Part shown: piece by piece, positions 1 through 51,044 of the stretch
Layout of the letters: each line of letters starts with the position of its first letter
Position numbering within the stretch: position 1 is the first letter of the stretch
Assembly: GCA_944325215.1 (NCBI GenBank)
Contig: CALUZC010000020.1
Coordinates: forward strand, 1 to 51,044
Direction of reading: 5' to 3'
Length of the DNA stretch: 51,044 nucleotides
DNA from: an uncultured Mucispirillum sp.
GTDB taxonomy: Bacteria > Chrysiogenota > Deferribacteres > Deferribacterales > Mucispirillaceae
The notes under the pieces: model-generated
Databases searched by the model: none
What the model was told of the DNA's origin: nothing
What the model saw: the letters and a program-made list of their open reading frames with translations, nothing else
Position numbers and translations under genes: made by a program

Positions 1-32
1 AATTCATAAGAATACTTTGTTCTACGTGACAT

Positions 33-67
33 AAAAACACCCCATTTATTTGTCCAATAAATGGGGT
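33..67 (-). terminator. Rho-independent terminator of htpG
   Basis: A perfect 12-bp stem (39-50 paired with 56-67) with a 5-nt loop is followed on the minus strand by a short T run (33-37). It lies 26 nt past the htpG stop codon, the expected position for an intrinsic terminator. Confidence 0.88.
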
Positions 68-92
68 TCGCATCATATAAATCCCCTTTTTA

Positions 93-1988
93 TTACTCTA
101 AGCCTTTAATCATTAAGTTTGCCACTCTTTTTGCAAAAAGTGAAGCGTCCACTGGTTTTGCACCTTCTAAGATTAATGCTTCATCATAAAGCAGGTCTAC
201 ATACTCTTTTAATACTTCGCTTTCTTTATCTTTATTAAAAAGCTCATTTAATTTTATAAATAATGGGTGGTCTGCATTTACTTCCATTGTGCGTTTTGAT
301 GCCATAAATGACTGCCCCATAGCTTTCATAATCTGTTCCATATGTGGGTCAAAATCATTCTCCCCTCTTACTAAACATACTGGGCTGTCTGTAAGCCTGC
401 TTGAAAGGCGAACATCTGCTATTTTATCTTTTAACTGTTCTTTAATAAAAGATAATATTGAGCTTAATTCTTCGCTTTTCTTTTCTTTTTCTGCCTTTTC
501 TTCATCAGTTAAGTTTATATCGCCTTTTACTACTGATTTGAAAGTTTTGCCTTTATATTCTCTTAAAGCTGAAATTACAATATCATCTATATCATCAGTT
601 AATATTAAAACTTCATAGCCTTTATTTGTTAAGCCTTCCATATATGGACTTGCCATTGCTTCTGCTTTTGTTGGGGCAAGAATATAATAAATATCATTCT
701 GCCCTTCTTTCATTCTTTCTACATACTCTGCAAATGTAGTATATTTGCCATCTTCTGTGGCAGTAGATTCTGCTAATACTAAATCTGCAATATTTTCTTT
801 TTTCTCAAACTCAAAATGAAGCCCTTCTTTTAATATTCTTCCAAACTCTTTGAAAAATGATACGTATTTATTATACTCTTTATTTTTCATATCAGTTAAA
901 GCATCAAGCACTCTTTTTGTAATGTTTTTACGCATTACTTCAATAAGTTTGTTATTCTGCAGTATTTCCCTTGAAATATTCAGCGGTAAATCGTTTGATT
1001 CAACCACACCTTTTACAAATCTTAAATAAGGTGGGAAAAGTTCTTCACAGTGCTCCATAATCTGCACTCTTTTTACATAAAGCATAGGTCCTGACTTATA
1101 TTCTTTATATATAATATCAAAAGGTTTCATTTTTGGTATATATAAAAGCCCTGCAAATTCATGAGTACCTTCCACTTTAAAATGGATTGTTTTTAAAGGG
1201 TCTGAATAATCATGAGTAATATGTTTGTAAAACTCATTATATTCTTCCTCACTGATTTCTGATTTACTTTTTAACCATATAGCTTTTTGAGAGTTTAACA
1301 CTTCCTCTTTAACTTCTTTTTCGCCAGTTTCTTTGCCTTCTTCATCGCGTTTTGGTCTTTCAATATCCATAACTATTGGGTGTTCTATATAGTCTGAATA
1401 TTTAGAAACTAAATCTCTAATAGTCCATTCATCAAGGTAATTTTTATCATCTTCTTTTAAATGAAGAATAATATCTGTTCCACGGCTTGGGCGAACTGCC
1501 TCATCTATTTCAAATTTACCATCTGCTGCACTTTCCCATTTAACGCCTTTTTCATGGCCTGCTTTCCTTGTAATAACAGTAACTTTATCTGCTACCATAA
1601 ATGCAGAATAAAAACCAACTCCAAACTGACCAATAAGCTCAACTGCATCTTTTGCATTTTTTTCTTCAAGCATCTTCATAAATTCTTTTGTGCCACTGTT
1701 TGCTATTGTGCCTAAAGTATTTATTACTTCATCATAATCCATACCTATACCGTTATCTGATATAGTTAATGTGCCTGCACTTTTATTTGGTGTTAGTTTT
1801 ATTTTCCAGTTTGTATCATTTTCATATTTACTTTGGTCTGTAAGACCTTCGTAACGAACTTTATCTATTGCATCGCTGGCATTTGATATAAGCTCCCTTA
1901 AAAAAATATCCTTATTAGAATAAAGTGAGTGAATAACAATATCTAATAACTTAGATACTTCTGTTTTAAACTCCATAGTTTGTGCCAT
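93..1988 (-). CDS. htpG: Chaperone protein HtpG (Hsp90 family)
   Basis: Cytosolic ATP-dependent Hsp90-type chaperone of about 631 residues, the normal length for bacterial HtpG. The N-terminal GHKL ATPase domain shows ELISNASDA, DNGIGM and GQFGVGFYSAFMVA. The middle and C-terminal dimerisation domains follow in usual order. The frame extends upstream to 2030, but the ATG at 1988 (protein MAQTMEFKTEV) is preferred: it has an AGGAGA site 7 nt upstream and matches the usual HtpG start, and the longer version would begin inside the CIRCE element. Transcription is monocistronic, with its own promoter and CIRCE operator upstream and a terminator downstream. The identity is secure. Confidence 0.97.
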   Translation of the reverse strand: MAQTMEFKTEVSKLLDIVIHSLYSNKDIFLRELISNASDAIDKVRYEGLTDQSKYENDTNWKIKLTPNKSAGTLTISDNGIGMDYDEVINTLGTIANSGTKEFMKMLEEKNAKDAVELIGQFGVGFYSAFMVADKVTVITRKAGHEKGVKWESAADGKFEIDEAVRPSRGTDIILHLKEDDKNYLDEWTIRDLVSKYSDYIEHPIVMDIERPKRDEEGKETGEKEVKEEVLNSQKAIWLKSKSEISEEEYNEFYKHITHDYSDPLKTIHFKVEGTHEFAGLLYIPKMKPFDIIYKEYKSGPMLYVKRVQIMEHCEELFPPYLRFVKGVVESNDLPLNISREILQNNKLIEVMRKNITKRVLDALTDMKNKEYNKYVSFFKEFGRILKEGLHFEFEKKENIADLVLAESTATEDGKYTTFAEYVERMKEGQNDIYYILAPTKAEAMASPYMEGLTNKGYEVLILTDDIDDIVISALREYKGKTFKSVVKGDINLTDEEKAEKEKKSEELSSILSFIKEQLKDKIADVRLSSRLTDSPVCLVRGENDFDPHMEQIMKAMGQSFMASKRTMEVNADHPLFIKLNELFNKDKESEVLKEYVDLLYDEALILEGAKPVDASLFAKRVANLMIKGLE

Positions 1989-2023
1989 AAATTTATCTCC
2001 TAAACAAAATAATTTATCTATTA

Positions 2024-2050
2024 TTAGCACTCACAAGTGACGAGTGCCAA
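2024..2050 (-). promoter_or_regulatory. CIRCE operator (HrcA binding site)
   Basis: TTAGCACTC, a 9-nt spacer, then GAGTGCCAA. This differs from the classic CIRCE inverted repeat (TTAGCACTC-N9-GAGTGCTAA) at one base. It overlaps the predicted transcription start of htpG, so bound HrcA would block initiation. HrcA itself is not encoded in the window. Confidence 0.92.
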
Positions 2051-2054
2051 AGAT

Positions 2055-2083
2055 AATGTAATAACTATGCTGCATATTGTCAA
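2055..2083 (-). promoter_or_regulatory. sigma70-type promoter of htpG
   Basis: TTGACA (2078-2083), a 17-nt spacer and TACATT (2055-2060) on the minus strand. The predicted start, near 2048, falls in the first CIRCE half-site met by the polymerase. The fit to consensus is good; the start site is inferred. Confidence 0.75.
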
Positions 2084-2172
2084 GAGATTATAATGAAATA
2101 TTTTAAATATACTTGATTTGTATTATTGTTTTATGATAAAAGTATAAACTATTATATTATATGAGGAAATAG

Positions 2173-3027
2173 ATGAAAAAAACAATAATTTTAACACTAT
2201 TATTATTAATAAGCATAACAGGCTGTAAAAAGGAAAAAGTTAATATTATGAAGGTTCCTATTGTAGCAGAAGATTTTTACACACTGCAAAATAATATTAC
2301 ACTAGTTTGCACTCAAATTAATTCTACAATATGCAATTACATAAAAGGACCTATTACTTTATATCTTAAAGACTCATTTACACCAGGATATATATTATCA
2401 GGTGATGAAGCTATTGTAGCAGAAAAATTATATAAAAGATTAAATGGTAAAACACCAGAGCAGATTATTGAAGAATATAAAAAAATGTTAAAACAAAATC
2501 TTGATAATGATATAAAACGTGATATAAATGTTACGAAAACTCTTGATAATATAGAAAAAACTTACAAAAAAACAAGACATTTTGCAAAAGATATTGTTAT
2601 TAAAGATATACATACAAATATAGGCAGTGATAATATTATACAAATTGGTTTTACCATAGAAAACAATACACCTTTCAATGTATGGCAGTTTTCAGGTGAA
2701 GTTGAGTTTTTTACGGCTGTAGATACTATGCTTGCCCGTTCTAAAGCATTTACTAAAAAAATAGAGCCATATATTCCCGTAAATGCAAGCTCTAGAGTAA
2801 ATATTTATGTTAACTCCATATCAGAAGAAGATATGACTTTAGTTCGTGCAGCAAAAGATTTAACTACAAAGGTAATTATAACAAGCCTGCATACTGATTC
2901 AGAGGATAATGCAACTTCTGCTATTGTCCTTAGCCTGCCCTACTCATACCATCATTTAAGAGATATGATAGAAGAAAGGGAAAGAATGTATAATGCAACA
3001 CTTAAAAAAATTGATGATATTTATTAA
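2173..3027 (+). CDS. Lipoprotein of unknown function
   Basis: 284 residues. The N-terminus is a lipoprotein signal peptide: basic MKK, a hydrophobic core, then SITGC with the lipidated Cys at residue 18. The mature part is Lys-rich. It has a helical, charged middle section that includes NGKTPEQIIEEYKK, then a more beta-like C-terminal half (IQIGFTIENNTPFNVWQFSGEVEF) resembling an extracytoplasmic sandwich domain. No family was recognised with certainty. An AGGAA ribosome site precedes the ATG. The gene ends 13 nt before the M3 peptidase and is probably cotranscribed with it. Likely membrane-anchored facing the periplasm or cell surface. Confidence 0.8.
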   Translation: MKKTIILTLLLLISITGCKKEKVNIMKVPIVAEDFYTLQNNITLVCTQINSTICNYIKGPITLYLKDSFTPGYILSGDEAIVAEKLYKRLNGKTPEQIIEEYKKMLKQNLDNDIKRDINVTKTLDNIEKTYKKTRHFAKDIVIKDIHTNIGSDNIIQIGFTIENNTPFNVWQFSGEVEFFTAVDTMLARSKAFTKKIEPYIPVNASSRVNIYVNSISEEDMTLVRAAKDLTTKVIITSLHTDSEDNATSAIVLSLPYSYHHLRDMIEERERMYNATLKKIDDIY

Positions 3028-3040
3028 AAGGAGATAAAAT

Positions 3041-4987
3041 ATGTTTATAGATTTTCCGTTAAACTGCACTAAAAACTCACTGGAAAAAGTAACAAAAATA
3101 ATTGAAGAAAATAAAAAAGAAATAGAAAAATTACTTAGTATCAAAAAGAAAACTTATATTAATTTTATGCGTCCATTAATGGAGCTTGATAATAAGTTAA
3201 ATGAATATTTTACACCTGTAGCACATTTAAATTCTGTGTGTGACAGCAAAGAAACAAGAGAATCTTTTTCCATATGTTTACCAGCTATCAGCGTATATTC
3301 TTCAGAATTTTCTCAAAATAAAAATATATATAATGCTGTGCTTGAAATATCAAAAGAAGAAAACTTATCAAAAGAACAAAAGAAAGTTATAAAAGACAGC
3401 CTTGTCATGTTTGAATTAGGTGGCGTTCATTTAGATGATAACAAAAAACAACGTTTAACTGAAATAAACACACGACTTTCTGAACTTTCTGATAATTTTA
3501 ATAAAAACCTGCTTGATGCTACAAATGCTTTTGAGCTTATTTTAAAAGATGACGAACATATTAAAAATATGCCTGAAAGTGATAAAATGGCAGCAAAAGT
3601 AAAAGAAGGTTACAGGTTTACACTGCAAGCTCCATCATATATTGCATTTATGACTTACTGCTCCAATAGAGAGTTACGGGAAGAAGTTTACCATGCTTAT
3701 ATGACAAGAGCAGAAAATAACAGCAGTATTATTGAAGAAATATTAAAATTAAAAAATGAAAAAGCACACATGTTAGGATATAAAAATTACAGGGAAATGC
3801 GTAATAAAACTATGAGCTGCCCTAGTGCAGATGATGCATTAAGTTTCCTTGAAAATTTAAGTAATAAAGGTAAACCTTATGCCCTAAAAGAATTAAAAGA
3901 AATGCAGGACTTTGCAAAAAGTAAAGGGGTTGATAAAATAGAAAGCTATGATACTGCATATATGGCAAATTTGCTGAAAAAAGAAGTGCTTGATTTTGAC
4001 AGCCAGCAATTTATGCCTTATTTTGAAAAAAATAATGTAGTTAATGGACTTTTCTTATTTTTACAAAAACTTTTTAATATTAACTTTCAAGAAGTAAAAA
4101 ATGTTCCATTGTGGCATGAAAGTGTGCAGTGTTATAACATATTAGACAGTGATAATAAACCTTTTGCTAGGCTTTATATTGATTTGGAAGCAAGACCTGA
4201 AAAACGCGGTGGTGCCTGGATGAATAACTGGCACACAAGGCGAGTTGATGATAAAGGTGTTACTCATTTAAGTGATGCTTTTATTGTGGCAAACTTTCCA
4301 CCTGCAAAAGACGGCAACCCTTCTCTTTTACGTCATGATGATGTGCATACCCTTTTTCACGAAGCAGGACATGCTATTCATCATTTATTTTCAAAATGCA
4401 GTGAAAACGATGTATCAGGTATTAATGGTGTAGAGTGGGACGCTGTTGAGTTTCCTTCCCAGTTTTTAGAAAACTTTGCTTATGAAGAAAAAGTATTAAA
4501 ACTTTTTGCACGCCACTATAAAACTGGGGAAATTATACCTGATGAATTAATTAATAAATTAATAGAAAATAAAAACTTTCAGTCAGGTATGTTTTTAGTT
4601 CGCCAGCTTGAGTTTGGTATATTTGATTTAAAAATATATGAAAAAGACTACACTTATGAAGAAGTGCATAACATAATAAAAGAAGTTCGCAAAGAAACTG
4701 CTGTTATTACCCCACCTGATTATGTAATATTTGAAAACGGCTTCAGCCATATTTTTGGTGGTGGATATTCTGCTGGATATTACAGTTATAAATGGGCTGA
4801 AATGCTTTCTGCCGATGCTTACCTTGAATTTAGTAAACACGGTGTATTTGATGAAAAAATTGCTAAAAGTTTTAAAGAACATATTCTTGAAAAAGGTGGC
4901 AGCCAGACTATGCAGCAGCTTTTTACAGAATTTATGGGCAGAAAACCAGATGAAAATAAACTTCTTGAACTTATGGGTATGAAATAA
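3041..4987 (+). CDS. M3 family zinc oligopeptidase (oligopeptidase A / PrlC-like)
   Basis: 648 residues, close to the roughly 680 of oligopeptidase A. The thermolysin-type zinc site HEAGH lies at residues 440-444, with the M3-type third ligand in VEFPSQ (E470). The C-terminal substrate-closing region shows FGGGYSAGYYSYKWAE, typical of M3A enzymes. There is no signal peptide, so the enzyme is cytosolic and probably trims short peptides released by other proteases or from cleaved signal peptides. The start is supported by AAGGAGA upstream. It follows the lipoprotein gene by 13 nt. Dcp-type dipeptidyl carboxypeptidase is an alternative within the same family. Confidence 0.9.
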   Translation: MFIDFPLNCTKNSLEKVTKIIEENKKEIEKLLSIKKKTYINFMRPLMELDNKLNEYFTPVAHLNSVCDSKETRESFSICLPAISVYSSEFSQNKNIYNAVLEISKEENLSKEQKKVIKDSLVMFELGGVHLDDNKKQRLTEINTRLSELSDNFNKNLLDATNAFELILKDDEHIKNMPESDKMAAKVKEGYRFTLQAPSYIAFMTYCSNRELREEVYHAYMTRAENNSSIIEEILKLKNEKAHMLGYKNYREMRNKTMSCPSADDALSFLENLSNKGKPYALKELKEMQDFAKSKGVDKIESYDTAYMANLLKKEVLDFDSQQFMPYFEKNNVVNGLFLFLQKLFNINFQEVKNVPLWHESVQCYNILDSDNKPFARLYIDLEARPEKRGGAWMNNWHTRRVDDKGVTHLSDAFIVANFPPAKDGNPSLLRHDDVHTLFHEAGHAIHHLFSKCSENDVSGINGVEWDAVEFPSQFLENFAYEEKVLKLFARHYKTGEIIPDELINKLIENKNFQSGMFLVRQLEFGIFDLKIYEKDYTYEEVHNIIKEVRKETAVITPPDYVIFENGFSHIFGGGYSAGYYSYKWAEMLSADAYLEFSKHGVFDEKIAKSFKEHILEKGGSQTMQQLFTEFMGRKPDENKLLELMGMK

Positions 4988-4989
4988 TA

Positions 4990-5008
4990 TGCGTCATCTA
5001 TTGACGCA
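4990..5008 (+). other. Small GC-rich inverted repeat after the M3 peptidase gene
   Basis: TGCGTCA (4990-4996) and TGACGCA (5002-5008) form a 7-bp hairpin with a 5-nt loop just after the stop codon. No U-run follows, so it is not a standard intrinsic terminator. It could be an mRNA 3'-end stabiliser or a weak attenuator before addB. Confidence 0.4.
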
Positions 5009-5056
5009 ACCCTGTTATATATACAAAATATAATAAATTTTAAAAAAGGGATAAAT

Positions 5057-7687
5057 ATGATTACCTGTCTATATATACCAGAAGATAAAAAAGCGTTAAA
5101 TTATATTGCTGAAATTACTAAGCCTAAAGATGTATATGAAAATAAAACATGCTTAATAGTGCCAACAGAGCGTAATGTGCGTCATTTAGCATCATATGGG
5201 TTTATGTATACAGATATTTTATCCCTTTCTAGTTTTTATGATTTGGCAATTGAATATGATAATATACTGCTGCCAAAAGAGCTGCGCCCATACTATCTTC
5301 TCAAAGCCGTTGAAAAACTAAATAAAGATGAAATATATGCTGTCTTTAAGAATAATAATGAAGATTTTACTAATAATTTTCTTTCCTTTGCAAAAAACAC
5401 TAATAACATATTTTCTTTTTACAGAGAACTTTTTGCAGAACATGTATCCGTGGAAGATTTATCAAAAGCTTCCCTTTATTCTGATTATGAAATGCAGATA
5501 AATATACTTACAAAACTTTGGGATATATATTTAGAGCTTATTCATAAAGATAATTATATGGATAAGTGGGAAACATATAATAATTTTAAATTAAATGAGT
5601 ATTTTATAAATTCATATAGTGAATATATATTTCTAATTAACGGTTTTCTTACAAAATATGAGCTTACCTTTATTAAAAATATAGGCACTATGCAAAATGT
5701 ATGTGTTGTTTTTAACTATGCGGGCAGCCTTTATAAACAGCATAAAGAATATGAAAAATTCTTTAATACTTCATCACTTAAAGATAAAAATATGCCTTTA
5801 TTAAATAATAATAATGTGCAGATTTATGAATGTGCTTCAAATATATCTCAAATTGAATTAATCACTAAAAAAGCATTTGAAATAAATAAAAAACATAATA
5901 TTCCATTTAATAAAATGGCAGTTGTTATGCCTGATACAAGCTGTAAACCATACTTTATTTTGCTTGATGTTTATAAGCTGTTTGATGTTTCTGCAGGTGA
6001 TGAAATGTCAAACACTAGAATATATACCCTGCTTGAAAATCTTATAAATATTTATGAAGATTTATATAGCTTTAATAACACACCTATAAATAATATTATT
6101 ACACTATTTTCAGACAGCTTTTTACTTGCTATAGATGAAATATCAAATATAGTTAGCGAGTGCAATAAATTAATAGAAAATAACAGGCAGTATATCAATA
6201 AAGATGATTTGTGTAATATAAGCTTTATCAAAAAATATTTTTATGAGCTTTTAAATGCAGATAAAACTATGACTATAAATAAAACTGCAAATATATATAA
6301 AACACTTTTAAAAAATTTAAAAGATATACTTACAATAGAAAAAGATGAAATACAAAAATGTATTATTGCCGTTGAAAAAGTGAGCACAACTTATAAAAAT
6401 ATTAAAGATGAAGTAAGTTTTTTAGAATCATCTCACCTTATACTTTCAGAAATAATGAGCCTTTCCATTGACCTGCCAAAAAGGGAAATAGCAGTAACAG
6501 GAATATTAGAAACAAGAAATATGAATTATGATATTATCTTTATGCCTTTTATGACAGAAGAACTTTTCCCACCTAAAAGCAGTAAAGATTTATTTATTAA
6601 TACAGAAATTAGAAACCAGCTTAACCTGCCTACATATATAGACAGGGAAAATTTAATGAAAAACTATTGTTTTCAAATTATTAACCATGCAAAACTTACT
6701 ATCTTTTCATATTCTGATGAGCTTTCTTCTATTCGCAGAAGCTCATTTATTGAAGAAATTATTGTAAAAAATAATTTAAAAGTAGAATATTTTTCACCAA
6801 AAGAAATATCTCTTATTAAAACAGACACTTACCACTATAATATAAAAGATAATGAAATCTCCATTGAAAAAACTGATGATGTAGTAAACCATTTAAAAAA
6901 CTTTACATATTCTGCTTCTGCATTAAATGTATATAAATCATGCTCATTAAAGTTTTATTTTAGGTATATATTAAATATTGATAAAGGGGTAGAAAGTGTA
7001 GAAAGCCTTGATAACCAAATATTTGGTATTATTATTCATAATGTTTTTAAAGAACTTCATAATAAAGGTATTACCCCACACAGTGATAAATATAAAGATG
7101 AATTTAAAAAAGAATTTACTAAATTAATAAAATCATATGATGCTTATAACCACAGTAAAGTAGAACAATTTATAGCAACTTTTATATACAACACTTTAGA
7201 GCAGATAGTTAATGCAGAAATAACACATACTAATGAAGGTTATGAAATACTAGATAGAGAAAAATGTATTACTGCAACATTTAATAGATTTAATATAAAA
7301 GGCTTTCTTGATAAGGTAGAAATCAAAGATAATAAAATATATGTTACAGACTATAAATATAAAGATATAAAAAACATAAAAATAATAAAAGATGATAATT
7401 TTGATAATGTAGATGATATTCAGCTTGTAATATATGCCATATTAATAGAAAAAGAAATGAAAAAGCTGCCTGAAAATATTTTTTACTTTAGCATAAAAGA
7501 AGATTTTAAATATTTTGAGGGCTTTGATATGGAATTATATGATAAATACAAAGTGCATATAAAAAATATGCTAAATGAGATTGTAGATAAAAATATAAAC
7601 TTTACTCAAACAGATAAACTTAAAAATTGTGATTTTTGTTCATATAACAATATATGTGGGAGGAATAATGGCTTCTTCGCTAAATAA
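5057..7687 (+). CDS. addB: AddB-like nuclease subunit (PD-(D/E)XK, Fe-S cluster)
   Basis: 876 residues. This is the partner subunit of an AddAB-type helicase-nuclease that resects double-strand breaks for recombination. The N-terminal two thirds have the AddB helicase-like layout, but no Walker A (GxxGxGKT/S) is visible, so this half is probably not an active ATPase. The C-terminal RecB-type nuclease shows D752 (GFLDKVE) and D765-Y-K767. Four cysteines in AddB arrangement (C629, C858, C861, C867) should hold a 4Fe-4S cluster clamping the nuclease domain. GGG-type ribosome site at 5047. Its last 20 nt overlap the addA start, implying translational coupling. Confidence 0.85.
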   Translation: MITCLYIPEDKKALNYIAEITKPKDVYENKTCLIVPTERNVRHLASYGFMYTDILSLSSFYDLAIEYDNILLPKELRPYYLLKAVEKLNKDEIYAVFKNNNEDFTNNFLSFAKNTNNIFSFYRELFAEHVSVEDLSKASLYSDYEMQINILTKLWDIYLELIHKDNYMDKWETYNNFKLNEYFINSYSEYIFLINGFLTKYELTFIKNIGTMQNVCVVFNYAGSLYKQHKEYEKFFNTSSLKDKNMPLLNNNNVQIYECASNISQIELITKKAFEINKKHNIPFNKMAVVMPDTSCKPYFILLDVYKLFDVSAGDEMSNTRIYTLLENLINIYEDLYSFNNTPINNIITLFSDSFLLAIDEISNIVSECNKLIENNRQYINKDDLCNISFIKKYFYELLNADKTMTINKTANIYKTLLKNLKDILTIEKDEIQKCIIAVEKVSTTYKNIKDEVSFLESSHLILSEIMSLSIDLPKREIAVTGILETRNMNYDIIFMPFMTEELFPPKSSKDLFINTEIRNQLNLPTYIDRENLMKNYCFQIINHAKLTIFSYSDELSSIRRSSFIEEIIVKNNLKVEYFSPKEISLIKTDTYHYNIKDNEISIEKTDDVVNHLKNFTYSASALNVYKSCSLKFYFRYILNIDKGVESVESLDNQIFGIIIHNVFKELHNKGITPHSDKYKDEFKKEFTKLIKSYDAYNHSKVEQFIATFIYNTLEQIVNAEITHTNEGYEILDREKCITATFNRFNIKGFLDKVEIKDNKIYVTDYKYKDIKNIKIIKDDNFDNVDDIQLVIYAILIEKEMKKLPENIFYFSIKEDFKYFEGFDMELYDKYKVHIKNMLNEIVDKNINFTQTDKLKNCDFCSYNNICGRNNGFFAK

Positions 7688-10600
7688 GTATGATAACCTT
7701 GCTTTAGAAGCATCAGCTGGAACTGGTAAAACTTTTCAACTTGCTATGCGTGTTGCAGGAATGCTTTTAACAGGTGTTGCCCCGCGTGATATTTTATGCC
7801 TTACATTTACTAAAAAAGCAACGGCAGAAATGAAAGAACGCATTATTAAGTTTATTAACTCTATGGCAGAAAATACTGCCAGTGAAAGTGAAATAGAATT
7901 TATTACACCTTTAATGAAAAAATATGCAAAACAGCTTAAGGTTGAATTTTCAAAAGAGTTTATTCAAGAAAAAGCCATTATTGCAAGGAATAATTTATTT
8001 ACTTATTTTTCTGAACTAAATATTAAAACAATAGATTCATTTAATAATACTATCCTTCGTATTTTCCCGTTTGAAGCTGGATTTCGCCCTGATTTTAATA
8101 TAGAAAGCGATGATGAAATAGATATTATAAAAAAAGAAGCTTTTGATAATATTATTGCAAATATTTTAGATGATAAAGTTTGGAAAGAAATTCTTGAAAA
8201 ATTATACAGTGTGTTCAATATCGCTGCCAATAATTTTATACCATGGCTTCAAAATTATACAGAATATACCACAAATAATATTTTAAACCTAGAAATTACT
8301 ATGCAGAATGCACCAGATAAGCATAAAATTAATGAAATGCTTAATAAAATACTAGAATTAAGAAATAATATTAATACTCAGTGTATAAAATTTATGCATA
8401 CTTTTGAAGCAGATGAGCTTGGTATAAACCAGTTAAAAACATATGAAAAATTAAACACTAAAAAAATAGATGAAATAGCCTGCAATAATTTAATAAAAGT
8501 AGAAAACTTATCTGATGCACCTTCTTTTAAAAAATATGATTTTTCCCAAAACCAGTATAATATACAAAAAGATATAAGAGATAATATGCAAAAATATTAC
8601 CTTTTGCAAGGTGATATTATTACAGGGCTTGCTCTAAATCTTGGTGGACTTCTTTATGAAAAAATGAAAGAAATAAAAAAAGAAAGAAATATATTAACAT
8701 ACAGCGATATTAGTGAAGAAGTTTATTATATGCTTTCAGATAAGCACTCACAAATAGATAAAGACTACCTTTATTTTAGGCTTGATGGTAAAATAAACCA
8801 TTTATTAATAGATGAATTCCAGGATACTTCCATTTCTCAGTGGCTCACATTAAAACCACTAGCCGAAGAAGCAATGGCTGGGCTTGGCCAAAAAGATAAA
8901 ATAGGCAGTTTTTTCTATGTGGGAGACCCTAAGCAAAATATATACAGATTTCGTGGTGGAAGCTCCAGCCTTTTTAGAACTCTTTTACATGAATATAAAG
9001 ATAAATTACAGGCAGAAACTTTAAATACAAATTATAGAAGTGGCAGTCATATTGTAGAGTTTGTAAACAATCTTTCTAATAATATATATAAAAGCAATAA
9101 AGAGCTTTTTTCCATATTTAATATAGACCAGAAAGCATATCCTGAAAATGGTGATGGTTATGTAGAAGTAACACACGCATTAGATGAAAAAAAATATTAC
9201 CTTGATTATACAAAAGAAAAAATAGAAAAATGTATTAAAGCAGGCTATACATATAAAGATATAGCAGTGCTTACAGTATCTAATAAACATGGTGGAGATT
9301 TAATTGACTATTTAGAAGAAAATAATATTCCTGTACAGGTAGAAACATCATCAAAACTAACAAGCTGCCAAGCCTTTCAAATATTATCTGCCCTTGCTGT
9401 ATTTATAGAAACTGGCGATACCTTTTCTTATCTTACTTACGCCCTTTCCCACCCTAAAGCTTATAATAATTCCTTTATAGAAAATAAAGAAAATATTATA
9501 AAAGATATGAATAGAATAAAAAACTATATAAAAAATATGACTAACTGCTCTATTTTTGAAAAAATATTATACCTTATAAATACACTTGATTTACAAAGCA
9601 GATTTAGTAATAACCCAGATTTTTATGCAGTTATTGATGCTATGGAAAAAGGAGCATATGGCGAAAAAAATATAAGTTTATTTATGGAAAAAGTATATAA
9701 GGCAGCAGCAGATAAACAATCATCTTCATCATCAAGCAATAATGCTGTTACCATTATGACCATACATAAATCAAAGGGTTTACAATTTCCTGTTGTAGTA
9801 ATTCCAAACTTAGAAGTTGATTTAAAATTAAATGCAGCAAATACACATCTTTTTGTATCTGATAATAAAGAGTTTGGCAATTCAGACCTGTGCTCTGTTT
9901 ATAAAAAGGATATCCATACATATATCTCTGGCACAAAAGCAGAAGAATATATGAATAATGAAAATAACCTTATTATGCAGGATAATATAAATATGCTCTA
10001 TGTTGCTATGACAAGGGCCGAACAAGCACTTTTTATGAATATTAAATACTTTAAAGATACACCTACTAACCTTTCCCAGTATGTAAGCCAGTTTATAGTA
10101 GAAGATGAAATATATGGGAAATTAAAGCCACTTAAGAAAGAAAAAGTAACTGAAAGAAAAAGCGTAAAAATTAATGTGGAAATAGAGAAAGAAAAATCTT
10201 TTGGCACTGACAATGCATGGTTTGATACAGATAAAAAGGAAACACAAAGTTACGAAGCGACACTTTTTGGCTCATGTTTGCATGCTGGATTAAATATTTT
10301 AGAATATAAAAATGATGCAACTATTAAAATGGCAGAAAAACATATGATGGCTCATTTTGGTGCATTATTATCAGAAAATAATATGAACTTAATATGTGAA
10401 TATATTAAAAAAGTATATAACAATACTGCCTGGCAGAAACTTTTTACAGGGCGTGTTTTTAAAGAAAGACGTATTGGAGAAAATAACACCCTTTATGCTG
10501 TTGATATATACAGTGAATTAGATGATAAAATAATTTTAATGGACTATAAAACTGGATTTTTAGATAATAATAGAATAAATGATTATTCTGATAAATTAAG

Positions 10601-10694
10601 AAAATATGCCAATATATTAAGAAAAATATATAATAAACAAGTAGAAACATACATATTTCATATTGAGAGTAATCAAGTAATATTAACACAATAA
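7668..10694 (+). CDS. addA: AddA-like UvrD-family helicase-nuclease
   Basis: About 1,008 residues. Superfamily 1 helicase with a C-terminal RecB-type nuclease. Walker A ASAGTGKT is at 15-22, Walker B DEFQD at 382-386, and later helicase motifs are NYRSG, MTIHKSKGLQFPVV and MLYVAMTRA. The nuclease catalytic D959-Y-K961 is in the IILMDYKTG segment. The frame opens at 7629, but the ATG at 7668 is chosen because a GGGAGG ribosome site lies 4 nt upstream and the earlier residues do not resemble the family. It overlaps addB by 20 nt. Together they form a break-processing motor-nuclease feeding RecA; no RecBCD genes or Chi evidence was examined. Confidence 0.92.
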   Translation: MASSLNKYDNLALEASAGTGKTFQLAMRVAGMLLTGVAPRDILCLTFTKKATAEMKERIIKFINSMAENTASESEIEFITPLMKKYAKQLKVEFSKEFIQEKAIIARNNLFTYFSELNIKTIDSFNNTILRIFPFEAGFRPDFNIESDDEIDIIKKEAFDNIIANILDDKVWKEILEKLYSVFNIAANNFIPWLQNYTEYTTNNILNLEITMQNAPDKHKINEMLNKILELRNNINTQCIKFMHTFEADELGINQLKTYEKLNTKKIDEIACNNLIKVENLSDAPSFKKYDFSQNQYNIQKDIRDNMQKYYLLQGDIITGLALNLGGLLYEKMKEIKKERNILTYSDISEEVYYMLSDKHSQIDKDYLYFRLDGKINHLLIDEFQDTSISQWLTLKPLAEEAMAGLGQKDKIGSFFYVGDPKQNIYRFRGGSSSLFRTLLHEYKDKLQAETLNTNYRSGSHIVEFVNNLSNNIYKSNKELFSIFNIDQKAYPENGDGYVEVTHALDEKKYYLDYTKEKIEKCIKAGYTYKDIAVLTVSNKHGGDLIDYLEENNIPVQVETSSKLTSCQAFQILSALAVFIETGDTFSYLTYALSHPKAYNNSFIENKENIIKDMNRIKNYIKNMTNCSIFEKILYLINTLDLQSRFSNNPDFYAVIDAMEKGAYGEKNISLFMEKVYKAAADKQSSSSSSNNAVTIMTIHKSKGLQFPVVVIPNLEVDLKLNAANTHLFVSDNKEFGNSDLCSVYKKDIHTYISGTKAEEYMNNENNLIMQDNINMLYVAMTRAEQALFMNIKYFKDTPTNLSQYVSQFIVEDEIYGKLKPLKKEKVTERKSVKINVEIEKEKSFGTDNAWFDTDKKETQSYEATLFGSCLHAGLNILEYKNDATIKMAEKHMMAHFGALLSENNMNLICEYIKKVYNNTAWQKLFTGRVFKERRIGENNTLYAVDIYSELDDKIILMDYKTGFLDNNRINDYSDKLRKYANILRKIYNKQVETYIFHIESNQVILTQ

Positions 10695-10737
10695 AGGAAT
10701 TTGTATATTATTTTATATACTTATTTATAATTTTATA

Positions 10738-10765
10738 TTGATTTTTCATTATTTTTATATAATAT
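10738..10765 (+). promoter_or_regulatory. Candidate promoter of the 10773 exported protein
   Basis: TTGATT (10738-10743), 16-nt spacer, TAATAT (10760-10765). Only 7 nt separate the -10 from the ATG at 10773, and there is no Shine-Dalgarno sequence, so the transcript may be leaderless. In DNA this AT-rich, chance matches are common. Confidence 0.4.
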
Positions 10766-10772
10766 TTACCAT

Positions 10773-11552
10773 ATGAAAGTGTGTCTCGTTATTATATTTA
10801 CCATTACAGTTTGTATATTTAGCTTTTCATGTTTGTATGCTGGTAATAATACTGGTATAAAAAGCAGTGAAAAAATGGCAGATAATGAAAGTGCAGCAGG
10901 TAGTGAAGAAGTGCCAACACATAATAGTGTTAAAATAACTGACGGCAGCATTGATAATGCCAACGCCCTATACTATTCGGCTGGTAAAAACTACTATCAG
11001 GAAATAGTAAAACGCTATATGGATAAAGATGATATTGTAGGGTATTTAAACAGCCCTGTTATATCTCCATTTAGCTCTACTATAGCAGGTAACACTTTAA
11101 CAACTTATGCACTGCCATATTATGGTAATATTACATATTATGGTGATCAAAACTCTCCACTTTCACGTTTTAGCACAGGTATTACAAGGTTTACCACAAA
11201 AAGTATGGCAATTTTTAACAAAGAGAGTGAAAATACACTTCTTTCTGATGATGTTTCAAATATATTACTAAACTCTCTGCTTGGTTATTTTACAGGTAAT
11301 ATATTTGGCTTAAATATTTGGAGCTCTACAGATATTGCATATACTTCAGGTTTTGAAGCAATAGTTAAACCATTTAGAAATATGCAGTTTTCTTATTCTT
11401 ATATATCAGAATATAATATTAACTATACAACATTTCAATTTAAGCTAGGCTATAACCGCAATGGAAACCTTGCTGTTACAAACATGCATTCTTTTAGTGA
11501 TAATACACCGGTTAATACTACTACTGGTGTTGAATGGCAGTTTTACTTCTAA
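10773..11552 (+). CDS. Exported protein of unknown function
   Basis: 259 residues with an N-terminal signal peptide, probably cleaved after LYA (about residue 23). The Cys before it is not in a good lipobox. The mature protein has an acidic, low-complexity start, then many alternating aromatic and polar stretches (YYGNITYYGD, FSYSYISEYNINYTTFQFKLGY) and ends in WQFYF. A C-terminal aromatic residue and beta-like stretches suggest an outer-membrane or cell-surface beta protein, but this is inference. No family was recognised. No ribosome site is visible. The stop codon overlaps that of the convergent Gx-transporter gene (CTAA shared on the two strands). Confidence 0.7.
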   Translation: MKVCLVIIFTITVCIFSFSCLYAGNNTGIKSSEKMADNESAAGSEEVPTHNSVKITDGSIDNANALYYSAGKNYYQEIVKRYMDKDDIVGYLNSPVISPFSSTIAGNTLTTYALPYYGNITYYGDQNSPLSRFSTGITRFTTKSMAIFNKESENTLLSDDVSNILLNSLLGYFTGNIFGLNIWSSTDIAYTSGFEAIVKPFRNMQFSYSYISEYNINYTTFQFKLGYNRNGNLAVTNMHSFSDNTPVNTTTGVEWQFYF

Positions 11553-12061
11553 ATATTTTCAAACATTTTCTTGATTTGTGAGTGGTGAATAACTTTTGAT
11601 ACTATTAAACCCATTAATATACCAGTAATAACAGCAGACAAAAGCAATATACCTACAAGCCTTGTATATAATATACCTTTAACAATCCAAAAATTTGCTA
11701 CAATAATCTGAGTCATCATATGGCTTACTGCACCTATTACGCTTATTGTTACTATATCTAATTTATTCTTAAATAATCTATAACATAAAGCCATAAATAT
11801 AAATGATACAAAAGTAGCAGGCATACTTAACGAAAATTTAAATATAATATTAGATGAAAATATAGGAACAATAAATGCTTTTAACATGGCAGTTAAAAAA
11901 GCATAAGGTGTTTCTGATAAACAAAGCATAATAAGTATAGGAATATTTGAAAGCCCAAGACGAATAGCAGGCACAGGGCTTGGAATAAAATTTTCTACCA
12001 CCCCCAAAACTATGCTAAAAGAAGCCATAAGCCCTGTAAGAATATATATATTTATTTTCAT
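11549..12061 (-). CDS. Gx transporter family / heptaprenyl diphosphate synthase component I-like membrane protein
   Basis: 170 residues, about five hydrophobic segments. The family-typical GVVENFIPSPVPAIRLGLSNI is near the start, followed by small-residue-rich helices. This family (Hpre_diP_synt_I, now usually called Gx transporter) resembles small substrate-binding membrane components. Its substrate is not established; the old link to heptaprenyl diphosphate synthesis is probably a misnomer. Its ATG shares one base with the stop of the NusG-II gene upstream (TAATG), so the two are translationally coupled. This pairing recurs in many anaerobes, often with FMN-binding or ApbE proteins, which are absent here. 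Confidence 0.8.
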   Translation of the reverse strand: MKINIYILTGLMASFSIVLGVVENFIPSPVPAIRLGLSNIPILIMLCLSETPYAFLTAMLKAFIVPIFSSNIIFKFSLSMPATFVSFIFMALCYRLFKNKLDIVTISVIGAVSHMMTQIIVANFWIVKGILYTRLVGILLLSAVITGILMGLIVSKVIHHSQIKKMFENI

Positions 12062-12459
12062 TATTCAGCCTTTAAAGTGTCTTTACAGTCAATAATAAAT
12101 GCTACTTTATTAGGTGCACATACTATGGCATCACCACATTTTGAAATAGCTGGCGTATTAACACATATCTGATTAGCACAGTCTGAATGGGTTACACTAA
12201 CAGTTTCATCTTTAATTATATAATCAATACTTTTATATGCTGGGTGTTTTTTGCCGTTAATATCCACCACATTAGAATAAAGATTAAACTCACCGTCTTT
12301 AAATGGTATATAAAAAGTATCCTGCTCAACTACAAGTATAAGTTTTTTGTTACTGGTTCCATTTTCCTGTGATGATTTATAAGAAAATGGATTAAATATA
12401 AATATAATAGAAATAATAAAGAAAAATAATATTACAGCAATATTTATAACTCGAACCAT
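12061..12459 (-). CDS. NusG domain II-containing exported protein
   Basis: 132 residues: one N-terminal membrane segment, then a small beta domain. The C-terminal pattern CANQICVNTPAISKCGDAI followed by VCAPNK matches the NusG-II (PF07009) type stand-alone domain, with its conserved cysteines and a Pro-Asn turn. It should be membrane-anchored with the domain outside the cytoplasm. Function is unknown; the coupling to the Gx gene indicates a shared process. GGTGAT ribosome site 4 nt before the ATG. Confidence 0.8.
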   Translation of the reverse strand: MVRVINIAVILFFFIISIIFIFNPFSYKSSQENGTSNKKLILVVEQDTFYIPFKDGEFNLYSNVVDINGKKHPAYKSIDYIIKDETVSVTHSDCANQICVNTPAISKCGDAIVCAPNKVAFIIDCKDTLKAE

Positions 12460-12473
12460 AAATCACCAATATC

Positions 12474-12502
12474 AAAATATATTAATATAAATACATTGTC
12501 AA
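12474..12502 (-). promoter_or_regulatory. sigma70-type promoter of the NusG-II/Gx pair
   Basis: TTGACA (12497-12502), 17-nt spacer, TATTTT (12474-12479) on the minus strand. The start would be near 12467, giving a very short leader to the ATG at 12459. Confidence 0.55.
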
Positions 12503-12721
12503 GATAAGTATATATAATAAATGAAGTTATAGATTATAAAAATAGACAAAAAAACACTGACACATATAACAAAATCATATGTAAAAATACTACAAATATA
12601 AGAAAGGTGCTTATATTAATAGATGATACATAGACATATACTTAGTTACTAAAAAACGTAAATAATACATACACTACATATAATATACTAAAAAGCACCA
12701 GAAACTATGTAATAATTTATA

Positions 12722-12925
12722 CTACTGTTTTTTTACATTAACTGCTTGAAGACCTTTTTCGCCTTCAACTGATTCAAACTCTACTTTATCGCCCTGCTTA
12801 AGAGTTTTATAACCTTCGCTTTGAATAGCTGAAAAGTGTACAAATACATCTGCACCATTTTCATCTGTTAAAAAACCATAACCTTTCGAGTTATTAAACC
12901 ATTTTACTACACCACTTTGACTCAT
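12722..12925 (-). CDS. Cold-shock protein, CspA family
   Basis: 67 residues, a single cold-shock domain. RNP1 appears as KGYGFL and RNP2 as VFVHF, with the N-terminal [14 protein letters not shown] signature. A small OB-fold single-stranded RNA/DNA-binding protein that acts as an RNA chaperone. It is monocistronic with its own promoter. The leader is only about 40 nt, much shorter than the thermosensing leader of E. coli cspA, so regulation is likely different and possibly at the inverted repeat over its promoter. Confidence 0.96.
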
Positions 12926-12946
12926 TTCTAACCCTCAATATTTACA

Positions 12947-12982
12947 TTAGATATAAACACTATATTACAAACTTATATCTAA
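12947..12982. promoter_or_regulatory. Perfect inverted repeat over the csp promoter
   Basis: TTAGATATAA (12947-12956) and TTATATCTAA (12973-12982), 10 of 10 paired with a 16-nt spacer. The right arm covers the -10 box (12972-12977). Because that arm lies upstream of the predicted transcription start, a DNA operator fits better than an RNA hairpin. Confidence 0.5.
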
Positions 12983-13000
12983 TAAATTTAATTTTGTCAA
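12972..13000 (-). promoter_or_regulatory. sigma70-type promoter of csp
   Basis: TTGACA (12995-13000), 17-nt spacer, TATAAG (12972-12977) on the minus strand; predicted start near 12965. Confidence 0.75.
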
Positions 13001-13051
13001 GTTTTTTAATACCAAATGCATTTTTTTAGTCTTATTTTATAATAATATTAT

Positions 13052-13080
13052 TTGAATATTATATTGATGTATGGTATTAT
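13052..13080 (+). promoter_or_regulatory. Candidate promoter of sfsA
   Basis: TTGAAT (13052-13057), 17-nt spacer, TATTAT (13075-13080). The predicted start near 13087 leaves a 27-nt leader holding an AAGG ribosome site. Confidence 0.5.
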
Positions 13081-13113
13081 CTGGGCAATATTTTAGTTTA
13101 AGGTTACATAATT

Positions 13114-13806
13114 ATGGAATATAAAAATATTGTGCCTGCAGTTTTCAAAAAAAGACCAAACAGATTTATTGCTGAATGTGTTATAGATAATGAAAATGTA
13201 ATAGTCCATGTAAAAAATACAGGCAGGTGCAGAGAACTGCTTACTAATAATGCAAATGTATTTTTAGAATATTTTCCTGATACATTAAGGAAAACAAAAT
13301 ACGACTTAATCTCTGTATATAAAGGTGAAAGGCTTATTAATATGGACTCTCAAGTGCCTAATAAAGTAGTATATGAAGCAATAAATAGCGGCAGGAACAT
13401 ATTATCTTTAAATAACCCTGTAACTTATATTAAAATGGAGCAAAAATATAAACAGTCTCGTTTTGATATATATGCAGAAAGTAATAATAATAAAATATTT
13501 ATAGAAGTAAAAGGTGTTACATTAGAAGATAACAACATTGCTATGTTTCCAGATGCACCTACTGAACGTGGTATAAAACATATACGTGAGCTTATTGATG
13601 CCTATGAAAACGGATATATGGCGTATATTATCTTTGTTATCCAAATGGAAAAAGTTAAATATTTTACCCCTAATTATAAAACCCATAAAGAATTTGGAGA
13701 AGCTTTACAATATGCCTTATCAAAAGGTGTTAAAATATTAGCTTATGACTGTTTAATATCAAAAGACTCTATTATATTAAATAACCAAGTAGATATAAAA
13801 CTATAA
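13114..13806 (+). CDS. sfsA: SfsA family protein (putative DNA-binding nuclease-fold protein)
   Basis: 230 residues, the standard SfsA length. The N-terminal OB-like part includes KKRPNRFIAEC and HVKNTGRC. The C-terminal PD-(D/E)XK fold shows FIEVKGVTLE and MFPDAPTERGIKHIREL, both highly typical. SfsA was named for stimulating sugar fermentation in E. coli; its biochemical role is unsettled, with DNA binding and nuclease-type activity proposed. The gene stands alone, and its stop codon directly abuts that of the convergent lipoprotein gene. Confidence 0.93.
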   Translation: MEYKNIVPAVFKKRPNRFIAECVIDNENVIVHVKNTGRCRELLTNNANVFLEYFPDTLRKTKYDLISVYKGERLINMDSQVPNKVVYEAINSGRNILSLNNPVTYIKMEQKYKQSRFDIYAESNNNKIFIEVKGVTLEDNNIAMFPDAPTERGIKHIRELIDAYENGYMAYIIFVIQMEKVKYFTPNYKTHKEFGEALQYALSKGVKILAYDCLISKDSIILNNQVDIKL

Positions 13807-14427
13807 TTATTTCCACCACTCTGTATTTAAGTCTGCTTTATTTGGGCACTGTGTAGTAGTTAAGCTTGCATAAACAGAATCTACTACTGTTTTCATATTT
13901 TCTATTGTTCTTTTACCTATGGTAGAATTACTCCAGTCTTCAAGGCCAGAATATTTAAATGTGCCGGATTTTTTAATTAAGCGTGATACATTCACCCTAA
14001 CCATTCTATCAGACTGTATAAAATAACCAACAGAACCTCTTAAAAACATACCATCTCTAGTATCTTCTAGAGTAATAACGGCTGATTTATCAGGATTTTC
14101 CATGCTGGATATTTCAAAAAGTTTAGAAGGATCATCATATAATGAAGGCAGACTTTCTGTGCTAAAAGTCCCCTTTAATGCATACATTTTTATAACTTCT
14201 ATTTGATAGCCGGGCATTACAAGTTCATATAAAAGTGCAATATTATCACCATCTTTGACTTTACTCATATCTATATATCTAATCTGGTCAGAAAAATCTA
14301 CTTTAATACATGGGTAATTATTATCTTCTAAAGTATATACTTTAATAGTAGGCTTGGCAGCTTTTGGAGCACAGGCAGATAAAACTATTAAAAGCAGTAA
14401 AAGTAATAATATATGTATTTTTCTCAT
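13807..14427 (-). CDS. Lipoprotein of unknown function
   Basis: About 206 residues. A leucine-rich signal peptide ends in LSAC, a good lipobox. The start at 14427 (MRKIHILLL) is preferred over the ATG at 14433 because the GAGG site is 8 nt from the former but only 2 nt from the latter. The mature domain is mixed alpha/beta with segments such as VKVDFSDQIRYIDMSKVKDGD and ends in a CPNKADLNTEWW tail. No family recognised. Convergent with sfsA, with no bases between the stop codons. Confidence 0.78.
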   Translation of the reverse strand: MRKIHILLLLLLLIVLSACAPKAAKPTIKVYTLEDNNYPCIKVDFSDQIRYIDMSKVKDGDNIALLYELVMPGYQIEVIKMYALKGTFSTESLPSLYDDPSKLFEISSMENPDKSAVITLEDTRDGMFLRGSVGYFIQSDRMVRVNVSRLIKKSGTFKYSGLEDWSNSTIGKRTIENMKTVVDSVYASLTTTQCPNKADLNTEWWK

Positions 14428-14532
14428 ATTCATAACCTCAAATAAAATATACTAATTTAACTAGCAAAAACTATGCCTTTTATACATTTTTTATCTTATA
14501 CTTTTTTTTTATTAAATACAATAAAATTTCTC

Positions 14533-14559
14533 TAATATTTTTTTAATGTGTGCCGATAA
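14533..14559 (+). promoter_or_regulatory. sigma28 (FliA)-like promoter of the LRR gene
   Basis: TAATATTT (14533-14540), an 11-nt spacer, then GCCGATAA (14552-14559). The enterobacterial sigma28 consensus is TAAAGTTT-N11-GCCGATAA, so the -10 is a perfect 8 of 8 and the -35 is 6 of 8 at exact spacing. The ATG is only 7 nt beyond the -10 and has no Shine-Dalgarno sequence. Confidence 0.6.
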
Positions 14560-14566
14560 GTAAGTC

Positions 14567-16147
14567 ATGAAAGCAAAACATTATATTTTGACTTTAATTT
14601 TAATTTCTTTTATTTTTTTACTACCCAAATCACCACAGGTAGCAGCAGGCTCCGAACTTGACACGCTCCAAAATTTAAGCTCCTACCTATGTTATGACTG
14701 CTCTTGTGATGATTTGGGTAACTGCTCCTGCAAAACATGTGATTATGAATCAGATAATGCCACTTTGTCTGAGCTTTTAAGCGGCAGTGATTGCACATGT
14801 AACACCTGCTCTGCATTTGATATAACTAATAATCCATACGATAAACTATATGAATCAACTTGTGCTGCCTGCACATGTGATAATGAAACTGTTCGTCACT
14901 TAAAACAAATGTTTTTACAGGCAACAGATTTTAGTGTATGTGATAATAAATCAAAACTTTTAAAATTTCCTGAAGGTTCCTATTTAGAAAAATGTGTTAG
15001 GGAATATACATCATGGACAAGGTGGCCAATATCTTGTGCTCAGGCTGAAAACATTACAATGCTGAAATGTGATGATCCAAATATTACTTCATTAGAAGGT
15101 ATCCAGCAACTTGTAAATTTAAAACTTTTAGATATGGGAGAACAAGGCACTCAAATTGATGATTTAATGCCTGTTCGTAATCTTAAAAATTTACAAAGGC
15201 TTGAAATTCCAAATTCTGAAATAACAAATATAGAATACCTTACACGGCTTCCTATGCTTAATACTCTTAATTTAAGAGGCAACCATATTACAGATTTAAC
15301 TTATCTGCCATATATGTATCCACTTAATCAGCTTGATTTAAGCTATCAAGGGTCAGATTACATCAGGGATATTACACCTATGGCGTATATGTCAAACAGT
15401 ATGCAGACATTATCATTACAAGGCAATAAAATATCAGATATTTCAGCTCTTGCTAATTTTAGAGCATTAAAATATTTAAGTATTAGAGATAACAGGATTA
15501 CATCTATTGCTGCTCTTGATAATATGACCATATTATCAGGGCTTGATATGACTATAAATTTAATTACAGATTTATCGCCACTTACAAATAATACAATGTT
15601 AAATATTATAAAAGCAGACCATAACCTAATAACTTCAATAGAGCCATTAAGAAATTTACCAAAACTTGCTCAAATTTCATTTAAACATAATTATATTACA
15701 GATATTTCTCCAGTTTCTGAAATGTCATTTATGAAAAGTATGGCTTTTGACTATAACAGTATTACAGATGTAAGTTCTTTGCAGGATATTACAATAGTAT
15801 CACCTATTTTATCCTTAAGGTTTACATATAACTGCATACCAGAAGATAATTATAGAAAAATAAGGTTTTTATATAATATTCAAGATGTTCATTTTGAAAA
15901 CCAGTGTGAAAACTATCCACTAGATAATGTATTTGTAAATGGTGAAAATATAGTTAATATTGATTTAATCACTGGTCAAACCTGGCAGGATAATAATACA
16001 AATGATGGAACACTTCCCGGCGAAAGTTCACCTGGTGGCTGCTCTATTGCAAAGGGTAAGTCAACTGGAAGTGATATTATTATAATACTTGCCTTTTTAA
16101 TTTTAGTATTTAAAGCAGTAAAATATATAGGCAGGAAAATATGGTAG
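14567..16147 (+). CDS. Secreted leucine-rich-repeat protein with Cys-rich N-terminus and GG-Cys C-terminal sorting-like tail
   Basis: 526 residues. Signal peptide (about 1-27), then a region with 13 cysteines within about 90 residues, arranged as CxCxxC-like clusters. Residues about 165-430 are internalin-type 22-residue leucine-rich repeats (LxxNxITDIxxLxxLxxL). The C-terminus is a low-complexity Gly/Ser/Asn linker, then GGC (Cys 492), a hydrophobic segment and a basic end (YIGRKIW). That order, Gly-Gly-Cys then TM then basic, recalls the MYXO-, Synerg- and JDVT-CTERM sorting tails handled by rhombosortase- or CPBP-type intramembrane proteases. Probably a surface-displayed binding protein. 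Its 3' end overlaps the DUF952 gene. Confidence 0.88.
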   Translation: MKAKHYILTLILISFIFLLPKSPQVAAGSELDTLQNLSSYLCYDCSCDDLGNCSCKTCDYESDNATLSELLSGSDCTCNTCSAFDITNNPYDKLYESTCAACTCDNETVRHLKQMFLQATDFSVCDNKSKLLKFPEGSYLEKCVREYTSWTRWPISCAQAENITMLKCDDPNITSLEGIQQLVNLKLLDMGEQGTQIDDLMPVRNLKNLQRLEIPNSEITNIEYLTRLPMLNTLNLRGNHITDLTYLPYMYPLNQLDLSYQGSDYIRDITPMAYMSNSMQTLSLQGNKISDISALANFRALKYLSIRDNRITSIAALDNMTILSGLDMTINLITDLSPLTNNTMLNIIKADHNLITSIEPLRNLPKLAQISFKHNYITDISPVSEMSFMKSMAFDYNSITDVSSLQDITIVSPILSLRFTYNCIPEDNYRKIRFLYNIQDVHFENQCENYPLDNVFVNGENIVNIDLITGQTWQDNNTNDGTLPGESSPGGCSIAKGKSTGSDIIIILAFLILVFKAVKYIGRKIW

Positions 16148-16452
16148 TTATTATTAATATGGAGAAATCATATTATGAAAAAATAAAGAACAGGTCTATT
16201 TTTGGGGAAAGTTTAATATGTGATGATGGCTTTATTCATGGCTGTTTTAAGGAACAGTTTCATTTAATTGCACCAAGATTTAAGGGCAAAGAAGAAAATT
16301 ATATTGTAATGGAAATAGATACAGATAAACTTATATCTGAAGTAAGGCTGGAATTTTCTTCATCTTTAAAGCAGGATTTTCCCCATATTTATGGCAAAAT
16401 TAATAAAGAAGCAGTAATAAAATTTATAAGTATGAGTAAGTTTATATCATAA
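16141..16452 (+). CDS. DUF952-like protein
   Basis: 103 residues from 16141; an ATG at 16159 (MEKSYYEK) is an equally possible start because neither has a strong ribosome site. The GFIHGC, LIAPRF, VMEIDTDKL and DFPHIYGKINKEAV segments match the DUF952 pattern (FIH near the start, FPHIYG near the end). That family has a small ADP-ribosyltransferase-like fold and no established role. Cytosolic, with no signal peptide. The gene overlaps the end of the LRR gene by 7 nt if it starts at 16141. Its last 127 nt have a degenerate copy downstream of hicB. Confidence 0.78.
   Translation: MVVIINMEKSYYEKIKNRSIFGESLICDDGFIHGCFKEQFHLIAPRFKGKEENYIVMEIDTDKLISEVRLEFSSSLKQDFPHIYGKINKEAVIKFISMSKFIS
16326..16452 (+). 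repeat. 127-bp direct repeat, left copy (3' end of the DUF952 gene)
   Basis: This block matches 17278-17404 at a constant offset of 952 bp, without gaps, and both copies end at a TAA stop. The core 16351-16396 is identical over 46 nt; the flanks are diverged. The hicAB genes lie between the copies. Confidence 0.88.
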
Positions 16453-16574
16453 CTTAAATTATTCATTTATATTTATATTAAATCATCAATTAGTCAGCAC
16501 TTATTTACATACTATTTAAATATCATAGATATAATATTGCAATTCTTCAGTTGTATATATTTTAAAAACACATA

Positions 16575-16603
16575 TTGATTTAATATATATTTTATAGTAT
16601 AGA
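16575..16603 (+). promoter_or_regulatory. Promoter of hicAB
   Basis: TTGATT (16575-16580), 17-nt spacer, TATAGA (16598-16603). The ATG of hicA is 7 nt past the -10, so the predicted start falls on or next to the start codon and hicA mRNA is probably leaderless. Confidence 0.55.
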
Positions 16604-16609
16604 TATTAT

Positions 16610-16795
16610 ATGAAGTATAGAGAGATATTAAAATTATTAACAGATGACGGGTGGTATCAGGTAAACCAGAAAGGCTCTCACAAACAATTCCACCACTCTG
16701 TAAAAAAAGGAACTGTAACAGTTGCTTATCACAAGTTAAATGATGATATACCAATAGGCACATTAAAAAGTATCAAAAAACAAGCAGGACTTTAA
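16610..16795 (+). CDS. hicA: HicA family toxin (mRNA interferase)
   Basis: 61 residues, a full-length HicA. It has the small dsRNA-binding-like fold with the catalytic His in KGSHKQF (H24) and the GWYQVNQKGSH signature. HicA cleaves mRNA independently of ribosomes or with tmRNA involvement and is neutralised by HicB. The gene has no ribosome site. It precedes hicB by 18 nt to the preferred hicB ATG, the usual toxin-first order. Confidence 0.93.
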   Translation: MKYREILKLLTDDGWYQVNQKGSHKQFHHSVKKGTVTVAYHKLNDDIPIGTLKSIKKQAGL

Positions 16796-16813
16796 AACTC
16801 TTAGGGGTTGTAT

Positions 16814-17263
16814 ATGGAAAAAATGAATAAATTATATAATTATCCAGCTATATTTTATAAGGAAGATGATGGTAGATATTCTGTTATATTTCCGGACTTA
16901 AACCATTTAGCTACATATGGAATAGATTTAGATGACAGTATTAGAATGGCTATTGACTGTTTAGCAGGCTATATACATTCTTTAATTCTTAATAATCAAG
17001 AAATACCTGTTGCAAGCAATATACAAAATATTGATGATAATGTTATAAAAGATGAATTAGAAGAACTATATACTGATAAATCAAGAGTATTTGTAAACAT
17101 TATATCTGTAAATGTGGCAGAATATGCAGAAAAACATTTCAATAAATCTGTTAAAAAAATGGTTACCATACCTCAGTGGATGGCAGATATGGCAGAAGCC
17201 AAAAAATTAAAACTCTCTAAATTATTACAAGATGCTATAAGAGAAAAAATACAAAGTGCATAA
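16814..17263 (+). CDS. hicB: HicB family antitoxin
   Basis: 149 residues. The N-terminal partly degraded RNase H-like domain (YPAIFYKEDDGRYSVIFPDL, then DSIRMAIDCLAGYI) binds HicA. The C-terminal segment VKKMVTIPQWMADMAE with KLSKLLQDAI looks like a ribbon-helix-helix DNA-binding domain for autoregulation. ATG 16814 is chosen over the TTG at 16808 because AGGGG lies 6 nt upstream of it. This ribosome site contrasts with its absence at hicA and would favour antitoxin synthesis. About 60 charged residues link the two domains. Confidence 0.93.
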   Translation: MEKMNKLYNYPAIFYKEDDGRYSVIFPDLNHLATYGIDLDDSIRMAIDCLAGYIHSLILNNQEIPVASNIQNIDDNVIKDELEELYTDKSRVFVNIISVNVAEYAEKHFNKSVKKMVTIPQWMADMAEAKKLKLSKLLQDAIREKIQSA

Positions 17264-17277
17264 TAAAAACTAAAATT

Positions 17278-17404
17278 TAAACTTATTTCTTAAGTAAAAA
17301 TAGAATTTTCTTCATCTTTAAAGCAGGATTTTCCCCATATTTATGGCAGAATAAATAAAGAAGCAGTGCTAAAAGTAAAAAGTTTAGACGAATTTTTAAA
17401 ATAA
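17278..17404 (+). pseudogene. Degenerate 3' fragment of a second DUF952 gene
   Basis: Aligns with 16326-16452 without gaps. In the shared frame it reads KLIS-stop-VKIEFSSSLKQDFPHIYG, then RINKEAVLKVKSLDEFLK and a stop at 17402. The codon for Glu in the intact gene (GAA) is TAA here (17291-17293), and the first two thirds of the gene are missing. It begins 14 nt after the hicB stop. Probably the remnant of a tandem paralogue disrupted when hicAB arrived. Confidence 0.85.
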
Positions 17405-17555
17405 TTTATAGGAACTACAAAGTCTTTACATTATTTTATATATTATAGATATATTGCACAGTAGAATATATAAATCTTATAATTCATTAATAAATATATT
17501 TATTTTATATTTTACCACTACGACTTCATATAAATTTTAGATACTTAAATAAATC

Positions 17556-17582
17556 TTGACATTCCCCCCCCTGTGATAAAAT
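17556..17582 (+). promoter_or_regulatory. Promoter with C8 tract in the spacer (putative phase-variable)
   Basis: TTGACA (17556-17561), spacer containing eight C residues (17564-17571), then extended -10 TGA-TAAAAT (17574-17582). The spacer is 15 nt here; one or two extra C residues would bring it to the 16-17 nt optimum. Transcription would start near 17589, giving a 22-nt leader with GGAGG at 17601. Strand slippage in the C tract could switch expression. Confidence 0.7.
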
Positions 17583-17610
17583 GAGGTAGTAAATGACTAT
17601 GGAGGAATGT

Positions 17611-19245
17611 ATGAGTAAAAAAATTGTTCTTTTATTTAGTATTTGTATTAGTCTATTTATTGTTACTGCATGCAGTGATAGTAGCAGTAGTATTAGTTCA
17701 GGAAGCGGTAGTTCTGAAGGTAGTATTAGTTCAGGAAGCGGTAGTTCTGAAGATGGTAGTACAGAAGTTACACCTACAGGTAAAATAATAGGTATATATA
17801 GTGGTGGGAGCAGTTCTCAAGGAGTTAGCTTTTATGCTGTTTATGATGATGGCTCTCTTTATGCATGGGGAAAAAATAATGCTGGTCAATTAGGTGTTGG
17901 TGATACAATAGATAGAAATACTCCAACAAAGGTTACTGGTATTAGTGGAAAAATAAGAAAATTGATTCCATACACATCTACATCTACTAATTTTAGTGAT
18001 TTCCAACATGTTCTTGCACTTATGGAAGATGGCTCACTTTATGGTTGGGGTTATAATAGTTTGGGTCAACTAGGTGTTGGTGATAATAAAAATAGAAATA
18101 CACCAGCTAAAGTTAACCTGAACGGAAAAGTTGTTGATATATATAGTGCAGATAATTCTTATTTAGCACTTATGGAAGATGGTTCTCTTTATGGCTGGGG
18201 TAATAATTCTGATGGTGAACTGGGTGTTGGTGATACAATAGAAAGAAATACTCCAACAAAGGTTACTGGTATTAGTGGAAAAATAAAAAAAATAATTATG
18301 TCAACTTATGGTATATATACTAGTTCATATGCATTAATGGAAGATGGAACTCTATACGGCTGGGGCAGTAATAACGCCGCTCAATTATGTAATCTATTAG
18401 ATCCTTTTACCCCTGAAAAAATTATGAATGGTTTAGACCCAGTAATTGCTACAGATATAGCTGCAGGCTACGGTTCTTTATTTTTATTTACTCAAGATAA
18501 AGGCGAATATACTTGTGGTAAAAATAATTTTAGGCAATTAGGGACAAATTATGTTAGTGGTGGTGATATGCGACAACCTGCACCAACAACAGCAAGCATA
18601 AATAACCAAATTGCAAGGTTATTTATTTTTGATGGATTTGTATATGGAATTTTAAAAAATAACATGCTTTTTTCATGGGGTAGAAACGAAAAAACTAATG
18701 GAACTTACCCTTTTATGTTAGGTAGAGATGTAATATTTTCTCCACAAAGTCCAGATCAAGTTCCTAATATTAGTGGCAATGTAGCTGATATTATAGTTGC
18801 ATATGATAATCATAAAATTAATGCAATATATGCAGTAATGGATGATGGCTCTCTTTATGCATGGGGTTTTAATGGTAATGGTGCACTAGGTATTGGTAAT
18901 ACATTTGAAGTGCAAACACCACAAAAAGTTAATGGAATAAATGGAAAAGTAAAAAAATTATTCCCGCTTTATCAAGGTATATTAGCACTTTTAGAAGATG
19001 GTTCTCTCTATTCTTGGGGAAAAAATAATGTTGGTCAGTTAGGTGTTGGTGATAAAATGGATAAAAATACGCCAACAAAAGTTAATATTAATGGAAAGAT
19101 AGTTGATATAATAATATATAATTATTCTGTATTGGCACTATTAGATGATGGCTCTCTTTATGCATGGGGTAAAAATGATGCTGGTCAATTAGGTGTTGGT
19201 GATAAAGTAGATAGAAATACTCCAACAAAAATAGATATTAAATAA
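17611..19245 (+). CDS. RCC1-repeat surface lipoprotein
   Basis: About 544 residues. Lipoprotein signal peptide with IVTAC (Cys 21), then a Ser/Gly linker with two identical-length 11-residue repeats (27-48), then a seven-bladed-propeller-like region. Repeats read GSLYAWGKNNAGQLGVGD followed by NTPTKV, the RCC1 (ATS1) signature; some blades near residues 265-400 are diverged. RCC1-type propellers bind protein or nucleic-acid partners, and here the protein is probably displayed outside the cytoplasm. The frame extends to 17593, but ATG 17611 has GGAGG 5 nt upstream and directly begins the signal peptide. It is followed at 23 nt by another lipoprotein gene. Confidence 0.93.
   Translation: MSKKIVLLFSICISLFIVTACSDSSSSISSGSGSSEGSISSGSGSSEDGSTEVTPTGKIIGIYSGGSSSQGVSFYAVYDDGSLYAWGKNNAGQLGVGDTIDRNTPTKVTGISGKIRKLIPYTSTSTNFSDFQHVLALMEDGSLYGWGYNSLGQLGVGDNKNRNTPAKVNLNGKVVDIYSADNSYLALMEDGSLYGWGNNSDGELGVGDTIERNTPTKVTGISGKIKKIIMSTYGIYTSSYALMEDGTLYGWGSNNAAQLCNLLDPFTPEKIMNGLDPVIATDIAAGYGSLFLFTQDKGEYTCGKNNFRQLGTNYVSGGDMRQPAPTTASINNQIARLFIFDGFVYGILKNNMLFSWGRNEKTNGTYPFMLGRDVIFSPQSPDQVPNISGNVADIIVAYDNHKINAIYAVMDDGSLYAWGFNGNGALGIGNTFEVQTPQKVNGINGKVKKLFPLYQGILALLEDGSLYSWGKNNVGQLGVGDKMDKNTPTKVNINGKIVDIIIYNYSVLALLDDGSLYAWGKNDAGQLGVGDKVDRNTPTKIDIK
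17689..17754 (+). repeat. Two tandem 33-bp repeats in the RCC1 lipoprotein linker
   Basis: 17689-17721 and 17722-17754 encode SISSGSGSSEG and SISSGSGSSED. They are almost identical in DNA and in frame, so copy-number changes would lengthen or shorten the stalk between the lipid anchor and the propeller. Confidence 0.9.
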
Positions 19246-19268
19246 TATATTTATAAGAGGATATTCTT

Positions 19269-20510
19269 ATGAAAAAATTTTTATATGTTACAATAATTAT
19301 TTCTTTTATAGCTCTAATGGCAGGCTGTTCTGAAAACAAAAATACTGGGAATGGTAATAATGATAATGGCACAATTACTCCACCAACTAACCCAAATGAG
19401 ATTACACATGAAACAACAATTGGTAAAACTGGCAAATATTCCATAACATTAAAAAACCCAAACAGTGCATCAGTGGTGATTAATGTTGATTATATTAATA
19501 TCAGCAATCAAACAAATACATTTAAAATCACAGATACTACATGTGGTAAAATTGACAGCAGCCGAAACGCTATTACTGGCATGTTAACAGGTAATCAAGA
19601 ATGTGTGGTAAATTATACTTTTACTCCAACAAACCTTTCTACCGATGTTGTTCCTTTACAGGTTTTATATAATATGGACCCTGTTGAAATTTGTAATAAT
19701 TTAACTGCTGAAAATCTTCAAAAATTATCTGTTATAGAAAATTATAGAATTATTAACTATGCTTTAGATAATAACGGCAATAAATCTCCAGAAGTAGAAG
19801 AAGTTATCTTTAATGTTGATTATGCTATTTCAGGTATACCAACGACAACATATAAAACTACAAAAACTATTAATTTAGATAAAGGAACATATACTTATAC
19901 TTATAATGATACGCTAAATAAACAAATTACAATTACACCAAAAGATACAAACTGCACAGTTTCTGGTAATACTTTAGAATCTATTACTGGCAATACATGT
20001 GAATTAGAGTTTGATTATACTGCTCTTACGTTAAACAAAATATTCGTTATTCTTGAGTCCACTACAAAAAACTATACTTTAGAACTAAAAAATACATCTA
20101 AAATTTCATATGTTATAGTTAATAAATCTTCTTCTTGGAATAATTTATTTCATACAGAATACCTTAAAGATTATAATAATATATTTGATTCTCCTAAATA
20201 TAACGTAATGGAAATAGATAAACCAATGGATTATAAACTTGAAGGAAATGATGCTTCTAAATTTCAAGTTATCCCTGCACCATTTGATGGCTGCACAGTT
20301 ACAGCAACGGATATAAGCCTGCCACAAGGTAAATCATCATGCTTTTTTTCTATAGACGTAGCAGATGAATTTAAAAATATTAATGCAACGTATAATGATG
20401 CTACATTAACTTCATCAACTCTTACAACACCAATAAATTTACAAATAGATGTTCTTATAGACTATTTAAAGTTTTTTCAAGAAGAAGAATGCTCTCAAAT
20501 TCAACCATAA
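19269..20510 (+). CDS. Surface lipoprotein, beta-sandwich type
   Basis: 413 residues. Signal peptide ends in LMAGC (Cys 20), then an Asn/Gly/Pro-rich linker. The rest is Thr/Asn-rich and beta-like with paired cysteines; the segments KYSITLKNPNSASVVINVDY and DASKFQVIPAPFDGC with KSSCFFSIDV resemble repeating choice-of-anchor/ASPM-SPD-2-Hydin-like Ig modules. No exact family is claimed. It lies 23 nt after the RCC1 gene with an AAGAGG ribosome site and no terminator between, so it would share that gene's C-tract promoter. A terminator follows at 20530. Confidence 0.82.
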   Translation: MKKFLYVTIIISFIALMAGCSENKNTGNGNNDNGTITPPTNPNEITHETTIGKTGKYSITLKNPNSASVVINVDYINISNQTNTFKITDTTCGKIDSSRNAITGMLTGNQECVVNYTFTPTNLSTDVVPLQVLYNMDPVEICNNLTAENLQKLSVIENYRIINYALDNNGNKSPEVEEVIFNVDYAISGIPTTTYKTTKTINLDKGTYTYTYNDTLNKQITITPKDTNCTVSGNTLESITGNTCELEFDYTALTLNKIFVILESTTKNYTLELKNTSKISYVIVNKSSSWNNLFHTEYLKDYNNIFDSPKYNVMEIDKPMDYKLEGNDASKFQVIPAPFDGCTVTATDISLPQGKSSCFFSIDVADEFKNINATYNDATLTSSTLTTPINLQIDVLIDYLKFFQEEECSQIQP

Positions 20511-20529
20511 TGTAATTGTATAATTAAAT

Positions 20530-20554
20530 AAAATGCCTCAAACTGGGGCATTTT
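20530..20554. terminator. Bidirectional terminator between convergent genes
   Basis: Stem 20530-20539 with 20545-20554 (8 Watson-Crick pairs, then one G-T and one C-G), loop of 5 nt, with an A run on the left and T run on the right. It serves the plus-strand lipoprotein operon and lies 6 nt beyond the stop of the minus-strand dcw operon. Confidence 0.8.
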
Positions 20555-20559
20555 AAAGT

Positions 20560-21615
20560 TTACTTGCTTATTTTATTTACAAATTCTTTATAAAAATCTA
20601 TTTCATCATATATTTTTATAAAGCCTTTTTTATTTACCATTAATTCTGATAATCTTTCATCATCTTGCATTTCATATATAAATTCACTAGGTAACATTTC
20701 AGGAAGAACTCCAGCATTGCTAGATACTACAGGCACATTACAAGCCATAAACTCCATTGCCACCCTGCATATTGCTTCACTACCTAAAGATGATATAACA
20801 CCTAAATCTATAGCATTAATTACTCCAGTTACATCTTCTACTTTTCCTGTAATAATTGTAATATCTTCTAAATGATTTTCTTTTATCATTTCCTGCATTT
20901 CTTCATTTGATATATTTTCAGGAAAGCCTGCTAATATAATTTTTAAATTTTTCATTCCCTTGTCATATGCTTTCCTGCAGGCTTTTAAAAATACATTATG
21001 ACCTTTTACTGGGTCAAACCTGCCTACTATACCTACTACAAAATCATCATCTTTTATGCTATATTTTTCCCTATATCTTTTTCCCTTTGCTTTATCTTCA
21101 AAAAACACTTTTCTATTAACACCACCATATATGGTTTTTACATGGTCATCTTTTGAGCCTACTATATCTTTAAAATATTTTTTTATAAACTCAGCTGATG
21201 TTATAATTTTATCACATGCTATATTATGGGTAAATTTAGTAAAAATATCTTTTCTTGGAGGGCGAACATCACCACGCACTCTTATTAATTTATAGTTTCT
21301 TCTAAATATAAACTTATCCAGTGCTATTATCCAAAACATTTCTCCCCTGTGGCAGCAAAGCACATCTGCATTGTTTTCACGGATAAATTTGTGAAGTTTT
21401 CTCATATTAGAAAAAAACGTAAAAAGATTATTTGAAGTAAATGGAGCTTCAAGAGTATTAATTCCAAGTTCTTTTGCATGATGTATAACAGGGGAAGAAG
21501 GCAGGCCTGCTATTGCTGCCTTATCCCCTTGTAATATTGCACTTTCTGCTAGTTTATAAGCATACCATGCAGTAGCATTAAACCACCGCACATTTATTAA
21601 ATGCACTATATTCAT
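20560..21615 (-). CDS. GT4-family (GT-B fold) glycosyltransferase
   Basis: 351 residues with no transmembrane segment. The N-terminal acceptor domain starts MNIVHLINVRWFN. The C-terminal nucleotide-sugar domain contains GIVGRFDPVKGHNVFLKA and the EX7E motif (EAICRVAME), as in GT4 retaining enzymes. It probably transfers a sugar to a lipid-linked glycan or envelope polysaccharide; donor and acceptor cannot be told from sequence. The start codon lies 1 nt after the ftsZ stop with only a weak ribosome site, so translation is likely coupled to ftsZ. This is the last gene of the dcw operon. Confidence 0.9.
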   Translation of the reverse strand: MNIVHLINVRWFNATAWYAYKLAESAILQGDKAAIAGLPSSPVIHHAKELGINTLEAPFTSNNLFTFFSNMRKLHKFIRENNADVLCCHRGEMFWIIALDKFIFRRNYKLIRVRGDVRPPRKDIFTKFTHNIACDKIITSAEFIKKYFKDIVGSKDDHVKTIYGGVNRKVFFEDKAKGKRYREKYSIKDDDFVVGIVGRFDPVKGHNVFLKACRKAYDKGMKNLKIILAGFPENISNEEMQEMIKENHLEDITIITGKVEDVTGVINAIDLGVISSLGSEAICRVAMEFMACNVPVVSSNAGVLPEMLPSEFIYEMQDDERLSELMVNKKGFIKIYDEIDFYKEFVNKISK

Positions 21616-21616
21616 A

Positions 21617-22765
21617 CTAATCAGACTGTTTTCTTAAATACGTTGGTATTTCAAAATAATCTTCATTTAATCTGTTACTAATGCCTTGCAGGTTATGGTC
21701 CTCTTTAGATATTCTTTTAAGTTTATCCTGCATATTTGCAACTATTGCACCAGTTGGTTTTGCTTTTTTAATATCTTCTACTTTAGTTAAGTTTTCTATT
21801 GTTTTACCACCTGCAATACCTGTTGCCACAATAGTTACAGAAATAGTACCGTCTGTTCTATCATCATAACTAATACCATCAATAATTAAAGCATCATTTC
21901 CAGCATGTTCATTAACAAGTGCCTGGATTTCAGAAACTTCGTCCATTAATAAATCGCCTTCATTACCTGTAATATTTAATAAAACTGCATAAGCACCTTT
22001 AATATTAGTATCAGATAAAAGTGGGCTTTTTAACGCATTTTCAAAAGCTTGTTTTGCTCTATGTTCACCACTTGCTGTGCCTATACCCATAACTGCTTTA
22101 CCCTGCTGCCCCATAGCTGTTCTAACATCTGCAAAGTCAATATTAATATGGCCTCTAACACCTGCTATTTCGCATATTCCCTGAATACTTTGGCGAAGAA
22201 CATCATCGGCCATTCTTAATGCTTCTTTATGAGTTAATTTATGCCCTGCGTCCTGCATACCGTCATTTGGAACTACAATGTATGAATCTACATAGTTTAT
22301 AAGCTCTGCTAGCCCTTCTTTTGCAATATTAATTCTTCTGCTGCCTGCTGTTGTATGAGGTGTAGATACTACTGCCACAGTTAAAGCACCACTTGCCTTA
22401 GCTTCTGCTGCAATTACAGGTGCTGCTCCTGTACCTGTGCCACCGCCCATACCACAGGTAATAAATACCATATCTGCACCTTTTATAGCATTGCGAATTT
22501 CATCAATTGATTCAAGAGCATACTCTTTACCTTTTTCTGGTCTTCCCCCTGCTCCTAAACCTAACTTACTAATAAGTATTGCAGTTCCAGCACCGCTCAC
22601 CTTTAATGCCTGCGCATCAGTATTTACGGCAATATATTCTACATTGCCAATATCTGCTGCTACCATGTTTGCAACTGCATTACCACCAGCACCACCAACT
22701 CCTACTACCTTAATCACTGCACCGTTTACATACGGTATCTGTTCATCAAGAAATAAATCGTCCAT
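21617..22765 (-). CDS. ftsZ: Cell division GTPase FtsZ
   Basis: 382 residues. Tubulin-like protein that polymerises into the Z-ring. The GTP-binding loop GGGTGTG is at 107-113, the T7 catalytic loop HINIDFADV at about 206-214 (N208, D210, D213), followed by a short variable linker. The conserved C-terminal peptide EIPTYLRKQ binds FtsA. ATG with GGAGGGG 6 nt upstream, immediately preceded by a perfect 15-bp hairpin. ftsA ends 89 nt upstream, the longest gap inside the operon. Confidence 0.98.
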
Positions 22766-22778
22766 TAATATCCCCTCC

Positions 22779-22818
22779 GTTTAAATTCTTTTACGCCGCC
22801 TTTTAAAAGAATTTAAAC
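22779..22818 (-). promoter_or_regulatory. Perfect 15-bp hairpin in the ftsA-ftsZ gap, abutting the ftsZ ribosome site
   Basis: GTTTAAATTCTTTTA on the plus strand (22779-22793) pairs fully with 22804-22818; the 10-nt loop is GC-rich (GGCGGCG on the RNA). The RNA stem ends right where the GGAGGGG site begins (22778). There is no U-run, so it is not a terminator. It may control mRNA processing, stability or ftsZ translation. Confidence 0.7.
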
Positions 22819-22854
22819 TATATTATATTATATATTTAATTATTTTTTTAAATT

Positions 22855-24090
22855 TTAGAAAAACTCTTTTAACCAGCTTTTCATACGCTCCCCAACCTGC
22901 TTAAATGTGCTTTCTTCATTACCTGAAGCAATTATATTTTGGGAATGGCCATTCTTCGCATGTAATTTTGCAAGCCCTACAGCTGTTGCATATATTGGGT
23001 TATTTACCTGGTCTGAAAGACCACCAATATTTACAGGGTGTCCAACTCTCACATTTAACCCTAGAACAGATGAAGCAAGTTCTTCCATACCTTTAAAGTT
23101 AGACATACCACCTGTCATTACAACTCCTGCTGCAAGCATGTCTATTAATTTTTTATTTTTTAATTCACCTAAAAATAATTCGCATATTTCTTCTGCTCTT
23201 GCTTGTAAAATTTGAGCCATAACAGATTTTGAAATAGTGCGTGGTGGCCTGCCACCAACTGAAGGAACATTTATTACTTCATCAGGTGCTACTAAATCAG
23301 TTAATACACACCCTTCCGCAATTTTTATTTTTTCCGCTTCTGATTCTGAAGTGGAAAGCCCAGAAGTTAAATCACGGGTAAAGTTATTTCCACCAATCTG
23401 TAATACTGCTGTGTGATAGCATGCACCTCTATTAAATACTGCCATATCTGTTGTGCCACCACCACCATCAATTAAGCATACACCTATTTCTCTTTCGTCT
23501 TCAGTCAATACTGCTTCACTTGATGCTAACTGTTCTAAGTATATATCTTCAACAGCAATACCTGCTTTTGAACATGACTTTGTAATATTTGTAGCAGAAG
23601 AAACTGCACCTGTAACAATATGCACTTCCACTTCAAGACGAACACCACTCATTCCTATTGGATCTTTTATTTCGTCCTGCCCATCTAATATATACTGCTG
23701 TGGAAGAATATGCAGCACTTCATAACCCATTGGTATATTAACAGCAGAAGCTACTTCAATAACTCTATCTATATCATTTTGAGTTACTTCTCCACTTTTA
23801 ACAGCTACAACACCACGTGAGTTAAAGCTTTCTATATGGCCACCTGCAATACCAGCACATACACTTTTTACAGTAACACCACTCATACGTTCAGCCATTG
23901 CTATAGAATCTTTTATAGCCTTAACAGTAGAATCAATATTTACAACCACACCTTTTCTAATACCAGTGCTAGGGGCTGAACCTAAACCTATAATATCTAT
24001 TCCACCTTCCATATTTTGCCTTGCAACAACTGTACATATTTTTGTTGTACCAATATCTAAACCCACATATATATTATCTTTATGAGGCAT
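22855..24090 (-). CDS. ftsA: Cell division protein FtsA
   Basis: 411 residues. Actin-like ATPase that tethers FtsZ to the membrane and recruits later division proteins. Phosphate-1 motif GLDIGTTKICTVVA near the start, the SHS2/1C insertion region around GAVSSATNI, phosphate-2 LIDGGGGTTD and adenosine motif VMTGGMSNF. A C-terminal amphipathic helix (ERMKSWLKEFF) is the membrane-targeting sequence. The start is supported by AAGGGGG, and it overlaps the end of ftsQ by 11 nt. Confidence 0.97.
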   Translation of the reverse strand: MPHKDNIYVGLDIGTTKICTVVARQNMEGGIDIIGLGSAPSTGIRKGVVVNIDSTVKAIKDSIAMAERMSGVTVKSVCAGIAGGHIESFNSRGVVAVKSGEVTQNDIDRVIEVASAVNIPMGYEVLHILPQQYILDGQDEIKDPIGMSGVRLEVEVHIVTGAVSSATNITKSCSKAGIAVEDIYLEQLASSEAVLTEDEREIGVCLIDGGGGTTDMAVFNRGACYHTAVLQIGGNNFTRDLTSGLSTSESEAEKIKIAEGCVLTDLVAPDEVINVPSVGGRPPRTISKSVMAQILQARAEEICELFLGELKNKKLIDMLAAGVVMTGGMSNFKGMEELASSVLGLNVRVGHPVNIGGLSDQVNNPIYATAVGLAKLHAKNGHSQNIIASGNEESTFKQVGERMKSWLKEFF

Positions 24091-24754
24091 GAAGCACCCC
24101 CTTTACATATATTCTTTTATCAATAGTCAAATCAGCATACTCAATAGTTTTATATCTTGATTTTATAGAATTATTATAAATTTCAAGATTTGCTTTTAAA
24201 AGCTCATAATCGTATGGACAGTGAAGCACTTGGTTATCAAACACTACTTCAAAACTGTAATCTTTTAATGTTATTTTTTTATCCCTTAATTCTGGCATAT
24301 TCTCCAAAATAACAGCAAATCTCATAGCATTTTCCATATGTATTTTATTTTTTGCTGTAATATTAATATTATTGCATGCAATAGGCATTTCCCTTCCACT
24401 GCCTGTAAATACAAAACATTTGCCATTATTTGCAAACCCAAACAGTGCTTTTTCTTCATAAACTATTAAGTTTACTTTATCAGGCAGCACTTTGCTTGCC
24501 TGAATACGCTGCACCCATGGGTCGTTTGATACAATTGTTTCTTTTAGCCTGCTGTCAAAAAGATTAAGCCCTATAAATTTTGCCCCAATCTCTTTAATAG
24601 CCTGCCTGTCTGCATTAATAACGCCTTTTACTTCTACACTTTTAATAGTAAATACCTGCGTCTGTTTTATTTTTTCAACAACTGTAGCAGCTCCAAAGCC
24701 TATACAAAAAACTAAAACAGAAAGTAAAACTAATTTGATAATGCCGCCTTTCAT
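24080..24754 (-). CDS. ftsQ: Cell division protein FtsQ/DivIB
   Basis: 224 residues. A short cytoplasmic tail, one transmembrane helix (about 6-26), then a POTRA domain (FTIKSVEVKGVINADRQAI) and the FtsQ beta domain including DPWVQRIQASKVLPDKVNLIV. It bridges early and late divisome proteins through FtsB/FtsL. The cytoplasmic tail is only about five residues, shorter than in E. coli. Sits between ddl and ftsA as in many diderms. Confidence 0.93.
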   Translation of the reverse strand: MKGGIIKLVLLSVLVFCIGFGAATVVEKIKQTQVFTIKSVEVKGVINADRQAIKEIGAKFIGLNLFDSRLKETIVSNDPWVQRIQASKVLPDKVNLIVYEEKALFGFANNGKCFVFTGSGREMPIACNNINITAKNKIHMENAMRFAVILENMPELRDKKITLKDYSFEVVFDNQVLHCPYDYELLKANLEIYNNSIKSRYKTIEYADLTIDKRIYVKGVLHAS

Positions 24755-24769
24755 TACCTTATACCCCTT

Positions 24770-25672
24770 TTACTTTTTATTATCAAGTGCTGCACTTTCA
24801 GCAATCTTTTTAACTATTTCCTCAAAAGATATACCAAGCTTACTTGCAGATTTTGGTACAAGTGATGTGGCAGTCATTCCAGGAACAGTATTCACTTCTA
24901 TTACATAAAACTTTTTATCTGTTGCTATAAAATCAATACGAGCCATAGAACGACAGCCTATAGCATTATATGCTTTTACAGCTAATTTTTTTAATGTTCT
25001 TATTCTTGCAGGGCTTAAACCTGTATCTAAAAGATAATCTGTCATACCTGCAGTATATTTATTTTCATAGTTATAAAAACCTTTTTTAGGGCGTATCCAT
25101 ATAGGTGGAAAAGCAGTGCCGTCCATTACAGGTATAGTTAATTCTTTACCCTCAACAAATTCTTCGCATATTACTTTATTATCATATTTAAAAGCTTCTT
25201 GGACTGCCGCTTCATAATCTTTTTCATCATGAACAATTGTTACACCAATACTTGAACCCTGCCTTGCAGCTTTTACAACACAAGGTATAAATGGTGCTTT
25301 TTTATCGCCTTTATTTACTATTACATATTTTGGTGTATTTAGCCCATAATCAGTAAAATTTTGTTTTGCTAAAAGCTTATCAAAAGCAACAGCACTAGCA
25401 GCAACACCTGAACCTGTATAAGGTATTCCCATCATTTCAAGCATACCTTGAATACAGCCATCTTCTCCATATGTGCCGTGAAGAGCTAATACACAAATAT
25501 CTGGCTTTAAATTTACAAGTTTTTCTGCTAATGTATAATCAGCATCAACAAGGTGAGTATTAGGAAAATTTTTTAAAAGTGCATCTGCCATATTTTTACC
25601 AGTTTTAAGAGATACTTCCCTTTCTGCACTCATTCCACCATATATTACACATATTTTTGTATTTTTATCCAT
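24770..25672 (-). CDS. ddl: D-alanine--D-alanine ligase
   Basis: 300 residues, the length of the DdlB class. Makes D-Ala-D-Ala for the peptidoglycan stem peptide using ATP. ATP-grasp fold with ALHGTYGEDG, PYTGSGVAAS, the glycine-rich ARQGSSIGV loop and a C-terminal metal-binding region RIDF through EVNTVPGMT. The ATG follows the murC stop by 1 nt, with AGGGG inside the end of murC. Confidence 0.97.
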   Translation of the reverse strand: MDKNTKICVIYGGMSAEREVSLKTGKNMADALLKNFPNTHLVDADYTLAEKLVNLKPDICVLALHGTYGEDGCIQGMLEMMGIPYTGSGVAASAVAFDKLLAKQNFTDYGLNTPKYVIVNKGDKKAPFIPCVVKAARQGSSIGVTIVHDEKDYEAAVQEAFKYDNKVICEEFVEGKELTIPVMDGTAFPPIWIRPKKGFYNYENKYTAGMTDYLLDTGLSPARIRTLKKLAVKAYNAIGCRSMARIDFIATDKKFYVIEVNTVPGMTATSLVPKSASKLGISFEEIVKKIAESAALDNKK

Positions 25673-25673
25673 C

Positions 25674-27062
25674 TTATAAACCCCTGTCCTTTAAGTATTC
25701 TGCAATTTTAAATGAAAAGTTTGTAATACTTCCTGCCCCAAATGTTATAATAATTGCATTATTTTCTTCTTTTTCTAATGTTTGAAGAAAATCATCTAGG
25801 TTAGGAAGATAAGTTACATCTTTAAAACCATGTTTTTGCACTTCACTAATTAATCTTGGAGCATCTATTCCTTCAATTGGCTGTTCTGATGCTGCATAAA
25901 TATCTGTAATATATAATTTATCAGCGTCCATAAAGCATTTTGCAAAATCGCTCATTAAATTTTGAGTTCTTGTATATCTGTGTGGTTGAAATACCACTAT
26001 TAATTTACTTTGTGGGCTTGCTTCACGCACTGCTTTTAATGTAGTTGCAATTTCTGTTGGGTGGTGGCCATAATCATCTATTACCACAAAATTATCACTT
26101 TTATGGCGTATAGACATTCTTCTTTGCACACCTGAGAAGTTTTTCAAAGTTTCTGCAATTACATTAAATTCTATACCCATTTCCATAGCAGCAGTTAATG
26201 CTGCAAGGGAGTTTAGCACTATATGGTCACCAGGAAGCATAATTTCAATATGCCCTAATATTTCACCATCTTTTTGCACATCATAAGATACGCTAAACCC
26301 ATCTTTTTTAATATTTACTGCCCTAACATCTGCTTGAGCTTTTGTGCCATATGTTACAAACCTTTTTGTAATGTTTGGAATAATATCAGCCACATTATTG
26401 TTATCAATACATAAAACAGATGCACCATAAAATGGAACCATATTGGCAAATTCTGTAAAGCTCATTTTTACATCATCAAAATCTTTATAGCTTTCCATAT
26501 GTTCATGGTCAATATTTGTAATAATAGCAATAGATGGATAAAGCATTAAAAATGACCTGTCACTTTCATCAGCTTCAGCAACCATTATATTACTTTTACC
26601 ATAGCTTGCATTATTATTTGTGCTGTTAAGTCTTCCACCGATTAATATAGTCGGATCTAATTTTGCAGCTTTTACAATTTCTGCTACCATAGAAGTAGTA
26701 GTAGTTTTACCGTGAGAACCAGCAACTGCAACAGCATATTTTAAACGCATTAATTCAGAAAGCATTTCTCCACGTTTAATAACTGGTTTTCTTTCCTGCC
26801 TTGCTCTTGCAAGTTCTGGATTATCATCTCTAGCTGCACTTGTATAAACTATTACATCAGCACCTTCTATATTTTCTTCCTTATGACCTATACATATATT
26901 TATACCCATTTCTCTTAACATTTTCACATTGGCATTTTCACTAATATCTGAACCACTAACTTTAAACCCCATATTATGCAGCACTTCAGCAATACCACTC
27001 ATACCAATGCCTCCAATGCCCACAAAATGAATATGAGAAAACCTTCCAAACACACTATTCAC
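25674..27062 (-). CDS. murC: UDP-N-acetylmuramate--L-alanine ligase MurC
   Basis: About 462 residues. Adds L-Ala to UDP-MurNAc, the first peptide step of peptidoglycan precursor synthesis. N-terminal Rossmann motif HFVGIGGIGMSGIAE, ATP loop AGSHGKTTT and the Mur-ligase core NIDHEHM. The frame extends to a TTG at 27077, but GTG 27062 has GGAG 7 nt upstream and is preferred; GTG 27053 is also possible. murG ends just upstream. MurB, often next in diderm clusters, is missing here. Confidence 0.95.
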   Translation of the reverse strand: MNSVFGRFSHIHFVGIGGIGMSGIAEVLHNMGFKVSGSDISENANVKMLREMGINICIGHKEENIEGADVIVYTSAARDDNPELARARQERKPVIKRGEMLSELMRLKYAVAVAGSHGKTTTTSMVAEIVKAAKLDPTILIGGRLNSTNNNASYGKSNIMVAEADESDRSFLMLYPSIAIITNIDHEHMESYKDFDDVKMSFTEFANMVPFYGASVLCIDNNNVADIIPNITKRFVTYGTKAQADVRAVNIKKDGFSVSYDVQKDGEILGHIEIMLPGDHIVLNSLAALTAAMEMGIEFNVIAETLKNFSGVQRRMSIRHKSDNFVVIDDYGHHPTEIATTLKAVREASPQSKLIVVFQPHRYTRTQNLMSDFAKCFMDADKLYITDIYAASEQPIEGIDAPRLISEVQKHGFKDVTYLPNLDDFLQTLEKEENNAIIITFGAGSITNFSFKIAEYLKDRGL

Positions 27063-27084
27063 ATTCCCACTCCACAAATATATT

Positions 27085-28122
27085 TTATACTAACTCTAAT
27101 TCTTTAAATATTATCTCACTGCTTTTTTCTACATCTTTACCAAAAGCTGCTCTATATTTTTCTATATTATTTTTTATTTCATTTAATCCATTTATTAATG
27201 CTTTAGTATCTGCATTTTTTTCATCTATTATAATACACCTGCCACGTTCGTTTTCATTTAATGCATTATAATACTGGTGGTTTTCACTAGCTCCTGCAAA
27301 AGGTATGTATATAGCAGGGCATTTTAATGCTTTTATTTCAAAAACAGCACCAGCTCCAGAACGTGATATTATAATATCTGCTTTTTTCATTTCTTCTGCT
27401 GCATTATCTATATATGGCAATAGTGTTATTTTATTATCATAAATATCTAATTTATCGCCATACATTTGCATTGTTTCATCATATAATTTTTTGCCACACT
27501 GATGAACTATATTAAACCCATTATTTACCAGCTCATCAATACTATTGCAAATTAATGTATTTATTTTTCTACTGCCTTGAGAACCACCAAGAACTAATAT
27601 ACTGTTTGTATAATCCTTTTTTGGTTCAAGGCTGTAAAATACTTCTCTTACTGGGTTACCTGTAACAATAATTCTTCCTTTTGCATTTTTAGTATTTTCA
27701 AAAGATAAAAATACTTTTTTGCTAAACTTTGAAAATATTCTATTAACAAGCCCCATTACACTGTTTTGCTCATGGAGATATAAATCACACCCTTTTATTA
27801 TGGCAGCTATGGCTGAAGGTGCTGCAGCAAAACCACCAGTTAGAACTACCTTATCACCTTTTTTTACCACTTTAAGTGCCCTTAATGTAGCTGATAACAT
27901 ATTAAAAACAGCCTTTATTTTACCAAATATTGATACTCCCATAAATGCACTAACTTTTTGCTCTTCAAACTCATATCCTAAAGGGGTTAGAATATTTTTT
28001 TCAATACCTCTATCTGATACCATAAAATAAAAGCTTATATTATTTTTTTTCAACTGTTCACTAATTGCAACAGCAGGGTATAAATGGCCACCTGTGCCGC
28101 CACCTGCAAATATTACTTTCAT
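27085..28122 (-). CDS. murG: UDP-N-acetylglucosamine transferase MurG
   Basis: 345 residues. Peripheral membrane GT28 enzyme converting lipid I to lipid II. N-terminal GGGTGGHLYPAVAI, the acceptor-site segment TGGFAAAPSAIA and EQNSVMGLVNR, and the donor-site VLGGSQGS and ISRSGAGAVFE. Overlaps ftsW by 4 nt (ATGA), indicating coupled translation. Confidence 0.97.
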   Translation of the reverse strand: MKVIFAGGGTGGHLYPAVAISEQLKKNNISFYFMVSDRGIEKNILTPLGYEFEEQKVSAFMGVSIFGKIKAVFNMLSATLRALKVVKKGDKVVLTGGFAAAPSAIAAIIKGCDLYLHEQNSVMGLVNRIFSKFSKKVFLSFENTKNAKGRIIVTGNPVREVFYSLEPKKDYTNSILVLGGSQGSRKINTLICNSIDELVNNGFNIVHQCGKKLYDETMQMYGDKLDIYDNKITLLPYIDNAAEEMKKADIIISRSGAGAVFEIKALKCPAIYIPFAGASENHQYYNALNENERGRCIIIDEKNADTKALINGLNEIKNNIEKYRAAFGKDVEKSSEIIFKELELV

Positions 28123-29210
28123 TCTTTTTCTACCTCATCAATACTTCTAAGTATTACGCCTATGAAAAACATGGTAACAATTAAGGCAGAACCACCGTAT
28201 GATATAAAAGGAAGTGTCAGCCCTTTTGTTGGAAGTATGCCCATTACAACAAATACATGAACAAAACTTTGCACAAATAGTAAAAATGAAAGCCCAAATA
28301 CAAGCAGTCTTTTAAATTTATCTTCATGCATAAATGCAGCCTGTAAATTTTTTCTAAATAAAAATACTATTATTAAAAATATTATACTTGCACCAATAAG
28401 CCCAGTTTCTTCTGCTATAATAGCATATATAAAATCCGTATGTGCTTCTGGTAAGAAAAATAATTTTTGAGTAGAATTACCTATTCCTTTACCAAATATT
28501 CCACCACTACCAACTGATGCAAGGCTTTGAATAAGCTGATAACCCTGCCCATACTGGTCCTGCCATGGATCAAGGAAATTTAAAAGACGAGCTTTTCTAT
28601 ATTCCCCTGCTAAAAGTGCTGCCACCATTACAGGAAGAACTATTCCTATAATGCCTAAAATATGAGTTATTCTTGCCCCGCCTACTATAAACATAGTAAA
28701 TGCTACTGCTACTATTAGTGAAGTTGTTCCAAAATCTGGCTCTATAATTATTAATGAAGCAAGTATCCCTACAAGTAATGTGGCAGGTAAAAAACCTGTC
28801 ATAAAATCCCACATTTTATCATGTTTTTTATCTAAATAATGGGCAAGATATAAAATCACTGTAAACTTTGCAAGTTCTGATGGCTGGAAAGTTATAAACG
28901 GAAGATATATCCATCTTTTTGCACCATTTGCCCCTGGCATAAAAAGCACAACTATAAGCAACACTAAAGTTATAAAAAATATTGGCATAACATATTTTCT
29001 ATATACTTCCAGTGGTATTTTATACGCTACCAAAAGAACAATAAACCCAAGCATTACATGAATAAATTGTTTTATAAAAAAATATAACTCATTTTTTTCT
29101 AAACGTATTGCTTGTGTTGCACTTGTATTATAAATAAAAATAAGACCTATCATTATTAAAACTGCACATGTTGCAAGTATTTGAAAGCGAATATCCCGTA
29201 TATTAATCAT
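28119..29210 (-). CDS. ftsW: Peptidoglycan glycosyltransferase FtsW (SEDS family)
   Basis: 363 residues with about ten transmembrane helices. SEDS polymerase working with FtsI at the septum. Typical segments are GANGAKRWIYLPFITFQPSE, with the catalytic Asp region in LVAYKIPLEVY to SELAKF and the periplasmic loop DPWQDQYGQGYQLIQSL, plus the near C-terminal PFISYGGSALIV. The murD stop is immediately before its ATG (TAGATG). Confidence 0.96.
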   Translation of the reverse strand: MINIRDIRFQILATCAVLIMIGLIFIYNTSATQAIRLEKNELYFFIKQFIHVMLGFIVLLVAYKIPLEVYRKYVMPIFFITLVLLIVVLFMPGANGAKRWIYLPFITFQPSELAKFTVILYLAHYLDKKHDKMWDFMTGFLPATLLVGILASLIIIEPDFGTTSLIVAVAFTMFIVGGARITHILGIIGIVLPVMVAALLAGEYRKARLLNFLDPWQDQYGQGYQLIQSLASVGSGGIFGKGIGNSTQKLFFLPEAHTDFIYAIIAEETGLIGASIIFLIIVFLFRKNLQAAFMHEDKFKRLLVFGLSFLLFVQSFVHVFVVMGILPTKGLTLPFISYGGSALIVTMFFIGVILRSIDEVEKE

Positions 29211-30476
29211 CTACTTTCCTCCAGTAAATTCAAGCACATATTCTTTAAATCTATATCCTCTATCTTCATAGCTTTTAAATTCATCAAAACTAGTGCAGGC
29301 AGGTGATAATAAAACTGTAATATCTTTCTCTCTTTTAGCTAATGCATTTACACATTCTTTTAAACTGCTATAACTTTCTTCTAAAACACCTTGTAAAAGT
29401 GGTGATAACTGCCCCTTTATTAAATCTGCTGCCTCACCAAAATAACAAATTTTACTAATATTTTTATTTATTAAATCTGCAAGCGGTGTATAGTCACTTT
29501 TTTTATCCCTGCCACCAATAAGCAAAATAGCAGGTTTTTTCATACTTATTAATGCAGTGTAAACTGAATCTACATTTGTTGCTTTAGAATCATTTATCCA
29601 CTTAACACCATTTATTTCTGCCACAAGCTCTGTTCTATGTGGCATACTTGTTAAATTTTCTATTAAATTAGTAATATCCCCTTCAAAACTGCATACTTTA
29701 TCAGCCATTGTTAATGCAAATGAAAGGTTAGTAATATTATGTTTTCCAAATAATTTATATTTTGATAAATCAACAATATATTTTCCAAAATCTAATATAT
29801 TATTATTTAATTTTGGATAGCTTTTAAAACTATCATCAATATATCTAGCTTGAAAATCATAAAGTATTGCTTTATTTACAATTTTAGTATCAGTATTTGT
29901 TACAAAAAGTCCTTTTTTCTCAATAAAATTTAAAAGCAATAGTTTTGCTTCATAGTATTTATCCATAGTGCCGTATCTATCTAAATGGTCTTGTGTAACA
30001 TTTATAATACAGCCTGCAACAGCTTTAAATCTTTTTAAAAGCTCTATTTGAAAGCTTGAAAGCTCTATTACAAATACTTCTGTATCTTTTTTCTCAAGGA
30101 CAGCATCTCCAAATGGGTAACCAATATTACCACAAGCACAAGCTTTTACACCTGCATTATTTAAAATATGTGCTGTTAAAAAAGTAGTGGTAGATTTGCC
30201 GTTTGTGCCTGTAATTGCAATAATTTTTGCATTTTTATCCATTTGGTTATATGCAAGCTCTACTTCGCTTGTAATATTGCCACATATATTTTTATATTTA
30301 CTTAAATCAATACCCGGACTTACAACCACTTCATCATATTCATTTTTATACTCAGAAATATTTTTATAATTTTCATTTTTATCATCAAATATTTCTATTT
30401 CCTGATAGCCTTTTATTTTAAGCAGTTTTTCAGCTGCCGCACCGCTTTTGCCATATCCTATAATTGCTGCTTTCAT
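29211..30476 (-). CDS. murD: UDP-N-acetylmuramoylalanine--D-glutamate ligase MurD
   Basis: 421 residues, slightly short for the family. Adds D-Glu to UDP-MurNAc-L-Ala. N-terminal IIGYGKSGAAAEKLL, ATP loop ITGTNGKSTTT, and later NDSKATN and LLSPACTSFDEFKSYEDRG, all specific to MurD. Four nt after the mraY stop. Confidence 0.97.
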   Translation of the reverse strand: MKAAIIGYGKSGAAAEKLLKIKGYQEIEIFDDKNENYKNISEYKNEYDEVVVSPGIDLSKYKNICGNITSEVELAYNQMDKNAKIIAITGTNGKSTTTFLTAHILNNAGVKACACGNIGYPFGDAVLEKKDTEVFVIELSSFQIELLKRFKAVAGCIINVTQDHLDRYGTMDKYYEAKLLLLNFIEKKGLFVTNTDTKIVNKAILYDFQARYIDDSFKSYPKLNNNILDFGKYIVDLSKYKLFGKHNITNLSFALTMADKVCSFEGDITNLIENLTSMPHRTELVAEINGVKWINDSKATNVDSVYTALISMKKPAILLIGGRDKKSDYTPLADLINKNISKICYFGEAADLIKGQLSPLLQGVLEESYSSLKECVNALAKREKDITVLLSPACTSFDEFKSYEDRGYRFKEYVLEFTGGK

Positions 30477-30480
30477 AATA

Positions 30481-31566
30481 TTACCTTAATTTTAATGTGC
30501 TAATAGCAAGTATTGCTAATATAAATGTAATTATCCAAAACCTAATAATAATCTTAGGTTCGCTCCAGCCTTTTAATTCAAAATGGTGATGAAGGGGTGC
30601 CATTCTAAAAAGCCTTTTACCATGGGTTATTTTAAAGTAACTAACCTGTAATATTACAGATAATGCTTCCATTACAAATAAACCGCCAACTATGGCAAGT
30701 AAAATTTCCTGTTTTACCATGCAGGCAATTAAACCAAGTGAACCGCCTATTGAAAGACTGCCTACATCTCCCATAAATATGGTAGCAGGAAATGTATTAA
30801 ACCATAAAAACCCAAGCCCTGCACCAAACATAGCTCCACAAAATACTGCTAACTCACCAGTCTGTGGAAGATGTGGAAGATATAAGTAGCTTGTAAATGT
30901 ATAGTTACTCATAATGTAAGCAAATAAACCATACACTCCAAAAGCAGTGATTGCTGGCACTGTAACAAGCCCATCAAGGCCGTCAGTTAAATTTACTGCA
31001 TTTGCAGTTCCTACTATTATAAAAACAGCAAAGGGTACATATAACCATTTAATATCAATAATAAAATTTTTCAAAAATGGCAGAGTAATTGAAGTTACTT
31101 TACCAGAATTATCAAGTTGTATAAGTAAAAAAACTATAATTGTAGAAAGAAGTATTTCATAAAAAAGTTTACTTTTACCACGCATACCCTCTGGGTTTCT
31201 TTTTATTGTTTTAATATAATCATCAGCAAAACCAACCAACCCAAAGCCTACAAATAATATTAAAAGTAGAATAATATAGTGGTTTGTAATATCTGCCCAT
31301 AATAAGGTAGATAAAACTGTTGTACCAATAATCATGATGCCACCCATAGTAGGTGTGCCCTCTTTTGATTTATGACGTTTTGGCTCATATCCTTTAGTAA
31401 TTTGAGAAAGTTTCCATTTTCTTAACATGTCTGTAACAACATTACCTATAAGCATGGTAATAATAAGAGCCGTCAATGTGGCAAACATAGTTCTAAATGT
31501 AATATATTGAAATACGTTTAGAAAACTTAACTGACTTGATAATGGGTAAAATAAATTATAAAGCAT
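30481..31566 (-). CDS. mraY: Phospho-N-acetylmuramoyl-pentapeptide-transferase MraY
   Basis: 361 residues and about ten transmembrane helices. Transfers phospho-MurNAc-pentapeptide to undecaprenyl phosphate, forming lipid I. Cytoplasmic-loop motifs are EGTPTMGG, the catalytic acidic pair in FADDYIK, NLTDGLDGL and the late HHHFELKGW. Lies 18 nt after murF. Confidence 0.98.
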   Translation of the reverse strand: MLYNLFYPLSSQLSFLNVFQYITFRTMFATLTALIITMLIGNVVTDMLRKWKLSQITKGYEPKRHKSKEGTPTMGGIMIIGTTVLSTLLWADITNHYIILLLILFVGFGLVGFADDYIKTIKRNPEGMRGKSKLFYEILLSTIIVFLLIQLDNSGKVTSITLPFLKNFIIDIKWLYVPFAVFIIVGTANAVNLTDGLDGLVTVPAITAFGVYGLFAYIMSNYTFTSYLYLPHLPQTGELAVFCGAMFGAGLGFLWFNTFPATIFMGDVGSLSIGGSLGLIACMVKQEILLAIVGGLFVMEALSVILQVSYFKITHGKRLFRMAPLHHHFELKGWSEPKIIIRFWIITFILAILAISTLKLR

Positions 31567-31584
31567 ACTTCTCTCTCACTTTTT

Positions 31585-32913
31585 CTACTTTTCTTTTATA
31601 GCATTAACTATATCTTCAAACTTTTTAGCACGTGATGCTTTTACGATTACTGCACCACTTTTAATTTCTTTTACTTTTTTAATACATTCTTCTTTTGTGG
31701 CAAATATAATTCTATTTTCAAGATTACTTGCTTTTTCATAGCTTTTACCTACTAAAAAAAATGTAATATCTTTATAAGTATAAGCAAGCTGAGTTATCTC
31801 ATTATAAAATGCTTCTTCAAAACCTTCAATTTCTGCCATTTCTCCATATACTGCATATTTTGGTAAAATGTTAATTAAATTTAAGCTTTCAGCACTTTTA
31901 ATGTATGATTCAAAACCCGCATTATAGCTGTCATCTATTAAGAAAATATCACCTATTTTCTCTATACTTCCATGTCCTTTTGCTACTTTATATTTTAATA
32001 ATCCTGCTGCAATTTTTTCTTCACTAATATTGCAAAGAAGTGCCGCATATATGGCACACAGTGAGTTTTCTGCCACATGTAAATATGGGTGGTTAAGCCT
32101 AAACTCTATTTTAGTAAGGTTTGTTTTAAAAGTAATATATTCTCCATTATGCTTATATTCTGTTATTCTTATACCAGAATGAGCACTTTCTCCAAATGTT
32201 CTAAATTTAAAATCACCTTTTGGAACAAATGGAGTAAGCATAGTAGGTATAATAAATTCACCACCTGCAACCAGCCCGTCACTTATACTCATTTTTTCAA
32301 ATATGAGCCTTTCAAAAGTTTTAAATCTGCCAATATGAGCATGTCCTACATTTGTAACAATTGCCATATTTGGACGGACTATTTCAGTTAATTCTTTTAT
32401 TTCGCCAAAATTATTTGAACCAAGTTCAATAATTATAGTTGATGCATTATCATCTATACCGCAGCCTGTTAAAAGCACACCAAGCATATTATTTTTATTA
32501 CCTTCTGTTGCATATACTTTTTCATTTTCTTCAAAAATATATTTCAACATTTCTTTCATACCAGTTTTTCCAAAAGAACCTGTAACAGCAATAATTCTAA
32601 CATTTTTTTTATGCACTCTTTCAAAGTTATGTTTTCCTACTGCCTGCATATATTCTAATGTATCTTTTACCAGTATTTTATTACCATTTATTTTTTCATA
32701 CTCTTTTTCATTATCCATAATAACAGCAGCAACTTTTTTATTTATGGCACTTTCTGCATAAAGGTTACCGTCTACATTTTCACCTTTACTTGCAAAAAAT
32801 AATGAATTTTCTTTTACAAGCCTTGAATCTAAAAATGCTCCATTAATTTCAATATCATTTACTATGCTGCTTTTAATACATGGAACAGCTTTAATAATTT
32901 CTGATACTAACAA
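31585..32913 (-). CDS. murF: UDP-N-acetylmuramoyl-tripeptide--D-alanyl-D-alanine ligase MurF
   Basis: 442 residues. Adds the D-Ala-D-Ala made by Ddl to complete the pentapeptide. N-terminal DSRLVKENSLFFA substrate-binding domain, then ATP loop TGSFGKTGMKEML, the AIVTNVGHAHIGRF segment and LIDDSYNAG near the C-terminal domain. The ATP loop has Phe-Gly-Lys-Thr-Gly-Met where many MurF have GKT(T/S)TK, a mild variant. It starts directly after the murE stop. Confidence 0.95.
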   Translation of the reverse strand: MLVSEIIKAVPCIKSSIVNDIEINGAFLDSRLVKENSLFFASKGENVDGNLYAESAINKKVAAVIMDNEKEYEKINGNKILVKDTLEYMQAVGKHNFERVHKKNVRIIAVTGSFGKTGMKEMLKYIFEENEKVYATEGNKNNMLGVLLTGCGIDDNASTIIIELGSNNFGEIKELTEIVRPNMAIVTNVGHAHIGRFKTFERLIFEKMSISDGLVAGGEFIIPTMLTPFVPKGDFKFRTFGESAHSGIRITEYKHNGEYITFKTNLTKIEFRLNHPYLHVAENSLCAIYAALLCNISEEKIAAGLLKYKVAKGHGSIEKIGDIFLIDDSYNAGFESYIKSAESLNLINILPKYAVYGEMAEIEGFEEAFYNEITQLAYTYKDITFFLVGKSYEKASNLENRIIFATKEECIKKVKEIKSGAVIVKASRAKKFEDIVNAIKEK

Positions 32914-34362
32914 TTAAAGCCTCCCCAAGTATTTCTGCACCATTTCCCTGTCATCAAAATGGATTTTTTCTTTACCAATTATTTGGTAGGTTTCATGACC
33001 TTTGCCTGCTATAAAAATAATATCATTTTCTTTTGCTAAAGATACTGCTTTTTCTATTGCTTTTTCTCTGTCTACTTCTACATAATATGTGCTTCCTGCA
33101 ACTACACCTTTTACTATATCATCAATAATTGTTTCAGGGTTTTCTGTTCGTGGGTTATCACTTGTAATTACAGTAATATCAGAAAGTGATGTGGAAGCTT
33201 TAGCCATACGTGGTCTTTTTGTAGCATCTCTATCACCACCTGCACCAAACACTGTAATTATTCTACCACTTGCAACCTGCTTTAATGATGATATGGCATT
33301 AACTAATGCATCATCAGTATGAGCATAATCTACAAAGGCAGTAATATTTTTATTCATATATTTTTCAAGCCTTCCTGGCACATTTTCTAATGCTTTAATA
33401 CCTTTTGCTATTATATCTAAATCGATACCTAAAGAATAAGCAGCACCTATTACACCTAAAATATTTTCTAAATTATACTCACCTATTAATGATGAATGAA
33501 TATTTATAATTTTACCAAATACAGATATTTCTGCATCTATTCCATGAACTGTAGATGAATATTTAACAGGGTAAATATCTGCATTATTATTAAGCCCATT
33601 ATAAGTAATTAAATTTTTATTAACTAATTTTGCTAATTTTTCACCGTATTCATGTCCTGTGTTTACTACCCTGTGTTTAGAGTAATCATCAGTAAAAAGT
33701 ATTGCTTTTGCTTGAAAATAATGCTCCATATCTTTATGAAAATCTAAATGGTCGCCTGTAAGGTTAGTAAAAACAGCAGTTTCAAAAAAAGCACCATTAA
33801 TACGCCCTTGAGCTAAAGCATGGCTTGATACTTCCATAGTAAGTGCTTTACAACCCTTATCTAACCCTTTTTTAAGGCTTGAAAAAACTAAAGCAGGGGA
33901 AGGGGTAGTATTATCTGTTTCAATAAATTCATCTGCTACTTTTATACCAGTTGTGCCTATTCTGCAAGTTTTATAGCCTGCTGTAGCAAATATAGAATCC
34001 ATAATATATGTGGATGTAGTTTTTCCGTTTGTGCCAGTTACTGCCATAGAACGATATTCTGCCATAGGCTCATCATAAAAGGCTGAAATTGCTTTTGGAA
34101 GAATATTTCTACCATTTTTTATAACTGCATGGGCTATATTACTATCTAATTTAGTTTCTGATATAATAAATTTAGCTAGACCTTTATTATAAATGTCTTT
34201 CACATCTTTATTTGAATCATAACTTTCCCCAGCATATCCAAAAAATATTGTGCCATTAGGGTTTCTTGAATCTGTTGCTATATTTTCTATTTCTATATTT
34301 TCAGTACCATTAAAATGGACACTTTCTACATTTAATTTATCTACTAACTCTTTAATTTTCAT
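32914..34362 (-). CDS. murE: UDP-N-acetylmuramoyl-L-alanyl-D-glutamate--2,6-diaminopimelate ligase MurE
   Basis: About 482 residues. Adds the third stem-peptide residue. ATP loop VTGTNGKTTS, TNLTGDHLDFH and the amino-acid selecting DNPRTENP; DNPR is characteristic of enzymes that add meso-diaminopimelate, as expected for a diderm. The frame is open to 34386, but ATG 34362 is used because AAGGTGG lies 7 nt upstream and it gives the usual MKIKELVDKL start. It overlaps the end of ftsI by 11 nt. Confidence 0.97.
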   Translation of the reverse strand: MKIKELVDKLNVESVHFNGTENIEIENIATDSRNPNGTIFFGYAGESYDSNKDVKDIYNKGLAKFIISETKLDSNIAHAVIKNGRNILPKAISAFYDEPMAEYRSMAVTGTNGKTTSTYIMDSIFATAGYKTCRIGTTGIKVADEFIETDNTTPSPALVFSSLKKGLDKGCKALTMEVSSHALAQGRINGAFFETAVFTNLTGDHLDFHKDMEHYFQAKAILFTDDYSKHRVVNTGHEYGEKLAKLVNKNLITYNGLNNNADIYPVKYSSTVHGIDAEISVFGKIINIHSSLIGEYNLENILGVIGAAYSLGIDLDIIAKGIKALENVPGRLEKYMNKNITAFVDYAHTDDALVNAISSLKQVASGRIITVFGAGGDRDATKRPRMAKASTSLSDITVITSDNPRTENPETIIDDIVKGVVAGSTYYVEVDREKAIEKAVSLAKENDIIFIAGKGHETYQIIGKEKIHFDDREMVQKYLGRL

Positions 34363-36043
34363 TTGATACCACCTTAATTTCTTCATTAAAATAATGTTTT
34401 TCAGTGGATATAAATTCTGCTATTTGTCTAAATACATTTGCAGCAGTCGAACCACCATATATGGAACTTCTTGGAGATTCATATACTACTATCATAGCAA
34501 CTTTTGGATTTTCAGCAGGAAAAACACCTGCGAAACTTGCTGAATAGTTTTGTGTAGAATATGCTCCTGCCTTGTTATCATATACTCTTGCTGTGCCAGT
34601 TTTTCCTGCAATTTTAGTAAGCTCTGTATTTGCTTTCTGCCCTGTTCCTGCCACAACTGTCTGCTGCATTAAATCAAGCATATAGCTTGCAGTTTCTTTT
34701 GACATAATTTGTTTTTCTGTATGCTCTGGTATTGCAGTTTCATTACCTTTAATTATTTTTGATATAATTTTTGGGTTTACCATAATGCCACCATTTGCAA
34801 CAGCAGCATAAAAGCGAACAACCTGTAATGGAGTAACAAGCACTTCATAGCCTATTGCCATAGAAGTAAGGCTTGTTTTAGACCATGATGATACAGGCTT
34901 TACAATGCCTGATTCTTCATTAGCACCATAAATACCTGTTTTTTCACCAAAGCCAGAGTTAACTAAAAAGTCATAAAACCCCTGCCTGTTTGAGTTTTCT
35001 CCCCTAATAAGCTGAGTCATACCAATATTACTAGAATGAGTAAAAACTTCATCAACAGTTAATGTGCCGTAATATTTTGTATCAGAGTATGTATATTTAC
35101 CTATAGTAATTTTTTTACTTGTATCTATAAGTCTGTTTCTATCAAGCTTATTTGAGTTATGCAGGTAGCTAAATGCAACAGTTTTGAAAATAGAACCTGG
35201 CTCAAATACATAATTAAAACCATGATTAGACCATGTTTCAGGTTTATATTTCCAATAATTGTGTGGGTCAAAACCATTAACATTAGCAGCTAATATTATT
35301 TCTCCAGTTTTAATATCCATAGCTACTACAGAGCCATTTCTTGCCCCAAAATCCTTTGCACCCTCTCTTAAAATATATTCTGCTCCTGCCTGTATTCTTG
35401 AAGATATTGTAACATATACCTGAGTATCAGGTCGTGAAAGCTCCAGCTTATCTTCAAAAAGTATAATTCTTCTTCTAGAATCTTTTAAGCTTGCAATATT
35501 TACCTGTTTACCTTCAAGCCTGTTATTTAAGAAGTATTCTATACCACTTCTACCAATATTATCAGAACCAGTAAAACCCACAACATTGGCCATCAAACTT
35601 CCTTGTGGGTAAAACCTTGCATCTTCTACAAAATATTCAAGCCCTTCTATTTCTTGAGATAATTTAACAGCTTTTGCTAAATCTATCTGGCGTGCAATAT
35701 ATGTAAAAGTATCAGTTTCCTGTAGATTTTTTTTAGCTTTAGAACTAACTCTTATACCATTTTTTTCTAACGCTTTAAAAAATTCGTATTTATTAGGTAT
35801 ATTTTTTCTATAAGCAAATAAAGAACCTGCACTTTTATTTCTTGCTAAAAGTTTACCTTCTTTATCATAAATATACCCTCTATCAGTTAAAACGGTAAGT
35901 TTAGGGTCACTTTGAGATTGAACAAACTGTGTGTATTTTTCTGCATCTAATACTTGCAGGTAAAAAAGTTTACCAATCACTATGGCAAATATTACAAAAG
36001 AGAAAACACTGAAAATTTTTACTATTGTGCTATCTTTGAACAT
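34352..36043 (-). CDS. ftsI: Septal peptidoglycan transpeptidase FtsI (PBP3-type)
   Basis: 563 residues. A single N-terminal membrane anchor (about 10-28), a pedestal dimerisation domain, then a class B penicillin-binding transpeptidase. The catalytic SxxK is S284-I-F-K287, SxN is S337-S-N339 and KTG is 481-483. There is no C-terminal PASTA domain. It crosslinks septal peptidoglycan as partner of FtsW. It overlaps the end of ftsL by 14 nt, and its own end overlaps murE. Confidence 0.96.
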   Translation of the reverse strand: MFKDSTIVKIFSVFSFVIFAIVIGKLFYLQVLDAEKYTQFVQSQSDPKLTVLTDRGYIYDKEGKLLARNKSAGSLFAYRKNIPNKYEFFKALEKNGIRVSSKAKKNLQETDTFTYIARQIDLAKAVKLSQEIEGLEYFVEDARFYPQGSLMANVVGFTGSDNIGRSGIEYFLNNRLEGKQVNIASLKDSRRRIILFEDKLELSRPDTQVYVTISSRIQAGAEYILREGAKDFGARNGSVVAMDIKTGEIILAANVNGFDPHNYWKYKPETWSNHGFNYVFEPGSIFKTVAFSYLHNSNKLDRNRLIDTSKKITIGKYTYSDTKYYGTLTVDEVFTHSSNIGMTQLIRGENSNRQGFYDFLVNSGFGEKTGIYGANEESGIVKPVSSWSKTSLTSMAIGYEVLVTPLQVVRFYAAVANGGIMVNPKIISKIIKGNETAIPEHTEKQIMSKETASYMLDLMQQTVVAGTGQKANTELTKIAGKTGTARVYDNKAGAYSTQNYSASFAGVFPAENPKVAMIVVYESPRSSIYGGSTAANVFRQIAEFISTEKHYFNEEIKVVSNEN

Positions 36044-36332
36044 AATATACTTTACCGCCTACAGGAAAAATAAAATCCATATCTTTAGCTTTTGTAAAAA
36101 GGCTTTCCCACCTTAATGCATCAGAATATTTTTGTGAAACAGCTTCATATTCAAGGGTTTTTTCATCAAGCTTAATAGTTAGTGCAGAGATTTTGTATCC
36201 TTCCTCAAAACACTTGTGGCGAAATATCATAAGCACAGCCATGCAAAAAATAATAATAAGTGTACCAAATACCACAATAGGTGCAAGAGAAACCCCAAGA
36301 CTTGATACACGTTCCTGACTCATCACTCTCAT
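36030..36332 (-). CDS. ftsL: FtsL-like divisome protein
   Basis: 100 residues: short cytoplasmic N-terminus, one transmembrane helix (about 15-37) and a C-terminal helical, charged stretch (KLDEKTLEYEAVSQKYSDAL) that can form a coiled coil. Sequence similarity among FtsL proteins is low; identification rests on this topology and the position between rsmH and ftsI. The ATG shares one base with the rsmH stop (TAATG). Confidence 0.8.
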   Translation of the reverse strand: MRVMSQERVSSLGVSLAPIVVFGTLIIIFCMAVLMIFRHKCFEEGYKISALTIKLDEKTLEYEAVSQKYSDALRWESLFTKAKDMDFIFPVGGKVYYVQR

Positions 36333-37255
36333 TATAATCGCTCCGCAACCCTTAATTTTGCACTTCTTGATAGTGGATTTTCTACCACTTCTTTCTCCAT
36401 AGGCAAAATAGGTTTTTTATTAATTATTTTAAATTCAGCTTTTTTATTGCATACACACACTGGAAATTCAGCTGGGCATACACATGTAAGGGCATATTGG
36501 TTTAACCATTCTTTTACTATTCTATCCTCCAAAGAATGAAAAGAAATGGCAGCAAAACGCCCCTTTTCTTTTATAAGTAAAGCAATTTTACTCATTAAAG
36601 CATCAACTGCATCAAGTTCGCCATTCACGTATATACGAAATGCTTGAAAAGTCTTTGTTGCAGGGTTTATCCCTTTTTTGTGGAACTTTTTAGGGATAGC
36701 TCCACGCACCACATCTGCCAAATCCAGTGTGTTTGTAAAGGGTTTAACTGCTCTGCGTTTAACAATGGCTTTTGCTATACTATTTGCAAACCGTTCTTCA
36801 CCATATTTATAAATAATTGTAGAAAGGTTGCTTTCAGAAAAAGTATTAACTACTTCGCTTACCGGCTCTCCACACGATGTATCCATTCTCATATCAATTG
36901 GTCCGTCCTTTCTAAAAGAAAAACCACGGCTGCCATCTTGAAGCTGAAAAGATGAAACACCAAAATCTGCGTATACTCCCTCTACCTCTTTTATTCCTAA
37001 ATCATGCAGTGCCTTATCGATATCTGCAAAATTACTATGAACAACAAATACTCTACTATCTTCTGCAAACCTTACCTTAAGCCTTTCAACAGCCTCCATA
37101 TCTCTATCTAAAACAATCAGCCTGCCCTTACTGGAAAGTTTCTGCAGCAGCAATGCAGCATGGCCTCCTCCACCGCCAGTGCAATCTACATATGTGCCGT
37201 CAGGCTCAACATTTAAGCTTTCTATTAATTCATGGTATAAAACAGAGATATGCAT
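36332..37255 (-). CDS. rsmH: 16S rRNA (cytosine-1402-N4)-methyltransferase RsmH
   Basis: 307 residues. Methylates C1402 in the ribosomal P site using S-adenosylmethionine. The SAM loop YVDCTGGGGGHAALLL is near the start, followed by YADFGVSSFQLQD, GFSFRKDGPIDMRMD, ISFHSLEDRIVK and the C-terminal NPLSRSAKLR. Formerly MraW. Start supported by AGGGG; 8 nt after the mraZ stop. Confidence 0.98.
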   Translation of the reverse strand: MHISVLYHELIESLNVEPDGTYVDCTGGGGGHAALLLQKLSSKGRLIVLDRDMEAVERLKVRFAEDSRVFVVHSNFADIDKALHDLGIKEVEGVYADFGVSSFQLQDGSRGFSFRKDGPIDMRMDTSCGEPVSEVVNTFSESNLSTIIYKYGEERFANSIAKAIVKRRAVKPFTNTLDLADVVRGAIPKKFHKKGINPATKTFQAFRIYVNGELDAVDALMSKIALLIKEKGRFAAISFHSLEDRIVKEWLNQYALTCVCPAEFPVCVCNKKAEFKIINKKPILPMEKEVVENPLSRSAKLRVAERL

Positions 37256-37263
37256 AGCTACCC

Positions 37264-37719
37264 CTAAACAATCATATCCATAAATCCTGATAAAATAGCA
37301 GCATTACTATCAAGGGATAAATCAACCTCTGCATTTTCTTTATCCCATTTTTCTTTATTCCACAGCTCAATTACATCATATGCGCCAATTACGTAACACT
37401 CATCACCTAATGAAGCAGCATTTCTTATTTGAGCAGGTATATTCATTCTGCCGGAACTGTTTATTTCAACAGCATAGGCAGATGCATTTAACTTTCTAAA
37501 TACTTTATAAGCCTCTGGGTTAGCTTTAGCTGATTCAAACATGGCTTTCATTTTTGCATCATATACATTTTTAGGGTGGATTTTCACAACACCAGCAACA
37601 CAGTATGCCATTAATGCATCACTGCCAAAATTTGCACGCAATTCCTCCCGCATCTTCGCAGGAAGACTTAACCTACCAGCATCATCAAATTTGTTAAGAT
37701 AGTTGCCTGAAAATCCCAC
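37264..37719 (-). CDS. mraZ: Transcriptional regulator MraZ
   Basis: 151 residues starting with GTG, with GAAGG 7 nt upstream. Two SpoVT/AbrB-like halves are visible: FDDAGRLSLPAKMRE and NSSGRMNIPAQIRN, each with the characteristic (D)xxxGR loop; the second lacks the first Asp. MraZ forms a ring and represses its own dcw operon in E. coli by binding short TGGGN direct repeats near the promoter. A candidate site is present upstream (37762-37776). Confidence 0.96.
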   Translation of the reverse strand: MGFSGNYLNKFDDAGRLSLPAKMREELRANFGSDALMAYCVAGVVKIHPKNVYDAKMKAMFESAKANPEAYKVFRKLNASAYAVEINSSGRMNIPAQIRNAASLGDECYVIGAYDVIELWNKEKWDKENAEVDLSLDSNAAILSGFMDMIV

Positions 37720-37761
37720 TTAATTACCTTCATACAATTTATGACATTTTAATACATATTA

Positions 37762-37805
37762 TGCCATCTCTTCCCATTTGTAATAAATTTTTACTAATTA
37801 GTCAA
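37762..37805 (-). promoter_or_regulatory. Promoter of the dcw operon with candidate MraZ operator
   Basis: On the minus strand: TTGACT (37800-37805), 17-nt spacer, TACAAA (37777-37782), followed immediately by TGGGA (37772-37776), 5 nt, TGGCA (37762-37766). TGGGN repeats spaced by 5 nt just past the -10 match the architecture of E. coli MraZ sites. Only two units are present and one is imperfect. Confidence 0.6.
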
Positions 37806-38211
37806 GTAATATAATTAATTTTAAAAATATTACATGAATAGTATTTAATTATTTTTTTATTTTTTCATTATATAAAATATTAAATTTTAATTTATAATAA
37901 ATATAATTTCTTATAATTTAATTTATATCAAAATGTATTAAAAAATAATTACTATAATTTTTTTATATTTTTATTTGGTTTATCAATAAGATATAAATGT
38001 AAAATAAATTTATACTATAAACTTCATAATTTTTTTAAAAAAAATTTTTTTTATTTAAATTTTTTATTGATATACTTAGAAAAAATGCTACATTTGTTCT
38101 ACTTTTTTTAAAAATTTTTATAAGAAAATACAACAGTCAATCAAGATAATTTTAGTATTATTTATACTAATTTTGGGAAATATAAAAAAATATTATTTTT
38201 TTAAAAAAAAC
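37806..38211. other. Very AT-rich gene-free spacer between divergent operons
   Basis: About 400 bp with almost no G or C. It contains adjoining homopolymer tracts (T7 at 38030-38036, A8 at 38037-38044, T8 at 38045-38052) likely to give bent or nucleosome-like rigid DNA. No ORF, RNA gene or longer repeat was seen. Promoters lie at both edges. Confidence 0.7.
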
Positions 38212-38240
38212 TTGCAAAAATAGATTATTTATAATATATT
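38212..38240 (+). promoter_or_regulatory. Candidate promoter of the SprA-related gene
   Basis: TTGCAA (38212-38217), 17-nt spacer, TATATT (38235-38240). The leader of about 60 nt is relatively GC-rich (around 38271-38290) and ends with an AAGGGTGAG ribosome site. Confidence 0.45.
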
Positions 38241-38307
38241 ATCATAAAATATAATTGATTGGTGTTATTAAGGCAGCACGTCTGGTTACTCCATAAAGGG
38301 TGAGTAT

Positions 38308-39357
38308 ATGAGTGTTTCTGCTTTATCAAATACTAATTTTTATGTTCCTGTTGTTAATTCAAGGTCGGCTGCTGCTAATACTGCTGATGATGTAGCTGCT
38401 GCTAATAATTCTACTCAAACTAATCAAGTTAAACAAACAGATGAGAATAGCACTAAAATCCAAGAAACACCAGCAACTTATAACACTAATCAAGAAAATA
38501 CTTCAAGTGATAATTCCAATACTCAGTTAGATAACAGCGATACACCAGTATATACTGGAGAAGAAATGCTTGCTGCTATGGATAAAAAATCTACAGAAGG
38601 TAAAACTCTAACAGAAGAGGAACAAAAGCAAGTTGATGAGCTTAAAGCTAGAGATGCAGAAGTAAAAGCTCACGAGCAGGCACATATTGCTGCAGGTGGT
38701 TCATACGTTAGGGGTGGTGCAAGCTATGATTATCAAACAGGGCCAGATGGCAAAAAATATGCAGTAGGTGGCGAAGTAAGTATTGATACTTCCCCTGTGG
38801 AAGGTGACCCTCAGGCTACTATTTATAAAGCTCAAGTTATTTTAAAAGCTGCTCTTGCGCCAGCAGAACCATCTGGGCAGGATAAATCTGTAGCTTCTCA
38901 AGCAAGGCAGATGATGGCTAGTGCTAGAAAAGAATTAATGGCTGAAAAAACAAATCCAGATGAAAGCAGCCAGTCTAATACTCAAGTAGAAAATGATAAA
39001 CAAAACAGCAATTCAAAAAATAGTGGCAACAATACTGATAATACAGTAGATACAAACTCTAATAATACTGAAAATAGTGCAGCTAATGCTAGTAATACTA
39101 AACAGGCGGATAATATTATTAAAATAGATAATACAGGTAACAATAATTCTGATAATACAGAAAAAAGTGCACCAAAACCTGTTGAAACTCCATCAATGAA
39201 TACTCAGTCATTAAAATCTGATGCTGTAAGAATTCCGCAAGTAAATGTGGCAAGTAGTGGTTTATTCCAAGCATTTGAAGGAACTGGAATGTCTGCCATT
39301 AAAAATGCTAATGCTTTAACAAAAGTTGCAGGCTCACTTATTTCACTTATTGCTTGA
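38308..39357 (+). CDS. SprA-related / CJM1_0395-type putative metalloprotease
   Basis: 349 residues. No signal peptide. N-terminal and C-terminal parts are Asn/Ser/Thr-rich and disordered; the central domain (about 110-215) is the SprA-related type, with the zinc-binding-like HEQAH at 122-126, then GGASYDYQTGPDGKKYAVGGEV and RQMMASARKEL. This family is common in epsilonproteobacteria and related diderms; activity is unproven. A short hydrophobic C-terminal helix (VAGSLISLIA) ends the protein. Monocistronic. Confidence 0.88.
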   Translation: MSVSALSNTNFYVPVVNSRSAAANTADDVAAANNSTQTNQVKQTDENSTKIQETPATYNTNQENTSSDNSNTQLDNSDTPVYTGEEMLAAMDKKSTEGKTLTEEEQKQVDELKARDAEVKAHEQAHIAAGGSYVRGGASYDYQTGPDGKKYAVGGEVSIDTSPVEGDPQATIYKAQVILKAALAPAEPSGQDKSVASQARQMMASARKELMAEKTNPDESSQSNTQVENDKQNSNSKNSGNNTDNTVDTNSNNTENSAANASNTKQADNIIKIDNTGNNNSDNTEKSAPKPVETPSMNTQSLKSDAVRIPQVNVASSGLFQAFEGTGMSAIKNANALTKVAGSLISLIA

Positions 39358-39502
39358 GAGATGTAATATAATAAATAATTAAATTACAGCCTTATATATT
39401 AATATATATTTTTGCTTGTAGTGTTACTTATGCATATTTTAATGAATATATATATTCCATACAGCCTAATATATAGAACATTACTTATTATTAATTTATA
39501 TT

Positions 39503-40846
39503 TTACTGCCCTGTATTTTTATTTTCAGGTGGTATTTTTAACCCCTCTACTCTATAAAAATATAATTTAAAAGTTTTTTTTCTATCTACTGACATACCTC
39601 TGTATATATTCACTTCCTTCACATTATAAAAATATTTACTTAAATTATCTTCTTTATTTTGTGATACAAATACACCAGAATTACCAATACAGTCATAAAG
39701 AGTGCATGCTTCAATAAATGGAAATGTATTATAAACTAATATAGATGAAAAACCAGCATCATATGTATAAATACTTTCTCCAAAAGATGCAAAATCTTGA
39801 ATCGAATGGCGTATAGATTCATACTGCCTTGTATTTTCCATAAATCTTGGTGTTAATTCAGATGTTTTTGATATATTTGTATATGCAGAAGTTAAGACAA
39901 GCACTGTGGTAAATATACCAAGTAATATTTTATAACCAAACTGTTCATAATAATAACCTGACAATATAACTGCTGGAATTAAAAAAGCACCCATAATACG
40001 AATATCAAATGTGCTAAATATATTAAATAAAATACTTCCTGCATATAAAAATAATGCTGAAATAAATAGAAAATATACTTTGTTATCGATTTTCTTATTT
40101 TTTATAAAGATTAAAATTATATATATAACTGGCAGAGATACAATAAAAAGAAGAAGATATATATATATTTTCTTATCTGTTATGGCTAATGGATATTTAT
40201 AAAACAGCTCATATAGACCAAATATATGCAATAAGCTAAATACAGCAGTATATATTATGCCTAAAAATGCAGTAATCATATATGCTTTATTATATATAAG
40301 TTTTCTTTGGAAAATAAGATAAATAAATGGTAAAACTATAAAAATAATACCTGAAAAGTGCGTGCTTATTAATACAATATGAGATAATGATGCCCATATA
40401 TAATACTTAATATGCACATTTTCCGAATTTGTAATTACATATAAAGAATAAATATATATGCAGCTAAATAAAATAAAAAGTGATGAAGAAGTGGCAGACA
40501 TATAAGCATATGTAACTGGCGGGCTTACAAAAAATATTATTAAACTAAACCATGCACCATGCCTGCCAGATAACCCATATGTAAACTGAAAAACAATTAA
40601 TGCACTTATTGATATAAATAATATAGAAGGCATTCGTAAATTAAGTGAAGAATGTTCAAGGTATGTTGATAATTGAATAATATATTCCATTAATCCAGTT
40701 GGTCCAATTGTAGACCATGAACTGCCAATACTTTTTAAAAATAAAAAAGCCTCATCTGCACGAACTGGTAAAACAAAAGCATTCCAAGAATAATATATAC
40801 CTGCAATTATTATAAAAAAACCTGCCATTCTATCTGATTTAACCAT
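39503..40846 (-). CDS. GT-C family membrane glycosyltransferase (GT39/ArnT-like)
   Basis: 447 residues with about ten to twelve transmembrane helices. The first external loop carries the acidic pair VRADEAF typical of GT-C enzymes that use polyprenyl-phosphate sugars, followed by NLRMPSILF, the usual (L/H)xRxP region. The C-terminal 120 residues form a soluble domain. It probably adds a sugar to an envelope lipid, glycan or protein on the outer face of the inner membrane; the acceptor is unknown. It lies 14 nt after the exported-protein gene. Confidence 0.82.
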   Translation of the reverse strand: MVKSDRMAGFFIIIAGIYYSWNAFVLPVRADEAFLFLKSIGSSWSTIGPTGLMEYIIQLSTYLEHSSLNLRMPSILFISISALIVFQFTYGLSGRHGAWFSLIIFFVSPPVTYAYMSATSSSLFILFSCIYIYSLYVITNSENVHIKYYIWASLSHIVLISTHFSGIIFIVLPFIYLIFQRKLIYNKAYMITAFLGIIYTAVFSLLHIFGLYELFYKYPLAITDKKIYIYLLLFIVSLPVIYIILIFIKNKKIDNKVYFLFISALFLYAGSILFNIFSTFDIRIMGAFLIPAVILSGYYYEQFGYKILLGIFTTVLVLTSAYTNISKTSELTPRFMENTRQYESIRHSIQDFASFGESIYTYDAGFSSILVYNTFPFIEACTLYDCIGNSGVFVSQNKEDNLSKYFYNVKEVNIYRGMSVDRKKTFKLYFYRVEGLKIPPENKNTGQ

Positions 40847-40860
40847 AAACTCACCTACTT

Positions 40861-41964
40861 TTATATACTTGCCCTTAAATATATCATTTTATAACCGTAT
40901 TTATGTAATATATTATTAAGAATTAAAATATTAGAAAGCATAACTTTTACGTCCATATATAACGGTGTTACTGCCCTTGTTAATAAATCCTCAAACTCTC
41001 TGTCATCTAGGTATCCACCAATATATGTAGAAAAATCATTCAATATAACTTCATCTATTTTCAAAAGTTTTAACTGCTCGTCTAATAGTAATACACGCTG
41101 TTTAAATTCATTAGTATCTTTTATATTACTAAGTGTTTCAAAAAGAATTTCCTGTTCTAAATCATGCATTAAATATTCCATTACATTATTAACAACATTA
41201 TATTTAATAGAAAGTTCTTTAATTCTTCTCATATTCATAATAACTTGTTTTAATTTATAGTTTGATTCACGAAGATAATTAGAATACATTTTTTCTGCCT
41301 GATAACTGTTTAATCTTCTTGCCAGCGTTCCATATACTAAATACTGCATAAACTGGTAATCATCTTTTTCATCAATTATATCAAGCTGATTAAAAATTTT
41401 ATTATATTGTGATGAAGAATAGTCTATATTAAATAAATTATTTTCTACTTCAATATAAATAGTAACACCTAAATCATAAAAATTAAGTCCAAATTCCACC
41501 TGCTTATCTTTATCTGTATTTTCTATGGCTTTTGGAGCATGAATATTTGGCAAGTCATAATCAAAATTAAATACATAATGATTAATTGATGCTGTTCTTA
41601 AAATATCAAGTAATGCTATTCTATCTTTTTGAACTTGAAATAAAAACACCCATGATGAGCCGTTTTTCTTATTTTCAACACCACCAACTATAATAAGGCT
41701 GTTATTTATAGCCAGCCCAGTATATTCCAAAACAGGATACACACCATCAATCATATCTTCAGGAACAAGAGCAAAAACATTTTTACCTTTCTTAAAACTT
41801 AATGTATAAAATGTTTTATTATCGATTTTTATTTCTGATGTACCAAAATCATACCCATCAGAAACAGCAGCAATAGGGGTAAACTCTATAAAATCAACAA
41901 CAGGGTTAGCAAATGATGTGTTTGCTATAAACATTACCAACAAGAAAGCAAAAAAACCAGTCAT
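40861..41964 (-). CDS. Exported protein of unknown function
   Basis: 367 residues with a signal peptide, probably cut after SFA (about residue 19). The first half is beta-rich (IEFTPIAAVSDGYDFG, KIDNKTFYTLSFKKGKNVF), while the second half, from about residue 200, is helical with many Glu, Lys and Leu. No family recognised. It lies 38 nt after the reductase gene and 14 nt before the GT-C gene, so it may act with the latter in envelope glycan assembly; that is inference only. Confidence 0.75.
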   Translation of the reverse strand: MTGFFAFLLVMFIANTSFANPVVDFIEFTPIAAVSDGYDFGTSEIKIDNKTFYTLSFKKGKNVFALVPEDMIDGVYPVLEYTGLAINNSLIIVGGVENKKNGSSWVFLFQVQKDRIALLDILRTASINHYVFNFDYDLPNIHAPKAIENTDKDKQVEFGLNFYDLGVTIYIEVENNLFNIDYSSSQYNKIFNQLDIIDEKDDYQFMQYLVYGTLARRLNSYQAEKMYSNYLRESNYKLKQVIMNMRRIKELSIKYNVVNNVMEYLMHDLEQEILFETLSNIKDTNEFKQRVLLLDEQLKLLKIDEVILNDFSTYIGGYLDDREFEDLLTRAVTPLYMDVKVMLSNILILNNILHKYGYKMIYLRASI

Positions 41965-42002
41965 AAGCTACCAGCCTGTATAAATTTTTAATCAATAAAG
42001 AA

Positions 42003-42998
42003 TTACACTTCGTGATTAATTACTATCCTGCCTTTGAATGCATTCTCACTCATTTTAGTAAGATATTCTTGTATTTCAAATATGGATATTTCATTACACA
42101 TAAAAGAAATGTTTTTCATATACCAGTCTCCTGCAAGCTTATAAAGTGCTTCTCTTTTTAAGCTTTGAGAACATTTTAAAGAATCAATACCAACAAGATT
42201 GATACCCCTTAAAATTAAAGGCAGTAAAGATGATGAAAAACTTTCACTTAAAACTGCACCACAAACAGCAATAGTCGCCCCACCTTTTACAGAACGAACC
42301 ATAGTGCTTAATACATCACCACCTAAAGTATCTATGCCTGCCACATATTTATCTTCAAGTAGATGATTATCAGACTTATCGATAAACTTATCAAAACTTA
42401 AAACTTTATCTGCCCCTATTTCACGAATAAAATCTTCATATTCAACATGAGCAGTAACGGCTGTAACATTATAGCCACACATTTTTAATATATTAACAGC
42501 AAAAACACCAATTCCATATGATGAACCACCAACAATAATATCCTTTGAATTAGACTGGATACCTGCTGCCATAATCTCCATTACAGCAATTGCAGCAGCA
42601 ATACCATCAGAACCTAATGTCATAGCATCAAGCATAGTAAGACCAGTCGGAAGGTTGACAATCCAGCTTTCAGGAACACTCACAAACTGACCAAAACCAC
42701 CCGGCACACTTTGACCAAGCCCGTTACCAAAAATTAAAACCTCATCTCCCTCCCTGTAATGGGGGCTTGATGACTCTATAACAATACCTGCTGCATCAAC
42801 TCCGGGAGTATATGGAAAGGTTGGCTTCCTAAATGGTGTATTCTCTCTGGAAAAGAGTATATCATACGAATTTATTGTAGAATACATTACCTTAACTAAA
42901 ACATCACCTTTTGGTAAGTTTTCTGTATTTTCCAAAACTACATCACTAAAAAGTTTACCATTATTATCCTTGATAACAAATGACCTAAATGTACTCAT
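42003..42998 (-). CDS. YhdH/AcuI-family medium-chain reductase
   Basis: 331 residues. Zinc-free medium-chain dehydrogenase/reductase. N-terminal FRSFVIKDNNGK and STINSYDILFS, PYTPGVDAAGIV, and the cofactor motif GGSSYGIGVFAV (the usual GxGxxG with two Ser). The AMTLGSDGIAA segment corresponds to AMxIGTAGxTA in AcuI. Family members reduce acryloyl-CoA with NADPH, detoxifying acrylate. A quinone oxidoreductase role is possible. No structural Zn cysteines. AAGGAGC precedes the ATG. Confidence 0.85.
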   Translation of the reverse strand: MSTFRSFVIKDNNGKLFSDVVLENTENLPKGDVLVKVMYSTINSYDILFSRENTPFRKPTFPYTPGVDAAGIVIESSSPHYREGDEVLIFGNGLGQSVPGGFGQFVSVPESWIVNLPTGLTMLDAMTLGSDGIAAAIAVMEIMAAGIQSNSKDIIVGGSSYGIGVFAVNILKMCGYNVTAVTAHVEYEDFIREIGADKVLSFDKFIDKSDNHLLEDKYVAGIDTLGGDVLSTMVRSVKGGATIAVCGAVLSESFSSSLLPLILRGINLVGIDSLKCSQSLKREALYKLAGDWYMKNISFMCNEISIFEIQEYLTKMSENAFKGRIVINHEV

Positions 42999-43162
42999 TA
43001 AATGCTCCTTATTCTACAAACAATAAACTACATCTGATACTTCTACATTATAATATACAATATTAGCCATATAAACTAAACTGCATAGCTTAACAATATT
43101 ACATTAAATTATAATGTTTTGCAATAGATAATTTTATAACTCATTATAAACAATTACTTTTT

Positions 43163-43190
43163 TTATCGGCTATTGTTTTTAAATACATTA
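43163..43190 (-). promoter_or_regulatory. sigma28-like -10 element upstream of the reductase gene
   Basis: GCCGATAA on the minus strand (43163-43170), a perfect match to the sigma28 -10. The best -35 is TAATGTAT (6 of 8) but at 12-nt rather than 11-nt spacing. It would give a leader of about 155 nt to the gene at 42998. Weaker than the copy at 14533. Confidence 0.3.
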
Positions 43191-43246
43191 GCAAAACCAA
43201 ATTATATTACCATACAATATTAGATAAACTATTAATATATAAAAGA

Positions 43247-44458
43247 TTATTCTAAACTCCATGCAGGTGGGTTATTTTCTAATACAGTGCCAGTAAACAT
43301 ATCTGTAGTTATTATTACATTTGAAGGTATCCAATTATCTAAATTTTGATTGAAACTTGATGCACCATGAAACATATTCATAAAAAAATGAACTTTTGAT
43401 ACGTTCCAGCTACTTATATCCTGATTAAAACTTTTTGCCATTTCAAACATACCACTCATTCTTTTCACATTAGATACATTCCAGTAGCCAATATTTTGAT
43501 TAAAGCTTTTTGCATAAGCAAACATATTTTCCATATTCATTGCAGTTGATACTTCCCAGTTGCCTATATCTTGATTAAAACTTTCTGCTTTATAAAACAT
43601 AGCACCAAAATCTTTAACACTGCCTACATTCCAGTTACCTATATCCTGATTAAAACTTGTAGCTTCAAAAAACATTTCTCGCATATACTTCACTTTTGAA
43701 ACATTCCAGTTACTTATATCCTGGTTAAAATTTACTGCACCTTTAAACATTTTATCCATTATTAATACTTTTGATACATTCCACAGGCGTATATCTTCAT
43801 TAAAGCTTTTTGCTTTTAAAAACATACTGCTCATATCCTGCACGTTAGAAGTATCCCACATACTTATATCTGCATTAAAACTTTCTGCCCCTTCAAACAT
43901 AGATTTCATGCTTTTTACTTTTGATACATTCCATTTACCTATATTTTGATTAAAACTTTTTGCATTTTTAAACATAGCTGTCATATATTTAACATTTGAA
44001 GTATCCCAAGAACCTATATTTTGGTTAAATTCCTGCGCCCCTTCAAACATAGATTTCATACTTTTAACTTTTGATACATTCCAAGAGCTTATATCCTGGT
44101 TAAACCTTCTATTATTTAAAAACATTGCGTCCATATTAGTAACATTAGATACATTCCAGTTACTTATATTACCATTAAATATAGGAACATGTGCAAACAT
44201 ACCAGACATATTACTAACATTTGACACATTCCATTCTTCTATACCTTTAAATTCTGTTTTATCTGGGCATTTTTCAAATAAAGAAGACATATCAGTTATA
44301 TTACTTGTATCAATTTTATTTAAAGTAATATTATCATCACAAACTAATACCTGTAATTCTTCTTTTGTTTTAGGATTATGTTTAGAAATACTATTACAAC
44401 CTAGTCCTGTAAATATTAAAAATATTACTAAAAAGCATAATAAATAGCTATTTTTCAT
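43247..44458 (-). CDS. BspA-type DUF285 repeat lipoprotein (1)
   Basis: 403 residues. Signal peptide with TGLGC lipobox (Cys 21). N-terminal cap KTKEELQVLVCDDN with NITDMSSLFEKC, then 13 repeats of about 25 residues: WNVSNVxxMxxMF followed by AxxFNQDI. The closing cap is DMFTGTVLENNPPAW. Units three and five share an unusual KSMKSMFEGA sequence, a sign of internal duplication. DUF285 repeats form a solenoid related to leucine-rich repeats and are used by mucosal bacteria for binding host matrix or other bacteria. It starts 34 nt after the previous DUF285 gene and is likely cotranscribed. Confidence 0.95.
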   Translation of the reverse strand: MKNSYLLCFLVIFLIFTGLGCNSISKHNPKTKEELQVLVCDDNITLNKIDTSNITDMSSLFEKCPDKTEFKGIEEWNVSNVSNMSGMFAHVPIFNGNISNWNVSNVTNMDAMFLNNRRFNQDISSWNVSKVKSMKSMFEGAQEFNQNIGSWDTSNVKYMTAMFKNAKSFNQNIGKWNVSKVKSMKSMFEGAESFNADISMWDTSNVQDMSSMFLKAKSFNEDIRLWNVSKVLIMDKMFKGAVNFNQDISNWNVSKVKYMREMFFEATSFNQDIGNWNVGSVKDFGAMFYKAESFNQDIGNWEVSTAMNMENMFAYAKSFNQNIGYWNVSNVKRMSGMFEMAKSFNQDISSWNVSKVHFFMNMFHGASSFNQNLDNWIPSNVIITTDMFTGTVLENNPPAWSLE

Positions 44459-44491
44459 AATACAAAACTCCCTTTATCTCCATTTTTGTTA

Positions 44492-45394
44492 TTACTTATA
44501 CCATACTGGTGGATTTTTTTCCAGCGGGCTTTCTTTAAACATATTCTCTTTATAAAATAAATTATTAGTTTTCCAGTTAGATAAATTATAATTAAAGCTG
44601 TATGCATTATAAAACATATATGACATACTCTCAACCTGTTTTGTGTTCCATGATGAAATATCAGCATTAAAATCAACTGCTCCAAAAAACATGCCTTCCA
44701 TACTTTTTACTTTTTCCGTATTCCAGCTTCCTATATTCTGGTTAAATTTAACGGCTAGAAAAAACATATTAGACATATCACGCACATTTGATACATTCCA
44801 GCTACTTATATCCTGATTAAAATTATCTGCCATTTCAAACATGGAAGCTGCTGTTTCCACTTGAGATGTATCCCAGTTATTAATATTTTGATTAAATGAA
44901 ATAGCATTATAAAACATAGACTGCATATCAAATACATTTGATGTATCCCACTGCCCTATATCTTGGTTAAAACTTTCTGCATATGCAAACATTCTTGCCA
45001 TACTTCTTACTTTTGATGTATTCCACAAGCCAATGTTTTGATTAAAGTTATATGCTCCTTCAAACATTTCTTCCATATTTACAACATTAGATGTATCCCA
45101 GTTACTTATATCTGCATTAAAATATATTGCACCCTTAAACATTGCATACATGTTTTCCACATTGGATACATTCCAGTTTTCTATTCCTGAAAAATCTTTC
45201 CTTGAGCTTGCTAAAAAAAGACGGCTCATATCTGTAATATTTGATACATCAATATCTTCAAGGCTGATATATTCTTGGTTAATTAGCCGTATAAGCTGTG
45301 CTTTATCTTTTGGGGTAAATTTATAATTAAGACTTAGCAGCACAAATATAGTTGCAATAATTGAAATTATCATAAGCACATATATTTTTTTCAT
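44492..45394 (-). CDS. BspA-type DUF285 repeat protein with signal anchor (2)
   Basis: 300 residues. The ATG at 45394 (MKKIYVLMI) is preferred over the TTG at 45412; AGG lies 7 nt upstream. Unlike its four neighbours with visible starts or paralogous order, the hydrophobic N-terminus has no Cys: SIIATIFVLLSLNYKF, so it is an uncleaved anchor or a signal peptidase I substrate rather than a lipoprotein. Cap KDKAQLIRLINQEYISLEDI, then nine repeats and an end cap with NMFKESPLEKNPPVWYK. The smallest of the set, and placed directly upstream of the 403-residue lipoprotein. Confidence 0.92.
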   Translation of the reverse strand: MKKIYVLMIISIIATIFVLLSLNYKFTPKDKAQLIRLINQEYISLEDIDVSNITDMSRLFLASSRKDFSGIENWNVSNVENMYAMFKGAIYFNADISNWDTSNVVNMEEMFEGAYNFNQNIGLWNTSKVRSMARMFAYAESFNQDIGQWDTSNVFDMQSMFYNAISFNQNINNWDTSQVETAASMFEMADNFNQDISSWNVSNVRDMSNMFFLAVKFNQNIGSWNTEKVKSMEGMFFGAVDFNADISSWNTKQVESMSYMFYNAYSFNYNLSNWKTNNLFYKENMFKESPLEKNPPVWYK

Positions 45395-45431
45395 ATACAA
45401 GCCTAACCCCAAAAAGATTATTTTAATTATT

Positions 45432-45507
45432 AAAGCTTAAAAAACGAACTAATACTAGTATAATTATATATAAAATATTTGTCTATAATAAAAAATTATT
45501 AAGCTTT
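45432..45507. promoter_or_regulatory. Inverted repeat in the gap between DUF285 genes 3 and 2
   Basis: AAAGCTTAA (45432-45440) and TTAAGCTTT (45499-45507), 9 of 9 paired but 58 nt apart, in the 171-nt AT-rich gap upstream of the 44492 gene. It could be a pair of operator half-sites; no convincing promoter hexamers were fixed here. Confidence 0.25.
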
Positions 45508-45565
45508 TACATAAATTTATCCATGCAACACATACAAAAGGCATATAATTTTAGGCTTAAATCAA

Positions 45566-47569
45566 CTATTTTTTATACCATTCTGGTAGGTTCTTTTCCA
45601 TTGGTGAGTTTGTAAAAATATCACTCATAAAATCTACATTTGATGTATTCCAGCTATCCAAATCCTGTTCAAAACTTTTTGCACCATAAAACATTTTTAT
45701 CATATTCTCAACCTGAGATACGTCCCACAAGCCTATTTTGCCATCAAAACTTTCTGCAAAATAAAACATATTCGACATATTTTTAACTTTTGATACATTC
45801 CATTTACTAAGGTTTTCATCAAATTTTGCAGCTAGAAAAAACATAAAAGACATATCTTCCACATTAGATGTATTCCATTTGCCTATATTTTGACTAAAAT
45901 TTTCTGCCCCATAAAACATTGATGACATATTTGTAACATTTGATGTATCCCATGAACCTATATTTTGATTAAAGCTTTTTGCCATCCAAAACATATTACT
46001 CATATCTGTAACTTTAGATACATTCCACTTACCAATCTTACCATTAAATGATTTTGCATAGCCAAACATACGGCTCATATTAGTAACACTTGATGTATCC
46101 CATGAGCTTATATCACTATTAAAATTTTCAGCACCTAAAAACATAGAGCTCATATTTGTAACATGAGATACATTCCAGTCTTCTATACCTTGAAAATCTG
46201 TGCGTGTGCTGTTCATAAATAATTCAGACATATCTGTTATTTTGCTAATATCTATAGATGAAAGTAAAATTTCAGGGTTATTTACTAGCACCTTTAATTC
46301 ATCACTTGTAGCAGGTTTATATGTAGAGCCTTCCATTTTTATATCTGAACTTGTAAGTTTTTTAAATTTAGGTGGGTTATTTGCAAGGGGAGAGCCTGTA
46401 AACATTTCTGTCATAATAACATTATCTGCAACCACCCAGTTGCTTATATCCTGATTAAAACTTTCTGCATAATAAAACATAGATGACATATCTTTTACCT
46501 TATATACATCCCAAGAGCTTATATTCTGATTAAAACTTTTTGCTTCATGAAACATATAGCTCATATCTTCAACCTTAGATACATTCCATGAACTTATATC
46601 TTCATTAAAAGATTCAGCACCCCAAAACATACTACGCATATTTGTTACATTAGAAACGTCCCAAGAACCTATGCCTTTAAAATTAGAGCGTTTTATATGC
46701 ATAAATAATTCTGACATATCTGTTATTTTACTTGTATTTATTTCATCTAAACTAAGTTTAGGATTTCTCAGTAATAATTCAAGCTCTTCTTTTGTAGAAG
46801 GATAGAAGATTCCATCTTCCATTGATATCGCATACATTTTTTCAGTCATTTCACCATCAAAAAACCAAACGGGCTTATTATGCTCCATTGGTGAACTAAC
46901 AAACATAAAATTCATATCTGGTGCCTCTACTTTTTCCACATTCCAGTTATCTAAATTCTGATTAAAACTTTCTGCCCTTGAAAACATACCAGTCATATTT
47001 TCTACATTAGATACATTCCAGTTACTTATATCCTGATTAAATGCTGATGCTTCCTGAAACATTACACTCATATCTTTTACATTAGATACATTCCAGTTAC
47101 TAATATCACCATCAAAGACTTTTGCGGCCATAAACATTTCACTCATATCTTTTACATTAGATACATTCCAGTTGTTTAAATTAGAACTAAAGGATGAAGT
47201 TCCTCTAAACATACGACTCATATTCTCTACATTTGATACATTCCAGTTATTTAAATTCCCGTTAAACCATGTTGCCCTCCAAAACATACCACTCATATCT
47301 TTCACATTGGATACGTCCCAGTTTTCTATACCTTTAAAATTTTGTCGCTTATTATCATAAAATAATTTTGACATATCTGTTATTTTGCTTGTATCTATTT
47401 CACCTAAATTAATACTTTCATTATCAACTAATGCTTTTAATTCTTCCTTTGTTGCCGGGTGGTATTTTATGCTAACCTCTTCTTTATTAGCATCAGTTTT
47501 CTTACACCCTGCAAAATTTAATGCAATAAATAAAACTAAAAACAAATTTAATAAATAAATCTTTTTCAT
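45566..47569 (-). CDS. BspA-type DUF285 repeat lipoprotein, three modules (3)
   Basis: 667 residues. Lipobox NFAGC (Cys 22) followed by KKTDANKEE. Three complete modules, each with its own cap (KEELKALVDNESINLGEIDTS at about 40; KEELELLLRNPKLSLDEI at about 260; SDELKVLVNNPEILLSSI at about 430) and its own end signal (SPMEHNKPVW, SPLANNPPKF, SPMEKNLPEWYK). They hold about 6, 4 and 8 repeats. This looks like a fusion of three ancestral single-module proteins. Its signal peptide and leader closely match those of the next upstream gene. Confidence 0.95.
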   Translation of the reverse strand: MKKIYLLNLFLVLFIALNFAGCKKTDANKEEVSIKYHPATKEELKALVDNESINLGEIDTSKITDMSKLFYDNKRQNFKGIENWDVSNVKDMSGMFWRATWFNGNLNNWNVSNVENMSRMFRGTSSFSSNLNNWNVSNVKDMSEMFMAAKVFDGDISNWNVSNVKDMSVMFQEASAFNQDISNWNVSNVENMTGMFSRAESFNQNLDNWNVEKVEAPDMNFMFVSSPMEHNKPVWFFDGEMTEKMYAISMEDGIFYPSTKEELELLLRNPKLSLDEINTSKITDMSELFMHIKRSNFKGIGSWDVSNVTNMRSMFWGAESFNEDISSWNVSKVEDMSYMFHEAKSFNQNISSWDVYKVKDMSSMFYYAESFNQDISNWVVADNVIMTEMFTGSPLANNPPKFKKLTSSDIKMEGSTYKPATSDELKVLVNNPEILLSSIDISKITDMSELFMNSTRTDFQGIEDWNVSHVTNMSSMFLGAENFNSDISSWDTSSVTNMSRMFGYAKSFNGKIGKWNVSKVTDMSNMFWMAKSFNQNIGSWDTSNVTNMSSMFYGAENFSQNIGKWNTSNVEDMSFMFFLAAKFDENLSKWNVSKVKNMSNMFYFAESFDGKIGLWDVSQVENMIKMFYGAKSFEQDLDSWNTSNVDFMSDIFTNSPMEKNLPEWYKK

Positions 47570-47620
47570 AAATACACTCCATTTTTTATATTTTTCCTAC
47601 TATATCACACTTTTACATAT

Positions 47621-47646
47621 AAAAAAAGCCCATATTAAAATGGGCT
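47621..47646 (-). terminator. Terminator after DUF285 gene 4
   Basis: AGCCCAT (47627-47633) pairs with ATGGGCT (47640-47646), 6-nt loop, followed on the minus strand by seven T residues. It lies 9 nt past the 47655 stop codon and has a near-identical copy at 48913. Confidence 0.88.
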
Positions 47647-47654
47647 AAAAATAA

Positions 47655-48860
47655 CTATTCCTTATACCATACAGGTGGGTTATTTTCTAGTGGTGAACCT
47701 GTAAACATTCCGCCTATATTTTCCACATTTGAAACATTCCATTTATCTATATTCTGATTAAAACTTTCTGCCAAAAAAAACATACCTTTAATATTTCTAA
47801 CATTTGATACATTCCAGTTACTTATATCTTGATTAAAACTTTTTGCTCCTGAAAACATATCTCTCATATTTTCTACATTCGAAACATTCCAACTACCTAT
47901 ATTTTGATTGAAGCTCTTTGCATTCATAAACATACTTCCCATATTTTCTACTTTAGATACATTCCAGCGGCTTATATCTTGATTAAAGCTTTCTGCATAA
48001 GTAAACATATATTCCATATCTCTCACATTGGATACGTCCCAATTACATATATCTTGATTAAAATTTGTTGCCTGTTGAAACATCTTATTCATATTTTTCA
48101 CATTAGATACATTCCATTTGCCTATAGGCTGATTAAATTTTTCAGCACCATTAAACATAAAACCCATATCTGTAACCTGAGATACATTCCAATTGCTTAT
48201 ATCTTGATTAAATCTTGATGCACCTAAAAACAAACTATTCATATTTTTTACATTTGATACATTCCACTTACTTATATCCTGGTTAAATAAATAATCATCC
48301 ACAAACATATAGCTCATATCTTTCACTTTTGATACATCCCAGTTACCTATATCTTGATTAAAACTTGTTGCATCCATAAACATGCCACTCATATTTTCAA
48401 CTTTAGATACATTCCAACTTCCTATTGGCTGATTAAAACTTGAGGCTTCAAAAAACATACCACTCATATCCACAACATTTGATACATTCCATTTACTTAT
48501 ATCTTGGTTAAAACTTCTTGCAGCAGTAAACATACCACTCATATCTTTCACTTTTGATACATCCCAATTGCTTATATCTTGATTAAAATTTCTTGCCATA
48601 AAAAACATACCGCTCATATTATCAACATTGGATACATCCCAAGTTTCTATACCTGTAACATTATCACGCTGGCTGTTCTGAAATAACATTGACATATCTG
48701 TTATTTTACTTGTATTAATATCGCCTAAACTTATGCTTTCGTTATTTACTAACGATATTAATTCTTCTTTTGTCTTTGGTGTATATGTTTTCTTACACCC
48801 TGCCATGCTAAAAGCTATTAACAAAACTAATAATACATTTAATAAATAAATCTTTTTCAT
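47655..48860 (-). CDS. BspA-type DUF285 repeat lipoprotein (4)
   Basis: 401 residues. Signal peptide MKKIYLLNVLLVLLIAF ends in SMAGC (Cys 21), then a very short linker and cap KTKEELISLVNNESISLGDI. Thirteen repeats follow, several with the variant FNQPIG in place of FNQDIS, and an end cap MFTGSPLENNPPVWYKE. Likely anchored in a membrane by the lipid and displayed at the surface. Own terminator downstream. Binding target unknown. Confidence 0.95.
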   Translation of the reverse strand: MKKIYLLNVLLVLLIAFSMAGCKKTYTPKTKEELISLVNNESISLGDINTSKITDMSMLFQNSQRDNVTGIETWDVSNVDNMSGMFFMARNFNQDISNWDVSKVKDMSGMFTAARSFNQDISKWNVSNVVDMSGMFFEASSFNQPIGSWNVSKVENMSGMFMDATSFNQDIGNWDVSKVKDMSYMFVDDYLFNQDISKWNVSNVKNMNSLFLGASRFNQDISNWNVSQVTDMGFMFNGAEKFNQPIGKWNVSNVKNMNKMFQQATNFNQDICNWDVSNVRDMEYMFTYAESFNQDISRWNVSKVENMGSMFMNAKSFNQNIGSWNVSNVENMRDMFSGAKSFNQDISNWNVSNVRNIKGMFFLAESFNQNIDKWNVSNVENIGGMFTGSPLENNPPVWYKE

Positions 48861-48912
48861 AAATAAACTCCATTTTTTATATTTTTTACCACTATATCAT
48901 ACTTTTACACAT

Positions 48913-48937
48913 AAAAAAGCCCATATAAAAATGGGCT
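48913..48937 (-). terminator. Terminator after DUF285 gene 5
   Basis: AGCCCAT (48918-48924) pairs with ATGGGCT (48931-48937), 6-nt loop, then six T residues on the minus strand. It matches the terminator at 47621. Confidence 0.88.
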
Positions 48938-48942
48938 AAATT

Positions 48943-51044
48943 TTAATATTCCCAACACCATTCTGGTGGGTTATTCTCCAGTGGTGAGTTTGTAAATATT
49001 TCTTCCATTTCTTCTACATTAGATATATCCCAACTATCTATATTTTGATTAAAACTTTTTGCTTCAAAAAACATTTGATTCATATATTCTACATTAGATA
49101 CATCCCAGTTACCTATATCTTGATTAAAGCTTTCTGCTCCATAAAACATAGCTACCATACTTTTTACATTTGATACGTCCCAACTGCCTATATCTTGGTT
49201 AAAATTCCTAGCTCCATTGAACATATAAGACATATTTTCAACCTGATATACATTCCATTTACTAATGTCTTGATTAAAACTTATTGCACCATAGAACATA
49301 CCTTGCATATCTACAACATTAGATACATCCCACTTTCCTATATCTTGATTAAAATTTTCTGCTTCATAAAACATACTATTCATATGTGTAGCATTAGATA
49401 CATCCCAATTGCTTATATCTTGGTTAAACTTTGTTGCATTAGCAAACATAAACATCATTGATTCTACATTGGAAACATTCCATTTACTTATATCTTGATT
49501 AAAGTTTTCTGCACCACGAAACATTCCAGCCATAGATTTTACTTTTGATACATTCCATTTTCCTATATCCTGATTAAAGTTTTCTGCACTTTCAAACATC
49601 TCTACCATACTTTTTACATTAGAAACATTCCACTGGCTTATATCTTGATTAAAGCTTTTAGAATCTTTAAACATTGCTTCCATATTTTTCACATTGGATA
49701 CATTCCAACGGCTAATATCACCGTTAAAATTAACAGCCTCAGAAAACATATGGCTCATATCTTCTACTTTAGAAACATTCCAGTTCTCAATACCTGTAAA
49801 ATTATCACGAGTGCTTGCTTTAAATAATCCTGACATATCAGTTATTGCTCTTGTATTTATATCACCTAAATAAACACCTTTATTTATTAATTCTACCAAT
49901 GCTTCTTTTGTTTTTGGTAAAAATTTATTGTCAGGATATCGTTTTAACTGCTCATTATCAATCATATACCATGGAATATTTTCTGAGTCCATACTGCTTG
50001 TATCCACTAAAATTCTATCAGTATCAACATTACTTGTAATTTTCCATTTATACATATTTTGATTAATACTTTTTGCACCTTCAAACATAGATACCATACT
50101 TTTAACATTAGTAAAATCCCAACTGCTTAAATCTTGATTAAAACTCATTGCTTCTAAAAACATATTTTGCATATTTTCTACTTTAGATACATTCCAGCGG
50201 CTTATATCTTGATTAAACTTTGCTGTATAGCCAAACATACCATACATATTCTTAACGTTAGATACATTCCAGTTACTTATATCCTGATTAAAAAATACTG
50301 CACCACTAAACATTTCAGACATATTATCAACATTAGATACGTTCCAGCTGCCTATATCTGCATTAAACTCAGTAGCATTAAAAAACATCATACTCATATT
50401 ATCAACATTTGAAACATTCCAGTTACCTATATCTTGATTAAAAACCACTGCTCCACAAAACATTCCAGACATATTCCTAGCATTAGATACATTCCAAGAA
50501 CTTATATCCTGATTAAAAGCTGATAAATCTAAAAACATATATGAAAAATCTCTAACATTTGATACGTCCCAACGGCTTATATCCTGATTAAAGCTTGTTG
50601 CACCTACAAACATAAAACTCATATTATCAACATTTGATACATTCCAGTTACTAATATCCCCATTAAAACTTGATGCACCTTTAAACATATAACTCATATT
50701 TGTTACATTAGATACATTCCAATTACCTATATCTTGATTAAATTCTTTTGCATCTGCAAAAATACCACTCATACTTTCTACATTAGAAACATTCCAATTG
50801 CTTATATCTTGATTAAAATTTGATGCAAAAGCAAACATACCCCGCATATTTTTAACATTAGATACATTCCATGAGCTTATATCCCCATTAAACTTTCTTG
50901 CATATAAAAACATACAACTCATATTATCAACATTAGATACATTCCACTTTTCTATTCCCGTAAAATCATCACGCAAGCTTTCCATAAATAATTCTGACAT
51001 ATCTGTTATTTTACTTGTATCAATATCACCTAAACTTATACTTT
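48943..51044 (-). CDS. BspA-type DUF285 repeat protein, two modules, 5' end outside the window (5)
   Basis: At least 700 residues; the frame is open to the window edge and the upstream codons read SISLGDIDTSKITDMSELF, the normal cap, so the true start and signal peptide lie beyond 51044. The first module has about 13 repeats and a degenerate last unit, then a linker (around 49,940-50,040) and a second cap KTKEALVELINKGVYLGDI with about 11 repeats, ending NSPLENNPPEW. The largest of the cluster. Some units share identical DNA stretches with units in other genes of the cluster. Confidence 0.93.
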   Translation of the reverse strand, partial: SISLGDIDTSKITDMSELFMESLRDDFTGIEKWNVSNVDNMSCMFLYARKFNGDISSWNVSNVKNMRGMFAFASNFNQDISNWNVSNVESMSGIFADAKEFNQDIGNWNVSNVTNMSYMFKGASSFNGDISNWNVSNVDNMSFMFVGATSFNQDISRWDVSNVRDFSYMFLDLSAFNQDISSWNVSNARNMSGMFCGAVVFNQDIGNWNVSNVDNMSMMFFNATEFNADIGSWNVSNVDNMSEMFSGAVFFNQDISNWNVSNVKNMYGMFGYTAKFNQDISRWNVSKVENMQNMFLEAMSFNQDLSSWDFTNVKSMVSMFEGAKSINQNMYKWKITSNVDTDRILVDTSSMDSENIPWYMIDNEQLKRYPDNKFLPKTKEALVELINKGVYLGDINTRAITDMSGLFKASTRDNFTGIENWNVSKVEDMSHMFSEAVNFNGDISRWNVSNVKNMEAMFKDSKSFNQDISQWNVSNVKSMVEMFESAENFNQDIGKWNVSKVKSMAGMFRGAENFNQDISKWNVSNVESMMFMFANATKFNQDISNWDVSNATHMNSMFYEAENFNQDIGKWDVSNVVDMQGMFYGAISFNQDISKWNVYQVENMSYMFNGARNFNQDIGSWDVSNVKSMVAMFYGAESFNQDIGNWDVSNVEYMNQMFFEAKSFNQNIDSWDISNVEEMEEIFTNSPLENNPPEWCWEY

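Follow-up and report, generated by a model that had tools for sequence, protein, structure and literature searches.

Results

The promoter and its two genes

The window, which here means the whole 51,044-nt stretch of DNA that was analysed (30% GC), contains a promoter at positions 17556–17582 that was read directly as TTGACA-TT-C8-TGTGA-TAAAAT, with a spacer of 15 nt. The C8 tract is the sole run of C or G of at least six nucleotides in the window, the next longest being five. Two lipoprotein genes follow it. The features are listed below.

17543–17555, forward strand: A/T-rich upstream stretch, UP-element-like, with C as its last base; in the sibling promoters, too, positions -4 to -10 are A-rich and position -1 is C
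17556–17561, forward strand: -35 hexamer TTGACA, from the sequence and the sibling promoters
17562–17563, forward strand: TT between the -35 hexamer and the tract
17564–17571, forward strand: C8 tract in the promoter spacer, the proposed slippage site, from the sequence and genome tract counts
17572–17576, forward strand: TGTGA with the extended -10 TG at 17574–17575; aligns with ATGA or GTGA of the siblings
17577–17582, forward strand: -10 hexamer TAAAAT; the corresponding hexamer of the siblings is TATAAT or TAAAAT
17588–17591, forward strand: probable transcription start, placed by spacing only, 6–9 nt after the -10 hexamer
17601–17605, forward strand: ribosome-binding site GGAGG
17611–19245, forward strand: RCC1-repeat (beta-propeller) lipoprotein, 544 aa; Pfam RCC1 9.6e-76, lipobox VTAC
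19269–20510, forward strand: second lipoprotein (413 aa), encoded 23 nt after the RCC1 gene; lipobox, relative in G007 with 39% identity

Pfam RCC1 matched the first gene product in six stretches and the RCC1-like domain matched at 2.6e-102, so that its tandem repeats are predicted to make up an RCC1-like domain, as in the RCC1-repeat family. The ATG at 17611, behind the GGAGG, is a likelier start for this gene than the mechanical ORF start at 17593. A Pfam search assigned no family to the second lipoprotein. The original prediction had placed a C8 tract between TTGACA and an extended -10 with a 15-nt spacer, which was exact on direct reading, and had named an RCC1 lipoprotein and a second lipoprotein 23 nt further on, which was borne out by the Pfam match, the lipoboxes in both products and the length of the gap. 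Its doubt about TAAAAT as a -10 hexamer was settled by the siblings, which have TATAAT or TAAAAT exactly there.

A family of C-tract promoters

The window's own genome (G000) is a 2.55-Mb draft of 67 contigs, and the genome-wide counts are based on pattern searches and fetched stretches. It contains 33 runs of C or G of at least eight nucleotides, compared to about 5.7 expected from the dinucleotide frequencies of the window. Twelve of these 33 runs lie 1–2 nt behind a -35-like hexamer (11 TTGACA, 1 TTGATA), and for exact TTGACA followed after 1–2 nt by C8 to C10 the 11 cases found compare to about 0.04 expected. The window promoter is one of about a dozen alike in this genome and not a one-off. 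The pattern TTGACA-N0-8-C6 had matches in nine of ten Mucispirillum genomes, and a backward control pattern matched in G000 only, with 5 matches versus 37 overlapping matches of the real pattern. When a -10 hexamer was added to the pattern and 51 genomes of the phylum were searched, it was found in the same nine Mucispirillum genomes and in one genome from another genus of the same family, and was absent from all 40 genomes outside these two genera.

Two further arrangements were seen in G000. At L082 (G000:C1:45400-50800), two near-identical TTGACAT-C10 regions, with no -10 hexamer at the usual place, lie 2.3 kb apart upstream of paralogous genes of an unknown family. At G000:C4:65850-65885 (L087 1551-1586), a C9 and a G9 tract 18 nt apart form an inverted repeat beside an ORF that looks, by eye, phage antirepressor-like.

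The shared anatomy was read from 69 C-tract promoters with a recognisable -10 hexamer. Tract lengths were C6 in 1, C7 in 3, C8 in 6, C9 in 49, C10 in 9 and C11 in 1, and the spacer was 15 nt in 43 of the 69. The homopolymer lies between the -35 and the -10, as in the promoter-spacer class of opc and porA, with the -10 placed by means of the siblings that have TATAAT. The commonest form was CTTGACATT-C9-ATGATATAATG. A C at position -1 of TTGACA was found in 87% of the siblings, positions -4 to -10 were A-rich, and TGN preceded the -10 hexamer in 49 of 69. The part of the spacer outside the tract was 6 nt long in 50 of 69 promoters, split as 2+4, 3+3, 4+2 or 1+5. A sum of 6 was thus observed in 72%, versus a mean of 43.5% after shuffling of left and right flanks, and none of 10000 shuffles was as high, a figure that serves as a guide and not as a strict p-value because related promoters are not independent. 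The left and right flanks compensate each other to hold this length, which argues that the total spacing matters. Several C-tract promoters, including those at L113, L241, L251, L277 and L280, also have 5′ leader motifs in common (GTCGACAAAAAGAAGCTTC, GTGCACAAAAAAGAAGCTTC and TCAGCTGATAAAAATATTATAAAAAGG), located just 3′ of the -10 hexamer and before lipoprotein genes.

Target genes were defined by a plausible ribosome-binding site and a start at most 120 nt from the promoter, and 63 promoters qualified. A lipobox was found in 45 of the 63 target genes compared to 6 of 38 other genes in the window (Fisher p 4.5e-8); the targets are therefore strongly enriched in predicted lipoproteins. Some of the remaining targets resemble outer-membrane or secreted proteins, one of them through a weak OMP beta-barrel match below the Pfam cut-off. 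RCC1 lipoproteins recur behind C-tract promoters in G000 (contig C3), G002, G003, G007 and G009.

Tract length and gene content in related genomes

Tract length varied between orthologous promoters. G003 has C9 (L254) where G004 has C7 (L266), with the 40 nt upstream identical and the 90 nt downstream 97% identical. Likewise, C9 in G002 (L277) corresponds to C8 in G003 and G004, C10 in G000 (L084) to C9 in G001 (L247), and C10 in G002 (L275) to C11 in G006 (L118). Tract length thus varies with conserved flanks between species, at sibling promoters; as the promoters compared come from different species, the differences represent divergence and not switching within a population.

At the window's own locus, the promoter recurs in G007, where it contains C9 and TATAAT and is flanked by the same HicB-like (93%) and glycosyltransferase (93%) genes. 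Directly behind it lies only the relative of the second lipoprotein, and there is no RCC1 gene. G001 has the same neighbours (95% and 93%) without the promoter and without the lipoprotein genes. The promoter and the lipoprotein genes (17264–20559 in the window, L284 in G007, L285 in G001) are a cassette-like presence/absence locus with three states, and the gene adjoining the promoter differs between species. No slippage was seen between the window promoter and that of G007, its nearest relative: C8 followed by TGTGA in G000 and C9 followed by ATGA in G007 give a 15-nt spacer in both, a base substitution and not a length change. The total spacing was thus kept despite base changes.

The probable active spacer length

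Perfect TTGACA/TATAAT pairs without C tracts, taken from seven genomes of the genus with near-duplicates collapsed, served as a yardstick for the spacer. There were 20, 22 and 17 such pairs at 15, 16 and 17 nt, 5 at 14 nt and 7 at 18 nt, with a background of about 7 per spacing. This co-occurrence suggests that in this genus spacers of 14 nt or less are weak, 15–17 nt active and 18 nt or more weak, and would place 15 nt at the lower limit of that range. The window promoter is thus probably in an active state at present. A tract one C shorter should make it weaker, and a tract one or two C longer should leave its activity unchanged or increase it. The clustering at 15–17 nt rather than at 14 or 18 nt gives no support to the implied view that 15 nt is weak and that gain of C turns the promoter on: the change expected to switch it off is chiefly a loss of C. 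For the same reason we rejected the modal C9 as an OFF state, an idea based on 15 nt versus the textbook 17 nt. The core of the original prediction, a probable phase-variable lipoprotein promoter, is strongly supported by about 70 siblings, their lipoprotein targets and the tract differences between orthologues, but its implied direction is not supported, since 15–17 nt is normal here.

Other tracts and mismatch repair

Most of the other 21 tracts of at least eight C or G in G000 lie within ORFs or at their borders, where the coding strand has the poly-G, and a few are intergenic. The ORFs encode two GT2 glycosyltransferases, a DUF6056 protein, an EptA/EptB-type sulfatase, methyltransferases and a lipoprotein; a second sulfatase gene is broken at its own poly-G tract, and several G000 tracts lie at frame breaks. 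Coding-strand tracts of G9–G11 were located in L102 (G000:C27:14700-17800, 726–2746), L106 (G000:C54, 277–1872), L094 (G000:C11, 3828 and 7681) and L088 (G000:C5, 1519), loci that encode sulfatases (one of EptA/EptB type), GT2 glycosyltransferases and a DUF6056 protein. The poly-G genes, with L102 and L094:3828 at frame breaks, are likely frame-switched surface-modification genes. A G11 tract upstream of RCC1 genes on contig C39 (L104) was considered as a frame switch for a paralogue and rejected, as no length that was tried opened into the gene.

The modal length of the non-promoter tracts was also 9 (15 of 21), so that this length looks mutational and not like a promoter requirement. This suggests that 9 reflects a mutational balance and that the 6-nt flank is set by selection. 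MutS was found in nine of ten genomes of the genus, the missing one being a fragmented genome. Loss of mismatch repair was therefore rejected as a driver, and slippage rates may be modest.

A similar layout in gut Clostridia

Among the public-genome matches listed, several uncultured gut Clostridia of another phylum, with genomes of 0.8–1.1 Mb, had 3–10 promoters each of the form TTGACA-N2-4-C8/9-TAWAAT and no control matches (L121, L122, L165, L187 and L189; genomes G051–G055). Their target genes are mixed, a few lipoprotein-like and many not. The layout may represent convergence, or may hint at a static role of the tract.

Discussion

A slipped-strand switch in a promoter spacer, of the kind found at Neisseria opc and porA, is in our judgement the probable best explanation. 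A sigma70-type promoter would hold a slippage-prone C tract between its -35 and -10 hexamers, strand slippage during replication would add or remove C residues and shift the spacer by whole bases, and the two-gene lipoprotein operon would be transcribed more or less strongly as a result. The dozen or so such promoters in G000 would then together vary a set of surface lipoproteins stochastically at the promoter level. We regard this reading as quite probable for the promoter family, and a little less so for the C8 locus in the window. We infer that tract length changes often enough to be relevant and that such changes alter expression. Several points weigh against a switch. The tract length is strikingly uniform, with C9 in 49 of 69 promoters, and the window promoter shows no length change relative to G007. 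Its C8 is shorter than the C9 of the siblings and should slip less, MutS should damp single-base slippage, and the promoter could tolerate different spacer lengths owing to its A-rich upstream region and TG motif.

The same uniformity, together with the 15-nt spacer shared by 43 of the 69 promoters, is what speaks for the main rival, that the C tract is a fixed element needed by a regulator, a sigma factor or the DNA shape in a static lipoprotein regulon. The 15-nt spacer length that G000 and G007 share although some of its bases differ points the same way, and the C8–9 layout in small-genome gut Clostridia is its best support. However, tracts from C6 to C11 occur, lengths differ between near-identical orthologous promoters, the non-promoter tracts (mostly poly-G in genes) share the mode of 9, and the ORF tracts at frame breaks fit slippage and not a binding site, and we consider a fixed element unlikely. 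Slippage might also be real and have little consequence, if the extended -10 and the UP-like region carry the promoter and tract lengths are simply tolerated. This is consistent with TGN ahead of the -10 in 49 of 69 and with the conserved A-rich upstream positions, but in 50 of 69 the flanks compensate to keep a non-C length of 6 nt, which argues that total spacing matters, and lipoprotein targets are strongly enriched; tolerated slippage thus appears improbable. That the run is due to chance or to an assembly artefact beside an unrelated promoter is scarcely credible, even though G000 is a draft and homopolymers are error-prone, because the same architecture occurs in nine of ten genomes of the genus, including the single-contig G006 with its ten promoters, where 0.04 was expected.

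The slipped-strand switch can be extended, tentatively and with slightly less than even confidence, to a promoter-based contingency regulon of the whole genus Mucispirillum in the phylum Deferribacterota. Its standard cassette would consist of an A-rich stretch, CTTGACA, C9 and a -10 hexamer with a fixed 6 nt of non-C spacer, the mutationally favoured C9 would be a single base away from the limit of the active range so that a one-base slip switches lipoprotein genes, and gut Clostridia with reduced genomes would have reached the same layout independently.

Homopolymer switches in promoter spacers are already known, and the proposed Mucispirillum case appears unusual in scale and uniformity. 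In Neisseria, porA and fetA are single loci that encode outer-membrane proteins and have a homopolymer, poly-G in porA, between the -35 and -10 of their promoters. The tract in Mucispirillum also lies within this spacer, but is poly-C and occurs at many loci in a different phylum. In Neisseria meningitidis opc (opcA), as described in PMC3447861, which cites Sarkari 1994, the length of a promoter poly-C tract sets the expression of a surface protein, and selected clones that had gone from C11 to C12 had more Opc. Neisseria has MutS, and its loss raised opc variation (PMC3447861). As in opc, the Mucispirillum tract is poly-C in the promoter of a predicted surface-protein gene, and both organisms have MutS. 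Unlike opc, Mucispirillum has about a dozen promoters of the same layout per genome with mostly lipoprotein targets, a modal C9 instead of C11–12, an exact TTGACA and an extended -10 in about 70%.

Poly-G/C loci in Campylobacter and Helicobacter act mostly by translational frame switching, whereas the window case would be transcriptional. Like these contingency loci, G000 has intragenic poly-G in surface-structure genes, and 29 loci with poly-G/C tracts of at least 7 were counted in C. jejuni NCTC11168 (PMC4965091).

In H. pylori, sabA has a T tract that does not lie between the -35 and the -10, whereas the window has a C tract within that spacer. As proposed for the window, a promoter-region repeat acts there as a rheostat that tunes transcription of an adhesin gene (PMC4081817).

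Mucispirillum schaedleri is a member of the core mouse gut flora and is associated with inflammation. Phase variation in Mucispirillum was not described in any paper found by full-text literature searches of incomplete coverage, and the 2017 M. schaedleri genome paper has no mention of phase variation or of homopolymers. If the slipped-strand switch is correct, the genus would randomly tune many surface proteins through gain and loss of C, and promoter-level lipoprotein switches together with frame-switched glycosyltransferase and phosphoethanolamine-transferase-like genes would account for its surface variation. The promoters would also form a natural series that differs almost only in spacer length, which would make the spacing rule measurable. 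The C-tract pattern was also present in three viral contigs, for which no link to Mucispirillum was found. In a viral contig with 56% GC (L282, IMGVR_UViG_3300013414_000115, 6758–6786), TTGACA-AT-C10-TGTGA-TAAAAT precedes the gene for a small protein that looks membrane-anchored.
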